DNA from: Methanobrevibacter sp. | Lineage (GTDB): Archaea > Methanobacteriota > Methanobacteria > Methanobacteriales > Methanobacteriaceae | NCBI RefSeq assembly: GCF_017468685.1 | Contig: NZ_JAFUHT010000006.1 | Coordinates: 1-64,000, forward strand | DNA: 64,000 nucleotides | Direction: 5' to 3' | Shown: positions 1-64,000 of the stretch, in pieces | Numbering within the stretch: position 1 is the stretch's first letter | Layout of the letters: each line of letters starts with the position of its first letter | Position numbers and translations under genes: made by a program | The notes under the pieces: model-generated | Told to the model about the DNA's origin: nothing | The model's database searches: none | Seen by the model: only the letters and a program-made list of their open reading frames with translations

Positions 1-14
1 AAATATTGGTTTAG

Positions 15-84
15 CCTATAAGTCCTCGTCACCACAGGTGGCGACTTTCCATAACTTATTATGGTCAATTAGGTGGCTTATAGG
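15..84 (-). ncRNA. Candidate structured RNA 3' of the DUF3800 gene
   Basis: Read on the minus strand, this 70-nt stretch folds into a closed multibranch shape. The outer 8-bp stem is CCUAUAAG (84-77) with CUUAUAGG (22-15). A 6-bp hairpin is CCAUAA (64-59) with UUAUGG (54-49), loop UAAG. A second hairpin pairs 45-38 with 35-28. That second hairpin contains one G-U pair on the minus strand, which becomes an A-C mismatch on the plus strand, so the fold favours the strand that also encodes DUF3800. It begins 16 nt past the DUF3800 stop codon. GCCACCU occurs twice (77-71 and 42-36), so an alternative pairing is possible. From memory, several conserved RNA motifs have been described next to DUF3800 genes; whether this belongs to one of them is inference. 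It lacks a tRNA T-loop. It may continue past the window edge. Confidence 0.55.
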
Positions 85-100
85 TTCTTCATCTCACTAA

Positions 101-709
101 CTAATTTTTATATACTTCAAAAATTTTCTTAGTTTCTATTAGATCAATATATTTTGAATTTTGATGTTCCACTTTTTGAAATACCGACCATGAGATTAAA
201 TCTGCAATTTGCAAACCTTTGTAATTTATTGAATCACCATGCAATATGCTTATAGTATGACCTTCAGAGTTATTTAATTTTGATGAAAACAAATCATTAA
301 AACGATTAATGTAATCTTGATTGAATTTGGACTTGTCTACAATGATACAAGTGGGAGAAGTTATCTTTATTTTTTCAGCTAGTTTTGATGCTATTTCATC
401 GTATAATTCATGATGATTGTAGAAATTTGGTATTTTATCCATGTTTTGTTTATCCAAGTATATTGCAAAGGCCTCATATTCACTATTATTGACTTTTTTA
501 AGTATCTTTTGGATGATACGCTTATCTGTTTTGTTTCCTTTTATCTCAGGAGATTTATGCATAAATTTTCTATTATCTCTCCTTACTTTTTTAATAATTT
601 TTTTAAGAGCCCCTGGACTATCCACTGCAATAGCACCCATGACAAAATGCTTAGTACTGGAACGACCCTCTCCCAAATCCCCACTTTCATCTATGTAAAT
701 ATACTTCAT
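101..709 (-). CDS. DUF3800 family protein
   Basis: The protein opens with YIDESGD, the acidic N-terminal signature of DUF3800, and ends with a GLQIADLISW segment typical of the family's C-terminal half. An internal TCIIVDKSKF strand carries another conserved Asp. At about 202 aa the length is normal for the family. DUF3800 has an RNase H-like acidic pattern, but its function is not established. The start is taken as the ATG at 709; a GTG precedes it in frame. A TATA-like box on the minus strand at 731-740 would place transcription start almost at this ATG, so the mRNA may be leaderless. A foldable RNA follows the gene on the same strand. Confidence 0.8.
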   Translation of the reverse strand: MKYIYIDESGDLGEGRSSTKHFVMGAIAVDSPGALKKIIKKVRRDNRKFMHKSPEIKGNKTDKRIIQKILKKVNNSEYEAFAIYLDKQNMDKIPNFYNHHELYDEIASKLAEKIKITSPTCIIVDKSKFNQDYINRFNDLFSSKLNNSEGHTISILHGDSINYKGLQIADLISWSVFQKVEHQNSKYIDLIETKKIFEVYKN

Positions 710-968
710 CACAGTAAATATATGCCGACATTATTTAAAAAGGTTTTCAAAATCCCCATTATTAATTCTTAAAACAAAATTGATGCCCATTCATAAAATT
801 AACCTCAATTAAACCCTCCCATACTTATATACTAGAACATGAATTAAAAAATATGGTAATTACTGATACATCACAAACTGAAGAAAGATAAACATTGTGA
901 ATAATATCAAAATAATAAAAAATAAATTGAATTAAAATCATGTAACTGACATTAACTCATCATTTGCT

Positions 969-2015
969 TTACAGTTTCTGCGAGTAAACAATAACTTCAC
1001 CATCAACAATTTCCCAAGCGTATTTATGATAAAGTGAAACATTGCTCATGCATTTTATATAATCCAATTTTAAAACATCAGGATTATCCTTAAAATAGGC
1101 TTCCCTTGTTGATCCTTTCCCCCGACCCTGCAAATTATCAATGACATCCATATCCAATAATTCATTTTCCAATGAACCCTGATTCAACATTGACGCATGA
1201 AATTTCCTCAACATATGAGTCCTAAAACGCCTATAACCACCAATAGAACCCAAATTTAAAGAATCATTAACTAATGCAAATTTACGACCAATATAATCAA
1301 CATTATACTTCAACAATGGATTACTTAAATCATAATCTTTTCTTTCAAGCTTGATTTTTGAAATAAACTGCACAGTTTCAGGATTAAGGAACGTATAATA
1401 TGGCTTATCAGTCTTTGCCCGAATCAGCTTACAAGTACAAATAACATCATCATGACAAGACAAATACTTTAAAGCATCCCTGAAATTATCTTTCTTGTGA
1501 TAACCATAAGTTCCTCTAAAAAGCATTTCATTAGTCATTGATTTAGATTCACTTCTAGATGAACCACTAGAAATCATTACCAAAATCCACATACGCAAAT
1601 CATCATCAGCTACGCTGAAAGCCCTTCTAATCTCATCTTTAGATAATAAATCATCATAAGCAATACACTCATTCTTTTTTAAGAATTTATAGTTTAATGG
1701 TGGAAAATATGGTAATTCAATACGATTATAGTAATAAAAAGTTTTAATTTTAGTTATATTTGATTTAACACTATTCGCTTTATAATTGTTGATTAAATAA
1801 TTTCTAAAATCCATAATACGATTAAATAATGATAACTGATTTAAAGGAACAAAATTTTCCTGCTCAAAAACAGCCTCATCCAATAATTGAGTTAAACTCA
1901 TATTATGAAATCGACGATAACAATTAAAAGCACAAGCATATGCTTTTATTGAATTTTTAGAATGACCCGCATTCAAATGAAAATTATTTATTAAGTCAAC
2001 ATCTTCACAAAACAT
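969..2015 (-). CDS. Tyrosine recombinase (integrase family)
   Basis: This site-specific recombinase has an N-terminal SAM-like core-binding region and a C-terminal catalytic domain. Numbered from an upstream in-frame ATG at 2039, Arg162 lies in SSGSSRSES (box I). Lys lies in AKTDKPYY, the H-x-x-R motif is H275-M-L-R278, and the nucleophile is probably Tyr315 in REAYF. The usual LGH before the Tyr is replaced by LQGR, as in many archaeal integrases. The 2015 ATG is preferred because GGAGTG sits 10 nt upstream of it, and a TATA-like box (2055-2066) puts transcription start near 2035, downstream of the 2039 ATG. It lies 3.2 kb from two oppositely oriented 29-bp sites around an adhesin gene and is the obvious candidate to act on them. 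It could also be a leftover from an integrated element, but no att duplication is visible. Confidence 0.85.
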   Translation of the reverse strand: MFCEDVDLINNFHLNAGHSKNSIKAYACAFNCYRRFHNMSLTQLLDEAVFEQENFVPLNQLSLFNRIMDFRNYLINNYKANSVKSNITKIKTFYYYNRIELPYFPPLNYKFLKKNECIAYDDLLSKDEIRRAFSVADDDLRMWILVMISSGSSRSESKSMTNEMLFRGTYGYHKKDNFRDALKYLSCHDDVICTCKLIRAKTDKPYYTFLNPETVQFISKIKLERKDYDLSNPLLKYNVDYIGRKFALVNDSLNLGSIGGYRRFRTHMLRKFHASMLNQGSLENELLDMDVIDNLQGRGKGSTREAYFKDNPDVLKLDYIKCMSNVSLYHKYAWEIVDGEVIVYSQKL

Positions 2016-2105
2016 ATTGTAGAAACACTCCTTTTTCAATAAATTTGAAAAAAAGAGTATTTAAAAAAAAGAATTAATAAAAGTAGAGGTTAAAAAACCC
2101 TACCC

Positions 2106-5100
2106 TTATTTTTTAACAGTAATTTTTACTTTTTTACTGGTTGCTTTAAAGTTTTTATTACCTGCAAATTTAATAGTAGCAGTATATTTACCTTTTTTGG
2201 TTAATTTGGTAATTTTAAAGGTAGCTTTACCTTTACTATTAGTAGTTGCCTTATAGGTTTTTTTACCTACTTTTAAAGTAACTTTAACTTTTTTAACTGC
2301 AGATTTACCAGCTTTTAAAGTAATACTGTATTTTTTAGTTTTCTTTTTAGCTTTAAAAGTAGCTTTTTTAGCAGTGATTTTAGTAGCTTTCTTAGTTACT
2401 TTAGCAGTGGTTTTAGTGGTTGTTTTAGCAGGAGTAGATGGAGTAGTATTTGATGCAGCAGGTTTAGTTTCTTCTTTAGGGAAAGTGAATTTTTGTGTAA
2501 TATTTTTTGGATTGAAAGAATCACCAGCAAAACTTACAAAAATCTCATTATCCCCAACTAAATTAGAAATAACAAAAGAACCATTTTCATCAGTAGTAGC
2601 ATTAGACTCTACACCATTAACCTTATAAGTAACATTAGCATTAGCAATAACTTCATTTAACTTATTTTTTAAAGTAACAGTAACATTACCATTTTTATCT
2701 CCAGTAACATTGTTTAAACTGATAACAACATCTTTAGCAAATTCTTTGTAATCCACATATGTTTCATTGTAAGCAGCACCATAAGATACAGAACGAGATT
2801 TCATCGCTTCAGACATAGCTACCCAAGTAAAATGATTTCCTGCCATATCACCATTTTCATAAAAAACAATACCTTCTTCGTTAGTATCAAGATACCAAAT
2901 GAAACTAGCATCATAACTACTTGTTAATGATATTTTAGCTCCAGAAACAGGATTACCATCAGCATCTTTTAAAGTGAGTTTAAGATGAGTTCTATTAACA
3001 ACTTCAATAGTTATTGTTGAATCTTCAACCGCAGGTCTAAAAGCATTTACAGTTTCAGGATTATTATTTTCAAATATAGCAATTTCATTTGCATCAATAT
3101 CTATAACACCATTAATATTAACATTATCAAATTTAGAATTAGATACATTAACCCCATCTTCAGAAAGAGCAGTTTTTATAGATATTATTGAATCTGCAGT
3201 TATATTTTCAAAATTACAATTATTAAATTTAATATTATTATTTTCATATGATTCAATATATGCAAATTCAGTTTTATAATTTTTAAAGGTACAATCAATG
3301 AAATCAGTTGTATCAGTAACTGTTAATTGAACATTTCCATGATTATCATGAATTCTTTTACCAATTACCATTTTAGTATTATCAAAAGTACAATTAATAA
3401 ATTTTTTACTACCATCTAATCTAACATCACCTACAATGGTCATATTAATAAAAGTATAGATTTGTTTTTGATTATAAGTACTCCACTCACTATCAAAATT
3501 TTTTATTATAACCTTTTCTCTATTTAAACCTATAATTGTAAATCCTGCATCAGGCATTGGAATATACATTTCAGGATTATTATAAGTACCTTCTTTAAGA
3601 TAAGTTATTTGTCCCATCATCGCATCATCAATTAAAACCCCTTGATTAAATGAATTACTATCATATTCTCCAGATAGAATTTCATTATCAAGAATAGAAC
3701 AAGATAACAAAGTATTTTCATTTAAAATCGGTGAAACAACATTTACATTATTAACAGAAGACGGAGTACAATTAATAAATCTATTGTTTGTTCCTGTTGC
3801 AGCTTGATGACAATTAACGAAGGTATTGTTTGTGAAATTATAAACCCCACTAATAGCTACAGTGTCAGTTGTAGTTGTTTTATTATGATTTTTAAAAGTA
3901 TTATTAATAATTTGCAAATTAGGAATTCCACTTTCTATATCATCATAAGATGCGCTGTATGCAGCTATTGCTTGACCATATGCAGCATAATTATTAATAA
4001 ATGTTGAATCATAAACTCTTAAAGCTCCACTATTTTGTGCAGAAATTGCTCCACCAGAACCTTGTGCAGGAGTTTCATTAGTCAAACTACAGTTATTTGT
4101 ATTATCTTCAAAAGTAGAACCAGTAATGGTAATATCATAATTACCCATCCACCATCTTGAAGCACCAATAGCTCCTCCACCAGCACTTAACATACACCAA
4201 TTTTTTTTGAAAATGGAATTACTAACTGTCAAAGTACTGTAAGTATATAATGCTCCACCATTCCATCCAGCTCCATTACCTGTGAAATTACAATTATTAA
4301 TTACAGTATTAGCATTATAATGAGTATGGATTGCACCAGCCCATAATGCTGCATAATTATTAGTAAACTCAGAATCTGTCACAGTTAAAATCCCACAATT
4401 ATTAATTGCACCAGGTTCTGATGATGCCCTATTATTAACAAATCTACATTTATCCACAGTCATAATAACTGCAGTGTATGAACCAGCTTTATAATTAGTA
4501 ATTGCACCATAACCAACATTATTATTTGTAAAATTACAACCAACAATAGTCATAGTTCCATCAGTATTATAAACAATAGAATTTTGACCAGTACCAGTTT
4601 GAATGTTATTAAAAGTACAATTTTCTATTCTAGAATTACCCGCTAACTGAATAAGATTATTAACAGTCATATCTTTAAAATGAACATTGATAAAACTTAT
4701 AGACAATGCAGAATTAGTATTTAAAAAAGGAGTTAAACTACTACTTCCACCAGTAATATAACTACTATCAGTACCAATAATAGTAGCATTATTATTAAAG
4801 GTTATTTGATAATTAGCAGAATAAGAGTCACCAGTCAATCTAATAATTTGGTCATTTGTTGATCTTGCAGCAGTATAAATACCATACCAATTACTAGCTT
4901 CAACTTCTGTTCCAGAACTTTGAAGTTCTTCTTCATTTGTTTCTTCTAAAATTTGTTGTTCCTCATTATCCCCTTGAGATATCACATCATTTGCTTGCAC
5001 ATCTTCAGTGATTATTTCTGAATCAGTGCTTGATGCAATATCTTCTATATCTCCAGTTGCACTTACTGCACTTAAACAACAGATAAGCACTAGGAATAAT

Positions 5101-5132
5101 GATAAAATTAAAAGTTGTTTTTTTAATCTCAT
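2106..5132 (-). CDS. Adhesin-like surface protein (parallel beta-helix and Ig-like domains)
   Basis: This is a secreted protein of 1008 aa. A signal peptide covers residues 1-25 (basic KK, hydrophobic core, cleavage near AVSA-TG). Residues about 100-690 form parallel beta-helix repeats with many F-x-N-N and GGA[IL] units, as in polymorphic outer-membrane-type repeats. Two Ig-like/carboxypeptidase-regulatory-type modules follow (about 700-790 and 805-875), with NPVSGAKISL and EVIANANVTY strands. After a Thr/Pro/Lys linker comes a strongly Lys-rich C-terminal Ig-like module. There is no C-terminal membrane helix, so attachment may be electrostatic to the pseudomurein wall (inference). GGTGA lies 7 nt before the ATG. 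A 29-bp recombination-site-like palindrome lies 44 nt upstream of the start. The ligand is unknown. Confidence 0.85.
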   Translation of the reverse strand: MRLKKQLLILSLFLVLICCLSAVSATGDIEDIASSTDSEIITEDVQANDVISQGDNEEQQILEETNEEELQSSGTEVEASNWYGIYTAARSTNDQIIRLTGDSYSANYQITFNNNATIIGTDSSYITGGSSSLTPFLNTNSALSISFINVHFKDMTVNNLIQLAGNSRIENCTFNNIQTGTGQNSIVYNTDGTMTIVGCNFTNNNVGYGAITNYKAGSYTAVIMTVDKCRFVNNRASSEPGAINNCGILTVTDSEFTNNYAALWAGAIHTHYNANTVINNCNFTGNGAGWNGGALYTYSTLTVSNSIFKKNWCMLSAGGGAIGASRWWMGNYDITITGSTFEDNTNNCSLTNETPAQGSGGAISAQNSGALRVYDSTFINNYAAYGQAIAAYSASYDDIESGIPNLQIINNTFKNHNKTTTTDTVAISGVYNFTNNTFVNCHQAATGTNNRFINCTPSSVNNVNVVSPILNENTLLSCSILDNEILSGEYDSNSFNQGVLIDDAMMGQITYLKEGTYNNPEMYIPMPDAGFTIIGLNREKVIIKNFDSEWSTYNQKQIYTFINMTIVGDVRLDGSKKFINCTFDNTKMVIGKRIHDNHGNVQLTVTDTTDFIDCTFKNYKTEFAYIESYENNNIKFNNCNFENITADSIISIKTALSEDGVNVSNSKFDNVNINGVIDIDANEIAIFENNNPETVNAFRPAVEDSTITIEVVNRTHLKLTLKDADGNPVSGAKISLTSSYDASFIWYLDTNEEGIVFYENGDMAGNHFTWVAMSEAMKSRSVSYGAAYNETYVDYKEFAKDVVISLNNVTGDKNGNVTVTLKNKLNEVIANANVTYKVNGVESNATTDENGSFVISNLVGDNEIFVSFAGDSFNPKNITQKFTFPKEETKPAASNTTPSTPAKTTTKTTAKVTKKATKITAKKATFKAKKKTKKYSITLKAGKSAVKKVKVTLKVGKKTYKATTNSKGKATFKITKLTKKGKYTATIKFAGNKNFKATSKKVKITVKK

Positions 5133-5176
5133 CTTATTTTCACCATATTAATTATAAAACTTAATAATCCTCCAAT

Positions 5177-5205
5177 AAGTCGTTTATCATTAGAATAAAC
5201 GACTT
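5177..5205. repeat. Predicted recombination site A (11-7-11)
   Basis: AAGTCGTTTAT (5177-5187) and ATAAACGACTT (5195-5205) are perfect inverted arms around the asymmetric 7-bp spacer CATTAGA (5188-5194). The architecture matches the binding arms and crossover region of tyrosine recombinases such as XerCD/dif or Cre/lox. A second copy at 7491-7519 matches at 27 of 29 positions, with its spacer reversed. The site lies 44 bp upstream of the 1008-aa adhesin gene. A shared operator is the alternative, but that does not explain why the non-palindromic spacer is conserved. Confidence 0.7.
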
Positions 5206-5357
5206 TAACTGTTCATTTTACATGAATTTTTCAAGAATTATTAAAGATGAATAAAAAGTATTTAAAAATTTACTTAGTATATTTAATCTAATTTTTTATC
5301 AATACTACTTTATTCATATGATATTTATTAATTTTAAATAATATAAATATGATGTTT

Positions 5358-5398
5358 ATAAAAAAGAATAATATAGATTATTTAATAAAATAATCTAT
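5358..5398 (-). terminator. Hairpin plus U-tract terminator of the 687-aa adhesin gene
   Basis: A perfect 11-bp AT-rich hairpin (5388-5398 with 5373-5383, 4-nt loop) begins 5 nt past the stop codon. On the minus strand it is followed by a run of six U residues near 5360-5365. It would end the adhesin transcript before it reaches site A and the next adhesin gene. Confidence 0.55.
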
Positions 5399-5402
5399 TA
5401 TT

Positions 5403-7466
5403 TTAATTTTTGTAATCTTCTTTTTCTTCTTTCCTTCTATAACCTATAATTAATAATATTAATGCAGTTAAAACTAGTAATATTGTTTGAATATAATTTA
5501 TATCTGAAGGAGATTCAATTTTTTTTGTTACTTCATATGATTTTAAATTAGAATCAGATGTGTCACTACTGCTTCCTCCAGTACCTGAAGATGAAGAAGA
5601 ACTTGCAATATCTATCCCTGAAGAACCATAATTATAATTTGTTGAATTAATATTTCCACGTTTAGCTTGTGAATAACTGGATTTAGGATTATTTCCAAAT
5701 AATTTAGTTTTTGTAACTCCATTATTACCACTACCAACTCCAATTACTGAATTTCCATCATTTTGTCCAATAAAGGAATTTCCTTCACCACTAAAACCTT
5801 TACCATCACCAGCATTTGGAGGATTGAAAAAATTCTTTAAATGACTGGTATATTCATCAGTACTCATCTTTTTAACTGGAAAAGAACCATCAGTATTATT
5901 GATAATAATGTTTTTACGATTTCCAAGACCTGTTATTAAAGCAGCTTTATTTCCACCAGCATGCGCTGTTTTTAAAATGTTATTTGCAATAATGGAATTA
6001 GCAACACGAGTGTTTCCTCCCAATAATGCAACTGCATATTGCCCATTAGTAGTTACGTTATTATATTGAACATTATAAGAATGTGAACCCCCAGTTTTTT
6101 GAGAATAACTTATTCCATAAATATTGGCTCCAGGAGTAAATTCATTAACTGAATTTACAATAATAGTATTATTCATTATAATGTCGTCTGAATCCTGCAC
6201 TTCAATTCCACTAACTAGCGACCATGAATGTGAACTTGCATATCCAGTAACATTAATAAAATTACTAATAATTCCAACTTCTGTAGATCCATAATAATTT
6301 TGAGAATAAATACCAATATTCGGACCATTACTGATAGAACTTATATTATTAAAAGCTACTTGAATTCCACGAGCAGGGCCTGTTATTTGAACAGGATATG
6401 CAGTACCTGCTGCATCTTTACCTCCAGTTGTCTTTAAATGAATATTATTGTGGTAAATCACAACGTAATCAGATAAATACAAATCAAGACCATATAAATA
6501 ATTAACGGTTCCTTTTGGAGTGATATAATCCTCTTCATATATATCATTATATTGGATAATAGCATTATTACATTCATAGATTAAACAGCTATCAAGAGTT
6601 GGTGAACCTCCAGTTCTTTTATTAACAATAGTTCTGATAGAATTATTTGACAATAATAAATTATTACAATTATCTGCTACAAAAGAAGCTACAGAATCCA
6701 TACTACTTCCAATAAAAATTTCACCACTCCAATCAACATCTCTTAAAGGTAATTGACAATTAATGACATTGCCGGTAACTTTGGCGTTTTCTGTACGGAT
6801 TAAAACTATTCCATAATTATATCCTTTAGTTGCGAAATTTCCAACATAATTGATAGTATTATTAATTAAATGTACATCAGTTATTTCATCATAACCTTTA
6901 TTACAAGTAATTCCAAATCCAGTACCTCTTTCAGGAACATTATAATCCATAATTATGTTTTGAACAGTTACATTATTTGCTTTAATAAATATCCCTGAAT
7001 ATTCATTAGTTGGATATGTTTCATTTAAAACGAATTTTAAATTACTCAACATTATTCCATCAGCTTTTAAATTAAAAACAGTATTGTTAAATAATGTATT
7101 TCTTCCTGTAATTTTAGTGTTTGCGGAGTTAATGGTAATTGTTCCCTTGTCTGTGAATTCACCATCAAAAGTTATAATTTGACCACCATACTCTTTTTTT
7201 AAAACATTATCCTCATCAAAAAACATTTTATAGTTTCTTTGATTAACTACCCAATTTTTAACATCACTACTTAATTCTTCAGTGCTGATATTGGAAGAAG
7301 AATAGGGTTCTCCATTATCAACTTCAATACTTAAATTATCATTATTCTTCAAAGTCAAGTTGTCATTATCGACTTTTGAGGCAGAAATTAAACTAATACT
7401 AAATAATAATATTAAAAATATTGAAATCAATAATAAATATCTATTTAATTTCAATTTAAATCCCAT
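5403..7466 (-). CDS. Adhesin-like surface protein, membrane-anchored beta-helix
   Basis: This is a 687-aa exported protein. Residues 1-29 are a signal peptide (LLLISIFLILLFSISLISAS). Residues about 90-520 are right-handed parallel beta-helix (NosD-like) with repeated Asn-rich rungs such as VTVQNIIMDYN. A Ser/Gly-rich stalk covers about 590-645, a single membrane helix about 657-678 (QTILLVLTALILLIIGY), and a charged tail RRKEEKED follows. Unlike its neighbour at 2106-5132, it is anchored by a helix. No LPxTG-like sorting motif is seen. A purine-rich AGGAAGG lies very close to the ATG. The gene is flanked by two oppositely oriented 29-bp sites, suggesting on/off switching by inversion. The ligand is unknown. 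Confidence 0.85.
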   Translation of the reverse strand: MGFKLKLNRYLLLISIFLILLFSISLISASKVDNDNLTLKNNDNLSIEVDNGEPYSSSNISTEELSSDVKNWVVNQRNYKMFFDEDNVLKKEYGGQIITFDGEFTDKGTITINSANTKITGRNTLFNNTVFNLKADGIMLSNLKFVLNETYPTNEYSGIFIKANNVTVQNIIMDYNVPERGTGFGITCNKGYDEITDVHLINNTINYVGNFATKGYNYGIVLIRTENAKVTGNVINCQLPLRDVDWSGEIFIGSSMDSVASFVADNCNNLLLSNNSIRTIVNKRTGGSPTLDSCLIYECNNAIIQYNDIYEEDYITPKGTVNYLYGLDLYLSDYVVIYHNNIHLKTTGGKDAAGTAYPVQITGPARGIQVAFNNISSISNGPNIGIYSQNYYGSTEVGIISNFINVTGYASSHSWSLVSGIEVQDSDDIIMNNTIIVNSVNEFTPGANIYGISYSQKTGGSHSYNVQYNNVTTNGQYAVALLGGNTRVANSIIANNILKTAHAGGNKAALITGLGNRKNIIINNTDGSFPVKKMSTDEYTSHLKNFFNPPNAGDGKGFSGEGNSFIGQNDGNSVIGVGSGNNGVTKTKLFGNNPKSSYSQAKRGNINSTNYNYGSSGIDIASSSSSSGTGGSSSDTSDSNLKSYEVTKKIESPSDINYIQTILLVLTALILLIIGYRRKEEKEDYKN

Positions 7467-7490
7467 TCCTTCCTTTTATTAATAATGATG

Positions 7491-7519
7491 AAGTCGTTTA
7501 TTCTAATGATAAACAACAT
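7491..7519. repeat. Predicted recombination site B (11-7-11, inverted copy)
   Basis: The left arm AAGTCGTTTAT (7491-7501) is identical to site A. The spacer TCTAATG (7502-7508) is the exact reverse complement of the site A spacer. The right arm ATAAACAACAT (7509-7519) differs from the site A arm at two outer positions. The site lies 24 bp upstream of the 687-aa adhesin start codon. Opposite spacer orientation predicts inversion rather than deletion of the intervening DNA. Confidence 0.7.
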
Positions 7520-7520
7520 A

Positions 7521-7530
7521 ATCATTTAAA
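7521..7530 (-). promoter_or_regulatory. TATA-like box just outside site B
   Basis: On the minus strand TTTAAATGAT lies immediately outside the predicted invertible segment. A start about 25 nt downstream would fall near 7501, inside site B, giving a leader of roughly 35 nt to the adhesin ATG. If this is the promoter it stays fixed while the gene flips. The region is very AT-rich, so other TATA-like choices exist, including within the site arms. Confidence 0.35.
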
Positions 7531-7653
7531 TTGTAAAGTAAAATTTAATAAAATTTTAACAATACGGAATAGTATTTACTTTAATAAATTATTAATTTAC
7601 TTTACTATTTATTATATTTATTAATTACATTAATAAATTTTTACCCAAAAATG

Positions 7654-8073
7654 TTAATTTAATTCAATTAATTTTATTTCTTCAAATTTTTCAAAGAACT
7701 TGTCTAATGAAACTACACAATCCAGATTGAAGTATTTTAAAATTACAACACTTGAGCAGTCAATGTAACTTGCTTTATAAGTATTGGAATTATATTTTTT
7801 GAATATTGAAAATACTCTGTCGTTGTATCTTTCTATTTCTTGTTCGTTGAGTACTGTGAAGTTATCTACTAGGAAATAGTATGCTTTTTTGGTTATTTCG
7901 ATGCTTTTGGTTTTCATCATTACGACTGTTATTACTTCCTGAAGGATCCCATTGCTTATGTAGCATTCATTTTCCAGTAGAATATTTTTATTCTTCTGGA
8001 TTATGTCCCTGTTGGTGTCGTTTCTTTTAAATATTGGTATGATGAATGATGTGTCAAAAAACAGTTTAGCCAT
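7654..8073 (-). CDS. vapC: PIN-domain toxin, VapC type
   Basis: This 139-aa protein is a PIN-fold ribonuclease candidate. The opening LFFDTSFIIPIF gives the first catalytic Asp. A Glu in GILQEVITVV, an Asp in YIDCSSVVIL and an Asp in VVSLDKFFEKF complete the usual acidic Mg-binding set. Its ATG overlaps the last 8 nt of the upstream antitoxin gene, the usual VapBC arrangement with translational coupling. Members of the family cleave tRNA or rRNA; the target here cannot be read from sequence. Confidence 0.8.
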   Translation of the reverse strand: MAKLFFDTSFIIPIFKRNDTNRDIIQKNKNILLENECYISNGILQEVITVVMMKTKSIEITKKAYYFLVDNFTVLNEQEIERYNDRVFSIFKKYNSNTYKASYIDCSSVVILKYFNLDCVVSLDKFFEKFEEIKLIELN

Positions 8074-8299
8074 CGTAAACCAACTCGTCTATGTCCCAGT
8101 CTTCACCATCATCATCGATCATTCCAATTACATCATCCAAAGTTACCTTTTGTCTTGGAGTTAATATGATTTCATCATTTTTTATATCCCATTCAAATAT
8201 AGTGTTTTCATCTATAGGGAACTCCTTGAATTCTTCTTTTATTATTTTTGGCAAATGTAGTTCATCATTGCCGTATAATTTACTGCTTGCTAAACTCAT
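8066..8299 (-). CDS. vapB: Antitoxin of a VapBC pair (AbrB/SpoVT-like)
   Basis: This small acidic protein of 77 aa lies directly upstream of the PIN toxin and overlaps it. The N-terminal half (LHLPKIIKEEFKEFPIDENTIFEWDIKNDEIILTP) resembles the swapped-hairpin DNA-binding fold of AbrB-type antitoxins. The C-terminal half is very acidic (DDDGEDWDIDE) and would wrap the toxin. A perfect inverted repeat lies just upstream of the start codon and fits autoregulation. The assignment rests on position and composition more than on a clear motif. Confidence 0.7.
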   Translation of the reverse strand: MSLASSKLYGNDELHLPKIIKEEFKEFPIDENTIFEWDIKNDEIILTPRQKVTLDDVIGMIDDDGEDWDIDELVYDG

Positions 8300-8316
8300 G
8301 AAAAATCACATCCCAT

Positions 8317-8340
8317 AATATTAATATGATTATTAATATT
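8317..8340 (-). promoter_or_regulatory. Palindromic operator of the vapBC pair
   Basis: AATATTAATA and TATTAATATT form a perfect 10-bp inverted repeat around TGAT. A TATA-like box on the minus strand (8351-8360) would set transcription start near 8328, in the middle of the palindrome, so antitoxin binding here would block initiation. This is the normal layout of toxin-antitoxin operators. High AT content makes chance palindromes more likely, which lowers certainty. Confidence 0.5.
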
Positions 8341-8585
8341 TATTCGGAATAATATATATTTATCGGAAAAAAATTGGATTTTAAAAACTGATAAAATTAT
8401 AAATCTAACTAAAAAAAATATTACACAGACAAAATCTTAACATGAAAAAAGGCATGTAAACTGATATTAATAAAACTATCTATTCGACTAAGAAAAAATA
8501 AAAAAAAGTTGTTGGTTCATAACGTTAGTTAAAACAAGCTTGAGTTTGTACCGACCAACATTTAAAGAAAAATTAATGAGTGCCT

Positions 8586-9587
8586 TTAATATTTAAAACA
8601 TGTACTTGTCTTTTTAGAGTAACAGTTATTACAGCTTTGACAGATTGAAACTCCCTCACCATTCTCTTTCCATTCAGCCAAAAAGTCAGCTTGTGCTACA
8701 AATGGCTTTGACATTGACATGAAGTCTACTTTTGTATGGTTCAAAACATCATTCATGGATCCCATATCTCTTGAGTTTCCACCTAAAACTACTGGAATGT
8801 CAATTTCATCAATCAACTTATCGACATATACCAAAAATGGATTTTTTTCATTTCCATCATATAGATAAGATATTGTACGTGCTGTTAGCTGTATGCTATC
8901 TGCACCTGCTTTTTCAAGTTCTTTTGCAATGGCAATACTTTCATCAGCAGTTATTCCTCCTTTTCTAACGTCCCATGGATTTATACGAATGCTTACATGA
9001 AAACCTGGCATTGTCTTTTTGATGACCTTGATTATTTCTGATGCAATCCTTACACGATTTTCAGTGCTTCCACCATACTGATCATCCCTTTGATTAAAAT
9101 ATGGATTAATAAATCTTGTCAAATAGAAATTGTTTCCCATGTTGATTTGTATTCCGTCAAAACCTGCAAATGAGAATTTTTTAGCAGCCATTATAACTTC
9201 TGCCTGAAGCTTTCTTATTCCTTCAAGTGTCAAGTCATTTGCCTCTGCCTTCTGATTGTCCCCGTCATCATAGTAAAAGAATGCCAATTGTCCTAAAACA
9301 GGAACATTATGATTGTGGCAGATATCAGTTATCATTTGATAATCCTTGATAAAACCACGGTAATTGAGGCTTGTTGAATATGGTGCGAACCTGTCTTTTC
9401 TGTCAAGCGCAAATATTTCAGATACAATCAAACCGGTTCCTGAACTGGCAATTTTTTCATACCTGTCAAATATTGCTGGTGAGAGAAATCCTCCTTCTTC
9501 AGTTTCAGTTTCCCAAGTACCTGTCCTTACAATCCTGCTTTTTAACTTTAAATCTCCAAAATGACATTCATCAAAAATATCTTTCAT
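8586..9587 (-). CDS. NADH:flavin oxidoreductase, old yellow enzyme family
   Basis: This FMN-dependent TIM barrel of about 333 aa opens with the family pattern KDIFDECHFGDLKLKSRIVRTGTWE. It continues with GFDGIQINMGNNFYLTRFINPYFNQRDDQYGGSTENRVR, the characteristic YGGS-ENR block, and VVLGGNS near the phosphate-binding end. The C-terminus stops just after CQSCNNC and one more Cys, resembling the start of the iron-sulfur motif of 2,4-dienoyl-CoA reductase-like members but without their second flavin domain. The substrate is unknown. The ATG at 9587 is chosen because GTGAT precedes it and the upstream in-frame codon is GTG. Confidence 0.85.
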   Translation of the reverse strand: MKDIFDECHFGDLKLKSRIVRTGTWETETEEGGFLSPAIFDRYEKIASSGTGLIVSEIFALDRKDRFAPYSTSLNYRGFIKDYQMITDICHNHNVPVLGQLAFFYYDDGDNQKAEANDLTLEGIRKLQAEVIMAAKKFSFAGFDGIQINMGNNFYLTRFINPYFNQRDDQYGGSTENRVRIASEIIKVIKKTMPGFHVSIRINPWDVRKGGITADESIAIAKELEKAGADSIQLTARTISYLYDGNEKNPFLVYVDKLIDEIDIPVVLGGNSRDMGSMNDVLNHTKVDFMSMSKPFVAQADFLAEWKENGEGVSICQSCNNCYSKKTSTCFKY

Positions 9588-9659
9588 AACAATCACACAT
9601 TAACTACTCTTAATACCAATTAAGTTTAAAAAAATATATAAATCAATAAGTAAGTTAAA

Positions 9660-9684
9660 AATTACTAAAAAAAAGAAAATAGCC
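9660..9684 (-). terminator. U-rich terminator of pycB
   Basis: On the minus strand the sequence just past the pycB stop reads TTTTCTTTTTTTTAG and then further T-rich bases, a typical archaeal oligo-U termination region. No strong hairpin is present. Confidence 0.4.
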
Positions 9685-9690
9685 GGTAAT

Positions 9691-11412
9691 CTACTTGATT
9701 ACCATTAAACAATCATCAATACTTATTGCATCACCAGGGCCAATGAAGATTTCCTCCACGGTACCGTCATTTTCAGCCTGAATATCGTTTTCCATTTTCA
9801 TAGCTTCAATGACACAAATGGTATCTCCTGCATTGACTTTATCTCCAACTTCAACATTGACTTTAATAATCATACCCTGCATAGATGATACAACAGCTCC
9901 TTCCTTATTCTTACAGTCGTTTTTAGGTTCTGCTTCGCCAATGTCAATGACTCCTGTAGGCAATATTTTAACCTCAAAAATATCCCCATCAACTTCAACG
10001 CTGTATTCATTTGGAATATCAGGAGCAATAATAACTTCCCCATCTGTAGGCATACGTGGACTGAGTTCTTCTTCCACTGCTTCACCTTTAAGGAATTTTG
10101 GAGCAATTGGAGGATATAAAGCATAAGTTAAAGCATCCTCATCTGATTTTACAAATCCTGCTTCTTCACCTTCTTTTTTAAACTTGTCAAATTCAGGTTC
10201 AAGCAAATCTGCAGGCCTGCAAGTAATTACCTCATCATCACCAATTATCTGTTTTGATATTTCCGGATCAACTGGTGCAGGAGGTTTACCATACATTCCT
10301 TTCATATACTCTTTAACTTCATTGGATACTGTTTTATATCTTTCTCCACCTAAAACATTCATTACTGATTGAATTCCAACTATTTGACTTGTTGGTGTTA
10401 CGAGTGGTGGATATCCCATATCTTTTCTGACTCTTGGCATTTCATCCAATACATCAGTGTATCTGTCAATAGCGTTTTGCTCTTTAAGTTGTGATATGAG
10501 GTTTGAAAGCATTCCTCCAGGAATTTGGTATAACAATACATCAGTATCTACACTTTCAGATATAGGATCAAGTATTCCGCCGTATTTAACTTTAATATCT
10601 TCAAAGTATTTTTTAATTGCAGTCAATAATTTTAAATCAAGACCTGTGTCAAATTCTGTTCCTTGAAGTGCCGCAACCATACTTTCTGTTGGTGGCTGTG
10701 AAGTACCCCAAGCGAGAGGTGAAATAGCAGTGTCAAGAATGTCCACACCTGCCTGACATGCAGCATAATAACTGATTGGAGTCATACCACTTGTACAATG
10801 ACAATGCAAATCTACAAGCAAACCAGTCTCTTCTTTTAATTTAGTGACAAGCTCATAAGCATCAGAGGGAGTGATTAATCCCGCCATATCCTTGATGGCT
10901 ACAGAATCACAGTCAAGAGCTTCCAAATCTTTTGCAAGTTCAACAAAATTATCTAATGAATGTACAGGACTGATTGTGTAACTTATTGTTCCTTGAACAT
11001 GAGCACCTTGATCTTTTGCCACCTTAATTGCTTTTTCCATATTTCTTATATCATTTAAAGCATCAAAGATTCTGAAGACATCCACACCATTTTCATAGGA
11101 TTTTTCAACAAATTTTGTTACAATATCATCAGGATAATGCTTATAACCGACTAAATTTTGTCCCCTTAAAAGCATCTGTATTGGAGTGTGGTTAAATTCC
11201 GCTTTTAATTGTCTTAATCTTTCCCATGGATCTTCGTTTAAATATCTGATACAAGTATCAAAAGTGGCTCCTCCCCAAGCTTCAACAGAGAAATATCCTA
11301 CTTTATCCATCTCTTCAGCAATAGGAATCATGTCCCTTGTTCTCATCCTAGTTGCAAGTAAAGATTGGTGAGCATCCCGAAGTGCTGTTTCTGTAAATCT
11401 AACTTTTGCCAT
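9691..11412 (-). CDS. pycB: Pyruvate carboxylase subunit B
   Basis: This subunit transfers carboxyl from carboxybiotin to pyruvate, giving oxaloacetate for the incomplete reductive TCA pathway of methanogens. Residues 1-280 are the carboxyltransferase TIM barrel (RFTETALRDAHQSLLATRMRT), with the metal-binding DLHCHCTSG. A conserved carboxylase domain follows to about 470. The biotinyl domain is at 505-573, with biotin on Lys539 in EAMKMEND. The biotin carboxylase subunit PycA is not in the window, in line with the split two-subunit enzyme of methanogens. AGAGGTG precedes the ATG. The family also includes oxaloacetate decarboxylase alpha, but no beta or gamma subunits are nearby. Confidence 0.93.
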   Translation of the reverse strand: MAKVRFTETALRDAHQSLLATRMRTRDMIPIAEEMDKVGYFSVEAWGGATFDTCIRYLNEDPWERLRQLKAEFNHTPIQMLLRGQNLVGYKHYPDDIVTKFVEKSYENGVDVFRIFDALNDIRNMEKAIKVAKDQGAHVQGTISYTISPVHSLDNFVELAKDLEALDCDSVAIKDMAGLITPSDAYELVTKLKEETGLLVDLHCHCTSGMTPISYYAACQAGVDILDTAISPLAWGTSQPPTESMVAALQGTEFDTGLDLKLLTAIKKYFEDIKVKYGGILDPISESVDTDVLLYQIPGGMLSNLISQLKEQNAIDRYTDVLDEMPRVRKDMGYPPLVTPTSQIVGIQSVMNVLGGERYKTVSNEVKEYMKGMYGKPPAPVDPEISKQIIGDDEVITCRPADLLEPEFDKFKKEGEEAGFVKSDEDALTYALYPPIAPKFLKGEAVEEELSPRMPTDGEVIIAPDIPNEYSVEVDGDIFEVKILPTGVIDIGEAEPKNDCKNKEGAVVSSMQGMIIKVNVEVGDKVNAGDTICVIEAMKMENDIQAENDGTVEEIFIGPGDAISIDDCLMVIK

Positions 11413-11613
11413 TAATTACACCTCTTTCATATTTTTATTTATAAAGTAATCTTAAATTATCCAACTATAATATATGTTTTTATTATTATATAAATATACA
11501 GATTTATTTAAATAACATTTTAAAAAAATAGTTAAAATTCAAAAAAAGTAGTTAAAAATAGATATAATTCAATATCTAATCAAATAGTAAAAAAATAGAA
11601 AAAATGGGAAAAA

Positions 11614-12708
11614 TTATCTTTCCAATTCACCGGAAATGAATTTTTCAACATTTTCATATGCTTCGTCATCAGTGTATTGAATCGGAGGATGTTTCATTGT
11701 GTATGAGGAAATTGAAGTCAATTGTCCGCCAATGCCTCTTTCCAAACCGATTTTACAACATCTTACTGCATCAATTACACAACCCGCAGAGTTAGGAGAG
11801 TCTTCAACACTTAATCTGAGTTCAATGTTCATTGGAACATCACCGAATGTACGACCTTCCATTCTAAGGAAGCATAATTTATTGTCATTTTGCCATGGGA
11901 CATAATCACTAGGTCCAATGTGGATGTCACGATCATCCATTCTTTCAGTCAATACTGATTGAACAGCTTCGGTTTTGGATTCTTTTTTGGAGTCCAATCT
12001 TTCACGGTTGAGCATGTTTAAAAAGTCAGTGTTACCACCAGTATTGATTTGATAGGTTCTGTCTAATTTTACTCCCCTATCCATAAATAAACTAGCTAGT
12101 GTTCTGTGTGTGATAGTAGCACCGATTTGAGCCTTGATATCGTCACCTACAATTGGAATTCCTTTAGCCTTGAATTTAGCATCCCATTCATCATCACTTA
12201 CGATGAATACTGGCATACAGTTTACATATGCAATTTCAGCGTCAAGTGCACATTGTGCATAATATCTTGCAGCCTCTTCTGAACCTACAGGCAAGTAGTT
12301 GACCAATATTTCAGCACCACTTTCCTTTAGGACTTCAACAACATCAACAGGTTCTGCATCGCTTACAACAAAAGTGTATTCGTCATCATAATTTGACATG
12401 TGTTCTGCTACACCATCCAAGACATGACCCATGCTTACTTTAACGTCATATTTTGGGATGTCTTTCTGGAATATTGTAGTACAGTTTGGTTTTGCAAAAA
12501 TTGCTTCATCAATTGTTTTTCCAACTTTTCTTGCATCCACATCAAAAGCTGCAACAACTTCAATGTCACTAGGAGCATATCCGCCGATATCCCAGTGCAT
12601 AAGTCCTATTGCATCTTCCGGTTTTTTACCATCATAATAATGTATTCCCTGAATTAAGGAACTTGCACAATTCCCTAATCCTACAATTGCTATTTTAATT
12701 TTATTCAA
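11614..12708 (-). CDS. ino1: Myo-inositol-1-phosphate synthase
   Basis: This enzyme converts glucose 6-phosphate to inositol phosphate for archaetidylinositol lipids. An N-terminal NAD-binding Rossmann motif (IAIVGLGNCASSLIQGI) opens the 364-aa protein. The family blocks GDDIKAQIGATITHRTLASLF and NTGGNTDFLNM follow. The start is a TTG (12708), with GGTG a few bases upstream and no better ATG. It is single-gene with a U-rich stretch past the stop. A LicD-family gene lies just upstream on the same strand with about 100 bp between; joint work on polar head groups or wall polymers is possible but not shown. Confidence 0.9.
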   Translation of the reverse strand: MNKIKIAIVGLGNCASSLIQGIHYYDGKKPEDAIGLMHWDIGGYAPSDIEVVAAFDVDARKVGKTIDEAIFAKPNCTTIFQKDIPKYDVKVSMGHVLDGVAEHMSNYDDEYTFVVSDAEPVDVVEVLKESGAEILVNYLPVGSEEAARYYAQCALDAEIAYVNCMPVFIVSDDEWDAKFKAKGIPIVGDDIKAQIGATITHRTLASLFMDRGVKLDRTYQINTGGNTDFLNMLNRERLDSKKESKTEAVQSVLTERMDDRDIHIGPSDYVPWQNDNKLCFLRMEGRTFGDVPMNIELRLSVEDSPNSAGCVIDAVRCCKIGLERGIGGQLTSISSYTMKHPPIQYTDDEAYENVEKFISGELER

Positions 12709-12808
12709 TATAACACCAGCTAATATAATTATTAAATCATACTTTATAAGTTAAACATATTAATATTATTCTATTTAATATGACATATATAATTATTGAT
12801 TGAAAAAC

Positions 12809-13831
12809 TTATTTAAAAGAATTGTTGACCTTTTTTAAAAAATCAATTGCATTGTCAAAAAAATCATCCATTTCATGTTTTGAGTTGAATTGGGTTTCAA
12901 TTAATCCCAATGTATCATGATTATAAATCACCTTAGGATAATCCATGTAATTAGGTCCAAACATTCTAGTTAGATGATGATTGCAATCCTTAGGGCATTT
13001 GAATTCATGTCCCTCAAATCTGATTGTGGTTAATGGGAATGTCTTATCATAATCAAAAATTCTTATCTTCCAATGAGGCACCCCTTCAATGGTGTCTGAA
13101 AACTGTTTTGTCCTTGAATCTGTAAATCCGACTTCTTTTCTAACAGAATCAATTTCATCAAGGAATTTTACCTTATCATTCAACAAATCATTGTGGAATT
13201 TATACTGCACGGCAGCAAATTTATCATAAATTTCATCCAATTTGTCATCCTCTATAAAATCAAAAGGAAAAATATCTATTTTGACATAAGGCTTTAGCCA
13301 GGCAATTTGGAGAAAATTATATTTTCCGTCAACCAAATCTCTGCCTTGTTTATCCTTAGCATCATAAGCACTCCTGAATTGATTGAAATAATTTTTTCGA
13401 TTTTCCAAAAGCAAAGTTAATCCACAATATTCATCCAAACCATATTTGACAAGTTCTTCAGGCAAAACTTCTATTAACCTGTTGTAATCCTCTCTTAAAA
13501 TCACCAAATCAATATCATCATCCCATGGAATAAATCCTCCATGCCTAACAGCTCCTAAAAGTGTGCCGAATCCCAACCAATAGTCAATTTCATGTTTTCT
13601 GCAAACATTATCAATAAAAATTAGCAATTCCACATATAATGACCGGAACTTAAGATGAGTGGCGCTAAAATTAAGCTCACCGTCTGATGATGACAATTCT
13701 GAAAGATATTCCTCCGTAGAAACTCCTGTGAAATTATTGATTTTATCAGTAATATCAAAACTTAATTTTAAAATTCTTGGATTGAATTTAATAAAATCAG
13801 GCAATTTAAGATAATACTTTTCTAAACCCAT
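12809..13831 (-). CDS. LicD family phosphotransferase
   Basis: The 340-aa protein carries the LicD/nucleotidyltransferase-like signature GTLLGAVRHGGFIPWDDDIDLVI at about residues 87-110; the DDDID acidic cluster is the likely metal site. A later CPKDCNHHLTRMFGPNYMDYP segment is also typical. LicD proteins add phosphocholine or related phospho-groups to surface glycans. It is divergent from the glycosyltransferase operon starting at 13974, so a role in decorating the same surface polymer is plausible. GGTGA precedes the ATG. The donor and acceptor are unknown. Confidence 0.83.
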   Translation of the reverse strand: MGLEKYYLKLPDFIKFNPRILKLSFDITDKINNFTGVSTEEYLSELSSSDGELNFSATHLKFRSLYVELLIFIDNVCRKHEIDYWLGFGTLLGAVRHGGFIPWDDDIDLVILREDYNRLIEVLPEELVKYGLDEYCGLTLLLENRKNYFNQFRSAYDAKDKQGRDLVDGKYNFLQIAWLKPYVKIDIFPFDFIEDDKLDEIYDKFAAVQYKFHNDLLNDKVKFLDEIDSVRKEVGFTDSRTKQFSDTIEGVPHWKIRIFDYDKTFPLTTIRFEGHEFKCPKDCNHHLTRMFGPNYMDYPKVIYNHDTLGLIETQFNSKHEMDDFFDNAIDFLKKVNNSFK

Positions 13832-13901
13832 ATTTTCACCAGATATTCAAAAATAGCTTTTTTTAAAAATAAAACTTCAATCATTATTTTTAATTACCTC
13901 C

Positions 13902-13930
13902 ATATATAAAAGTATGGAAATATATAATAT
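13902..13930 (+). promoter_or_regulatory. TATA elements upstream of the glycosyltransferase operon
   Basis: Two TATA-like boxes (ATATATAA at 13902-13909 and ATATATAAT at 13919-13927) lie 45-70 bp before the first gene. They would give leaders of roughly 25-40 nt that include GTGAGATG upstream of the ATG. The region also holds the divergent LicD promoter. Confidence 0.4.
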
Positions 13931-13973
13931 TAACAACTGAAAGATTAAACAGGAAAAAACTGTGAGATGAAAT

Positions 13974-15230
13974 ATGAAAAAAGTTCTTTACATTGCATTT
14001 AACTATAATCATGATACTGGAATTGCATCAAAAAGATTAAGGGGAGTTGCAAAATATCTGCCTTCATTTGGATGGCAGCCTATTGTAATCGTGCCCAGAA
14101 CATCAAATGAAACAGTAGAAATTGATGGAGTAAAAGTCATTGAAACAGACTATCAGGACATGATTTCCAAATTTATGCCCAAATCAAATAGTACAGGCAG
14201 AAAGCGTGAAGTAAGCAGTAGAGACCAGACAAACAAGTTTATTTCCAAATCTCTTTCACTGGCAGGAGAAATATTTGCATACCCTGACAGTATGAAATAC
14301 TGGAAAACCCCTGCAATTGATGCATCCAGCGAGATTATTGAAACCGAAAATATTGATGCAATATTATCCACTTCATCACCTGTCACATCCCATTTAATAG
14401 CTCATGAACTAAAAGAAAAATACAATATACCATGGATTGCTGATTTGAGAGACTTATGGAACTTAAACCCTTACATAAACCATAATCCTATTAGAAGATT
14501 CTTTGAAAAAAGATTGGAAATGAAAACATTTGAAAATGTAGATATATTAACCACAACAACTGAAATCGCCAAACAGACACTTAAAACAATACATCCTGAC
14601 AAAAGAATAACACCTGTTGTGTCCGGTTTTGATCCACAAGATTTTGAAAAGACAAAACAAACACTAAAAAGTGAAAAATTGACATTGATGTATGCAGGTT
14701 CACTTTATAGTGGAAAAAGAGATCCTTCAATATTATTTGATAGTGTAAATCAGCTAATCAATGAAAACAGGATAAATAAAAATGAAATTGCCATTGATTT
14801 TTATGGAGATGAAACAAATTTAGAAGAACTTTCCAAAAAATACAATATCCAAGGCAATATTAATATCCATGGACGAATAACACAAAAAGAGGTTTTAGCT
14901 CATCAAATGAACTCGGATATTCTGCTTTTAATCTCATGGATGGACGAATCTGAAAAAATGTTCATACCAGGTAAGGTCTATGACTGCATCGGATGTAGAA
15001 AACCGATACTGTCAATCGGATATAGAGAGGGATCGCTTAAAGATTTAATTGAAAAAACAAATATCGGATATCATGTATCAGATGTTGAAGAATGTAAAAA
15101 AGCTATTTATGATTATTACACCAAATATAATAACAACAATTTAAAATATTGTGGAAATGAATTTGCAAGCGAATACTCATTAAAAAATACTGCAAAAAGA
15201 TTTGCACAATTACTCGAGGAAATACAATGA
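13974..15230 (+). CDS. Glycosyltransferase, GT4-like
   Basis: This 418-aa GT-B transferase has an N-terminal acceptor-side Rossmann domain (KKVLYIAFNYNHDTGIASKRLRGVAKYLPSFGW). A linker with WIADLRDLW follows, then a C-terminal nucleotide-sugar domain starting about 230 (LTLMYAGSLYSGKRDP) with DILLLISWMDESEKMFIPGKVYDCIGCRKPIL. The exact sugar is unknown. Its last codons overlap the next gene by 4 nt (ATGA), so it is translationally coupled to the ether-lipid prenyltransferase. It is the first gene of a four-gene plus-strand operon. Confidence 0.82.
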   Translation: MKKVLYIAFNYNHDTGIASKRLRGVAKYLPSFGWQPIVIVPRTSNETVEIDGVKVIETDYQDMISKFMPKSNSTGRKREVSSRDQTNKFISKSLSLAGEIFAYPDSMKYWKTPAIDASSEIIETENIDAILSTSSPVTSHLIAHELKEKYNIPWIADLRDLWNLNPYINHNPIRRFFEKRLEMKTFENVDILTTTTEIAKQTLKTIHPDKRITPVVSGFDPQDFEKTKQTLKSEKLTLMYAGSLYSGKRDPSILFDSVNQLINENRINKNEIAIDFYGDETNLEELSKKYNIQGNINIHGRITQKEVLAHQMNSDILLLISWMDESEKMFIPGKVYDCIGCRKPILSIGYREGSLKDLIEKTNIGYHVSDVEECKKAIYDYYTKYNNNNLKYCGNEFASEYSLKNTAKRFAQLLEEIQ

Positions 15231-16069
15231 ACCCCTATATTGAAATTTTAAGACCAGGAAATGCATTGATGGGTGCAATATCAATTATCCTAGTTGCATT
15301 AATTGATAAAACCATAAGCATACCAGTCATACTTGCAATGATGGCCGTATTCTTTGAAACCGCCGCAGGAAATGTCATTAACGATTATTTTGATTATAAA
15401 ATAGATTTAATCAATAAACCTGAAAGACCAATTCCTTCAGGTAAAATTTCACTTAAAAACGGCAGAAACTATGGATACTTTCTGTTTCTAGCAGGTACCA
15501 TATGCGGATTTTTAATCAGCTTCATGACAGACAACTGGATTCCGTTTTTCATTGTACTATTCGCTGATGTCGTGCTTTACCTATATGCATATAAATTAAA
15601 ATCAACACCATTGATTGGTAACCTGGCTGTTGGTTTTATGACAGGTTTTGGATTCGTATTTGGAGGATTCTGTATAAACAATCCAAACATCATAATGACT
15701 TCAATATTTTTAGGGTTCTTTGCATTCGTCATGACAACTGCACGTGAAATAATAAAAGACATAGAAGACATTGAAGGAGATAAGGCAGACGGGGCTAAAA
15801 CATTACCTATAATGATTGGAACCAAAATTCCAGCATTGATTTCAGCCATATTGATTATAGTTGACAGCGCATTATGTCCACTATTATATTTTTATCACAT
15901 ATTTGGAATTCTATACTTAGCAATAATAGCAATTGCAGTCGTATTATTCATATATTGTGCTTTTATAATTCTCAAATCACAGGATGAAAAAACTGCAGCA
16001 AAAGCATCCAAATACTTAAAAATCGGAATGTTAATAGCATTTGTTGCATTCGCCATTGGATCATTTTAA
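15227..16069 (+). CDS. Digeranylgeranylglyceryl phosphate synthase (UbiA family)
   Basis: This membrane prenyltransferase adds the second geranylgeranyl chain to make archaeal diether lipids. The first Asp-rich motif is NDYFDYKIDLINKPERPIPSGKIS (about residues 46-70). The second is in KDIEDIEGDKADGAKTLP (about 178-195). Eight or nine hydrophobic helices span the 280 aa. The length and the RPIPSG motif match archaeal DGGGP synthases rather than quinone enzymes. It overlaps the preceding glycosyltransferase by ATGA and is followed 15 nt later by a GT39-like gene, an unusual setting for a core lipid gene. Confidence 0.87.
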   Translation: MNPYIEILRPGNALMGAISIILVALIDKTISIPVILAMMAVFFETAAGNVINDYFDYKIDLINKPERPIPSGKISLKNGRNYGYFLFLAGTICGFLISFMTDNWIPFFIVLFADVVLYLYAYKLKSTPLIGNLAVGFMTGFGFVFGGFCINNPNIIMTSIFLGFFAFVMTTAREIIKDIEDIEGDKADGAKTLPIMIGTKIPALISAILIIVDSALCPLLYFYHIFGILYLAIIAIAVVLFIYCAFIILKSQDEKTAAKASKYLKIGMLIAFVAFAIGSF

Positions 16070-16084
16070 AATAAGACAGATAAA

Positions 16085-17656
16085 ATGTTGAAAGAGTTAA
16101 ATTTAAATAAAAAGGATTATTATTACTTAATCATAATTACAATATTCAGTATTGTTTTAACAATCAATTATATAATATTTAATTCAAATTTAGGAATTTA
16201 CTGTTCCGACGTTTATGTTTATCTTCTAAATTCACTTTACTATACCGGAACCAATATACGGTCAACAGGAACAATTTATTTATCCCCAGTGATATGCTTT
16301 TTAACTTCGATATTCTTCAGAATGGGATTTATTGATAAAATAGCAATATACATTGTAACCGGAGCATTTGCAATATTTGGAAACATTGGATTTTACATAT
16401 TGCTTAAAAGATATTTTGATGAGACATTAAGCCTTACAGGATGCATAATCTATTCATCACTGACTCTTTATCTAACCTGGCTTGCAAATGGAACACTGGA
16501 CATACCTGCAGTTTCAATGACAATATGGACAGTGCTGCTTACAATCATTGCAATCAAGGACAATCCCAAATTTTACAAATTTGCTATTTTATTTATCATT
16601 TTAGGAGTTTTTACAAGATATACTGTGCTTTTAACATTGCCAGCATTGCTTGTTTACTACATTTTTGAAAAAGGATTTAAAATAGAACGTGACGATTTTA
16701 ATGAAATCAAAAAAGGAATAATTATTGGAGCGATAATTGTCATCATTACAATGGGCGCCATTTTTATCATGGGAAGTGGTCATTTTGGTGCCAGCGGACA
16801 AATATCCAATGGAATCAGCGGAGCACAAGGATCTCAAATTGATCCTGCATATAATGAGGACGTAAGCTATTACATATCCAATTTCGCGAATTTCATTTCA
16901 AATTCACATACAGTGATTGATGGAAATCCAATTCTTGAAAATCCGACACCCCTATCATGGGCAGTAATTGGAATTTTAATTGCCGGAATGGGATTATGGA
17001 TATACTCCAACAGAAGAAAACTTGAAAAAAAAGATTCAATACCTGTTGCATTCTTTTTACTTGCAATTGTGAGTTTTACACACATCAGTTCCATGATAAC
17101 CACCCTACTTGTTTTAGTTGGCATTTATTTCATGGGAAAAGACAGCAACAACAAAACTGAATATTTTATGTTGGCTTGGATATTTTCAAACCTGATTTTC
17201 TTCAGCTATTATACTATAAAAGTAAATCGTTACTTCCTACCCATATTTCCTGCCATAATATATTTTGTTTTGCTTTCAATAGACGCTATCAATGAACATA
17301 CAAATCTTAACAAAAACATCATTCCATTAATATTGATTGCCCTTTTCATTGTACAGGCATTCACATTCACTTTTACATTTGATGAAACAAGTGAGTTTAA
17401 AACAATAGAAGACGTTTCCAATTATATCATCGACAATAATCCCGACTATAAAAACATATCAATTGGTGTTTATAATGTACGGGCATATAACTGGTGGTTA
17501 GGAGGAAATCTGCTTGCAATAGAAAGCAATGATACCGAAACGATTGATTCGAGTAATGCCACATACTATATCTCCAATAAAATATTGGATAACATTACAA
17601 ACTATACAGAAATAAAAAATATTAATGACATACACATATATGAAAAAAGGGTTTAA
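16085..17656 (+). CDS. GT39-like membrane glycosyltransferase
   Basis: This is a polytopic protein of 523 aa with about 11-12 membrane helices and a short extracellular C-terminal domain. The N-terminal loop after the first helix carries SDVYVYLL, in the position of the acidic catalytic residue of ArnT/PMT-type transferases, which use lipid-linked sugars on the outer face. The C-terminal part (YNVRAYNWWLGGNLL) also fits that family. It is in an operon with two GT4 enzymes and DGGGP synthase. It probably transfers a polyprenyl-phosphate sugar to a surface acceptor; the acceptor is unknown. Confidence 0.72.
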   Translation: MLKELNLNKKDYYYLIIITIFSIVLTINYIIFNSNLGIYCSDVYVYLLNSLYYTGTNIRSTGTIYLSPVICFLTSIFFRMGFIDKIAIYIVTGAFAIFGNIGFYILLKRYFDETLSLTGCIIYSSLTLYLTWLANGTLDIPAVSMTIWTVLLTIIAIKDNPKFYKFAILFIILGVFTRYTVLLTLPALLVYYIFEKGFKIERDDFNEIKKGIIIGAIIVIITMGAIFIMGSGHFGASGQISNGISGAQGSQIDPAYNEDVSYYISNFANFISNSHTVIDGNPILENPTPLSWAVIGILIAGMGLWIYSNRRKLEKKDSIPVAFFLLAIVSFTHISSMITTLLVLVGIYFMGKDSNNKTEYFMLAWIFSNLIFFSYYTIKVNRYFLPIFPAIIYFVLLSIDAINEHTNLNKNIIPLILIALFIVQAFTFTFTFDETSEFKTIEDVSNYIIDNNPDYKNISIGVYNVRAYNWWLGGNLLAIESNDTETIDSSNATYYISNKILDNITNYTEIKNINDIHIYEKRV

Positions 17657-17658
17657 AA

Positions 17659-18831
17659 ATGAATATTTTACATGTTGTACCATCATTTGCTCCATGCTTT
17701 GCACATGGAGGAGTAGTCAATGCATCATACCAGATTGCAAAAAAACAGTTTGAAGCCGGACATAACGTTAGTGTCTACACTACAGACAGTTGCGATGAAA
17801 GATTGAAATATAAAGATAACTACAATGTGGATGTTGATGGAATTAAAGTATTCTATTTTAAAAATTTATCAAACACAATTAAAAACAAGATGACGATTGA
17901 CACTCCGATTTCATCAATCAGATACATTAAAAAAACAATCAACAATTTTGACATAATCCATATCCATGAGCACAGACATTCCCTTGCGATTGCCACACAC
18001 AGATATGCGAAAAAAAATAACATCCCCTATGTTTTACAGGCACACGGATCCGTGCTTCCATTTTTTCAAAAAGAGAAATTAAAAGACATTTTTGATAAAT
18101 TATGGGGATTTGATATCCTTCATGATGCTTCTAGAGTTTTTGCCCTAACCGAAATTGAAAAGGAACAATATCTGAAAATGGGCATTTTAAATGAAAAAAT
18201 TGAGATTGTACCATTAGGAATAAATTTAGATGAATACACCAACCTACCCAACAGAGGAAAATTCAAATCGAAATACAACATCTCTGAAAATGACAAACTA
18301 ATACTGTTTTTAGGACGCATACATGAAATAAAAGGTCTTGATTTATTGATAAAAAGTTTCAATGAACTTAAAAATGAAAACATAAAATTGGCTATAGTGG
18401 GTGGAGATTATGGATTTAAAGAAGAACTTTTAAAGCTGATTGAAAAATATGATCTAACCGATAAAATAATATTTCCAGGAGTGCTGACTGGCAGAGATAA
18501 AATCGAAGCCATGGTTGATTGTGACATATTCATTATGCCATCAAGATATGAATCTTTTACCACAAGCGGACTTGAAGCAATGGCCTGCAGAAAGCCGTTG
18601 ATACTAACAAAAAATAACCACATCCACACATGGGTAAAGGACAATACAGGACTTGTTTGTGAATTTAACGAAAAAGAACTATCAAATTCCATAAATAAAT
18701 TATTAAATGATGAGGATTTATGTAAAAAATTTGGAAACACTGGAAGAGAACTGATAGAAAATAAATATAACTGGAATACTGTTGAAAAGCAAATTGAATC
18801 CATTTATGAAAAATGCATAATCAAATATTAG
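17659..18831 (+). CDS. Glycosyltransferase, GT4 family
   Basis: This 390-aa retaining GT-B enzyme has the N-terminal motif HVVPSFAPCFAHGGVVNASYQIAK with the glycine-rich acceptor loop. HIHEHRH and VLQAHGSVLP follow. The C-terminal domain holds ILFLGRIHEIKGLDLLIKSF, and the E-x7-E motif is in YESFTTSGLEAMACRKPLIL. This is the standard form of family 4. It follows the membrane transferase by 2 nt and ends the operon. Substrates are not readable. Confidence 0.88.
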   Translation: MNILHVVPSFAPCFAHGGVVNASYQIAKKQFEAGHNVSVYTTDSCDERLKYKDNYNVDVDGIKVFYFKNLSNTIKNKMTIDTPISSIRYIKKTINNFDIIHIHEHRHSLAIATHRYAKKNNIPYVLQAHGSVLPFFQKEKLKDIFDKLWGFDILHDASRVFALTEIEKEQYLKMGILNEKIEIVPLGINLDEYTNLPNRGKFKSKYNISENDKLILFLGRIHEIKGLDLLIKSFNELKNENIKLAIVGGDYGFKEELLKLIEKYDLTDKIIFPGVLTGRDKIEAMVDCDIFIMPSRYESFTTSGLEAMACRKPLILTKNNHIHTWVKDNTGLVCEFNEKELSNSINKLLNDEDLCKKFGNTGRELIENKYNWNTVEKQIESIYEKCIIKY

Positions 18832-18892
18832 AAACATATATAATAATAAAAATTAAAAAGTAATATCATAAAAGCAATTTTAAGAGGATATT

Positions 18893-20419
18893 ATGAAAGT
18901 TGTATGCTGTAAGAACTGTGGTGCAAAATACCAACTCGATGATGATGACGATATCACAACATTTGAGTGTTCTTCATGTGCTGGAGACTTAGAATACTTA
19001 GAAGATTATTCTGATAGTGAAACAGAAAATAAATCCTCATTTATTGACTCATTCAGATATGATAATTCATATATTGTTCAATGCCAAGATTGTGGATTAA
19101 AATATAAGATTAAAAGTAGCGACAGCATACTTGATTATGAATGTGACAGTTGTGGAGGATCTTTAAGATATTTAGACGATGAAATGAATAAAGAATTGGA
19201 CAAATATCTTGAAGAAAGACAAAAAGAACTTGAAACCATTAGACAAGAATCTAAAGTTGAAAAACCAACATCTGAAGAACTGACAAATGAAGAACCCGAC
19301 CGCTCTTTAAAATCATTTACTAATAAGCTTGGAGACTTTTTCTCTGAAGAAAATATGTTAAAAATTGCAGATGATGAAAAAAGAGAACAAGAAGTTGAAG
19401 AAACCAACCTTAAAACTGCACGAACCACAATACCTGATGCAGTATTATCCAAATTTGGAAAAGAATTTGCGGTGCCGAAAACAAATGATTATAATGTTTT
19501 AAAGAATTTCCTTAAAAATGAATTTTTCAAAAGCGTCAGCGCATATTATCCAAATGAAGAAAAAGATAAATCATCTAAAAGCATATTTGATAAAATCAGT
19601 TTATCAGAACCAGATAATGGTGAAATAATACCTGAAAAAAATTCCATTAAAAATCCCGACCCTGGTTTTGATGCAAGTAGCTTAGATACAAACAACATCA
19701 TTTTGATTGTGGGAATAGGTATTTTCTTTATTAGTATTATTGAAATATTACTTATAAATAGCGGTGTGGGTATTGTTACAATATTCATTGGAGTAATAAT
19801 GCTTTGTTATGGACTTTATAAGTCAAGAGATGTTAAACAAACTGAAGAAAGAACAAGAATTATCAGAGAACACTTATTAACTCTTTCTGATGAATATTAT
19901 GTTTTTTATAATGTTAACACTCCTACATCCTCTTCCGGAATAAACCATGTAGTGGTAGGTCCAACTGGAATTTACGCTCTCTTATCACAAAAATACAATC
20001 CGAAACTCAGATTGGAAGCGGAAAATGAGAATTTGAATATGATTGGTTCTGCTGAACTTGATGAGGATAAGATTGAAGAGATTCCGTTTGACGGAAATAA
20101 AAGAAGATTTAGATACACAACCAAACAGGCTAAATTTTCACAGGATGATAAAATTAAACAAAAAGCATTGTCTTTAGGTGAAGATTTAATTAACTTCTTA
20201 AATGATAATAATATCAGAAATTGCTTTGTTGAACCATTAGTTGGTTTTATCAATAATGAAGTTGTTGTAATAAATATGCCATTGACTGATGAGGATTTAT
20301 TTATTGAAGAGCTTCTAAATAAAATTAAAACCAGCACTATCAAATTAGATCAAGAAACCATTGACAAATGTGCTGTTTTGCTTAGTAAATATTCTGCAGA
20401 CTGTTCTGCAGAAATTTAA
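18893..20419 (+). CDS. Zinc-ribbon NERD-domain membrane protein
   Basis: The protein has 508 aa. Two similar zinc ribbons lie at the N-terminus (CKNCGAKYQL..CSSC at about 5-30, CQDCGLKYKI..CDSC at about 63-88). A charged Lys/Glu region follows, then two membrane helices at about 263-310 (IILIVGIGIFFISIIEILLI and a second hydrophobic stretch). The C-terminal NERD domain begins about 320, with VFYNVNTPTSSSGINHVVVGPTGIYALLSQKY. NERD is a nuclease-related fold often linked to DNA processing; catalytic residues cannot be confirmed here. AGAGGAT precedes the ATG. It stands alone between the glycosyltransferase operon and an acyltransferase gene. Confidence 0.78.
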   Translation: MKVVCCKNCGAKYQLDDDDDITTFECSSCAGDLEYLEDYSDSETENKSSFIDSFRYDNSYIVQCQDCGLKYKIKSSDSILDYECDSCGGSLRYLDDEMNKELDKYLEERQKELETIRQESKVEKPTSEELTNEEPDRSLKSFTNKLGDFFSEENMLKIADDEKREQEVEETNLKTARTTIPDAVLSKFGKEFAVPKTNDYNVLKNFLKNEFFKSVSAYYPNEEKDKSSKSIFDKISLSEPDNGEIIPEKNSIKNPDPGFDASSLDTNNIILIVGIGIFFISIIEILLINSGVGIVTIFIGVIMLCYGLYKSRDVKQTEERTRIIREHLLTLSDEYYVFYNVNTPTSSSGINHVVVGPTGIYALLSQKYNPKLRLEAENENLNMIGSAELDEDKIEEIPFDGNKRRFRYTTKQAKFSQDDKIKQKALSLGEDLINFLNDNNIRNCFVEPLVGFINNEVVVINMPLTDEDLFIEELLNKIKTSTIKLDQETIDKCAVLLSKYSADCSAEI

Positions 20420-20438
20420 TTTCTTTTTTTTTGATAAC

Positions 20439-20930
20439 ATGATTTTAAACGAGATTAAGAAAAAGTTTTATCTACATAGATGCAAGAAGGTTGCAAAAAG
20501 CTATGGTGATAACTTCAAGGTAAATGGTGAAAGTTACACTACACCAAAAACCATCTTAGGGAACAATGTTAATTTTAATGGAATGAAAATTCAAGGAAAC
20601 GGCAATGTAATTATCGGGGACAATTTCCATTCAGGCATCGAATGCATGATAATAACAAGCATCCACAACTACGACAAAGGAAATGCTATACCCTATGACA
20701 ATACCATAATCTCAAAAGATGTTACAATCGAGGATAACGTATGGTTGGGAAATCGCGTTACAATTCTGCCCGGAGTTAAAATTGGCGAAGGAGCAATCAT
20801 TCAGGCAGGCAGTGTGATCGTAAAAGATATAGAAAAATATGGCATAGCCGGAGGACACCCTGCAAAAGTCTTTAAATACCGTGACATTGAACACTACGAA
20901 AAACTGAAAAAAGAAGGAAAATTCCATTAA
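20439..20930 (+). CDS. Hexapeptide-repeat acyltransferase
   Basis: This left-handed beta-helix acyltransferase of about 163 aa has repeats of the form [LIV]-G-x4 across GNNVNFNGMKIQGNGNVIIGDNF and IEDNVWLGNRVTILPGVKIGEGAIIQAGSVIVKD. The C-terminal GIAGGHPAKVFKYR closing motif is typical of maltose/galactoside-type O-acetyltransferases. The catalytic His is in ITSIHNYDKG. The ATG at 20439 is chosen because an upstream in-frame start would overlap the NERD gene and add a non-family hydrophobic stretch. It probably acetylates a sugar of the surface polymer. It converges on the flippase gene. Confidence 0.83.
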   Translation: MILNEIKKKFYLHRCKKVAKSYGDNFKVNGESYTTPKTILGNNVNFNGMKIQGNGNVIIGDNFHSGIECMIITSIHNYDKGNAIPYDNTIISKDVTIEDNVWLGNRVTILPGVKIGEGAIIQAGSVIVKDIEKYGIAGGHPAKVFKYRDIEHYEKLKKEGKFH

Positions 20931-22363
20931 ACCATACTTTTAATTAAATTAATCTCTTTTTTGTCAATACCTTTTAATAAAATCAATACTGCAAAGTAAA
21001 TAACAACTGAAAGTGCAACTACAATCACTATACTGACGATGCCAACAGGATTTGCAATCACCACAAAGACACCCATAATAACTGATGCAATTATTATTTT
21101 AGCGATAGACTTATAGTCAAACGGCAGGCGAGCATATTTTTTTGAATAAAACAAAGTGACTGCAAAAGCAAAGAAATAACAAAACAGTGTTGCAAGTCCC
21201 GCTCCATAAATGCCAATATAAGGCACAGCGATAACATTTAAAACAATGTTTAAAACAGCAACAGCAATCCAAATATGAGCCAAAATAGTTGTTTTTTTCT
21301 CCAAAATAATGATATTATTTACAATACCATAGATTCCCATAAACATCGCTCCCAAAGCAACCAATGGAGTAATCATATAACCACTATCTGCAATAACAGT
21401 TGTGGTCAAAATATAAAGCAAAGGTTTTGAAAGCAGACTCAAACCGACACATGCAGGAATTGTAATCAGCAAATAATATTTCAGAGAATAAGTTAAAAAC
21501 GTATCCACCTTATCCATATCACCTTTTTCGTAATATTCCGGTAAAACTGCAGGAAGCAATACTGCAAATGGAGTCAAAAACATTAAAATAAGATTTCCCA
21601 ACGAATACCCTGGAGAATAGCATCCTACCGCAACAGATCCAAGAAATACTCCGATAACAATCCTGTCACTTGAATCTACAATCCACGAAGACACGTTATT
21701 CGGAACTGTTGGAATAGCGAATTTCAATTCATCTTTTAAGCCCTTAAGTTTTGTAGTAAAACCCAATTCCCTGACAATTAGAATAGCCATTGCAACAAAT
21801 ACCAAAAAGAATCCTGACAGACGTCCTAAAACAACGACATCAATAGGCTGATGCATCCAAGTCAATATAATACTGAATACAACACCAATGTATGTTTGCA
21901 ATACCAAAAATGTGGAATATACAGTGATTTGCTGAAATGTTCTGAAATAGCTCAAAAGCATCAAATCCAGGCATGCAAAAAATGCCATTACAATAACAAT
22001 ATACATTATCTGCATACTTCCATCAAACAAAGCAACTGCTATTTGGTTTGAAAATACCAAAAGCACCACAATCATGACAATAGTAGATGCCAAAACCAAC
22101 AGCATCATGGAATAGAAAGACTGTCTGATAATCGTTTTGTCCTTTTCTGCAGCTAAAAATCTAACCATAGTATACGGAAGACCTAAATTAACAATATTCG
22201 GAACCAAAGAAACAAAAGTATTTACCTGAGACCAAACACCAAAATCCGCAGTGGAAAAACTTTTAGTAATGATTGGAATGAATATCAATCCACTAATGGA
22301 TATCAGGATATTTGCAATTCCAACTACCCCAATTCTTTTAATGAACTTCACATATTCATCCAT
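20927..22363 (-). CDS. Polysaccharide flippase (Wzx/RfbX, MOP superfamily)
   Basis: This membrane protein of about 478 aa has 12-14 helices and the N-terminal pattern of oligosaccharide flippases (KFIKRIGVVGIANILISISGLIFIPIITKSFSTADFGVW). It exports lipid-linked glycan units. The start is taken as the ATG at 22363, which overlaps the end of the upstream transferase gene by 8 nt; a TTG two codons earlier is possible. It is the last gene of a four-gene minus-strand operon with NeuA-PseG, NeuB and a GT-B-like enzyme, so its cargo may contain a sialic acid-like sugar. Confidence 0.88.
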   Translation of the reverse strand: MDEYVKFIKRIGVVGIANILISISGLIFIPIITKSFSTADFGVWSQVNTFVSLVPNIVNLGLPYTMVRFLAAEKDKTIIRQSFYSMMLLVLASTIVMIVVLLVFSNQIAVALFDGSMQIMYIVIVMAFFACLDLMLLSYFRTFQQITVYSTFLVLQTYIGVVFSIILTWMHQPIDVVVLGRLSGFFLVFVAMAILIVRELGFTTKLKGLKDELKFAIPTVPNNVSSWIVDSSDRIVIGVFLGSVAVGCYSPGYSLGNLILMFLTPFAVLLPAVLPEYYEKGDMDKVDTFLTYSLKYYLLITIPACVGLSLLSKPLLYILTTTVIADSGYMITPLVALGAMFMGIYGIVNNIIILEKKTTILAHIWIAVAVLNIVLNVIAVPYIGIYGAGLATLFCYFFAFAVTLFYSKKYARLPFDYKSIAKIIIASVIMGVFVVIANPVGIVSIVIVVALSVVIYFAVLILLKGIDKKEINLIKSMV

Positions 22364-23777
22364 TATCAATCACACTCTTTAACAATTTCTTATCAAGATT
22401 TTTAAAAAAGAAATTTTTATCATAATATGTCGGTTTAAAACCAAGCAAATTGTTATTTAAATCATCCACATTCTCAATTTTGAAAACATACTCATTTTCA
22501 ATCAAATCGTCAAGATACTCTACACCAGGAACATCTAAAATGAATGTCTTGCAATTAAACATCAAACCTTCATAAATTGCTGTTGAAAATGCACCCACCT
22601 GATAACCAGATTCAGCCAAGAGCTTATACAAAGGAATTTCACTGTTATCGATTACTGTGAAATTATCAAATTTTGAAGCCTCAACCAATTCAGGATAATT
22701 TTGTCTCCATGTTTCATACTCTCCGGGATGGAGCTTATAAATTATTCTCAAATCCTTTTGGTTTTTAGCAAATTCAAATGCCAATCCTGAAAGATACTTT
22801 CCAATGACTCCCTGAGATATAAATAATACCTGCTTATCAAATGATTCAAGGCCAATAAAATCCTTAGACTGCTTTTGAAAATATGAAAAACCAATTGGAA
22901 TAATATTTTCTCTGACAATTGGAGAAGTGTCCTCATTCATCCAATAGTCACCAAAAGACAATATCTTATCCGGAAAATAAGGAATTTCACCATTCAACCT
23001 TGTTTTTTTAGGATAAGAATACCCTAAATGATAATCCGTTATTGTTCCATGCTGAAGTTCTATAACTTCAATGCCTAATGATTTGGCTGCAGCCACAATA
23101 GCATGATTTTCATAAGCCACAACGACAAAAATCATTTTAGGTTTTCTTTTTTTGAATAGCTCCACATACTTTTTGAAATCATATTGGAAATTCAGAATGT
23201 GTGTAGTCAGCATCCAGCGAATGTTAAGTTTGATGTTGAAAATTTTTTCAAGCTCGTCTTGAACTTTTAAGATAAGATCCAATTCTTTTTGGCTAAATTT
23301 CACCTTATTAAATTTCTTATGAACATATGAACCTAATTGAATTGCATCGGTGTAGCGAACATAATCCTGTTTTTGAGTATAGTGATGATTCAAATAAGGG
23401 GATTCAAGAACTTCAAATGAATAATCCTCCTTTAAAAAATCAACTAAAAAGTTACTGTAAATATCACAATATTCCCCGTTAAAAATTACTTTACGAGGAT
23501 GGTCAAAAATTAAAATATCCCTAGTATATTTACCAGTGAAAGGATTCTTCAATACGGAATTTTTAAAAAAAGGCAAAAATGTCTTAACCTTATCTGCAAG
23601 AGATAATGATTTTTGCTGAGGAGCATTGAATATCTGTGTTTTTCGTGTAATGTCATAGTAAAGATGCATTCTAATCAATTGCCAAGCATAACAGCCCTGA
23701 ATCTGCTGATAATTTAAATTATACTTTTCTTCAAGGTTAAAAAATGCTTCACAGATTTCACGAACACTAACACTCAT
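22356..23777 (-). CDS. Putative GT-B-fold surface-glycan transferase
   Basis: The protein has about 473 aa. No single family is recognised with certainty. The central VVVAYENHAIVAAAKSLGIEVIELQHGTITDYHLGYSYP, ending in the QHG motif, and the later FISQGVIGKY, RIIYKLHPGEYETW and YQVGAFSTAIYEGLMF blocks resemble capsule/teichoic-acid polymerases and polysialyltransferase-like enzymes. Its place directly after neuB and before a flippase suggests transfer of a nonulosonic acid or a phospho-sugar. GGTG lies 5-6 nt before the 23777 ATG; an ATG at 23792 overlapping the neuB stop is the alternative. Confidence 0.6.
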   Translation of the reverse strand: MSVSVREICEAFFNLEEKYNLNYQQIQGCYAWQLIRMHLYYDITRKTQIFNAPQQKSLSLADKVKTFLPFFKNSVLKNPFTGKYTRDILIFDHPRKVIFNGEYCDIYSNFLVDFLKEDYSFEVLESPYLNHHYTQKQDYVRYTDAIQLGSYVHKKFNKVKFSQKELDLILKVQDELEKIFNIKLNIRWMLTTHILNFQYDFKKYVELFKKRKPKMIFVVVAYENHAIVAAAKSLGIEVIELQHGTITDYHLGYSYPKKTRLNGEIPYFPDKILSFGDYWMNEDTSPIVRENIIPIGFSYFQKQSKDFIGLESFDKQVLFISQGVIGKYLSGLAFEFAKNQKDLRIIYKLHPGEYETWRQNYPELVEASKFDNFTVIDNSEIPLYKLLAESGYQVGAFSTAIYEGLMFNCKTFILDVPGVEYLDDLIENEYVFKIENVDDLNNNLLGFKPTYYDKNFFFKNLDKKLLKSVIDNG

Positions 23778-23788
23778 TAAAACACCAA

Positions 23789-24844
23789 TCATTCTAACAT
23801 GTCAAAATCAAGCAAAGTATCTTCCAAAATATCAGTTTTAGCAGTTTTTCCGACAATATTATCAATTTCAGAAGGATATATTCCAGTTCCAGGACGTTTA
23901 AATGTTAAATCTTCCTCAGTTATTACATCCCCTTTATTGATGTTTCTTGCTGCAACGATTGACCTTCTTGCCTGACGCCTAGAAGAAGACTCGCAAATTA
24001 ACGGCTGCTTGTTTTTCATCCCATTTATTTTTGATAAAAAGTGAACATTCCATTTAAACTTGATTACATCATCAGGGTCCATTGCATGGTAATGATCATT
24101 ACCCTGCAAAGTCTTATCCAATGTAAAATGCTTTTCCAAAATAGTTGCACCATAATTGTAAGCAGTAGTCAAAACCGCCATGTTTTCATCAGGTTTAGTG
24201 TGGTCGGAATATCCGATTTCATAATCCGGGAAATTTTCAACCAAATCCTTAATCATTAACAGATTGGCATCCTCATATGCAGTAGGATATGACAAAACAC
24301 AATGCATGATAGCAATGTCAACTGTAGAAACTTCCTCAATGGCATTTACAGCTGCTTTAATCTCATTAATTGTGGATGCACCTGTTGAAAGCAATATTGG
24401 CTTGTTTTTACTTGCAATATATTTAATGAATGGAATATTTGTCAAATCAGATGATGAAATCTTATAGATATCCATAAATTCATCCAAATAGTCTACAGAC
24501 TCAAAATCAAATGGAGTAGATAAGAATTTGATTCCAATCTGTTGGCAATACTCTGCAAGTTCACGATACTCGCCAACACCAAACTTGTCAAATTTTTTAA
24601 ACAATTCATATTGAGATGTGGTTGGCTCTTCTGACAGGTCCCAATAGGCAGGAGAATTTCTAGAAGCAATAGTTTCTGCCTTGTATGACTGAAACTTGAC
24701 TGCATCCACACCACATTCCTTTGCCTCATCAATCATGAACTTGGCAGCGGCCATGTCAGACATTCCCTCTTTTTTAGCAATGTCATAAAAGTTAACTCCA
24801 ATTTCTGCAATAAGATATGGATATTTATTGAATATTTTCATCAT
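23789..24844 (-). CDS. neuB: Nonulosonic acid synthase (NeuB family)
   Basis: This enzyme condenses PEP with a 6-carbon amino sugar to a sialic acid-like 9-carbon acid. Residues 1-280 form the TIM barrel, with LIAEIGVN at the start, AVKFQSYKAE, KFLSTPFDFESVDYL and the metal-binding HFTLDKTLQGNDHYHAMDP. The antifreeze-like SAF domain is at about 290-351 (RRSIVAARNINKGDVITEEDL). Whether the product is Neu5Ac, legionaminate or pseudaminate cannot be decided, but the PseG-like partner argues for a 2,4-diacetamido sugar. It overlaps the upstream gene by 20 nt. Two adjacent ATGs (24844, 24841) are possible. Confidence 0.88.
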   Translation of the reverse strand: MMKIFNKYPYLIAEIGVNFYDIAKKEGMSDMAAAKFMIDEAKECGVDAVKFQSYKAETIASRNSPAYWDLSEEPTTSQYELFKKFDKFGVGEYRELAEYCQQIGIKFLSTPFDFESVDYLDEFMDIYKISSSDLTNIPFIKYIASKNKPILLSTGASTINEIKAAVNAIEEVSTVDIAIMHCVLSYPTAYEDANLLMIKDLVENFPDYEIGYSDHTKPDENMAVLTTAYNYGATILEKHFTLDKTLQGNDHYHAMDPDDVIKFKWNVHFLSKINGMKNKQPLICESSSRRQARRSIVAARNINKGDVITEEDLTFKRPGTGIYPSEIDNIVGKTAKTDILEDTLLDFDMLE

Positions 24845-26510
24845 ATTGCCCCTTTAACTCAAATTTTCTATATTCTTCACGAATTATTGACCAGATATTT
24901 TCAAAACCATCTTTCAAATCAACGGATAACATCTTTTGATTCATTTCAATTCTTAATTCGTAGTTGTTAACCAAATCAACAAATTGATCAATTATATCCT
25001 GCCTTCCAACATCTGCTCCCAATCCCATGTTTATAAAACCATTTGTGTCATTTGCAAACACGTGAGTGAGTTCCCTTTCGTTTTGACACAAACAGATTGT
25101 CGGAACACCAAGTGAGCAGACCTCATACATTGTTCTTCCTGCAGAAGTGAAAATGATATCTGCCTTAAACATGAACTCACTTATGTCGGAGACATTCTGA
25201 TAAATCTGGATTGACTGATTGGATTCGTATTTATCTATCAATTCGTCCAATCCCTGATATCCCAGTCCTAAAATAACATTAATTCTACCATCATAACTGG
25301 TTGATAAAATTGAATCTATGACCTTTTCAGTAAAATTATTCGGATCAGAACCTCCAAAGGTAATCAAAATATTTGATACCTGCTGAGAAATTATTTTTTG
25401 AGGTTGGAAATAGAATTCATCTTTTAATATGTAATATTTATGGCCTGTGAAAACGTTTTTTTCACCGATTTCATGCTCGTATAATGCATCAAAAACAACA
25501 TCCGCCACTTCAGTACCTGTTCCCAAATCCTCGAAATTAACGACAAAATAACCGTCATTTTTTAAGCAGGTAACGTATTCTCTAGAAGTGTTTAAAATAT
25601 CGTTGATAACCATCTGTGGAGAATATTTCTTTAAAATATTCAACAAATCATCTTCCCCATCATACAATTTAAACGGATAATTGTAATTGTCAACTATATT
25701 AATTCCAAGTTCATACTGCTCATCAAGTAAGAACAGCACATCGTGAAAGACCAATTTTGAAGCAATAGACAAACATCTGTAAACATGACCTGTTCCTATT
25801 TCATTATAAGCATTTACAACAATTGCGATTTTTTTCTTTTGCAAGTAATTCTCAGCAATCCACCAATCCTCATAATTGTCAATGTCGACACTTTCCTGAC
25901 GTGAAACTTCTATCAAATCAAGATTTGTCCCCAAACGTGAATCCTCATGGACAAAGTTTCTGCGTGTTGCAAGAATTGCACCGGTTTCTCTAAAGTCCTT
26001 AGGCAGGTATTGTCTGTTTTTTCTCTCAATATAATTCGGGAAGTATCTCTGATTGGTCTCATCAAATCCCCAACTCAAATGTCTGTCATCAACAACGGAC
26101 AATACGCTGTCAACTGCAAAATCTTCAAATTTTTCAATTGCCCTATCCAAAGTGGATGCCTTAAGCAATGGGGAAGTCGGTTGAAGCGTGATTACAATAT
26201 CATACTCATCAAATGCTAATTTTTCCTTTTGAATCATTGCATCATATACCACAGGGTCTAGCGGAACTTCATCTCCTGCCAGTTCTTCAGAACGTCTTAT
26301 GACACTTGCCCCGAATTTTTCTGACAATAATGCAATTTCAGAATCATCAGTAGTTACCACAACATCATCAACATATTCAGATGATTTAGCAATATCAATA
26401 GAATAAGAAATTAATGGTTTATTATTTAATAAACGAATGTTTTTGCGAGGAATTCCTTTTGAACCCCCTCTTGCAGGAATAACTACTAAAATTTTATTAT
26501 TGTTAAACAT
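24825..26510 (-). CDS. Fusion: CMP-nonulosonate cytidylyltransferase plus PseG/SpsG-like hydrolase
   Basis: The N-terminal ~225 aa are a NeuA-type cytidylyltransferase (VVIPARGGSKGIPRKNIRLLNNKPLI, VVTTDDSEIA, VITLQPTSPLL). From about residue 230 a second enzyme begins (KIAIVVNAYNEIGTGHVYRCLSIAS). It carries FGGSDPNNFTEKV and TSAGRTMYEVCSLGVP, the pattern of PseG, the UDP-sugar hydrolase that feeds NeuB-type synthases. One polypeptide thus covers the steps before and after the NeuB reaction encoded next door. No epimerase, aminotransferase or acetyltransferase for the early steps is in the window. AGGGATAG precedes the ATG. Confidence 0.82.
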   Translation of the reverse strand: MFNNNKILVVIPARGGSKGIPRKNIRLLNNKPLISYSIDIAKSSEYVDDVVVTTDDSEIALLSEKFGASVIRRSEELAGDEVPLDPVVYDAMIQKEKLAFDEYDIVITLQPTSPLLKASTLDRAIEKFEDFAVDSVLSVVDDRHLSWGFDETNQRYFPNYIERKNRQYLPKDFRETGAILATRRNFVHEDSRLGTNLDLIEVSRQESVDIDNYEDWWIAENYLQKKKIAIVVNAYNEIGTGHVYRCLSIASKLVFHDVLFLLDEQYELGINIVDNYNYPFKLYDGEDDLLNILKKYSPQMVINDILNTSREYVTCLKNDGYFVVNFEDLGTGTEVADVVFDALYEHEIGEKNVFTGHKYYILKDEFYFQPQKIISQQVSNILITFGGSDPNNFTEKVIDSILSTSYDGRINVILGLGYQGLDELIDKYESNQSIQIYQNVSDISEFMFKADIIFTSAGRTMYEVCSLGVPTICLCQNERELTHVFANDTNGFINMGLGADVGRQDIIDQFVDLVNNYELRIEMNQKMLSVDLKDGFENIWSIIREEYRKFELKGQYDENIQ

Positions 26511-26594
26511 ATCTATCCCTTAAAAATTACAATAAAATTTAATTAATACAATTATAATATATTTACAATATAATATTAAATCTTCGGTGTTAAA

Positions 26595-27647
26595 ATGAAT
26601 ATGAAAGATATGTCAAAAAAGTTATTAGATAAAATTAACGAACTAGCCACACCAGTTAAAATAATGCACGTGTGCGGTTCACATGAACACACAATTATGG
26701 AGAATGGAATTAGAAGTCTCCTTCCAGAGGAAGTGGAAATCATTGCAGGACCAGGATGCCCTGTATGTGTAGTTCCATCACGTGAAATTGATGAAGCATT
26801 GGAATTGATTGATAAGGGAGTTACAATAACCACATTTGGAGACATGTTAAGGGTTCCGGGTTCTGAAAAATCCCTAGCAGATGCAAAAGCAGAAGGAGGA
26901 GATGTGAGAGTAGTATACGGAATCAATAGAGCTATTGAAATTGCTGAAAAAGTGGACAATGATGTTGCATTTATCTCAGCAGGATTTGAAACAACCGCTC
27001 CAACAACCGCTGCAGAACTGCTTGCAACACCTCCTGAAAACTTTTCAGTGCTTTCATGTCACAGATTAATCCCACCGGCAATCGACTTTTTAATCAACTC
27101 CGGTGAAACCAGCTTAAATGCATTAATCCAACCTGGACATGTATGTACCATAATCGGAACAAAACCATTCGAGTACTTCTCAACAGACTACGGAATTCCA
27201 CAAGCAGTAGCAGGATTCAACCCATTAGACATATTAATGTCAGTCTATATGATTTTAAGACAAATTCACAATGAAACACCGAAAATCGAAAATGAATACA
27301 AAAGAGCAGTGCGCGAAGAAGGAAACACCGTAGCAGTAGACATGATGGAACAGGTCTTTGATGTGGAATCAAGAGAATGGAGAGGATTTCCAAAAATACC
27401 AAATTCAATTTTAGAAGTTAAAAAAGAATTCAGTGACTTCAATGCACGTGAAAAATATGACATTGAAGTAAAAGACGTTAACGAAGCCCCAAAAGGCTGC
27501 ATCTGCGGACCTATCTTAAGAGGTCTTGCAAGACCTGAAGACTGCAAGTTATTTAGAAAAGCATGTAATCCTTTACATCCAATCGGAGCATGTATGGTAA
27601 GTAAGGAAGGAACCTGTAACATTGCGCACAGATATTCAAGGGGATAA
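26595..27647 (+). CDS. hypD: Hydrogenase maturation protein HypD
   Basis: HypD is the iron-sulfur scaffold that, with HypC, carries the Fe(CN)2CO group for NiFe hydrogenases. Visible motifs are HVCGSHEHT (Cys27), AGPGCPVCVVP (Cys55, Cys58), FISAGFETTAPTTA, RLIPPA and GHVCTIIG. The C-terminal Cys cluster CICGP..CKLFRKACNP..GACMVSKEGTCNI binds the 4Fe-4S cluster. Length (350 aa) is standard. Other hyp genes are absent here, as often in Methanobacteriales where they are scattered. The next gene starts 1 nt after its stop, implying coupling. Confidence 0.96.
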   Translation: MNMKDMSKKLLDKINELATPVKIMHVCGSHEHTIMENGIRSLLPEEVEIIAGPGCPVCVVPSREIDEALELIDKGVTITTFGDMLRVPGSEKSLADAKAEGGDVRVVYGINRAIEIAEKVDNDVAFISAGFETTAPTTAAELLATPPENFSVLSCHRLIPPAIDFLINSGETSLNALIQPGHVCTIIGTKPFEYFSTDYGIPQAVAGFNPLDILMSVYMILRQIHNETPKIENEYKRAVREEGNTVAVDMMEQVFDVESREWRGFPKIPNSILEVKKEFSDFNAREKYDIEVKDVNEAPKGCICGPILRGLARPEDCKLFRKACNPLHPIGACMVSKEGTCNIAHRYSRG

Positions 27648-27648
27648 A

Positions 27649-28353
27649 ATGGCAATAGAAGCAATAGCAGTAGATATCGACGGAACAATAACTGACGAAA
27701 AAAGACAAATCTGCATATCAGCAATCAAAGCATTAAGAAAAGCAGAAAATGCAGGAATTCCGACAATCATAGTTACAGGAAATGTTGTCAACTACGCCTA
27801 TGCAACCGAAGTACTTATAGGTTGTAGCGGAGGACTTGTTTGTGAAAATGGAGGAGTCGTTTTCAAGGAAGGTGAAAACAACAATGCCGTTGAAATAATG
27901 GTGGATAAGGACTTTGTAGCATCTGCTGAAAAACACCTGAAAGAGAAATTAGGTGAAAAATTCAACAGACATGCATCCCACGACAACATGTACCGATTAA
28001 CTGAAACAGTATTCTATAAAACAATAAGCAAAGAAGAAATTGCAGAGGCACTTGAAGATTTCAAATATTTGGATGAACTTGAAATCTATGACAGTGGTTT
28101 TGCACTCCACATTACAGATAAAAGAGTCAATAAAGGAACCTCACTTAGATACCTGTGTGAAAGAAACGGCATAAACATGGAAAATGTCATGGCAATCGGA
28201 GACAGTCAAAACGATGAAGATTTTCTAAAGGAAGTAGGTTATAAAATCGCTGTTGGAAATGCAGAAGACAAATTAAAAGAAATAAGCACATATACCTGTG
28301 AAAAATACTTTGGAGACGGCGTAGCAGAGGCTATTGAAAAATTTGCTTTGTAG
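27649..28353 (+). CDS. Phosphoglycolate phosphatase, archaeal HAD type
   Basis: This HAD phosphatase of 234 aa has motif I in AVDIDGTITDE, motif II in IIVTGN, and motif III/IV Lys and GDSQNDEDFLKEVGYKIAVGNA near the C-terminus. The C2-type cap and size match the archaeal TA0175/phosphoglycolate phosphatase group, also related to sucrose- and mannosyl-phosphate phosphatases. The 27649 ATG is used because the protein then begins directly at the first beta strand; earlier in-frame codons lie inside hypD. It forms an operon with hypD and the PmbA-type gene. Confidence 0.83.
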   Translation: MAIEAIAVDIDGTITDEKRQICISAIKALRKAENAGIPTIIVTGNVVNYAYATEVLIGCSGGLVCENGGVVFKEGENNNAVEIMVDKDFVASAEKHLKEKLGEKFNRHASHDNMYRLTETVFYKTISKEEIAEALEDFKYLDELEIYDSGFALHITDKRVNKGTSLRYLCERNGINMENVMAIGDSQNDEDFLKEVGYKIAVGNAEDKLKEISTYTCEKYFGDGVAEAIEKFAL

Positions 28354-28360
28354 TGATAAT

Positions 28361-29668
28361 ATGATTTATGAAATTGCAGAAGACATTAAAAAAGCAGTTG
28401 AAAACAAATGTGACGCTTACGAGATTTATATCGATGAAAACAAAACAATTGAATTGGATTCCCTGAAAGAGGAATTGAACTTTGCAAAAGAAGAGATAGA
28501 ATTAGGAGTTGGAGTCAGAGTTATTAAAGACAACAAACAGGGTTTTGCATTCACTTCAAATATGGATGAAATTGCAAAAACCGGTCTTAAAGCTATTGAC
28601 AACACCAAATTAACAAAAGTGGATGAAAACTATGCTTTTGCAGAAGTTGAAAAAGTAACAGAAGTTAAAAATGTTTATGATAAGAAATTCAATGATTTGA
28701 GCCTTGATGAAGCAGTTGAATTTTTGAAAAACACAATTTCTGCTGCAAGTGACAGTGGATGTGAAGTAACAGGCTCAGGTTTTAGTGCAAGCGAAGGAAG
28801 ATCATTGATTGTAAACTCAAATGATGTTTCAATTGAAAACGAAGGCACAGGATTTGGTCTGGGACTGTCTGTAACCATCCAAAAAGACGGTGAAATCGCA
28901 ACTGCATACAATTCACAATCTTCAAGATTGTTTGAACTTGACGGTGAAAAGTTAGCTAATGAAGTGTGTGACTTGGCAAAAAGCTCACTTAACACAAAAC
29001 CTGTTGAAACTGGAGATTATGATGTAGTTCTTGATTATTATGCTGCAACTGGACTTCTTCAAACATTCATAAGTGCTTTTAATGGAGAAAACGTGAGCAG
29101 AGGAAGATCCATCTTAAAAGATAAAATCGGAACAGAAATAGCAAATCCAACACTATCCATTATTGACAATCCATTGCTTGAAAAAGGACTCTTTACATCA
29201 AAATGTGATGATGAAGGAAGCGTTTCACAAAAAACCGATTTGATTAAAAATGGTGTTTTGAATTCATTCATCTATGACATCTACACTGCAAACTCCGAAG
29301 GCGTTAAAACAACCTCCAACGGACTTAGAGGGTCTTACCTTTCAACACCTACAATTTCACCGACAAATCTTCAGTTTGAATTCAGCGAAATGAAAGATTT
29401 ATCTGAAGTTGACAGCGGCGTTTTGACCACAAGCGTTTTAGGAGCACATACTGCCAATCCGATTTCCGGAGACTTTTCAGTTGAGGCAAGCAATGCTTTT
29501 AAAATTGAAAATGGTGAGCTGACAGACCCTATTAACAAAGCAATGATTTCCGGAAACATCTTTGAAATCATGAAAAGTGTAGAAGGATTAAAGTCTGAAA
29601 TAAAACAATACGGTTCCTACATCATTCCTAAATTATTAGTACACAATTTAAGAGTCGTAGGCCAATAG
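28361..29668 (+). CDS. TldD/PmbA family metallopeptidase-like protein
   Basis: This is a PmbA-type subunit of about 435 aa. Features include the N-terminal AEDIKKAVENKCDAYEIYIDENKTIE, VSIENEGTGFGLGLSVT and DVVLDYYAATGLLQTFISAFNGE. The C-terminal half has the TPTISPTNLQFEF and GVLTTSVLGAHTANPISGDFSVEASNAF region. PmbA lacks the HExxxH of TldD, and none is seen here; the pair processes modified peptides. The partner TldD is not in the window. It follows the phosphatase by 7 nt. Confidence 0.85.
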   Translation: MIYEIAEDIKKAVENKCDAYEIYIDENKTIELDSLKEELNFAKEEIELGVGVRVIKDNKQGFAFTSNMDEIAKTGLKAIDNTKLTKVDENYAFAEVEKVTEVKNVYDKKFNDLSLDEAVEFLKNTISAASDSGCEVTGSGFSASEGRSLIVNSNDVSIENEGTGFGLGLSVTIQKDGEIATAYNSQSSRLFELDGEKLANEVCDLAKSSLNTKPVETGDYDVVLDYYAATGLLQTFISAFNGENVSRGRSILKDKIGTEIANPTLSIIDNPLLEKGLFTSKCDDEGSVSQKTDLIKNGVLNSFIYDIYTANSEGVKTTSNGLRGSYLSTPTISPTNLQFEFSEMKDLSEVDSGVLTTSVLGAHTANPISGDFSVEASNAFKIENGELTDPINKAMISGNIFEIMKSVEGLKSEIKQYGSYIIPKLLVHNLRVVGQ

Positions 29669-29692
29669 AAAAAAAAGAATTTTTGAGAAAAA

Positions 29693-29944
29693 TTAGATTT
29701 TTTTCAATTTTTCTCTATATCTGTCAATTGTGTCGTGTGCAAACTCGATGTCCTTATAATCTTCAAGAGCTTCCTTATTTTCATCGAACAATTTAATTTT
29801 ATCATTTAAAACCTTATCCATTTCCTTATCTAATCTTTTTAATTGATTAGAATAGGAGTATTCTGTTTTTTGTATTTGAATATTGGTTTTTCGAGCGATT
29901 CTTTTTACTTCCTCATCCAAATCAAATTCATCTTTTTTAGCCAT
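29693..29944 (-). CDS. Small coiled-coil hypothetical protein
   Basis: This is a highly charged protein of 83 aa with heptad-like spacing through RIARKTNIQIQKTEYSYSNQLKRLDKEMDKVLNDKIKLFDENKEAL, predicted as one long coiled coil. There is no signal peptide and no known domain. GGTGAT precedes the ATG at good spacing, which supports real translation. It lies 8 nt after the GyrI-like gene, so the two are probably co-transcribed. Function unknown. Confidence 0.6.
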   Translation of the reverse strand: MAKKDEFDLDEEVKRIARKTNIQIQKTEYSYSNQLKRLDKEMDKVLNDKIKLFDENKEALEDYKDIEFAHDTIDRYREKLKKI

Positions 29945-29952
29945 GATATCAC

Positions 29953-30414
29953 CTACATTTCAATGATAGGCAATTGGATTTCAGTGATGAAATCATTTTC
30001 ATCATCACAGTTATGGAAACCTCTTATAAGCACTTCTTTTGGAGATCCGATAATATCATAATGATTAGCCTGCGCGATTTCAACCAATTCAGCATAAGTG
30101 TCCATTATATTATCTGTAGACCCGTAATGAGTTCCTGCCAAAACCTTGTTTTCAATCATGTCCACAACACGAATCCTTTCTGTTTCATCAGGATCATCTT
30201 TTACAGGAATGCTTACATCATAAACAACATCACCTTCGTTTACTTCATGTCTTGGTGAGAAATAAACAATAAATGGTTCACCATCAGTTTTAATATCTTC
30301 TGTATCAACCCAATCCATCAATATGGAAAAAAATACGCCAATATCTGATTTTGGAGTTTTACAATTAATAACCGCTAATTTTTGTTCTGGAATTACTTTT
30401 ACTTCATAATCCAT
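29953..30414 (-). CDS. GyrI-like effector-binding domain protein
   Basis: The 153-aa protein matches the stand-alone AraC/BmrR effector-binding (SOUL/GyrI-like) fold. The sequence opens YEVKVIPEQKLAVINCKTPKSDIGVFFSILMDWV, then has the characteristic PFIVYFSPRHEVNEGDVVYDVSIPV and ends with RGFHNCDDENDFITEIQLPI. Such domains bind small hydrophobic molecules or hydrolyse them. No DNA-binding domain is attached. It is followed by a small coiled-coil gene and preceded by moeA on the same strand with about 25 nt between. Confidence 0.75.
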   Translation of the reverse strand: MDYEVKVIPEQKLAVINCKTPKSDIGVFFSILMDWVDTEDIKTDGEPFIVYFSPRHEVNEGDVVYDVSIPVKDDPDETERIRVVDMIENKVLAGTHYGSTDNIMDTYAELVEIAQANHYDIIGSPKEVLIRGFHNCDDENDFITEIQLPIIEM

Positions 30415-30439
30415 AATAACACCTACTTAAATTATAATT

Positions 30440-31663
30440 TTAATTGAATAAATATACTTCTACTTCTTCGCCTTCATCTACAAGTTCAACTAGTTTTGGG
30501 ATTTTCACATAACCATCAGCAGTGGAAAGGGAGAATATTGCTCCAGAATCCTTGAATATAGGTTGAATATTTTCATCTTCGACTTTTACAAGCTGATATT
30601 GCATTCTTCCAACTTGTGAGTGGATTCTTTTAGTTATTCTGCCTTTGACTGTTTTAAGCTCAAAGTTCTTGTCTATTCCTGCAAGTCTTGTTAACGGTTC
30701 GGCCACAAATGCATTGAATATCATTAATGCAGATACGGGATTGCCAGGTAATCCTATTACAATTTTTCCATCGATTACTCCAACTATTGTTGGTTTCCCC
30801 GGCTGAACTGAGATTCCATGAATGTGAACTTCACCCAATTCATCAAGAACGTGCTTTAACACATCTCCAAGACCTGCGGATGTTCCTCCTGAGCAGAATA
30901 GTATATCTACTTCCTCAAGAGATTTTATGATTTTCTCTTTTACTTCATCATAGTTGTCCCTCATTACGCCCAAGAATTTTGCATCTGCACCACAGGAAAC
31001 GGCATCGTTTTTAATCATTCCGCCGTTTACATCATAGATTTTTCCATATTCCAATTCCTCACCCTGAAGTGTGATTTCATTTCCGGACGAGACTATACCA
31101 ACACTTGGTTTTTTATACACTTCAATGGTTTCAAAGCCCTGTGACAGCAAAACTCCAATTTTACCAGGGTTTAGGAAATCTCCTTTTTTAAGGATTAAGT
31201 TGCCTTCTTCAATGTCTGAACCCTTTTTAGCAACATCCTGAGTTGGAGTGGCAGTGGTTAACAAATTAACTTTTCCATCCAATTTTTCAGCATATTCAAC
31301 CATTACAACTGCATCTGCACCTTCAGGCATTGCAGCACCAGTACTTATTTCAATGCACTTGCCGACTTCAACAATCTTATCAGTAGTTGCACCGGCTTCG
31401 AGAAAATCAATGACTTCCAAAGTATTTGGAGATTCCTCTGATGCTCCAAAACTATCTGATGAAAGAATAGCGAACCCATCCTTTAATGCCTTGTCGAATG
31501 GTGGGAAATCCATTCTTGAGTAAACATCTTCAAATAAAACTCTGCCATAAGCTTCAGTGACTAAAATCTCTTCGCTTTCGGCTTTTAAGTTCTCATCAAA
31601 TAATTCTTGAATAATATCAATAGCTTCATCGCATTCCTTAATTTTTAAAAATTCAGTTCCCAT
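30440..31663 (-). CDS. moeA: Molybdopterin molybdenumtransferase MoeA
   Basis: MoeA inserts molybdate or tungstate into adenylated molybdopterin, needed for formylmethanofuran dehydrogenase. The N-terminal domain has AYGRVLFEDVYSRMDFPPFDKALKDGFAI. The MoCF-binding domain carries VGIVSSGNEI, YDVNGGMI, and DILFCSGGTSAGLGDVLKHVL, followed by QPGKPTIVGVIDGKIVIGLPGNPVSALMIF. A C-terminal beta domain completes about 407 aa. The 31663 ATG follows GTGAG at good spacing. Many archaea have two MoeA copies; whether this is the Mo or W version is not visible. Confidence 0.93.
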   Translation of the reverse strand: MGTEFLKIKECDEAIDIIQELFDENLKAESEEILVTEAYGRVLFEDVYSRMDFPPFDKALKDGFAILSSDSFGASEESPNTLEVIDFLEAGATTDKIVEVGKCIEISTGAAMPEGADAVVMVEYAEKLDGKVNLLTTATPTQDVAKKGSDIEEGNLILKKGDFLNPGKIGVLLSQGFETIEVYKKPSVGIVSSGNEITLQGEELEYGKIYDVNGGMIKNDAVSCGADAKFLGVMRDNYDEVKEKIIKSLEEVDILFCSGGTSAGLGDVLKHVLDELGEVHIHGISVQPGKPTIVGVIDGKIVIGLPGNPVSALMIFNAFVAEPLTRLAGIDKNFELKTVKGRITKRIHSQVGRMQYQLVKVEDENIQPIFKDSGAIFSLSTADGYVKIPKLVELVDEGEEVEVYLFN

Positions 31664-31767
31664 AAAACTCACTTATATAAAATCCAATAAATTAATATAT
31701 AATATATTAATATAAATATAAATAATTTAATCTTATAGATATATTCTATTATTTTGGAGGAGAGTAT

Positions 31768-32073
31768 TTGTCAAGACCTAATAACAATCAACAACAAGAG
31801 TACAGAAGAGTAAGAACTCCTAAAAAAGGAGAAATACCTGGAGTAGTCGAACAAATCATGGGACACGGTAAATTAAAAGTCCGTTGTGCAGATGGAAATA
31901 TTAGAATGACCAGAATCCCTGGAAAAATGAAAAAACGTATTTGGATTCGTGAAGGAGATGTAATCCTTGTAAAACCATGGGATTTCCAATCTGATGAAAA
32001 AGCAGATGTAATTTGGAGATACACAAAAACTGAGTCCAACTGGCTTGAAAGAAAAGGCTACTTAAAAATGTAG
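31768..32073 (+). CDS. Translation initiation factor aIF1A
   Basis: This 101-aa S1/OB-fold protein opens the ribosomal A site during initiation. VRTPKKGEIPGVVEQIMGHGKLKVRCADGNIRMTRIPGKMKKRIWIREGDVILVKPWDFQSDEKADVIWRY contains all conserved eIF1A blocks. The start is a TTG at 31768, placed by a strong GGAGGAGAG just upstream; no ATG gives the conserved N-terminus. It heads the aIF1A-rio1-KH cluster conserved across euryarchaea. Confidence 0.95.
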   Translation: MSRPNNNQQQEYRRVRTPKKGEIPGVVEQIMGHGKLKVRCADGNIRMTRIPGKMKKRIWIREGDVILVKPWDFQSDEKADVIWRYTKTESNWLERKGYLKM

Positions 32074-32099
32074 TCTCACCCACTTATTTTTTTGATTAT

Positions 32100-32873
32100 A
32101 TGGATCCTAAAGTAGCCAAAGCAGACAAAAAGCATGCAAAAATTCATTCTGAAAAAAGAAGAAAAGACAATTCCGAGAGAAAAACCGGAAATGAAATTTT
32201 TGACAAGATTACTTTAGAGACTTTATACAAATTAGCTAACCAAGGATACATTGATATTTTAAACGGTGCAATAAGTACCGGTAAAGAAGCAAACGTGCTT
32301 ACAGGCATTACAGATGATGAAAAGTTCGTTGCAGTTAAAATTTACAGGATTGCAACATCTGATTTTAAAAAGATGGATTACTACCTGAAAGGCGATCCGA
32401 GATTCAACGTCAAAACCAAAAACAAAAGGAAAATCATATATTCATGGGTTACAAAGGAGTTTAAGAACTTGACCCGTCTTTATGATGCTGGAGTGACTGT
32501 TCCAAAACCTATAACAAGTGCAAACAATGTTTTACTTATAGAATTTATCGGCGATGAAGATGGAAACCCCTCACAGCCTGTTAAAAACCAGCCCCCTGAA
32601 AATCCGGATGAATTCTGGAACTTATTATTGGTTGAATTGAAAAAATTCGTTAATGAAGCAAAACTGGTTCATGGTGATTTATCCAATTATAATATCCTTA
32701 ATTTAAATGAAAAACCTGTTATTATTGACGTTTCACAGTCAGTTGTTTTAGACAATCCTATTTCAAAGGAACTGCTTGAAAGAGACATTAACACACTTGT
32801 TCGTGAATACACCAAACTCGGCGTTAAAACTAGTTTTGAAGAAGTTTGGGAATATGTTAATCCCAAATTTTAA
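32100..32873 (+). CDS. rio1: RIO1 serine kinase
   Basis: This atypical protein kinase of 257 aa acts in small-subunit ribosome maturation. A basic N-terminus is followed by the RIO nucleotide loop ISTGKEANVLTG, the Lys in FVAVKIYRI, the catalytic loop LVHGDLSNYN and the metal-binding IDVSQSVVLDNP. The long RIO signature with the flexible loop around KTKNKRKIIYSWVTKEFKNL is present. It lies between aIF1A and the KH gene with short gaps, in line with a joint role in 30S assembly and initiation. Confidence 0.95.
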   Translation: MDPKVAKADKKHAKIHSEKRRKDNSERKTGNEIFDKITLETLYKLANQGYIDILNGAISTGKEANVLTGITDDEKFVAVKIYRIATSDFKKMDYYLKGDPRFNVKTKNKRKIIYSWVTKEFKNLTRLYDAGVTVPKPITSANNVLLIEFIGDEDGNPSQPVKNQPPENPDEFWNLLLVELKKFVNEAKLVHGDLSNYNILNLNEKPVIIDVSQSVVLDNPISKELLERDINTLVREYTKLGVKTSFEEVWEYVNPKF

Positions 32874-32923
32874 ATAATTTCAGATTAAATAACTATTATT
32901 AATTCTAATTAAAGGTGATATTT

Positions 32924-33541
32924 ATGCCCGAAACAGATTATTTAAAAATACCTCAAAACAGAGTTGGGGCTTTAATCGGAAGCAATGGTAAAGTGAAAAA
33001 ATCCATTGAAAATGCAACTGGAACCATCCTTGATATTGACAGCGATGAAGGTACAGTTTACATTACACCAAGAGATGATATGGAGGATCCATTAGGGGTT
33101 TGGAATGCAAACCATATCGTAAAGGCAGTTGCACGTGGATTCAACCCGGAAGTTGCACTTAAACTTGTAAGTGATGAAATTTATCTGGAAGTTATCAGCT
33201 TGCCATTATACATTGGAAAATCCAAAAAGGCCCTTGCAAGACATAAAGGTAGAATTATTGGAAAAGACGGAAAAACACGTGAAATAATTATGGAAATGGC
33301 TGAAGTCGACATGGCAATTTATGGAAAAACCGTTTCACTCATCGGTGAAATGGACAATATCATGGTTGCAAAAGAAGCCATTGAAATGATTTTAAATGGA
33401 TCCAGACACAAATCAGTCTACGGATTTTTAGAACATAAAAAAGAAACATTGAAAATGAAGGAATTCAAAGACCTTGTTGGAATTGAAGACGATAAAATCG
33501 AATTCAAGGACGGCATAGACTTTGATGAAAAAGACTTTTAG
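32924..33541 (+). CDS. KH-domain RNA-binding protein (Dim2/Pno1-like)
   Basis: This protein of about 205 aa has two KH domains. The first GxxG loop is in [16 protein letters not shown], the second in [32 protein letters not shown]. These are the hallmarks of archaeal homologues of Dim2/Pno1, a late 18S/16S assembly factor. GGTGAT directly precedes the 32924 ATG; an upstream GTG falls inside that ribosome binding site and is rejected. It is third in the aIF1A-rio1-KH operon. Confidence 0.9.
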
Positions 33542-33583
33542 GAGTTTAATACTCCTAAAATACTAATTATTTCTGAACATACT

Positions 33584-33796
33584 CTAACATTCATATAGAA
33601 AGGACATTGCTTCAGGATTAACAATAATTCCTCTTTTGGCAAAAAGTTCTTTAAGTTTATATTTTCCTGTTGGAATATTAGGATTTTTAATTTTATCTTG
33701 CACTTTTTTTCTGTATTCTTGAGAAAGTAATTTAGTTTTATTATAACCAGCATCCCTTACTACAAGCACAGGTTCAAATTCATTATTATTACTCAT
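33584..33796 (-). CDS. Small hypothetical protein
   Basis: The 70-aa protein is basic in its middle (NKTKLLSQEYRKKVQDKIKNP) and ends in SFLYEC. It has no membrane segment and no recognised domain; the pattern of a predicted helix followed by YKLKELFAKRGIIV could be a small helix-turn-helix-like or degron-like fold, but that is not established. AGGAGAT lies at a good distance upstream of the ATG. It sits on the opposite strand to its neighbours, downstream of a broken JAB-like gene, within an insert between the KH and top6B genes. Confidence 0.5.
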   Translation of the reverse strand: MSNNNEFEPVLVVRDAGYNKTKLLSQEYRKKVQDKIKNPNIPTGKYKLKELFAKRGIIVNPEAMSFLYEC

Positions 33797-33883
33797 TTAT
33801 ATATCTCCTAACTAATTTAATATTTATAAAATCATTATTTAAATAATCTAGTAGAAAATCACCATAAACCTTGTTAAGATTAT

Positions 33884-34246
33884 CTAAAAACAAATAATCT
33901 TTTCAAAATTATTACAGGAATCTTCATAAACTAAATTAAAATAACCGTCAACATTTTTTCGAATTTCTGCAATTGTTTCATCATCAAAAATCATTTCATT
34001 TGACTTCAAAATCCATAATTCCTCTTGAGAAGAAATCAATTCAAATTCTTCAAATTCTAAACCTAACATCTGAAAATTTTTGCTAGATGGAGGTGAACAG
34101 AATTGTTTCGGATGATTATGAAGAGATGCAATATGCATTGTTTTTAAAAACTCCGGATATACCTCAGATTCAACTTTATCTTCAAAATCATCTGAAAAAT
34201 TGCATGATATAATATTTCCTGTTTCATAATCAAACAATATCTGCAT
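33884..34246 (-). CDS. JAB/MPN-like metalloprotease fragment (C-terminal part)
   Basis: The 120-aa reading frame starts ILFDYETGNIISC and contains HIASLHNHPKQFCSPPSSKNF, matching the JAB metal-binding pattern H-x-HP-x(n)-P-S-x-x-[DN] with Asn at the last position. JAB proteases remove ubiquitin-like modifiers or cut small peptides. The frame has a TGA directly before its ATG and no recognisable ribosome binding site. The upstream overlapping frame (34144-34521) looks like its missing N-terminal part. A single-base loss near 34247 would explain the split. Alternatively this is a separate overlapping gene. Confidence 0.5.
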   Translation of the reverse strand: MQILFDYETGNIISCNFSDDFEDKVESEVYPEFLKTMHIASLHNHPKQFCSPPSSKNFQMLGLEFEEFELISSQEELWILKSNEMIFDDETIAEIRKNVDGYFNLVYEDSCNNFEKIICF

Positions 34247-34521
34247 TCATATGGCAAATCAATTGTTTTTCTTCTGAACATATCAACTGTTTTGACAGCC
34301 TGTGGAGAAAATTCATCCGGAAGATCATCTTTTGTTATAGGTGAAATTTCCCAATTAATCTCAAGATGCCTGTATCGTTCATATTCTGGGTCAGTCAGTT
34401 TAACAGTAACTGGAATCAAAAAACCTCCTCGTGTATCTTTTCTGCATTCATTCATTGATCTGGCCAAATCATCCAAATGCAACTTATGTACTATTCCTTT
34501 TAATGAACTTACAAATATCAT
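34144..34521 (-). CDS. N-terminal part of a frame-broken JAB-like gene
   Basis: This frame codes sensible protein from MIFVSSLKGIVHKLHLDDLARSMNECRK through GGFLIPVTVKLTDPEYERYRHLEINWEISPITKDDLPDEFSPQAVKTVDMF to IDLPYE. It then runs about 100 nt further out of frame through the next gene as low-quality Ile/Leu/Lys-rich sequence. Reading CCATATGAATG as if one A were missing joins PYE directly to MQILFDYETG of the JAB-like frame. The best view is one gene of about 210 codons with a frameshift, either real or a sequence error. No domain is recognised in this part. Confidence 0.45.
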   Translation of the reverse strand: MIFVSSLKGIVHKLHLDDLARSMNECRKDTRGGFLIPVTVKLTDPEYERYRHLEINWEISPITKDDLPDEFSPQAVKTVDMFRRKTIDLPYECRYCLIMKQEILYHAIFQMILKIKLNLRYIRSF

Positions 34522-34584
34522 ACTAATTAAATTTATATCGGGTTTTATATAAAGGTTTACTTTTAAATCAAAGCAATTTTTCAA

Positions 34585-34938
34585 GGTGAAAACAATTTTT
34601 CAAACTCATACAACTTTTTCTTTAATGATAATATAACAAAATATTAAGTCAAATTTTTATTATCAAAGAAATATTACACAATTAAATCAATTTTAATGAC
34701 ACTTTACTGTAAAAATTATATTAATACTTGAAAACTTTTATATACTGTAACAAACATATATAGATAACATAGTGCAAATACTATATTTTCTACATGTTTT
34801 TAAATTATTATTTTACCACATATTTAAACAAGCCAGATAGGGTAGGGTATGAATATTACTTTTCAAATGCTCTCTCACTTTATTTAAATATAGTCATTAT
34901 AATAAAATTAAACATATTAAAAATAAGGAGGAAAAATT
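34585..34938 (+). promoter_or_regulatory. Upstream region of top6B with TATA boxes
   Basis: These 354 bp hold no gene. TTTATTTAAATATAG near 34880-34894 provides a TATA-like box whose start would fall near 34910, with a leader of about 30 nt that includes the strong AAGGAGG before the TTG start. A second good box, CTTTTATATACTG at 34735-34747, lies about 170 bp further upstream and may give a longer leader. The rest is AT-rich with no clear fold. Confidence 0.45.
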
Positions 34939-36648
34939 TTGGCCGAACAACAACAATTAGGATTGGATTGGGAAGAAGACTTTCAAAGATTAACCCCATC
35001 ACAATTCTTTAGAAAGAACAAACAGATGTTAGGATTCACAGGTAAAATCCGTTCATTAACTATCGTTTTCCACGAACTGATTACAAACAGTTTTGATGCA
35101 GCAGAAGAGTCCGGAATATTACCTGACATTGACATCGAATTAAAACGTGTCGACAAGGAACATTACATCCTAAGACACAAGGATAACGGTCCAGGAATTC
35201 CTGAAGACTATGTTATGCAAGTATATTGTATGATGTTTGCAGGATCCAAATTCAGAAACATCCAATCAAGAGGACAACAAGGTTTAGGTTGTAGTGGATG
35301 TGTACTGTTATCTCAAATGACTACAGGAAAACCTGCCCGTGTAATTTCCTGTTACAAAGATGGGGACCAAATCAAAGGAGTAAAAATGAAATTCCAGATG
35401 GATGTTGAAAACAACCGCGGAATTTTAATGGAAAGAGAAGATTATCCTGCTGAAAGTACCGGAGTATGTATTGAATTACAATTTAAAGACGTATCCTACT
35501 CACTTGCAGAACAAGGTGCATTCGAGTACATCAGAAGAACTATGATTGGAAACCCTCATGCAAAAATCACTTTCAGAGACCCGTCAGGACACAAATATAT
35601 CTTCAAAAGAGCTGCAGATGTTGTTCCAGTGCAACCTAAAGAAGTATTGCCACACCCAAAAGGTGTAAGTGCTGATGACTTAATGACAATGGCTAAAAAC
35701 ACTGACAGTAGAAGATATAAAAGCATGTTAACTTCATCAATGTCCAGAATGTCTGCAAAAAGAGTTGATGAAATTGCAGAAATGACTGGAATAGATATGA
35801 ACAAACGTCCAAAAGCTATGACATTTGCCGAAGCAGAAGCTATTGTTCACTGCTTTAAGAAAATGAAATTCATGGCCCCTCCAACAGATGGACTTATACC
35901 AATCGGATCAGAACAGATTGAAAAAGGTATGAAACAAATTCTTAAACCAGAATTTGTAACAACAATCACAAGAAAACCGGTAACCTATGCTGGAGGTGTT
36001 TCATTCATTATTGAAGCAGGTCTTGCTTACGGTGGAGATTCAGGAAGAGTTGTTAATGAGAAAAGAAAATCTGAAATAATGAGGTTTGCAAACAGAGTGC
36101 CATTAACATTCGATGCAGGAAGCTGTGCAATTACAGAAGCTCTTAAAAGTATCGACTGGAAACGTTACGGTTTAAAAGATATGGACAACACTCCGTTAAC
36201 ATTATTTGTAAACATTATCTCAACACAGGTTCCTTACCTTTCAACAGGTAAACAAAGTGTATCACCAGAACCTGAAATCGTTCACGAAATAAGACAGGCC
36301 ACCATGAAATTAGCTCGTCAATTACAAAAACACTTAAGAGCAAAAAGAGCAGCAAAAGAAAAAGAAAAACGTTCAAAAGTATTTGAAGAATACGTACCGG
36401 TAATTATTGAAGAAGCTGCTAAACTTGGTGAAACTGGTGTTCCAGAATACCATGAAGTGCTTGCAAAAGTAACTAAAAGAGCTCTTGCAGAGTTACTTGG
36501 TGAAAAAGTTGAAGAAGAAGAGGAAGAAGAAGAACTTGATGCAATCATTATGGAAGAAGTTGATGAATACGGACATGCGGTTGAAGATGGTCAATCTGCA
36601 TTAGACAACTTTGAAGAAGATGATGTTGAGGACGGTTTTGAAGATTAG
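34939..36648 (+). CDS. top6B: DNA topoisomerase VI subunit B
   Basis: This is the ATPase subunit of the type IIB topoisomerase that decatenates and relaxes DNA. The GHKL fold is clear: the N-box [13 protein letters not shown] (about residues 37-50), the G1 motif HKDNGPGIP, and the G2-type loop [23 protein letters not shown]. The transducer domain with the switch Lys is in [13 protein letters not shown] very acidic C-terminal tail ([11 protein letters not shown]) ends the 569 aa. The start is TTG at 34939 after AAGGAGG. It is coupled to top6A with a 9-nt gap. Confidence 0.96.
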
Positions 36649-36657
36649 GTGGTTTAA

Positions 36658-37755
36658 ATGAGTGAATCAAAAGATAAAGTACAATCACATAGAGAAGAAA
36701 GAAAAGAATACACTCTTAACAAGCTTACCGGTTTAGGTCAGGAAATTATTGAAAAAATCGAAGAGAACAAAGTTCCAAGTATCAGAGTTCCATCAAGAGG
36801 TACAGGAAACATTGTTTACGATGAAGCTAAAAGATATTATGTATTGGGAGATAGATACGGAAAAAGGTCTCTCGGTAATGTTAAACAAATCAGAAAATTA
36901 GGTCAGATGGTTTATGTAGGTAATTTCTGTAAAGATTTAGTTGCAAGAGATAAAACCGCAACCATCAGGGAAATGTATTATGTTTCCGAAGGTTGGGGAA
37001 TCAGTTTTAAAACACAACAGGAATCAAACATTGTTGGGGAAGATTTGGAAGTAACTTTAGGAACACAACGTGAAGAGTTAGGTTTAATGCCTGAAGAAGA
37101 CGGTGCATCAGTTTACGGAGACATTACTTTATTTGATGATGTTGAATTCAATGCTACAAAAATGGGAAAATCAGGTTATACCATATCACCTACCATTGAC
37201 CAAGTTGACATCGTAGACTACAATGTAGATAAAGTATTAGCTGTGGAAACCATGGGAATGTTCCACAGGTTAGTTCAAGAGAATGCTCACAAAAGATTCA
37301 ACTGTCTGATTGTAGGACTTAAAGGACAGGCAGCTCGTGCTACAAGAAGATTCATTAAAAGAATGAATGAAGAAAAAGGATTACCAGTTTACATTTGTAA
37401 CGACGGAGACCCTTGGGGATTCCACATTGCACAGGTAATTATTTCCGGAAGTGCAAAATTAGCTCACGTTAATGACCAGCTTGCTACTCCTGATGCTAAG
37501 TTCATTGGAGTAACAGCATCAGACATTATCAATTATGATTTACCAACTGATAAATTGAAAGATGTTGACGTCATGAGACTTAAAGAGCTTTCCAAAGACC
37601 CAAGGTATAAAGATGAATTCTGGCAAACCGAAATTAAAAAGATGCTTAAGATTGGTAAGAAAGCAGAACAGCAATCTTTCTCCAAATATGGGCTTGAATA
37701 CGTAGTAGACGAATATTTCCCTGCTAAATTTGAAGAAATGGAAAATCAAGCATAG
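36658..37755 (+). CDS. top6A: DNA topoisomerase VI subunit A
   Basis: This is the cleavage subunit, related to Spo11. The winged-helix domain carries the catalytic Tyr in [12 protein letters not shown] (Tyr107 or 108). The Toprim domain has a Glu in the [11 protein letters not shown] strand region and [12 protein letters not shown] (about 248-259) for metal binding. The C-terminus is regular, at 365 aa. It directly follows top6B with TTAGGTGG before the ATG, so the two subunits are co-expressed. The T-rich stretch after the stop probably ends the transcript. Confidence 0.96.
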
Positions 37756-37763
37756 TCTTGATA

Positions 37764-37792
37764 TTTTCCTCCTTATTTTTTTATTTTTTTAA
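37764..37792 (+). terminator. T-rich terminator after top6A
   Basis: TTTTCCTCC is followed by TTATTTTTTTATTTTTTT, an oligo-T region of the archaeal type without a strong hairpin. It separates the topoisomerase operon from the copper module. Confidence 0.45.
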
Positions 37793-37810
37793 AATGTTTT
37801 TATGATAACA

Positions 37811-37848
37811 TTTATATACTAAAAATTTCATATACCCCTATAGGTATA
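37811..37848 (+). promoter_or_regulatory. csoR promoter with CsoR-type operator 1
   Basis: A TATA box (TTTATATA, 37811-37818) puts transcription start near 37838, inside the inverted repeat TATACC (37831-37836) and GGTATA (37843-37848). Read on the minus strand the site is TATACC-TATA-GGGGTATA, which matches the site upstream of copA in both arms. This resembles the GC-centred operators of bacterial CsoR repressors, and its position predicts autorepression. Confidence 0.65.
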
Positions 37849-37860
37849 GGTTGTGTTATT

Positions 37861-38133
37861 TTGAAAGAATGTATGGATAGTGAAAATTTACACAGAAGAA
37901 TTAAAAAAATCATCGGACAATTAAATGCCATTGATCGTATGATTGATGAAGATATTCCCAGCGAACAGATTTTAATGCATGTCAATGCATCCAAATCAGC
38001 ATTACATAAGGTCGGACACATTATAGTTGAAGGTCACCTCGAACATTGTGTTAAACAAGCTATTGAAGATAATGATTCAGATGAGGCAATCGGAGATCTT
38101 TCATCAATTTTAGAATACTACTCCAGACTTTAA
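37861..38133 (+). CDS. csoR: CsoR/RcnR-family metal-sensing repressor
   Basis: This all-helical DUF156 repressor of 90 aa has RRIKKIIGQLNAIDRMIDED, then HVNASKSALHKVGHIIVEGHLEHCV. By alignment to copper CsoR, the His and Cys ligands of the H-x-x-x-C pair are kept (His59, Cys63), but the first Cys is replaced by Ser34, and a His (His40) follows. The metal could therefore differ from Cu(I) or be bound differently. The TTG start at 37861 is in frame and keeps an extra Cys; ATG at 37873 is the alternative. It lies between two copies of its likely operator, next to copA. Confidence 0.88.
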   Translation: MKECMDSENLHRRIKKIIGQLNAIDRMIDEDIPSEQILMHVNASKSALHKVGHIIVEGHLEHCVKQAIEDNDSDEAIGDLSSILEYYSRL

Positions 38134-38145
38134 TTTTTTTTAAAA
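38131..38145 (+). terminator. T-rich stretch after csoR
   Basis: The csoR stop codon is followed at once by TTTTTTTTTAAAAT. It may end part of the csoR transcripts, while its AT-rich end (TTTAAAAT) could serve as the TATA box of copA. Confidence 0.3.
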
Positions 38146-38151
38146 TAACCT

Positions 38152-38169
38152 TATACCCTATGGGGTATA
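38152..38169 (+). promoter_or_regulatory. CsoR-type operator 2 upstream of copA
   Basis: TATACCCTATGGGGTATA is a near-perfect palindrome that shares both arms (TATACC and GGGGTATA) with the site in the csoR promoter. A TATA-like TTTAAAAT just upstream (about 38139-38146) would set the start within this site. Repressor binding would block copA, and metal would release it. Confidence 0.65.
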
Positions 38170-38193
38170 CCTATACTATTGGGGCTGTTTAAT

Positions 38194-40059
38194 ATGAAAT
38201 TTACAAGAGACGAAAAAATAGATATTTTATGCATAACTATCTCCTCAATAAGTTTAATTGCAAGTTTCGCACTATCTCTCGATTATATTGCTTGGATTGC
38301 AGTTATACTTTGTGGAGTACCAATAATTAAAGGATGCATAGAAGCATGGATTACAGAATTTGATATAAAGGCAGATTTACTTGTATCAATGGCAATCATT
38401 GCATCCCTTCTGATTGGTGAAGTATTTGCTGCAGGAGAAATTGCAACAATCATGGCGATTGGAGGATTTTTAGAAGAGTACACTGTATCAAAAACCCAAG
38501 GAAGAATTGAAGAACTTGTAAATATGACACCACAGGTTGCAACAAGAATTAAAAAGGGTAAAGAGGAACAAATATCTGTCGAAAATGTACAAGTCGGAGA
38601 TATCTTAAAAGTACTGCCTGGTGAAAGTATTCCAACAGACGGAATAATTATAAATGGCGAAACTTCAATCGACCAGTCAACATTAACCGGAGAATCAGTA
38701 CCTGTTGATAAAAAAGAATCAGATGAAGTGTTTAGTGGAACCGTTAACCTTTACGGATCATTTACAATGAAAACCACCAAAGTAAGTGATGACAGTTCCC
38801 TTCAAAAGTTAATCAGATTAGTTGAATCATCAGCACCTGAAAATGCAAAAATTGTCAGACAAGCAGATAAATGGGCATCATTGATTGTTGTAATTGCATT
38901 TACTGCAGCAGTACTAACCTATTTATTCACATTTGAAATTGCAAGGTCAGTTACTATACTTGTAGTATTCTGCCCCTGCGCATTGGTACTTGCAACACCT
39001 ACCGCAATCATGGCCGCAATCGGAAACCTGACAAGATACGGCATTTTAGTAAAAGATGGTGAATCCATCGAAGAGTTAGCTCACATTGATGAAATAGTAT
39101 TTGATAAAACCGGAACATTAACATACGGAACACCAGAAGTAGTTGATGTAATTTCTGAAAATCAAAAAGAAATGTTGTATCTGGTTTCATCCCTTGAATC
39201 AAAATCCGAACATCCATTAGCAAAGGCAATTGTCAAATATTATAATAAAGATAATTTAGCTGAAGTCACCGACTTTAAGATGCATATGGGAAACGGTGTA
39301 AGTGGAACCATAAATGACTCTGAAATACTTGCTGGAAATAAAAATCTCTTAAAACAAAAAGACATTATGTTAAATTATGATAATCCAGCAAAAAATAATG
39401 AAATTGAAATTTATGTAGCAAAAGACAGAGAAGTTATTGGAAAAATATTGCTTGCAGATACATTACGTGAAAACTCAAAGGAAACAATTAAACAGCTTAA
39501 ACGCTTAAGAGTTAGAACAACACTACTTACAGGAGATAATAAAACTACTGCAAATGCAATAGCAAAAGAAGTTAAGGTCAGAAACGTGAAATCAAACTGT
39601 CTGCCTGAAGATAAAACAAATTACATCAAACAGGAACAGATTAAAGGAAACAAGGTTGCGATGATTGGAGATGGAGTAAATGATGCACCTTCCCTTAAAA
39701 AAGCCAATGTTGGAATTGCAATGGGAAGCATTGGAAGCGATGTCAGTGTTGAAGCTGCAAACATTGCTTTGACTAATGACAACATTGAGCATATCCCCCA
39801 CTTAATTGGAATGGCCAGAAAAACCATTAAAACAATCAATATCAGTATCGCATTTGCATTAGCCGTAAATTTCATTGCAATGGCAATGGCAATATTAGGG
39901 CTTTTAGGACCAATAGCCGGTGCATTAATCCACAATATCGGATCAGTTATAGTAATCATTTATTCATATACTCTTGTCAACTACAAGATATCAAAAAAAG
40001 ACTGCCGAAAATCAAAAAAATTAGGCATGACTAAAAGTTTAAATAAACCAACAACATAA
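38194..40059 (+). CDS. copA: Copper-type P1B ATPase
   Basis: This metal-exporting P-type ATPase of about 621 aa has the CPCALVLATPTA motif in helix 6. The actuator TLTGESVPVDK precedes the phosphorylation site DKTGTLTYGTPE, and EHPLA and GDGVNDAPSLKKANVGIAMG follow. The N-terminal heavy-metal-binding domain usual in CopA is absent; a separate HMA protein is encoded 30 nt downstream. CPC with an adjacent CsoR and HMA chaperone suggests Cu(I), though Zn/Cd relatives share CPC. The ATG at 38194 is used; an upstream GGG/TTG region overlaps the operator. Export across the cytoplasmic membrane is inferred. Confidence 0.9.
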   Translation: MKFTRDEKIDILCITISSISLIASFALSLDYIAWIAVILCGVPIIKGCIEAWITEFDIKADLLVSMAIIASLLIGEVFAAGEIATIMAIGGFLEEYTVSKTQGRIEELVNMTPQVATRIKKGKEEQISVENVQVGDILKVLPGESIPTDGIIINGETSIDQSTLTGESVPVDKKESDEVFSGTVNLYGSFTMKTTKVSDDSSLQKLIRLVESSAPENAKIVRQADKWASLIVVIAFTAAVLTYLFTFEIARSVTILVVFCPCALVLATPTAIMAAIGNLTRYGILVKDGESIEELAHIDEIVFDKTGTLTYGTPEVVDVISENQKEMLYLVSSLESKSEHPLAKAIVKYYNKDNLAEVTDFKMHMGNGVSGTINDSEILAGNKNLLKQKDIMLNYDNPAKNNEIEIYVAKDREVIGKILLADTLRENSKETIKQLKRLRVRTTLLTGDNKTTANAIAKEVKVRNVKSNCLPEDKTNYIKQEQIKGNKVAMIGDGVNDAPSLKKANVGIAMGSIGSDVSVEAANIALTNDNIEHIPHLIGMARKTIKTINISIAFALAVNFIAMAMAILGLLGPIAGALIHNIGSVIVIIYSYTLVNYKISKKDCRKSKKLGMTKSLNKPTT

Positions 40060-40089
40060 TATTAACTATCAAAAATAAGGTGATTTATT

Positions 40090-40293
40090 ATGGCTGAAAA
40101 AGAAATCAAAGTAGTGGGTATGCACTGCAACTCATGTGTAAACGCTGTAGAATTATGTTTAAAAGACGTTGACGGAATTGAAGATGCTAAAGCTGATTTA
40201 GATACAGGCATCACAAAACTTACATTATCCGGCGACGTAAGCGATGCTGACATTAACGAAGCTGTTGAAGAAGCAGGCTTCAAAGTAGAATAA
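40090..40293 (+). CDS. copZ: Heavy-metal-associated (HMA) chaperone, CopZ-like
   Basis: This 67-aa ferredoxin-like HMA domain has the metal loop GMHCNSCVNAVE (Cys14 and Cys17) and the usual acidic surface. It probably carries Cu(I) to the ATPase encoded just upstream, replacing the fused HMA domain that ATPase lacks. AAGGTGATT precedes the ATG at good spacing. A T-rich terminator follows. Confidence 0.92.
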   Translation: MAEKEIKVVGMHCNSCVNAVELCLKDVDGIEDAKADLDTGITKLTLSGDVSDADINEAVEEAGFKVE

Positions 40294-40304
40294 TTCTACA
40301 CCCC

Positions 40305-40325
40305 TTCTTTTTTTACTATTTTTTT
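40305..40325 (+). terminator. T-rich terminator after copZ
   Basis: TTCTTTTTTTACTATTTTTTT follows the copZ stop by about a dozen bases. The same CTTTTTTACTATTTTTT pattern recurs after the GAPDH gene. Confidence 0.5.
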
Positions 40326-40419
40326 CAATTTTCAAATATCAAATTATAAATAACTTAAAAAATAAATTTTAACCCATATAATAACTTTTTTAAATTATTA
40401 TAAATTAAAAGGGATTAAA

Positions 40420-41436
40420 ATGAAAACTGTTGCAATTAATGGTTATGGAACCATCGGTAAAAGAGTGGCTGATGCTGTAGCTGCTCAAGATGATATGAAA
40501 GTAATTGGTGTAAGTAAAACTAGACCAAACTACGAAGCAAGAACTGCTGTTGAAGAAAAAGGATATCCTTTATACATTGGAATTCCTGAAAGAGAACAAT
40601 TATTCAAAGATGCAGGAATTGAAATTGCAGGAACCGTTGAAGACATGATTCAGGAAGCAGATGTTGTAGTTGACTGTACTCCTGGAAGCATCGGACCGCA
40701 AAACCTTGAAATGTATAAAAAAGCTGGAGTTAAAGCAATTTATCAAGGTGGAGAAGACCATGAGCTAACAGGTCTTTCATTTAACGCTATATCCAATTAT
40801 GATGACTCATACGGAGCAGACTACACCCGTGTAGTTTCATGTAACACTACCGGGCTAACCCGTACATTATCAACTATTGATCCAATAGCAGACATTAAAA
40901 AAGTACGTGCAGTAATGGTTAGAAGAGGATCAGACCCATCTGAAATCAAGAAAGGACCAATCAACGCTATTGTTCCAAATCCTCCAAAAGTACCATCTCA
41001 CCACGGCCCTGACGTAAAAACCGTAATGAACGGCATTGACGTGACCACAATGGCATTGCTCGTACCAACTACATTAATGCACCAACACAACATTATGGTT
41101 GAAATCAACAACGATGTTGAAACCGAAGAGATTGTTGAAGCATTGGAAAAACGTTCAAGAGTAATTGTTGTTTCTGCAGAAGAAGGATTAGGTTCAACTG
41201 CTGAATTGATGGAATATGCTAAAGAACTTGGAAGAAACAGAAATGACTTGTATGAAATTCCGGTTTGGAGAGAATCCATCAATGTTGTGGGAAATGAACT
41301 GTTCTACATGCAGGCAGTGCATCAGGAATCTGACGTAATTCCAGAAAACATTGATGCTATTCGTGCACTTCTTGAAATGGAAAGTGACAACGAAAAATCA
41401 ATTGCAAAAACCAACAAAGCTATGGGAATATTCTAA
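40420..41436 (+). CDS. gap: Glyceraldehyde-3-phosphate dehydrogenase, archaeal (type II)
   Basis: This NAD(P)-dependent enzyme of glycolysis/gluconeogenesis is in the archaeal form of 338 aa. The Rossmann motif [15 protein letters not shown] starts the protein. The catalytic Cys141 is in [10 protein letters not shown], and the substrate-binding block [35 protein letters not shown] includes the active-site His. AAAGGGATT precedes the ATG. It stands alone with its own T-rich terminator. Confidence 0.96.
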
Positions 41437-41442
41437 ATTCCC

Positions 41443-41460
41443 TCTTTTTTACTATTTTTT
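41443..41460 (+). terminator. T-rich terminator after gap
   Basis: TCTTTTTTACTATTTTTT lies a few bases past the GAPDH stop and ends just before the start of the next gene, so readthrough into the endonuclease IV gene is likely or that gene is expressed weakly. Confidence 0.45.
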
Positions 41461-41470
41461 AATGATTTTA

Positions 41471-42307
41471 ATGAAACATAAAGTACTTTTTGGACCAGCA
41501 GGCAGCCCAATTAATTATAAAGGTGCAGCATATAAGGCTCCAAAATATATTTCTGAAGAAGGTCTTGACTCCTATGAATACCAATCTCCATATGGAGTTA
41601 GAATTGGGGAGAAAGCTGCAACTACCCTAAAAGATGAATCTGAAAAGCATGACATTTTAGTGTCAATGCATGCACCATATTACATTAACCTGTGTGCTAA
41701 AGAGGAATCAAAACTTGACAAAAGTATCGGTCATTTGATTGCAGCAGCCCGTGCAGGAGAATGGATGGGAGCATATCGTTTAGTGTTCCACCCAGGAGCA
41801 TACTTAAACAGGAAACCTGAAAAGGCAATGGAAATTTCTAAAAATACAGTCAACAGATTATTTGAAGAGCTTGAAGCGGAAGGAATTGAAGAGTTTACAT
41901 TTGCTCCTGAAACCACAGGAAAGAGAACACAACTCGGAAATGTGGGAGAAGTTGTTGAGCTATGTGCAACATTTGACCATTTTGAACCTACAATTGATTT
42001 TGCACATGTTCATGCCCGTGGAAGAGGCTTCCTAAATAAAAAAGAGGATTACAATTGTATCTTTTCAACTATTGAAGACAATTTAGACATTGATATTCTG
42101 CATTGCCACTTTACAACCATTGAATATGGTAAGGGCGGTGAAGTTAAACATCATGTCTTATCTGAAAGCGACGAATACGGTCCTCAAATTGAGGATTTGT
42201 TAAGCGTTTTAATTGATAACGGTTGGAGTGCGAATATTATCTGTGAAACTCCATTAAGGGACGAGGATTCACTGAGAATGAAAAAAATATATGAAGAAAT
42301 GATTTAA
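41471..42307 (+). CDS. nfo: Endonuclease IV-like AP endonuclease
   Basis: This xylose isomerase-like TIM barrel of about 278 aa has VSMHAPYYINLC, a metal His in RLVFHPGAYL, FAPETTGKRTQLG, PTIDFAHVHARGRGF and ILHCHFTTIEY. These are the zinc ligand positions of the AP endonuclease 2 family, which cuts DNA 5' of abasic sites. The ATG at 41471 gives the family N-terminus (MKHKVLFGPAGSP); an ATG three codons earlier is possible and no clear ribosome binding site is seen. It is 34 bp after gap. Confidence 0.85.
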   Translation: MKHKVLFGPAGSPINYKGAAYKAPKYISEEGLDSYEYQSPYGVRIGEKAATTLKDESEKHDILVSMHAPYYINLCAKEESKLDKSIGHLIAAARAGEWMGAYRLVFHPGAYLNRKPEKAMEISKNTVNRLFEELEAEGIEEFTFAPETTGKRTQLGNVGEVVELCATFDHFEPTIDFAHVHARGRGFLNKKEDYNCIFSTIEDNLDIDILHCHFTTIEYGKGGEVKHHVLSESDEYGPQIEDLLSVLIDNGWSANIICETPLRDEDSLRMKKIYEEMI

Positions 42308-42813
42308 TAGTCTTTAACGGAATCTATCAAATCATCCATATCCTTAAAAAGACTATTTATATCATCATCTTCATTATTGGAACTTAACTGAATCACCAGT
42401 TCATTGATTAATTCTTCCATTTTATCAACGAAAATGTTTAAAGTGATGATTTTGCTTTTAAGCTCCCTTTCAATGATTTCATTGTTTCCATCATCCAATT
42501 CAATCATTTTACGAGTGACAGCCAACTGATTGTCAAACAAACCGTTGGACTTTTTGATTGTCTGAGTGAATTTCTGATAAGACATATGAGTTGGATCAAA
42601 AAGCTTTTCAACCAATTCAATAGCTCTAGACTGTTTAATATTATACATTTGAGCTATTTTTTCAACATCATCAACATATTTAGATGGCTGTTGAATTGGC
42701 TGTGGCTCAGGGTCATGATAAACTTCATTACCGCATTGAGAACAAAAGTGTTGATTTGGAACTAATTTTGCACCACAATAAATGCAAAAATGATTATGAT
42801 TATCTTCAGACAT
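42304..42813 (-). CDS. Zinc-ribbon protein of unknown function
   Basis: The protein has 169 aa. The N-terminus has a double CxxC ribbon (CIYCGAKLVPNQHFCSQCG, residues 10-28) as in many small archaeal zinc-ribbon proteins. The rest is helical and charged, ending in a very acidic region (NNEDDDINSLFKDMDDL). There is no membrane helix. It follows the winged-helix regulator gene by 34 nt on the same strand and is probably co-transcribed. Its stop codon region overlaps the nfo end by 4 nt from the other strand. Confidence 0.65.
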   Translation of the reverse strand: MSEDNHNHFCIYCGAKLVPNQHFCSQCGNEVYHDPEPQPIQQPSKYVDDVEKIAQMYNIKQSRAIELVEKLFDPTHMSYQKFTQTIKKSNGLFDNQLAVTRKMIELDDGNNEIIERELKSKIITLNIFVDKMEELINELVIQLSSNNEDDDINSLFKDMDDLIDSVKDY

Positions 42814-42847
42814 AACTATACCTTAAAAACTCATTTAATTAAAAATT

Positions 42848-43111
42848 TTACTCTTCTATATATTTTAAAAAACTTCTTCCCTTTTCAGTTAATTGATAAT
42901 ACCTATACTTGCGTTTATGCTCATTAACACATACAGCAAGGCCTCTATCTTTGAACTCTCTTAAAATTTTGGATACATGAAACACTCTATCATCCACATC
43001 ATTTGATATTTGCGTAGGTGTTTTATTTTCATCTTTCAGAGAAATTAATATTTTACGCCTATAAGGAGAAACTTTAAGAAAGGATAGCAAATTCAATGTT
43101 TCTTCATCCAT
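42848..43111 (-). CDS. Winged-helix transcription regulator
   Basis: This 87-aa protein from the 43111 ATG has LSFLKVSPYRRKILISLKDENKTPTQISNDVDDRVFHVSKILREFKDRGLAVCVNEHKRKYRYYQLTEKG, a classical winged helix-turn-helix of the ArsR/MarR-like archaeal type. The ATG at 43111 is preferred over an upstream TTG because a TATA-like box near 43172-43180 places the transcript start close to 43148. A 7-bp inverted repeat lies at that start and could be its own operator. It is divergent from an AAA ATPase gene, which it may control. Confidence 0.78.
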   Translation of the reverse strand: MDEETLNLLSFLKVSPYRRKILISLKDENKTPTQISNDVDDRVFHVSKILREFKDRGLAVCVNEHKRKYRYYQLTEKGRSFLKYIEE

Positions 43112-43143
43112 AATAATACTTCCCAATATACTATTTGAACTAC

Positions 43144-43161
43144 TCAACTTATAGAAGTTGA
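43144..43161 (-). promoter_or_regulatory. Palindrome at the winged-helix gene start site
   Basis: TCAACTT and AAGTTGA form a perfect 7-bp inverted repeat around ATAG. It overlaps the transcription start expected from the TATA-like box to its right on the minus strand. An operator for autoregulation is the natural reading; there is no experimental support. Confidence 0.45.
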
Positions 43162-43310
43162 AGATTCATAAGTTTATAATATTTTGTCGGTTATTTGATA
43201 TTAATCTTATGATATTTTCCCTCATCCAAATGTTCGGACAATATAACATTTTAATGTTTTTTAACTTGCAAATAATAGAAAAAAGTTTTTATTGATATTG
43301 TCATTACAAT

Positions 43311-43485
43311 CAAGTATTTATGGCATTGAATCTATTTAACGTCCATCTGAAAGCATTTAAAATGAAATATCCCTTTTGCAATTCATCCCTAACTTATGGA
43401 AGCAAGTATTTAAATAAAAAATATTTTAAATTCAACAATTCATCACCTCTTAAACCAACCGGTTCAATCAACAAGTATTTAAATA
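43311..43485 (+). repeat. Repeated CAATTCATC / CAAGTATTTAAATA elements before the AAA ATPase
   Basis: In the gene-free stretch 43162-43503, CAAGTATTTA occurs three times (43311, 43403, 43472). The last two extend to CAAGTATTTAAATA and are each preceded by CAATTCATC (43379 and 43436). The copy at 43472-43485 is well placed as the TATA box of the ATPase gene, giving a start near 43507 and a short leader with GGAGGTGA. The other copies may be duplicated promoters or regulator sites. Nothing else is seen in this stretch. Confidence 0.5.
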
Positions 43486-43533
43486 ATCAAAACTAATGTT
43501 TCAATGTATATAAAACCTATGGAGGTGATTATT

Positions 43534-44655
43534 TTGAAAAGTGACAATAAACAATTGGAAATAAAAACAACCAATACGAAACCCTCAAAAATTGAAAACG
43601 AAAATAAAGATTATGCTGAATTAGTTGTAATCAAACCTGTTGGTTATCCATTTGATTTTGCATTAATGGATGAAAATATTGAGATTACAAACACTAACCT
43701 ATTTGAAGAATATGCACGTGAACAATGGTTGGGTCTGGTTGTATGTGAAAAATCACATTTGTTTGACCAAAAAATAATCCCTGATTATGGTTTTGAAATT
43801 GTAACTGCAAAACCAAACAATTCAATAATTTCTGACAATACCCGAATTAAAATTATAACAGATGAAATTAACAAAAATCAAGAAACTAATGTTAAATCAA
43901 ACATCACAATGGCAGATATTGTTGGCCAAGATAATGCTAAATCCAAAGTGAAAGTAATAAGTAAATTTTTAGAAAATCCGGAAAGCTTTGGCCCTTGGGC
44001 TCCTAAAAACATTTTGTTTTATGGCCTTCCAGGTACTGGTAAAACAATGCTTGTCAAAGCTTTATCAAACGAGCTTGATACACAATTGTTTCTAATCAAG
44101 GCAACATCATTAATCGGAGAGCATGTTGGAGATTCATCATCCAAAATTCATGACTTATACAAAAAGGCATCGGAAAATGCACCATCAATAATATTCATCG
44201 ATGAGATTGATGCCATTGCCCTTCACAGATCATTTCAATCATTAAGAGGAGATGTGTCTGAAATTGTTAACTCCCTTTTAACTGAAATGGATGGGATTGA
44301 TGAAAACCAATCAGTAATAACTATTGGTGCAACAAATAATCCGAGCAGCCTAGATTTGGCTGTGAGAAGCAGATTTGAAGAAGAAATTGAATTTAAATTA
44401 CCTAACGAAGAAGAAAGATTGCAAATTTTAGAAAATAATCTAAAAACAATGCCATTAGAACATGCCTTGGATTTAAAAAGAATAGTGAAGATTACCAAAG
44501 GACTGTCCGGCAGAGACATAAAAGAAAAAATCTTAAAAACTGCACTTCACAATGCAATATCAAATGATGATGAAATAATCACCATGAATCATATTGATTA
44601 TGCATTAAAATCAAGTAAAACTAAAAATACTGAAGTTAAAGGAATGTTTGAATAA
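43534..44655 (+). CDS. AAA ATPase
   Basis: This AAA protein of about 373 aa has a non-conserved N-terminal ~130 aa and a single AAA module. Walker A is FYGLPGTGKTMLVKAL, Walker B IIFIDEIDAIAL, sensor 1 TIGATNNPSSLD and the Arg finger AVRSRFEEEIEF; a helical lid carries GLSGRDIKEKIL. It resembles the proteasomal/Cdc48-like clade but lacks a C-terminal HbYX motif, so the substrate is unknown. The TTG start at 43534 lies 5 nt after GGAGGTGA; an upstream ATG would put that ribosome binding site inside the gene. The promoter region carries repeated elements, and a winged-helix regulator is divergent. Confidence 0.85.
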   Translation: MKSDNKQLEIKTTNTKPSKIENENKDYAELVVIKPVGYPFDFALMDENIEITNTNLFEEYAREQWLGLVVCEKSHLFDQKIIPDYGFEIVTAKPNNSIISDNTRIKIITDEINKNQETNVKSNITMADIVGQDNAKSKVKVISKFLENPESFGPWAPKNILFYGLPGTGKTMLVKALSNELDTQLFLIKATSLIGEHVGDSSSKIHDLYKKASENAPSIIFIDEIDAIALHRSFQSLRGDVSEIVNSLLTEMDGIDENQSVITIGATNNPSSLDLAVRSRFEEEIEFKLPNEEERLQILENNLKTMPLEHALDLKRIVKITKGLSGRDIKEKILKTALHNAISNDDEIITMNHIDYALKSSKTKNTEVKGMFE

Positions 44656-44657
44656 AA

Positions 44658-45860
44658 TTATTCCTTAAAATTAAATATATACTCAGCTGCATCAAGAATT
44701 TCTTTTTTATCATGCCTTGCAGCTGTCTTTAAATTTTTTGAAATGTCATGAAATATCTTATTTACCAAAGAATTTGTCAAATTATTCAATATTTTTGCAC
44801 TGCCATCTACATCAGACAACTTAACAGTTGCTTTTTGAGTTTCACGTTGTCTTATATTTTCCATAGATGCTCTTAAATTACCAAGCATCTCGTCAAGTTC
44901 CATTATTTTAATCGATTCTTTGAGTAAAATGAACTCTTCATTGATGATATTTTCTGCTTCACCAAATTCCTTAATACGAAGATTAGTATTTTCATCAGCA
45001 ATTTCACGTAAATCATCAATATTAAAAGATTTAACCCCTAATTCACTAACATCATCAGAAATATCCCTAGGATTAGCAATATCAACCATCATCACATTTT
45101 CATAATCCATATCAATATCTAAAAGACGTTTTTTATTAATGATAGGGTGAGGAGCACTAGTTGCACTAATTACCAAATCAGCAGTAGCCAGATACTTCTC
45201 CAATTCTTTAAACATTATAGCTTGACCACCTAAATCCTCAGCCAATTCAACCGCAACATAATAAGTCCTATTAGCTACAAAAATAGCATTCAAATCTTTT
45301 TCCGCCAGAGCTTTTGCAACCAACCTTCCCATTTTTCCAGCACCAATAACTAAAACAGACTTATTATCCAAGCATCCAATATGCTTTTCAGCAAGATCAA
45401 TTGCAGCAGAACCTATAGAAACTGAACCCTTATTGATGTTTGTCTTGTTTCTAACAACCTGGCCAACATGAATTGCTTTTGTAAAAATAATATCTAGGAA
45501 TTTTCCACAATGATGATTTTTTGAAGCCTTATGCTTAGCATCCTTAACCTGACCTAAAATCTGATCTTCACCAACAATCATGGATTCCAAACCAGAAGTC
45601 ATCCTAAGCAAATGCATCACTGCAGACTGACCATAATCAATAATAATATTCTGATTTTCATGAGACAACAGCTCATCGTCCTCATGAATATACTCATTAT
45701 TGATATAATACTCTTTACGGTTACAAGTTGAAATTTCAATATATTCCACAATTGAATACTTTTCCTGCAATTTAACAAACAGATCATCAATTTCAACTGC
45801 AATATTTTCCATTGATTGAATATCCGCTATTTTATGGTCAACTCTTAAATTAAGTATCAA
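44658..45860 (-). CDS. hemA: Glutamyl-tRNA reductase
   Basis: This is the first enzyme of C5 tetrapyrrole synthesis. The catalytic Cys46 is in EISTCNRKEYY; SGLESMIVGEDQILGQVKDA is the second conserved block. The NADPH domain has LVIGAGKMGRLVAKAL and FVANRTYYVAVELAE. A C-terminal dimerisation helix completes 400 aa. It overlaps the preceding sirohydrochlorin gene by 4 nt (ATGA), so both are translationally coupled. In methanogens this route feeds siroheme, cobamides, heme-like compounds and F430 of methyl-CoM reductase. Confidence 0.95.
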   Translation of the reverse strand: MILNLRVDHKIADIQSMENIAVEIDDLFVKLQEKYSIVEYIEISTCNRKEYYINNEYIHEDDELLSHENQNIIIDYGQSAVMHLLRMTSGLESMIVGEDQILGQVKDAKHKASKNHHCGKFLDIIFTKAIHVGQVVRNKTNINKGSVSIGSAAIDLAEKHIGCLDNKSVLVIGAGKMGRLVAKALAEKDLNAIFVANRTYYVAVELAEDLGGQAIMFKELEKYLATADLVISATSAPHPIINKKRLLDIDMDYENVMMVDIANPRDISDDVSELGVKSFNIDDLREIADENTNLRIKEFGEAENIINEEFILLKESIKIMELDEMLGNLRASMENIRQRETQKATVKLSDVDGSAKILNNLTNSLVNKIFHDISKNLKTAARHDKKEILDAAEYIFNFKE

Positions 45861-46477
45861 TTTAATCCCCTTATTAAATTATCAATATGATTTTTTGCCT
45901 CGTCAAATTCCCCGTCCTTAATAAACTGATTGACAGATTCATCCCCCAATATCTGATAAAGATATTTTCTGCGCTCCTTTTGGTCGGCCAAAACCTCTTT
46001 AAGTTTACTTCTGGCATAATCCTGAAGCTCTATTTCCATTATATCCTCATCAGTAATTATTGATTGAATTTTTTTTCTTAACTGGCGTGCCATCAATGGA
46101 CTTTTGCCATTTGTAAAAATAGATATTTCAATATCACCTATGCTAAAACTGGTCGGAACGATAATCTCTCCCTCATAGGGGAAATCAGCCCGATTTATGA
46201 GTTTACCATCAGCAATACTGCAAACATAATCAGACAACTCTTTATCCCCACTGGCAACAACAACCAAATCTGCCCATTCAACAAGTTCATCGACATCATC
46301 AGTCAAACAGAGTTCAGCACCTTTTTTCTTCAAATCTGAAGAAATACTGCTTCCTGCCAATTTGACATTGGCTCCATGGTCCAAAAATTTGTTTGCCCGC
46401 CTTGTTGCAACTTCACCAGTGCCTAAAATAAAAACATTTAAATCAGATGTTTTAAGATAAATAGAAGTCCAATCCAT
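45857..46477 (-). CDS. Precorrin-2 dehydrogenase (sirohydrochlorin synthesis)
   Basis: This 206-aa bifunctional dehydrogenase/ferrochelatase-type protein of the CysG N-terminal/Met8p family has a Rossmann motif in NVFILGTGEVATRRANKFL. It continues with ADLVVVASGDKELSDYVCSIA and LINRADFPYEGEIIVPTSFSIGDIEISIFTNGKSPLMARQLRKKI, all diagnostic. It makes sirohydrochlorin, the shared precursor of siroheme, cobalamin and F430. It is between the marker 9-like gene (1-nt gap) and hemA (4-nt overlap). Confidence 0.92.
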   Translation of the reverse strand: MDWTSIYLKTSDLNVFILGTGEVATRRANKFLDHGANVKLAGSSISSDLKKKGAELCLTDDVDELVEWADLVVVASGDKELSDYVCSIADGKLINRADFPYEGEIIVPTSFSIGDIEISIFTNGKSPLMARQLRKKIQSIITDEDIMEIELQDYARSKLKEVLADQKERRKYLYQILGDESVNQFIKDGEFDEAKNHIDNLIRGLN

Positions 46478-46478
46478 T

Positions 46479-46961
46479 TTAATCAGAATTTTCTAATGAT
46501 TTTGAGTGTAAAACTTTTACAGCAGCCCTTAAATCATTATTACATTCGGTTAAAACATTCATTGCTTCAAGTTTAGTTATATTGAATGTTTCAGCCAATG
46601 CTTCAGCTTTTTTATCAGGATTTGGTTTTTTTACACCAACCAATCTTTCAGATAATTCTTTTTTTAAGTCCAAATATTCCTCATGACTCATTCCCATATT
46701 TCTTAAAGTCATATCCCTTAACGGACAAGGTTTTGATGGTTTGCAACACCAAACAAGAGAACCGAAACAGGTTCCTGCGCCTTCACCTAATCTAGTTTCC
46801 TTTCCGAATTGAACTTTAATATCCACAAATTCCTGTGGTGTTAAATTAACTTCCTGTAACGCATTTAAAACTGGGCATGGTTTTACTGGAGGACAACAAA
46901 AAGCAAGTCCTCTTACATCCCCTCCCCTACAAATATGAGATGGTGCATCTTCCCAAGTCAT
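46479..46961 (-). CDS. Methanogenesis marker 9-like Cys-rich protein
   Basis: The protein has 160 aa. [25 protein letters not shown] (about 11-35) and [28 protein letters not shown] (about 65-92) form two related Cys-rich blocks with CC-x2-[VS]KPCP motifs, suggesting iron-sulfur or metal binding. The C-terminal ~40 aa look like a UBA-type helical bundle. The pattern matches the methanogenesis marker 9 group as I recall it; the function is unknown. GGAGG precedes the ATG. It is coupled to the sirohydrochlorin gene and hemA, which hints at a role in tetrapyrrole/F430 synthesis (inference). Confidence 0.72.
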
Positions 46962-47112
46962 GATAAGCCTCCAAAATAATTTTCATTCCTCATTAAATAA
47001 GTATAATATAATAATATAATTTATTAAAACTATCAATATATAACCTTTTTGTGAAAAATTTATAAACTTCAAATTCATTAATTAATTAAAGATACAAAAA
47101 AGGAGGTTTGAA

Positions 47113-47571
47113 ATGAGACTTTGGAACCCTGCCGCTTTTTTCATAAGTTTGATGATGAGTATGATTATGGCAATAATCTTCGGGATGTTTGTACCATATC
47201 TTTTAAATATTCCAGGTCTTGAATGGGATTTATGTCTGATATTATGGCCAGTCAGATGGGTAACCGCATATCTACTAATCAATATCATAATTTATCCGAT
47301 AGGATTCGGATTAGCAGAGATAGTATTCCATTTTAATCCAGACCGTGATGGAATGGGATTGTGGAATCCTGCTGCATTTTTCATAAGTTTTATGATGAGT
47401 TTTATCATGGCAGTAATATTCGGCCTTCCAATGGGAATGCCTGTGGATTTGTTGTTCTACTTATGGCCTGTAAGATGGGTTGTGGCTTATCTTTTAATCA
47501 ACACAATCATTTACCCAATCGGATTCGGACTTGCTAAAAAAGTATTCGGATTCGATCCTATGGCACAATAA
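47113..47571 (+). CDS. DUF2798-like tandem membrane protein
   Basis: This 152-aa membrane protein is made of two near-identical halves. LWNPAAFFISLMMSMIMAIIFG and LWNPAAFFISFMMSFIMAVIFG, each followed by LxxxLWPVRWVxAYLLINxIIYPIGFGLA, give four membrane helices. The pattern matches DUF2798, a family of unknown function usually with one unit. GGAGGTTTG is well placed before the ATG. It is a single gene between divergent and same-strand neighbours with no clear functional link. Confidence 0.75.
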   Translation: MRLWNPAAFFISLMMSMIMAIIFGMFVPYLLNIPGLEWDLCLILWPVRWVTAYLLINIIIYPIGFGLAEIVFHFNPDRDGMGLWNPAAFFISFMMSFIMAVIFGLPMGMPVDLLFYLWPVRWVVAYLLINTIIYPIGFGLAKKVFGFDPMAQ

Positions 47572-47603
47572 GGTTATTAAACCTTATTGACTAATTTTTA
47601 AAC

Positions 47604-48290
47604 ATGAAAGAAAAAATTTTAATCGAAGATTTAACCATCACATTATATCGCAAAAACATTAAAAACATGTATCTTCGAGTTGTACCTCCAAACGGTGAAA
47701 TTAAAGTGTCTGCACCATTATTTGTTTCAGACAATGATATCATTGATTTTATCAAATCCCGCAAGGAGTGGATTTTGCAAAAACAGAAATATATTCTTGA
47801 TAATGAAATAAAAGCACCCTTAAAATACACCAACGGCGAAACACATTATCTTTGGGGAGAAAAGTATACATTACAATTGATTAAAAACGATACCGTAAAG
47901 CATGTTTTAGTCGATAAAGAAAAATCAATACTTTATTTGCCAGTTCCTAAAAGAAGCACTATTGAAAAGAGAAAAAACATTTTAGATGAATTCTATCGCC
48001 AGAAATTAAAAAATGAGATACCGCAAGTATTGGATAAATGCACCCGGATTGTTGGGCGAAGTCCAAAAAGCATTAATGTAAGGAAAATGAAAAATTGGGG
48101 AAACTGCAAACAGGATGGTAGAATTACACTAAATTTAAATCTGGCAAAAAAAGATCCAATATGTCTGGAATATGTTATGATACATGAATTATGTCATTTG
48201 ATTGAATTCAACCATGGTAAAAATTTTAAAAAATTAATGGACAAATACTGCCCTAATTGGAAAAAAATAAAAAAAATATTGAATGCATAA
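47604..48290 (+). CDS. YgjP-like metallopeptidase (DUF45)
   Basis: The protein has 228 aa. The zinc motif HELCHLIEFNHGKNFKKLMDKYCPNWKK, an HExxH followed by a downstream His, is the core of the YgjP/SprT-like family, preceded by the conserved MKNWGNCKQDGRITLNLNLAKKDP. Such proteins are predicted zinc proteases, some in DNA-protein crosslink repair or restriction-linked loci. No companion restriction genes are nearby. No clear ribosome binding site is seen before the ATG, 32 nt after the previous gene. Confidence 0.82.
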   Translation: MKEKILIEDLTITLYRKNIKNMYLRVVPPNGEIKVSAPLFVSDNDIIDFIKSRKEWILQKQKYILDNEIKAPLKYTNGETHYLWGEKYTLQLIKNDTVKHVLVDKEKSILYLPVPKRSTIEKRKNILDEFYRQKLKNEIPQVLDKCTRIVGRSPKSINVRKMKNWGNCKQDGRITLNLNLAKKDPICLEYVMIHELCHLIEFNHGKNFKKLMDKYCPNWKKIKKILNA

Positions 48291-48293
48291 AGA

Positions 48294-49892
48294 CTATCTG
48301 TCTTTAAGCATGTCTTCTTTTTCATCAGGAGTTAACTGATCTACAATTTCTTCAGGAGTACCAACATCTAAAAGTTTTCCTCCCCTCATTAAAGCAGCTC
48401 TATCACAAACATCCAATACAAAGTCCATATCGTGAGAAACGATTATAAATGTTTGTTCTAATTCATTACGAGCTTTTAAAATTGAGTCAGTAACATTTAC
48501 ACGAGTAATAGGATCCATTGTACCTGTAGGCTCATCTAAAACGATGAGTTGAGGCTCTTTGATTAAAACTTGTGCTAATGCAACCCTATGCTTTTCCCCT
48601 ACACTCAATTGGTCAGGATATTTTTCTAGAATCAATGCAGATTCATGTTCATCAAAACCTACAGTGGTTAATGCATGAATTGCCTTAATTTTACCGAATT
48701 CAGCAGGCAAATTCAAACTGATAGCATCAGTTAAGTTACCTAAAATAGTTCTGTGAGGATATAAAGAATATTCTTGATGCAATAATCCTAAATATGGAAC
48801 AATACGTCCACGATTGAGAGGTCCTCCTTCGGTCATGTCAATCCACTCATCACCAAGTTTAATTTTAATTTCACCACTACTTGGTTCAGTTAATCCGATT
48901 AACATTCTTGTAGTGGTTGTTTTACCTGAACCACTTAATCCTACAAGACCGAAAATCTCTTCCTTGTGAATTTCTAAGTCAATTCCATCAACCGCTTTAA
49001 CTACACCACGTTCAATGGAATAATAATGTTTTTTAACATCTTTTAAAATAACTTCTTTTTCTCCGAATTCTGGAATTTCAGGTTTTTTAGGAACAGGAAC
49101 TGTTTCTAAGAAATGATCAACAACTTCATGAGGATCCCCTTCCTCTTTGATTTGACCATTTTCTAACCAAATTACATTATCAGCTAATTCAATCATTACT
49201 TCCGGCCAATGTGAAGTAATTAACATGGTGATTCCTTCATCTTTAACACCTTCTTTTAAGGTATTGTGAAGTTTTACTGCAGTTTGAGGATCTAAAGTAC
49301 CTGTTGGTTCATCTGCTAAAAACATCATTGGGTTTTTAGCTAATTGTCTTGCAAGAACTACTCTCTGTTTTTCCCCACCACTTAAATCACGAGCAATGTG
49401 GGTTATCCTATGGTTCATTTGAACCATTTCCAATAATTCTAAAGCAGCATATAAACCTTCTTCATATTCAACATTGTCAGGCATTGCCCTCATTACATTC
49501 TCAATTACTGATTCTTCATCATATAATGCGAAATTACGTTGTAACATGATGGAAATTCTTCTTTTAATACTTGCAAATAATTTTCTCTCAGCATTAAAGA
49601 AATCCACTTCTTTTGCCTCATATTTAGCACCACATTCACATGTCTCACCAACATGAGAAGGTGATTCTACAGCCAAACAATCCGGACAAACAGCAAGATT
49701 CATTATAATGTTACCTGAATCTGGAGTGTATTCCTTTGTTCCTCTGAGCATGTTAATTAAAACAGATTTTCCACTTCCACTACGTCCCAATATACCTAAA
49801 GTCTCTCCTTCATTAATCTTCAAATTAATATCTTTAAGAACATCAACACCATCAAAATTTTTAGTAATATTCTTAAGAGTAATAAAATCCAT
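48294..49892 (-). CDS. atwA: Methyl-CoM reductase activation component A2
   Basis: This soluble double ABC ATPase of 532 aa powers reductive activation of methyl-coenzyme M reductase. The first cassette has Walker [11 protein letters not shown], an inserted zinc-binding stretch [23 protein letters not shown], signature [16 protein letters not shown] and Walker [11 protein letters not shown]. The second has [29 protein letters not shown] and [10 protein letters not shown]. The Cys-rich insert is diagnostic of A2. GGTGAT precedes the ATG. mcr genes are not in the window. Confidence 0.94.
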
Positions 49893-49965
49893 GAAATCAC
49901 CTATTAAATAATTGTTTATATTAAACTATTAATAATACTTTCTAATAACAATTGTTTTAAATTTT

Positions 49966-50697
49966 TTAAAAATTAGTTATATTAAAATCTAAATTGCCAG
50001 AAATAACTGAACGAGCAATTGAAAAACCATCAACTCCAGTTTCAATCATTCTTTGAAGATTTTCCTGACTGTTTACAGAATTATTCCCGATAACCTTAAT
50101 ATCAACATTATTGGAAATTTTAGTTAATAAATCCCAGTCCGCTTCAAAAACGCCTTTTTTCATAGCATCAATATGCAAATAATCGGCACCTGCATCTTCT
50201 ATTAAACCTGCCAATTGTAAAGTATCTGTTCCATCAACATTTGCCCTTATCTTAACTGAAACTTCACTTTCCACATTATCAACTATCTGTGAAATAAAAT
50301 CAGATAAATCTGGACGATTTAACATTTCTTGTCCACAACCAATATCTAAAATTTCATTTTGGCGACAATGACAGTTTATTTCAACAATATCTAAATTTTT
50401 GATATTCCCCACTTCAATAATTGGTTGAGGAGTTGTTGATCTCACATTAGCAGATACTTTAACATCACCATGAACATTTTTAATTGAGTTCACTTCATTT
50501 TCAATATGTGTAAAAATTTCATCTAAAGAAAAATCAAATTCTTTTCTTCCTCTTTCGATGATTTTTTTACTTGCTTCAATAGTTGCTGAATCCAAACTAT
50601 ATCCGCCCAAAGTAGCTACATTAAAACCATAAGGAATAACCTTATTTAAAAAATCAGAATCAGTTATTCCTGCCATTGGTGCAACTACTTTAATCAT
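49966..50697 (-). CDS. Dihydrouridine synthase-like TIM-barrel protein
   Basis: This FMN-barrel protein of 243 aa begins VVAPMAGITDSDFLNKVIPYGFNVATLGGYS. It contains VEINCHCRQNEILDIGCGQEMLNRPDLSDFISQI, VSVKIRANVDG and VIGNNSVNSQENLQRMIETGVDGFSIARS, a shortened Dus-like layout. The RNA-binding C-terminal domain of true tRNA-dihydrouridine synthases is missing. It lies 10 nt from arfA in the F420 gene run, so a role linked to cofactor synthesis rather than tRNA is possible. The activity is unknown. Confidence 0.7.
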   Translation of the reverse strand: MIKVVAPMAGITDSDFLNKVIPYGFNVATLGGYSLDSATIEASKKIIERGRKEFDFSLDEIFTHIENEVNSIKNVHGDVKVSANVRSTTPQPIIEVGNIKNLDIVEINCHCRQNEILDIGCGQEMLNRPDLSDFISQIVDNVESEVSVKIRANVDGTDTLQLAGLIEDAGADYLHIDAMKKGVFEADWDLLTKISNNVDIKVIGNNSVNSQENLQRMIETGVDGFSIARSVISGNLDFNITNF

Positions 50698-50706
50698 AAT
50701 ATTCCC

Positions 50707-51468
50707 TTAATATTCTTTTTCGATTACCCAAGTCCACATTTCATTATTATGTGCTCTAATCTCTTCAAGACCAATATCTGCCATGTAAGCAGCATCTTCA
50801 GCATTTTTTCCTCTTCCAATACCAGCTTTGAGTTTAATACCTATTTCTTCATCGATTTCAACCATGATTTCCTCAATGTCTTTTTCAGACAAACCGTTAC
50901 ATGGAGACATGAAATTATCTCCACCAATGAAGAATAATAATGCTCCTTTTTTAATTAATTTTGTCATTAAATAATGTTGAGCCTTATTAACCATGAAACT
51001 TGTATCAAAAGCGGACTCAATATCAGTTAAGGTTTCTGTTACACTGTTAATATCAATATGGGCTGCTTGAACAAAACTGTCCTCTTCAGAAACTAAACTG
51101 TCAATTGCTAAAATTTCTTTTCTTTCACCAGATTGTGCACTACCTGCTTTTTGAAGAGCAATTGTTGCTAATTTTTGAGCTTCATGAGGAGTTTCAGCTG
51201 CCCCAACACCCATACTAACTGTTATTGGGTATCTGTTTCTAATTGATCTTTGAATTCTTAAATGATCTTCTTCATCCAATCCATTAGAAATAGCAAGTAA
51301 GTTGTCAAATCTTGTAAAGAATACTAATCCTTTCTTATTTCCAAAATGATTATTTAAATCTGCAAATAAATTTGCTTGTAGCATTTGTAAGTCTGATTCA
51401 GTTCTTGGTCTTGGAGTTACAGTCCAAGGCCCATAATTGTCAATTTGTATTAATGTCATTTGTATCAT
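50707..51468 (-). CDS. arfA: GTP cyclohydrolase III (IIa)
   Basis: This enzyme makes 2-amino-5-formylamino-6-ribosylamino-pyrimidinone phosphate from GTP, the first step to the deazaflavin FO and archaeal riboflavin. The protein has 253 aa. [31 protein letters not shown] and [13 protein letters not shown] with [16 protein letters not shown] are the family hallmarks; the duplicated ferredoxin-like halves repeat as [18 protein letters not shown] and [23 protein letters not shown] precedes the ATG. It sits beside cofD and cofE, matching an F420 role. Confidence 0.93.
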
Positions 51469-51487
51469 TTGATAATCGCCTCTTTCA

Positions 51488-52393
51488 TTAAGGAATACTA
51501 TCTATAATAATTTGTGCTAAATTTTTTTTAACACCCAAACTATTCATTATAGTATTTGTAATTGTTACCTTATTAACTATTTGATTTAATTGTGATTTTA
51601 GATTTGAATCTTCATTATCTATAACAATATTATCCAAGAAATCATGGTATAAATTTGCCACACCAATTGATGAAACATCAACTCCTAAAGCTTTCATGAA
51701 TTTACTTGCAGGACCTGAAACAGCATCAGAACCAATAATTGGTGAAACTGCTACAACATATGTATCTTTTAAAGCATCACGAACTCCATCAAGTGACAAT
51801 ATTGGTAAAATTGAAGTGATTGGATTGGACGGTCCAATAATTACTGCTTCAGAATTTCTTATTGCTTCAATGATTCCATCACTTGGAGCCACTTTAGAAA
51901 ATTTAACATCCAAAACTTCCGGTTTTGATTGATGTTTAATAAGAAAATCATGAAATTCCAACTCGCCAATATCAGTTACAATACTGATATCTGAATTTTG
52001 CTCACTCATTGGAATAATCTTAGATTTAATTCCCATGCCCTTTGCCTGAATTTCACATGCCTTTAAAAGACCATATCTCTGCATCAATTGAGTCTTTTGT
52101 ATTTTAGTTGCACGGTCAATGTCTCCAATTCTGAGCAATTCAGTACAACCCAACTCATTTAACCTATCATGAGTGATAAAAGTGTCATCCTTAACACCAT
52201 ACCACAATTCATCATTAATCATGTCAGACATTGTGTATAATACTGTATCAATGTCTGCTGAGACATAAACCCCCGAAAAATATTCATTTTCCAAAGTATT
52301 TACAATAATTGTCAAATCAATTGGATCAACGATTTCCTTAAGTCCTTGTAATAATTTTGGAGTACCGGTTCCTCCAGATAAAACAGTAATCAT
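51488..52393 (-). CDS. cofD: 2-phospho-L-lactate transferase (F420)
   Basis: This enzyme transfers the phospholactyl group from its guanylylated donor to FO, giving F420-0. The N-terminal [18 protein letters not shown] is the diagnostic loop. Further family blocks are [40 protein letters not shown] and [26 protein letters not shown]. The protein has about 301 aa. The 52393 ATG is used; it lies 4 nt after the cofE stop, whereas an upstream ATG would overlap cofE. Adjacent to cofE, the next enzyme in the pathway. Confidence 0.95.
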
Positions 52394-52397
52394 AATA

Positions 52398-53162
52398 TCA
52401 TTTTCTGAAAACATCTGCTTTTTTAGGCATTAAAACAGATTTAATATTTGAATTAGTATCCCTTAATGTATCAAAACTATTGAAACCACGTACAATAACT
52501 ACCGGAAGTCCTTCATCTGCTTGACCCATAATTAAAGATGCTGCAGATGCCAATTCATCACATGTTGCAATTTCAGTTGTTTCCAATTCTCTACCATATA
52601 AATCCTTTTCACCAACACGCTTCCAGATAGGTGAGATACCAGAACAACCAATTGCAGTACCAATTGCACCAAATCTAAATGCTCTTCCTTGAGTGTCTGT
52701 GATTATAACAGCAATCTCTTCACCAAATTGTTCCTCTAAAAATTCACGAATTTCACAAGCAGATTTATCCGCATCCTTTGGCATTGGAGTGGCCAAACCA
52801 TCTCCAACATTTGACTCATCAATTCCTGCATTGGCACATACAAAACCATGTTTTGTTTCAGTTATGATAAAATTAGGTCCAATACGAACAACTTCCTCAG
52901 ATTCATTTAATATAGCTTCAACCAATCTAGGATCTTTTCCGGATTCATTCGCAAGCCTAATTGCAAATTCTGAAGGAATTAAATCATCTAATTTAATGAA
53001 ATTTTCTTCAGCCTTTGAGATTAATGTTTCAGCAATCAGAACAATATCTCCATGATTTAATCCGCAACCCTGTTCATCAATAGCTTGCTTAATAATTTGA
53101 GAAATATCACTATTCCCATCAATAATAGGAATATTTTCTAAACCAAATAATTCAATACTCAT
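52398..53162 (-). CDS. cofE: F420-0:gamma-glutamyl ligase
   Basis: This enzyme adds two gamma-linked glutamates to F420-0 with GTP. The protein has 254 aa. Conserved blocks are [68 protein letters not shown] and [37 protein letters not shown]. The ATG at 53162 gives the usual N-terminus; one at 53171 is possible. It is coupled to cofD. Confidence 0.95.
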
Positions 53163-53176
53163 AATAATCATCTAAA

Positions 53177-53196
53177 ATAATTAAAAAAAAGAAAAA
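53177..53196 (-). terminator. U-rich stretch after purO
   Basis: On the minus strand TTTTTTCTTTTTTTTAATT directly follows the purO stop. It may end the exbB-exbD-purO transcripts before cofE. Confidence 0.4.
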
Positions 53197-53197
53197 A

Positions 53198-53824
53198 TTA
53201 TGGATTATAGACATCAATAGTCCATTCCCCATCAAAAACAGCAGCACAGGAAGTTACTGGTTTTTTATAGTTAGCAAAAACCCCCTCATCAAAAATGTAT
53301 TTTGCAGCTTCTTCAGAAGTTTTAGCTTCAAAATCAACTTTATCCTGTACCTGACTACCATAAGTTGAAATAAACACTGCTTCACCATATGGTACTTCTT
53401 CAACCAATATTTTCTTATCGTTAGCTATACCAACATAACAGCCATATTCTTCTTTTTTGTTTGTTGATGTGACAACAGCCGCAATTCTTGGAGTATTATA
53501 ATCATCTTTTTCATAATCCATAGTTAGTAATGAATAAGCAATAGCATCTTTAATATTCATTCCTAAACCTATCTTATCGGCTATAACATCAGTATGAGAA
53601 CCATTAGATACAATTGCCATATCTCTAACAATACGAATACTATTGTATGTAATGTAAGTATTCTCATATATATCCTTTTCAAAACCTTCTTTTGGAACGA
53701 TAGCTGCACGATTATCAAATTTTAAGCAGCGTCGATTCGGAAATGACCTACTTGATACTCTGTATGCCACAAAAGGTTTACCATCACAATTCATTCCAGT
53801 TGATAAAATTCTCCCCGTATACAT
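53198..53824 (-). CDS. purO: IMP cyclohydrolase, archaeal
   Basis: This catalyses the last step of purine synthesis, closing FAICAR to IMP, in the archaeal-specific family unrelated to PurH. The 208-aa sequence has [75 protein letters not shown] and [21 protein letters not shown], matching PurO throughout. GAGGGATT precedes the ATG. It lies between cofE and the exbD-like gene in the same orientation. Confidence 0.94.
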
Positions 53825-53837
53825 TTTAATCCCTCTT

Positions 53838-54251
53838 TTAAAGTTCTGGACGTTGAACAGCTTTTTCTGGTGATACTCCAGGAGGAGTGGTAATTACAAT
53901 TTCACCAGGTTTAATAGTAACCTGTCCTTCATCAATAACATTAGCTTGTACACCCACGGCACTACCTGCAATTGCATCCGAGCGGTCTTGACCATTGACA
54001 GTAACTTTATGCAAATTAGCTACAGGCATAATATAATATTCCTGGTCTCCAGAAACATCAGTTACATTAGGCTTTCCACCAGCATCTTCAATATCATCTG
54101 CGGTATCCGCTTGAACATCAGTAGCTGAAAAATTACTTGTAACCACCAAGAAAATCATTATAGTGAAAAGAATATCAATGAATGGAACTAAATTAATACT
54201 TGGTTTTTGATCTAAAAATTTCTTTTTGTGTTTTTTTACATCAATCGCCAT
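53838..54251 (-). CDS. exbD: ExbD/TolR-like transporter subunit
   Basis: This 137-aa protein has one N-terminal membrane helix with the proton-channel Asp in [23 protein letters not shown] periplasm-side domain follows ([15 protein letters not shown] and a Pro-rich end). The basic [15 protein letters not shown] before the helix matches the family. GGTGAT is well placed. It follows the exbB-like gene by 8 nt. The usual partner TonB and an outer membrane do not exist in this type of cell, so the role is unknown. Confidence 0.87.
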
Positions 54252-54259
54252 CTAATCAC

Positions 54260-55099
54260 CTATTGTCTTAGTTTACTTTCAGTAATTTCAGCATTAACAT
54301 TACATTTCTCTAAAATAATATTTGCAATACTTTTATCCAACATACTTGGTTTAAAAGAAACTTTAATATTAGCGTAAGGATCTGAAATTAATCTTGTATT
54401 AACAACACCTTCAGCTTCTTGCAAAGCTTCAAGTGCACATTCAACATTAGAATCTACTCTGACTTTTACTACTGCATATCCCCAATTTGTCATTTTTGTT
54501 GCAAGTTCAATTTTATCCATTTCAGCTTCAATAAGTCCTTGTATATAAGTATATACAGGCAATAAAACAATAGCAACCAAAAGACCCATAATAGTAGTAG
54601 TTAATGCAACATAAATACCTTCTGCCATAGCAGCAGTATCCGGATGAACCCCTAAAGCTTTAAATGTCATCCATATACCAATAACAGTACCAATCAAACC
54701 TAAAAAAGGAGCGAGTTCGGTAATTGTCTTGATAGTGCTTAAACCTTTAGTCATTTTTGCAACTTCCACAATGAAAATTTGCTCCATACTTTCTTCAACT
54801 TCAGTCTTATTTTTATAACCAATTTTTAAAGTTTCAGAAATAATTCTGGAAATAGGATTTTTAAAACCATTAATTTGTTTTAAAGCTTCCACAGCACCTC
54901 CTCTTTCCATGGATGCAGTTACAACACCGAAAATTTCAGTTGTATCAACTTTACTAATTTTTCTAAGATATGCAATTTTCCTCAATGCAATAATAAGACC
55001 ATAAATTCCAACAAAAAGAATTATATAAGTAATAATTCCCCCTTGAGTGAAAATATCCATTATTCCATCAATGAAAGGCATAATATACTCAATAATCAT
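54260..55099 (-). CDS. exbB: ExbB/MotA/TolQ proton-channel family protein
   Basis: This 279-aa protein has three membrane helices: about 15-40 (GGIITYIILFVGIYGLIIAL), about 122-145 (ELAPFLGLIGTVIGIWMTFKAL) and about 160-185 (EGIYVALTTTIMGLLVAIVLLPVYTYIQ). The TVIGIW and EGIYVALTTTIMGL motifs are the conserved channel-lining signature of ExbB/TolQ. A soluble ~70-aa C-terminal domain is added. It pairs with ExbD just downstream to form a proton-driven motor. AGAGGAT precedes the ATG. Confidence 0.88.
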   Translation of the reverse strand: MIIEYIMPFIDGIMDIFTQGGIITYIILFVGIYGLIIALRKIAYLRKISKVDTTEIFGVVTASMERGGAVEALKQINGFKNPISRIISETLKIGYKNKTEVEESMEQIFIVEVAKMTKGLSTIKTITELAPFLGLIGTVIGIWMTFKALGVHPDTAAMAEGIYVALTTTIMGLLVAIVLLPVYTYIQGLIEAEMDKIELATKMTNWGYAVVKVRVDSNVECALEALQEAEGVVNTRLISDPYANIKVSFKPSMLDKSIANIILEKCNVNAEITESKLRQ

Positions 55100-55181
55100 A
55101 TTTATCCTCTATATAGAAAATCGTTTATAAGAATAGTATATTATTTCATATACTTAAATATTATTTAAAAAAGAGTTAAAA

Positions 55182-55796
55182 TTATTTCAATTTAGCAACA
55201 GTATTCCATGACCTTCTTACAAAATCAGGCATTTCATCATAAGTATAATTTGTTAGGAATTTTTTGGTTGTAGGATCAGATGGATAACCAGACCCAATTC
55301 CCCCTTGTTTGATGAATTCTTTGTTAATTTCAGCAATTTGAGCATCTCTTTCGGCTTTTGCAATAATGGATGCTGCACTTACCTGAATATAGTTATCATC
55401 AGCTTTGTGTTCTGCAATAACATCAAATCCAGTATCGTTTTGAAGATTTTCCTGAAATCTTTCCGCCTTAACATCTACCGCATCAACAATTGCTTTTTCT
55501 GGTTTTAATCTTAAAATAAGTTCTTCCATAGCATTTTTTTCAATTTCATTGAGATTAATGCCATCTGCCCTCATTTCATCAATTTCACGGGCAGTAATTA
55601 TAACTACATCATATTCAAACATTTTTTTCAATTTACGGGACAGAATAGTACGCCTGTTTGGAGTTAATCTTTTAGAATCCTTAACACCCATTCTTTCAAG
55701 AACTTTTTCCATCTTTTCAGGTACAATTACTCCAGCAATTACCATAGGCCCTAGAACAGAACCTCTCCCCGCTTCATCAATGCCTAAAATATCCAT
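55182..55796 (-). CDS. rnhB: Ribonuclease HII
   Basis: This enzyme cuts RNA in RNA-DNA hybrids and at single ribonucleotides. The DILGIDEAGRGSVLGPMVIAG start provides the catalytic Asp6-Glu7. The other two acidic residues are in KAIVDAVDVK and EHKADDNYIQVSAASIIAKAERD. The protein has 204 aa and GSGYPSDPTTKKFL near the end, all standard. The ATG at 55796 matches the family N-terminus; an upstream TTG is less likely. No clear ribosome binding site is seen. Confidence 0.95.
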   Translation of the reverse strand: MDILGIDEAGRGSVLGPMVIAGVIVPEKMEKVLERMGVKDSKRLTPNRRTILSRKLKKMFEYDVVIITAREIDEMRADGINLNEIEKNAMEELILRLKPEKAIVDAVDVKAERFQENLQNDTGFDVIAEHKADDNYIQVSAASIIAKAERDAQIAEINKEFIKQGGIGSGYPSDPTTKKFLTNYTYDEMPDFVRRSWNTVAKLK

Positions 55797-55838
55797 AAAA
55801 ATCAAAAATAATAAAAAAAGAAAAGAAATAAAATAAAT

Positions 55839-56912
55839 TTATTTCATAGCCCTAAGACGGACTTCAGGTTCCAGTGCAAGAGGTTCAGCAGCAACAATTG
55901 CAGTACCTTTTGCCACTACAGTCATTGGATCTTCAGAAATTTCTATTGGTATGGAAATCTCATCAAATATTCTTTCTTTTAATCCGCGAAGTCTTGAACT
56001 TCCACCAACAGCAACAGAGTTATTATATACACCCATCATTAATTCTGGAGATAATCTTTCGAGAATAACATTTAAACCATCAACAATTTGTTGCATATAA
56101 GGTTCAACAGCATCTGCAACGAGCATTGAATCGATAACCACTTTTTTAGGCCTGTTAGTTTCTAAGGATTTACCAATAACTTCTACACTTAAGTTTTCAA
56201 GTTGTTCTGAACAATGTACCATTCCAACTTCAATTTTAGCGGATTCTGCATCATGAATACCAATAGCTACATCATATTTCTCTGCTACAAGCTCCACTAT
56301 TCTGTTATCAATGTCATCTCCACCACATCTAACGGTTTCAATATCATTAATACCACCTAATGAAATGATTACAATATCAGTTGAACCTGCACCAATATCC
56401 ACAACCATAGTACCATTTGGTTCTGCAATTGGCAAACCTGCACCAATAGCTGCAGCTAATCCTTCACTAATTACCAAAATGTTTTGAGCACCAGCTTTTC
56501 TACCAATTTCTTCAGCAGCATTTTTTTCTACTTCAGATGCATCTCCAGGAATACCAATTACGATTCTTCCTACAGTTTCACCTTCGTTAATACCTATTTG
56601 CATTGCTTTTATAAGTAATGCTTGTGCTTGAACAACATTTTCTATTACTCCTTTTTTCAAAGGTCTTACTGCAAGAATATCTTCAGGAGTTCTACCGAGC
56701 ATTTTTTTAGCTTCTTCACCAACTGCTAAAACTTCTGCAGGATCATCTTTTTTTACAGCAACGACAGATGGAATTTGATATAAATCAAATTTATCACCTG
56801 AAGGTTTAGCAATTACAGTGTTTAAAGTTCCTAAATCAATTCCTAAACTGTTACTAATGACTTTAGTGTTTTCAGTTTGTGGTTCTTCTTCTTCATTTCC
56901 AAAAATATTCAT
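55839..56912 (-). CDS. mreB: MreB-like actin-family ATPase
   Basis: The 357-aa protein belongs to the actin/Hsp70 fold. Phosphate 1 is LGIDLGTLNTVIAKPSG, phosphate 2 is GTMVVDIGAGSTDIVIISLGG, and the adenosine motif is VAVGGSSRLRGLKERI. It resembles bacterial MreB and the MreB-like proteins of pseudomurein-walled methanogens, where it may guide cell shape or wall synthesis (inference). GGAGG lies 8 nt before the ATG, inside the end of the upstream gene. A preceding unknown gene is coupled with a 2-nt gap. Confidence 0.85.
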   Translation of the reverse strand: MNIFGNEEEEPQTENTKVISNSLGIDLGTLNTVIAKPSGDKFDLYQIPSVVAVKKDDPAEVLAVGEEAKKMLGRTPEDILAVRPLKKGVIENVVQAQALLIKAMQIGINEGETVGRIVIGIPGDASEVEKNAAEEIGRKAGAQNILVISEGLAAAIGAGLPIAEPNGTMVVDIGAGSTDIVIISLGGINDIETVRCGGDDIDNRIVELVAEKYDVAIGIHDAESAKIEVGMVHCSEQLENLSVEVIGKSLETNRPKKVVIDSMLVADAVEPYMQQIVDGLNVILERLSPELMMGVYNNSVAVGGSSRLRGLKERIFDEISIPIEISEDPMTVVAKGTAIVAAEPLALEPEVRLRAMK

Positions 56913-56914
56913 GA

Positions 56915-57553
56915 TTAATCCTCCGTTACAATATCTCTAAAATCAATAACGAAAACTCTATTAGATGTAGCTATACTCTGAACTTTATTAACATCACTTT
57001 CTTTATCAATTGAAATTAGAATTGTTGATAAAACTACTTCATTTGCATTATAAAATGGTTTTAGAAATGATTTAATAAAGTTTGGTAATTTGACCTCATT
57101 ATTTAAATCAATATCAATGAATCCGGTAGTTTGAGATTCCTGCAATATTGCACATTGAATTTTTGATTTCTCAATTATAGATACAATGTTTCTAATTACA
57201 TCATCCGGCGCTACTAAAACCATTAAATTTGGTTCTTTAGTTAAATGACCTTTAGAAACTTGAACATAAGCTCCACCACGTTGTTTGGTTTCATTTTTAA
57301 ATTCATTTAATACCAATGCATTACCATGCAACATGATAAAATCAAATTTTTTATCAATTTTCCCTTCATTTAATATAACATGTTCCCTAAACAAAATTTT
57401 TACTTTATGATTGGATGCAATAGCCTTGTAAGCCATATCATCAACCAAATCCACATTCCCTGCAATGATGCACCAATCCTTTTCAATTCTATAACCATTA
57501 TTTGATGAAACCCTTGCAGCTTGCCTGAGAATACGTATATTATCTTCAATCAT
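56915..57553 (-). CDS. Conserved-looking protein of unknown function coupled to mreB
   Basis: The 212-aa protein has a soluble Rossmann-like mix of strands and helices (CIIAGNVDLVDDMAYKAI, VKILFREHVIL, FDFIMLHGNALVLNEF, LMVLVAPDDVIRNIVSII). It does not match a family I can name. The stop of this gene overlaps the ribosome binding site region of mreB, 2 nt away, so the two are translated together. A partner or regulator of the MreB-like filament is a reasonable guess, no more. Confidence 0.6.
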   Translation of the reverse strand: MIEDNIRILRQAARVSSNNGYRIEKDWCIIAGNVDLVDDMAYKAIASNHKVKILFREHVILNEGKIDKKFDFIMLHGNALVLNEFKNETKQRGGAYVQVSKGHLTKEPNLMVLVAPDDVIRNIVSIIEKSKIQCAILQESQTTGFIDIDLNNEVKLPNFIKSFLKPFYNANEVVLSTILISIDKESDVNKVQSIATSNRVFVIDFRDIVTED

Positions 57554-57963
57554 TTAACTACTCGCAATTCATTAATATAATTTATCCAAACATAAAAAAA
57601 CCCCATTAAATAGTATTAAATTTTATAAAAATTCATTACTTGAATAAAGAAATTTATTGATGTTTGATAAAGTCTAACAATTAATATTTATTAAAAATAT
57701 TATTATATATATTTTATCTTTTAATGGATTTTTTTTAAAAAAGATTGAAAAAAACATTCTTTATAATGATAAAACATTGAATACAATAGGTAAAGGAAAA
57801 TAACTATATAATATGAAGTAAATAATTATAAGTGAAAACAATCTTTCAATACAAGTAAAAATAATGAACATACATCAATTATATTAGTTTTAAATGAAAA
57901 TTATACAAGAAAAAAGGCAACATTAATAAGAAATGAAATAGAAAGTAATACTGGAGTTAAAAT
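57554..57963. other. Gene-free AT-rich stretch
   Basis: These 410 bp separate the divergent mreB-coupled gene and the CDP-alcohol transferase gene. The sequence is about 80% A/T with several TATA-like stretches and must hold promoters for both sides. No stable fold, tandem repeat or credible small gene was found. Confidence 0.4.
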
Positions 57964-58659
57964 ATGAACAATATAAATACAGAAATTAAAAGTTTTATAG
58001 CAATATCAGACATAATTTCTTTATTGAATATGAGTTCAGGATTTCTATCCATAATAAGTTCAATTAACAACAATCTCGAACTTGCTGCAATCCTGATGAT
58101 TATTGCAATCATGTTTGACTCAGTAGATGGTTGGGTAGCACGAAAAACAAATAGACAGGACGAATTAGGCTTCGGGAAAAATATTGATTCATTATCAGAT
58201 ATCATTTCATTCGGAGTAGCACCTGCAATATTCATTTACAGTTGCATAAACACCACCCCAGGCATGTTTCAGACAATAGTAATTCTAATTAGCTTATTAA
58301 TTGTTGTTTGTGGAGTTTTAAGATTAACCAGATATAATGTAATTTCAGACAAAATCAATACTGATGATTTTATCGGATTTCCGATTCCAGGAATTTCATT
58401 TGTATTATCAACATATTATCTAAGTGGATTTTTTAACCCCTACCTCGCATTAGCATTGTGTGTTATAATTTCATTGTTGATGATATGCAATAAGAAATAT
58501 TCAAAATTCGATAACATTCCATTAATTACAATATCAGTGGTTTTAATCCTATTATTGATTATTCCAATAAACACCACATTTTATAATGTTAATGTTCCGG
58601 CAGCACTATTACTATTATTCTGTCTTTACTACCTAATAATTAATTTAATTAAACAATAA
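57964..58659 (+). CDS. pssA: CDP-alcohol phosphatidyltransferase (archaetidylserine synthase-like)
   Basis: This membrane enzyme of 231 aa has the CDP-alcohol motif D-x2-DG-x2-AR-x(n)-G-x3-D-x3-D in DSVDGWVARKTNRQDELGFGKNIDSLSD (about 43-70), then about six helices. Its form and the FISFGVAPA-like ISFGVAPAIFI block match the serine-transferring PssA branch, which makes archaetidylserine in Methanobacteriales. GGAG precedes the ATG. The next gene starts about 60 bp downstream. Confidence 0.85.
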   Translation: MNNINTEIKSFIAISDIISLLNMSSGFLSIISSINNNLELAAILMIIAIMFDSVDGWVARKTNRQDELGFGKNIDSLSDIISFGVAPAIFIYSCINTTPGMFQTIVILISLLIVVCGVLRLTRYNVISDKINTDDFIGFPIPGISFVLSTYYLSGFFNPYLALALCVIISLLMICNKKYSKFDNIPLITISVVLILLLIIPINTTFYNVNVPAALLLLFCLYYLIINLIKQ

Positions 58660-58721
58660 GGACTGACTACTCCTATTTAATTAAGTTAACCATCAAATAA
58701 TAAAAATTAGGAGTATTGAAA

Positions 58722-59891
58722 ATGAATACCAAAAAACCACGAGACCCATTGTATCCGAAAGGTTTTGAAGAAACAAAAGAATTGAAAAAACAGATTTATG
58801 ATCTTCAAAAACCGGATAAAAAAGAAGAAACTGATGAATTAACACCACTGAAAAAACTGAATCATAAAATTGGAGTCTATTTATCCCCCAAATCAATAGA
58901 CATAAGCGATAATGAGAAAAAAAGAAAGATAGGTGTAATTATTACAACACTTATTGTTTTAACATTGATAATATCAAGTTACTATTTTATTATTTATGAA
59001 CCTTCTCAGGAGCAATTGTCACTTGCAAAAACAACTAAATTAAATGAACTTCATGATTTATATTCAGGAGCCCTTACAACTACTCCAAATGCATTTTTAT
59101 TAGAAAATAAAATTAATGATGCAACAAATCCTGAAGAAGTTGACTCAATAAACATATTGACCTATGCAACAAATGATTGGAAATCCTTTCATAAAAAGGC
59201 CATAAACCTGCATCAGGACAAATACAATAGGACAATGGCAGTTTATGAAAATGAAAGTAAAAATACTATCATTTCCGCATCACAAGCAATGGAAATTATC
59301 AATGAAAACGATGCCACAATTCTTTCACAAATAAAATTCGAAGAACCGAACACCGTTTCAGTTCCAATTTTAGTTTCAAGACTACAAGCCGGAGCAGGCC
59401 TTGTAAAGGTTGGAAGTGTTGTGGACATTTACACAAACAACAATTCAACATATGAAAACACAACAAACTCCACATCTGCTGAAATAAACGGATGTACAGT
59501 GTTGTCAATTATGAGATATGAAGAAAATGGTGAGATAGATTCAGAATATTCCAAATCAAAGATGATAGTTGAAGGCAATCTAACCAATCCTAATGAAAAT
59601 ACAAAAAGTTTTTCATCAGATGTGCTTGAAATGATTAAAGGAGCAATTGTTAATGGATATAATGAAGAGGAAACCATAGCACTTCTTGAAGATTATGGTG
59701 TGAAATTATCAAATTACGAACGTCAAGTTAATTTAGGTGATCTGGATGCACAATATATGCTTTTAATTGAAACACCACAGGACAAAGTGAATTATGTGCT
59801 TGACAATATGGACAACATTGTCTTAACAATTCCAACATCAGAAGCTCCGGATTGGATGGTATCCGAATTAAGTGCCACTTATCAAAATTGA
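58722..59891 (+). CDS. DUF515-like membrane protein with CpaB/SAF-like domain
   Basis: This protein of about 389 aa has a charged cytoplasmic N-terminus (about 1-75), one membrane helix (IGVIITTLIVLTLIISSYYFII, about 77-98) and an extracellular part. Residues about 200-275 (TVSVPILVSRLQAGAGLVKVGSVVDIYTNNN...GCTVLSIM) resemble the SAF/RcpC pattern of CpaB pilus proteins. The whole layout matches DUF515, known to me from Methanobacteriales. It precedes a sortase gene with about 35 bp between. AGGAG lies 10 nt before the chosen ATG. Function unknown. Confidence 0.65.
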   Translation: MNTKKPRDPLYPKGFEETKELKKQIYDLQKPDKKEETDELTPLKKLNHKIGVYLSPKSIDISDNEKKRKIGVIITTLIVLTLIISSYYFIIYEPSQEQLSLAKTTKLNELHDLYSGALTTTPNAFLLENKINDATNPEEVDSINILTYATNDWKSFHKKAINLHQDKYNRTMAVYENESKNTIISASQAMEIINENDATILSQIKFEEPNTVSVPILVSRLQAGAGLVKVGSVVDIYTNNNSTYENTTNSTSAEINGCTVLSIMRYEENGEIDSEYSKSKMIVEGNLTNPNENTKSFSSDVLEMIKGAIVNGYNEEETIALLEDYGVKLSNYERQVNLGDLDAQYMLLIETPQDKVNYVLDNMDNIVLTIPTSEAPDWMVSELSATYQN

Positions 59892-59926
59892 AAAAATATT
59901 ATACTACATACGACAAAATAGATAAT

Positions 59927-60646
59927 ATGAATAAACCTAGTATCTCAACTATAATTGTTATAATTTGCTTGCTGATAATTGGATTATATGCGATGGGAGA
60001 AGTGAATTATTTTTCATCAAAAATCATTGTAGAAAAAAATATCGATTCACCTGCCATCATCATACCTTCCATTGGAGTTGAAGAAAAAATCAACAATGTA
60101 TCTTTAAATCAGGGAGTATTAAGCGACCCTGGAGAAAACATTCCAACTGAAGACCCAATTATCTTATATGGTCATAGAACACTTCAAGGGTCACCGTTTC
60201 TAAGGTTAAATGAACTGGACATTGGAGATACATTTTTATTAGAATGGCCAAATGTGGGAGAACTAAATTACAGTGTTGTAAATACAACAATTGTACCTGC
60301 AAGCTATGAATTAAATGCAGTGGGTGAGGATAATGTCTATTTAATTACATGTGACCCAATTGGTTCAACTGAAAACAGACTCATAATTCAAGGCGAACTA
60401 ATTGATAAAAGTCCTGTGAATACAGAAATAATTAAAGACAATCCTCAAGAATCAAATGCATTGATTATTTCAGCAGTTTTCTTGGTAATAGGATTAATAT
60501 TTAGTTATTTTTATCCAAAAGACAATAGAATATACATTTTAGCAACAGTATTGATTATTTCAGCAATACTATTCTACTGCTGCATTAATCCAATACCCTC
60601 TGAAGTGATTTACGATAAAATAATATTCTTGAATGGAGGATTATAA
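59927..60646 (+). CDS. Class E-like sortase
   Basis: This membrane protein of about 239 aa has one N-terminal helix (IIVIICLLIIGLYAMG), an extracellular sortase domain and two C-terminal helices. Catalytic His is in ILYGHRTLQGSPFLRLNELDIGD, Cys in VYLITCDPIGSTENRLIIQGEL, with Arg in the same segment. Sortases cut a sorting motif and join proteins to the surface. No LPxTG-like substrate was seen among the proteins here. The ATG at 59927 puts the helix at the N-terminus; no ribosome binding site is clear. It may act with the DUF515 protein encoded upstream. Confidence 0.82.
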   Translation: MNKPSISTIIVIICLLIIGLYAMGEVNYFSSKIIVEKNIDSPAIIIPSIGVEEKINNVSLNQGVLSDPGENIPTEDPIILYGHRTLQGSPFLRLNELDIGDTFLLEWPNVGELNYSVVNTTIVPASYELNAVGEDNVYLITCDPIGSTENRLIIQGELIDKSPVNTEIIKDNPQESNALIISAVFLVIGLIFSYFYPKDNRIYILATVLIISAILFYCCINPIPSEVIYDKIIFLNGGL

Positions 60647-61018
60647 ATGGATGTTGACAAAGAATACTTTTCAAATATTACAACACGTGAAAGAGCAATC
60701 TTTGAAGGTGCCATCAGTATGGGTGCACTCTTTCATCAATTTGTAGGAACACCTGTTAACAAGAACACAAAGGAAAGTCTAGAAAAAGCTATGGAAGACT
60801 CTTTAAACCTGCAGCCTGCAATTGAAGATGTTGAAGTTGAAATCAGATTTGACAAACTTGAAGAATCAATGACTGAATTCGACTACACTTCACTGACCGG
60901 GGACATGCTGGATGTTAAAATCCATACAAAAGTAGAAGACGTAACTGCAATAATACGCATCGAGTTTATTGAAGAGTTGAACTACCCGTTAATGTATGTT
61001 GAAAAAATAGAAGATTAG
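60647..61018 (+). CDS. mptD: Dihydroneopterin aldolase, archaeal
   Basis: This 123-aa protein of the archaeal DHNA family splits dihydroneopterin to 6-hydroxymethyl-dihydropterin for methanopterin. The N-terminal FSNITTRERAIFEGAISMGALFHQFVGTPVN and the following QPAIEDVEVEIRFDKL are the family hallmarks. GGAGG lies inside the end of the sortase gene 7 nt before the ATG, and the genes abut, although a functional link is not evident. It converges on mfnA. Confidence 0.88.
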   Translation: MDVDKEYFSNITTRERAIFEGAISMGALFHQFVGTPVNKNTKESLEKAMEDSLNLQPAIEDVEVEIRFDKLEESMTEFDYTSLTGDMLDVKIHTKVEDVTAIIRIEFIEELNYPLMYVEKIED

Positions 61019-61021
61019 AAA

Positions 61022-62179
61022 TTAAAATATTTCTTTTAAATCTTCTAATAATTCTTTTAAATGACTTTTTTTAATATGATTCATTAAAACTATCCTAATG
61101 GAAACCGGACATTTTGCAACTGAAACCTTCCAATTTAAATCTTCTAATTTTTGAGCCAATACATCAGTATCCATATCAGGATGATTAAATGCAACAATGT
61201 TTAATTCAGGTTCGCACACCAACTCATAACCTATTTCCTTTAAGTTTTGAGCTAAAAATTCGGTATTATCCATTAAATTTTGAGCAAGTTTAGAATAGCC
61301 TTCCTTTCCAAAGTATTTCATGATTGCAAAAGTTGCTGCTGATGAAGCCCCAAGACGAGTTCCAACAATAGTTGATTGTGTTTTAACTGTTAAATATGGT
61401 GAATCAACAGCCATAACATCCAAGTATTCCTCTTTTCTGAAAATAATTCCGCCAGCAGGTATTGGTGCCAGTCCCATTTTATGAGGATCAACAGTTATGG
61501 AACAAACACCTGGAAGTGAAAAATCAAAAACAGGCAAGTCATAACCTGCTTCTTTTAGGAATGGAATTGAAAATCCTCCAAATGCCGCATCAACATGGAA
61601 GTAAATATTATTTTCAAAAGCGATTTTGGAAATTTCTTCAATCGGATCAATTAAACCCAACTCCGTTGTTCCGGCAATTGCCACAATAGCAACAGTCTTA
61701 TCAGATATTGCTTCACGAACGGAATCAACATCAATTCTATAATCATCATCAAGTTTAGCTTCAACAATTTTTAAATTAAGCATATCGGCTGCTTTTTTAA
61801 ATGAAAAATGAGCGGAATCCGGAATGATTATCTCACCATCAACTATTCCCTTATATTTCCTTGCATGATTTCTGGCAGCCCTTATCGCCATGATATTAGC
61901 TTCAGTTCCGCCAGTTACAATATTTCCGTATGCATTATCAAGAGACAATAATTCACCAATAGATTCAATGACCTTATTTTCAATAGTTTTAGTTCCTTTA
62001 AAAAGTCCAGGATCACCCAAATTTGTGTCCAAAAACTTACAATAAACTTCTTTGGCAAATGGATGAGCTTGAGTACACATTGAGCCTAAAATCCTACCGT
62101 CAACATAATCATAATCAAGTTTATGAAGTTCATCTAATTCCTTTAGAATATCCTGTTTATCTATTGGTTTTTCGTCCAT
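61022..62179 (-). CDS. mfnA: L-tyrosine/L-aspartate decarboxylase
   Basis: This PLP enzyme of 385 aa makes tyramine for methanofuran, and in some archaea beta-alanine for CoA. The PLP Lys is in [21 protein letters not shown]. Further blocks are [60 protein letters not shown] and [15 protein letters not shown], matching the archaeal MfnA group. It converges with mptD and has its own promoter region toward ppsA. Confidence 0.93.
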
Positions 62180-62204
62180 AAAATAACCTAATTTATTATA
62201 ATTT

Positions 62205-62238
62205 GCTAAAAATAAAAATAAAAAAAAAGAAAATAAAA
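62205..62238 (-). terminator. U-rich terminator of ppsA
   Basis: On the minus strand the stretch past the ppsA stop reads TTTTTTATTTTCTTTTTTTTT and more T, a strong oligo-U terminator separating ppsA from mfnA. Confidence 0.5.
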
Positions 62239-62241
62239 AAT

Positions 62242-64000
62242 TTATTCTAAACGCTTACGAGCAGCATCAAGAATAATTTTTTGTTCAGCACGAGCTACAG
62301 TTTTTCTAACTTCAGCTACAGCATCAGCATTTGATGAAACACTGGTGATTCCGAATCCAACAAGTTTTTCAACAATGTGTGGAACACTACCAGCTTGACC
62401 GCAAATACTACATTTCACACCTGCTGCAACACATTTTTTGATTGTTCTTTCAATTAATTTCATTACTGCAGGGTGTTCTTCAGTGTAGTGTTTTGCTACA
62501 AATTCGTTGTTTCTGTCAACTGCTAAAGTATATTGAGTCAAGTCATTGGTTCCTAAACTTACAAAGTCGATACCAATGTCAATGTATTCATCAATCATTA
62601 TTGCAGCTGCCGGAATTTCAACCATCATTCCAAAGTCAACATCTTTGTGAGGTTCTAAACCTACTTCTGAACATAATGCTTTAGCTTGAACGAGTTCAGC
62701 AGGACTTTGTGATAATGGAATCATGATTCCAATGTTTGTGTAGCCTTTTTCGTGTAACTTTTTAATAGCTTTGAATTCACATTTGAGGATTTCAGGTTGG
62801 TCTAATTCTCTTCTGATTCCTCTCCAACCGAGCATTGGATTGTGTTCTCTAGGTTCGTTTTCTCCACCTTCTAATGTGATGAATTCATCAGTTGGTGCAT
62901 CCAAAGTTCTGTACCATACTGGTTTTGGATAGAATGCATCAGCTACAATTTGAACATTATCAGCAATAGTGTCGATTAATTCATCTTCCCTACCGTCAGC
63001 AATGAATTTACCTGGGTGAATACCAGCAGTCAACATTAAGTGTTCTGTTCTTAATAATCCAACACCATCTGCACCGGTTGCTGCTGCTCTTTCAGCTGCT
63101 TCAGGCATACTTACATTAGCTTTAACTTCAGTTACGGTTAAAATTGGTGCTGCTTCCGCAGTAGCTGCTACAACAACTTCTTCTGATTTAGCATCGGAAA
63201 TTCCTGCAAATACCAATCCTTTTTTACCGTCTAATGTGACACCATCATTTTCTTTTAAAACAGAAGTAGCATCCCCAGTTCCTACAACACAAGGAATACC
63301 TAATTCACGGGAGATAATTGAAGCGTGACATGTTACTCCACCCTCATCAGTTACAATACCACTAGCTCTTCTCATAGCTGGAACCATATCTGGTGTGGTC
63401 ATTGTTGTAACCATAACATCGCCGTCTTCAACTTTATCCAATTCATCAATATCCAAGATAATTTTGACTTCACCGGATGCCATTCCCGGACTTGCTCCTA
63501 GACCTCTTACTAATACATCACCTAAATCAGAAGTATCATCAGCTGCATCATCTGCTACAGCATCTCCCAATGTTGTGATTGGTCTTGCCTGTAATAAGAA
63601 TAAATTATCTCTTTCAAATGCCCATTCAGTGTCCATTGGTTCGCCGTAGTGAGCTTGAACTCTTTTACCCATTTCAGTCAATTCAACGAGTTCTTCATCA
63701 GACAATACTCTTTCTTTTCTTAACTCATCAGGAACTTCAACTTTTACACTGGTACCGGTTTCATCATTAGTGTACATAACTTTTTTATCACTGATTGTTA
63801 CATTAATGATTTCATTGTTCTTTTTATCAACTTGATAGTTATCTGGAGTTACATCACCAGACACTACTGATTCACCAAGTCCCCAGGATCCTTCAATCAA
63901 TGCAATTTCTTCACCTGTGGATGGATTTACAGTAAACATTACTCCTGCTTTATCAGCAATGGCCATTTTTTGAACTACAACAGCAATGTATACTTTAGAG
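62242..64000 (-). CDS. ppsA: Phosphoenolpyruvate synthase (C-terminal part)
   Basis: The gene runs off the window edge; about 585 aa of roughly 750 are visible and there is no start codon for the full protein. The frame stays open to 64000 with [31 protein letters not shown], the ATP-grasp end. The phosphohistidine domain carries [23 protein letters not shown]. The PEP-binding barrel has [30 protein letters not shown] and [17 protein letters not shown] with CSICGQAGS near the C-terminus. It converts pyruvate, ATP and water to PEP for gluconeogenesis. Confidence 0.95.

Follow-up and report, generated by a model that had tools for sequence, protein, structure and literature searches.

The locus examined here lies in a window of 64,000 nucleotides from Methanobrevibacter sp. 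(assembly GCF_017468685.1, contig NZ_JAFUHT010000006.1, positions 1 to 64,000 of the forward strand). At its left end, two adhesin genes, a recombinase gene and two short inverted sites lie close together, and the following features were delimited:

101-712, minus strand: DUF3800 protein, downstream of the recombinase
969-2039, minus strand: tyrosine recombinase (putative invertase), 356 aa from a TTG, or 969-2015 from the first ATG; just downstream of adhesin 1 and outside the predicted invertible segment
2106-5132, minus strand: adhesin 1, 1008 aa, with beta-helix and Ig-like domains
5177-5205, unstranded: recombination site 1 (11-7-11), 45 bp upstream of adhesin 1
5206-5340, minus strand: inferred promoter region P1 of adhesin 1
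5206-7490, unstranded: predicted invertible segment, holding the adhesin 2 gene and the promoter region of adhesin 1
5403-7466, minus strand: adhesin 2, 687 aa
7491-7519, unstranded: recombination site 2, the inverted copy, 25 bp upstream of adhesin 2
7520-7650, minus strand: inferred promoter region P2 of adhesin 2, outside the segment
7654-8073, minus strand: PIN-domain protein, upstream of the switch (a similar gene also lies near adhesin 2 in the related genome G006)

Inverted sites and recombinase at the adhesin locus

Site 1 reads AAGTCGTTTAT CATTAGA ATAAACGACTT and site 2 reads AAGTCGTTTAT TCTAATG ATAAACAACAT. The two are identical at 27 of 29 positions as an inverted repeat and their 7-bp spacers are exact reverse complements, so that the original prediction of two 29-bp sites with 11-bp arms upstream of two adhesin-like genes was fully borne out. 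The pattern had no match in 100 dinucleotide shuffles of the window, indicating that none is expected by chance. A search for other copies in the same genome, which had been put forward in advance as a check, found none in the 2.28 Mb with up to three mismatches. Similarity stops at the site borders (flanks 9/30 identical, which is chance level), so the sites are not part of a larger duplication.

The window recombinase itself was not called by Pfam (including PF00589) or NCBIfam. Nevertheless, it has the tyrosine-recombinase catalytic residues in order (R162, K209, H275xxR278 and Y315), and these are invariant in a 17-sequence alignment of its clade, whose members are 55-66% identical to it. 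More distant relatives at 31-34% identity exceed the PF00589 cutoff, and the missing call is a limit of the library model rather than the lack of a defining biochemical feature. A first structure model from a shallow alignment was poor, whereas a model built on 27 sequences gave a mean pLDDT of 89.8, and all 27 PDB matches of this predicted fold with E below 0.001 (Foldseek) are tyrosine recombinases, namely XerA, XerH, integron integrase, Cre, lambda Int and a mycobacteriophage integrase, with XerA, XerH and Cre the closest. The clade was found in one of 17 genera searched in the family (15 of 139 genomes), it mostly lies directly downstream of adhesin genes, and the only named relatives found are Methanobrevibacter assemblies. 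A gap of about 250-300 bp before most sister recombinases (loci L043-L055) holds a conserved CAGTAACATAACTTATATAT-like block, possibly the recombinase's own regulated promoter. In addition, a palindrome GATTGGGAAAA-n7-ATTTCCCAATC, which may be a terminator or another kind of site, lies near recombinase genes in two genomes (L040:4187 and L041:3151).

It is possible in principle that the enzyme is the integrase of a mobile adhesin island that acts on attachment sites elsewhere and has nothing to do with the palindromes. Distant relatives (34-37% identical) do occur in viral contigs, and relatives at about 35% identity are common across the genus, making a mobile-element origin of the enzyme plausible, although such an origin does not explain the site pairs. 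However, no other mobile-element genes lie beside it in the window, the clade sits with adhesins in most genomes, and intact site pairs were found only in genomes with the recombinase gene or its pseudogene (see below). We consider this reading very unlikely.

Recurrence of the layout in related genomes

Searching the genus with the 29-bp pattern and relaxed versions of it found only this genome and the genome G038, which at first looked like evidence against a general system; the sites turned out to be locus-specific. A search of a viral collection gave one pattern match, which was not pursued, and no relative of adhesin 2. Orthologues of adhesin 2, by contrast, revealed the same layout (layout A) with different site sequences (loci L057, L058, L109 and L107). 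Genomes G044 and G049 have AATTTAGTATATTCGTAGAATATAC and its inverse at 24/25. Contig C55 of G023 and a second adhesin-2/adhesin-1 locus in the window's own genome (G000:C74, L107:4486-6876) share sites of the type TTGCAGTGTAT-TAGTAAT-ATATACTGCAA. The C74 pair has a one-base insertion in one spacer, so this copy may be locked; another contig of this genome, C30, starts with a 63% identical recombinase (L041:71-1117) that may belong to it. G063:C11 has one good site and one eroded one. Most of these copies share a core GTNTAT-n7-ATANAC. Each pair matches within its own genome while the sequence differs between lineages, which is concerted evolution of two sites in opposite orientation. Among 14 adhesin-2 loci of at least 50% identity, intact pairs occur in 5 of 7 from genomes with the recombinase gene or pseudogene and in 0 of 7 from genomes without (p=0.01), although the classification is our own and the loci are not fully independent.

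Several other candidate pairs were set aside. An inverted pair at L106 looks like insertion-sequence ends around a transposase remnant, direct pairs at L102 and L104 are parts of longer repeats, and the control hits in L137 are concentric and look like one long inverted repeat. In G063:C27, several genes share direct-repeat promoter sequences ending in TATAGTATATAAA (L104:8333 and 16426, 4698 and 6525), a possible shared regulon.

Recombinases of the same clade (55-59% identical to that of the window) also accompany a sister design (layout B), in which a promoter-bearing segment of about 0.6-0.8 kb, bounded by inverted 11-7-11 sites mostly with an RGAT-n7-ATC core, lies 66-103 bp upstream of an adhesin gene, usually of about 500 aa. 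The recombinase sits in the same cluster, either next to the segment (G018) or about 11-14 kb downstream on the same strand (G010, G020, G040, G053 and G063:C16); in G040 only one site of the pair was recognised. Scans limited to about 10 kb around these recombinases missed most of the sites, which lie upstream of the first adhesin. A scan for the best inverted 29-mer upstream of these adhesins, without a preset motif, found 11 such pairs, and scores of 25 or more, reached by 8 of the 11, did not occur in 290 random genomic windows. In all 11 loci the spacer is identical 7/7 within the pair, whereas arms match only 187/242 (77%) and spacers differ between loci (p=5e-8; p=5e-6 on 8 loci after removing near-duplicates). 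Over the 11 loci, a conserved TATA-like block (consensus near TTTATATTAATA) faces the adhesin in 7 and away in 4. In G018 a terminator-like hairpin lies just inside the adhesin-proximal site.

Two of these loci hold an almost identical segment in opposite orientations. The 714-bp segments of G020:C140 (21240-22011; L197:15740-16511) and G065:C24 (L205:3424-4195) are 706/714 identical (98.9%) in opposite orientation, against 229/714 in the same orientation, while the left and right flanks are collinear and 97% and 95% identical in the same orientation. The alignment switches exactly at the sites, so inversion has occurred exactly between them. No recombinase was seen on the short G065 contig, and many of the genomes examined are draft assemblies. 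As the site cores differ between the two layouts, the sister switches are related evidence and not the same switch.

Predicted working of the switch and alternative readings

These data lead us to propose that the locus is a phase-variation switch of archaeal surface adhesins, a reading to which we assign a probability of roughly 0.78. In this model, the tyrosine recombinase binds the 11-bp arms of the two sites and exchanges strands within the identical 7-bp spacers, inverting 5206-7490. Promoter-like blocks conserved in orthologues, including ones without an intact site pair, lie inside the segment for adhesin 1 (P1) and outside it for adhesin 2 (P2, with a AGTAAAGTA block conserved in orthologues without sites). 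In the assembled orientation P2 would read through site 2 into adhesin 2 and P1 through site 1 into adhesin 1, whereas in the flipped orientation adhesin 2 would point away from P2 and P1 away from adhesin 1, so that both should be off. Our analysis demonstrated the site architecture, the identity of the recombinase by motif and predicted fold, the recurrence of the layout with locus-specific, pair-matched sites, and natural inversion of a sister switch in relatives whose clusters carry the same recombinase family; that this recombinase acts on these sites, that this segment flips, where the promoters lie and what the phenotype is are inferences. The link between each recombinase and its sites is by position, that is, genetic and not biochemical, and neither the dependence of inversion on the recombinase nor its effect on expression was measured.

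The original prediction, that a linked recombinase inverts the 2.3-kb segment with the 687-aa adhesin and so phase-varies a surface protein, is supported in part. A recombinase-linked invertible adhesin switch is the best-supported reading, but the earlier picture of one phase-variable adhesin missed that the segment also carries the adhesin-1 promoter region, and that the system belongs to a genus-wide family with two layouts. Related genomes were also compared for flipped copies, as had been proposed beforehand, a constant orientation having been named as evidence against inversion: the flipped junction is absent from the 67 genus genomes searched and every layout-A locus seen faces the same way. 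Neither sequencing reads nor same-species strains were included, and for the window segment the existence of both orientations is thus neither documented nor excluded.

The uniform orientation of layout A is also what would be expected if the switch were real by descent but this copy were locked, with relic sites or an inactive enzyme. The recombinase is a pseudogene in G044 and G049, where the spacers differ at one base, and one site of G063:C11 is eroded. G038 retains a single related site with a truncated adhesin 2 and no close recombinase, and G001 has what looks like a decayed site; both are consistent with decay after loss of the enzyme, although this is not proof of it. In the window, however, the recombinase ORF is intact with all catalytic residues and the spacer match is exact. 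Loss of activity of this particular copy cannot be excluded and is the main rival, although we regard it as unlikely.

ALTERNATIVES. The palindromes could instead be operators of a dimeric transcription factor that co-regulates the two adhesin genes without recombination, given that both sites lie between promoter-like blocks and start codons and that the arms are palindromic. However, an operator needs neither inverted orientation nor identical spacers, yet spacer identity, which strand exchange requires, is kept in the 11 sister loci while the arms diverge. A separate promoter-proximal motif (AGTAAAGT/AGTAAAAT) lies in the same orientation at both genes and persists where no intact sites exist, and inversion at such sites is directly visible in G020 versus G065. 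This reading is therefore improbable. Still less likely is that the palindromes act as RNA hairpins in the 5' leaders of the adhesin mRNAs. The window sites do fold well as RNA (z -6.0 and -4.2), but the equivalent G023 sites do not fold clearly better than shuffles (z -1.9 and -1.1) although their pair identity is kept, and hairpins explain neither the inverted loop identity nor the inversion seen in the sister switches.

Relation to known inversion systems

Phase variation by DNA inversion is classical in bacteria and has been found in a haloarchaeal virus (PMC4284463), but one read-mapping survey found no inversions in its six archaeal datasets (PMC5903667). A paper on methanogen adhesin-like proteins does not mention inversion, recombinases or phase variation (PMC11532034), and a 2025 review leaves archaeal phase-variation loci to future work (PMC11868660). 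We found no report of such inversion for archaeal surface proteins in the open-licence papers searched, so an earlier report elsewhere cannot be excluded. The broader reading, which we hold to be as probable as that for the locus, is that cellular archaea of this Methanobrevibacter-type genus possess their own family of recombinase-driven phase-variation switches for surface adhesins, with a 0.6-0.8-kb promoter flip and a 2.3-kb adhesin-cassette flip that silences two adhesins at once. If confirmed, host-associated methanogens use the same bet-hedging on adhesion as gut bacteria, which would bear on colonisation and partner choice, and a compact archaeal invertase with many natural site variants would become available for study. 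The sister switches make the claim testable from existing sequencing reads.

The proposed mechanism is itself of a recognised type. As in the fim-type switches of bacteria (FimB/FimE promoter inversion and related tyrosine-recombinase invertons), there is a linked tyrosine recombinase with short inverted sites and adhesin genes as the target, and the sister switches flip a promoter-sized segment; however, the host is archaeal, the recombinase is only about 17% identical in its best PDB alignments, and the window's version would flip a whole adhesin gene plus the next gene's promoter, with the predicted silencing of two adhesins. The tail-fibre inversion of the haloarchaeal virus PhiCh1 (PMC4284463) is likewise archaeal and recombinase-linked and varies adhesion proteins, but it is viral, its recombinase gene lies inside the invertible segment and its inversion swaps the 3' ends of coding genes, whereas here the recombinase is outside and the sites are between genes. 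Shufflons (Rci-type) share a tyrosine recombinase with inverted sites and, if the proposed switch operates, variable surface proteins, but they have several sites within coding sequence giving variable C-termini, while the present genome has only two sites, both outside coding sequence, so that no protein fusions are made. XerA/XerH-dif chromosome resolution provides the best structural matches of the recombinase and also has 11-bp arms around a short central region, although the match is structural only (13-18% identity), and here there are two inverted sites beside adhesins and a clade confined to one genus of the family searched.
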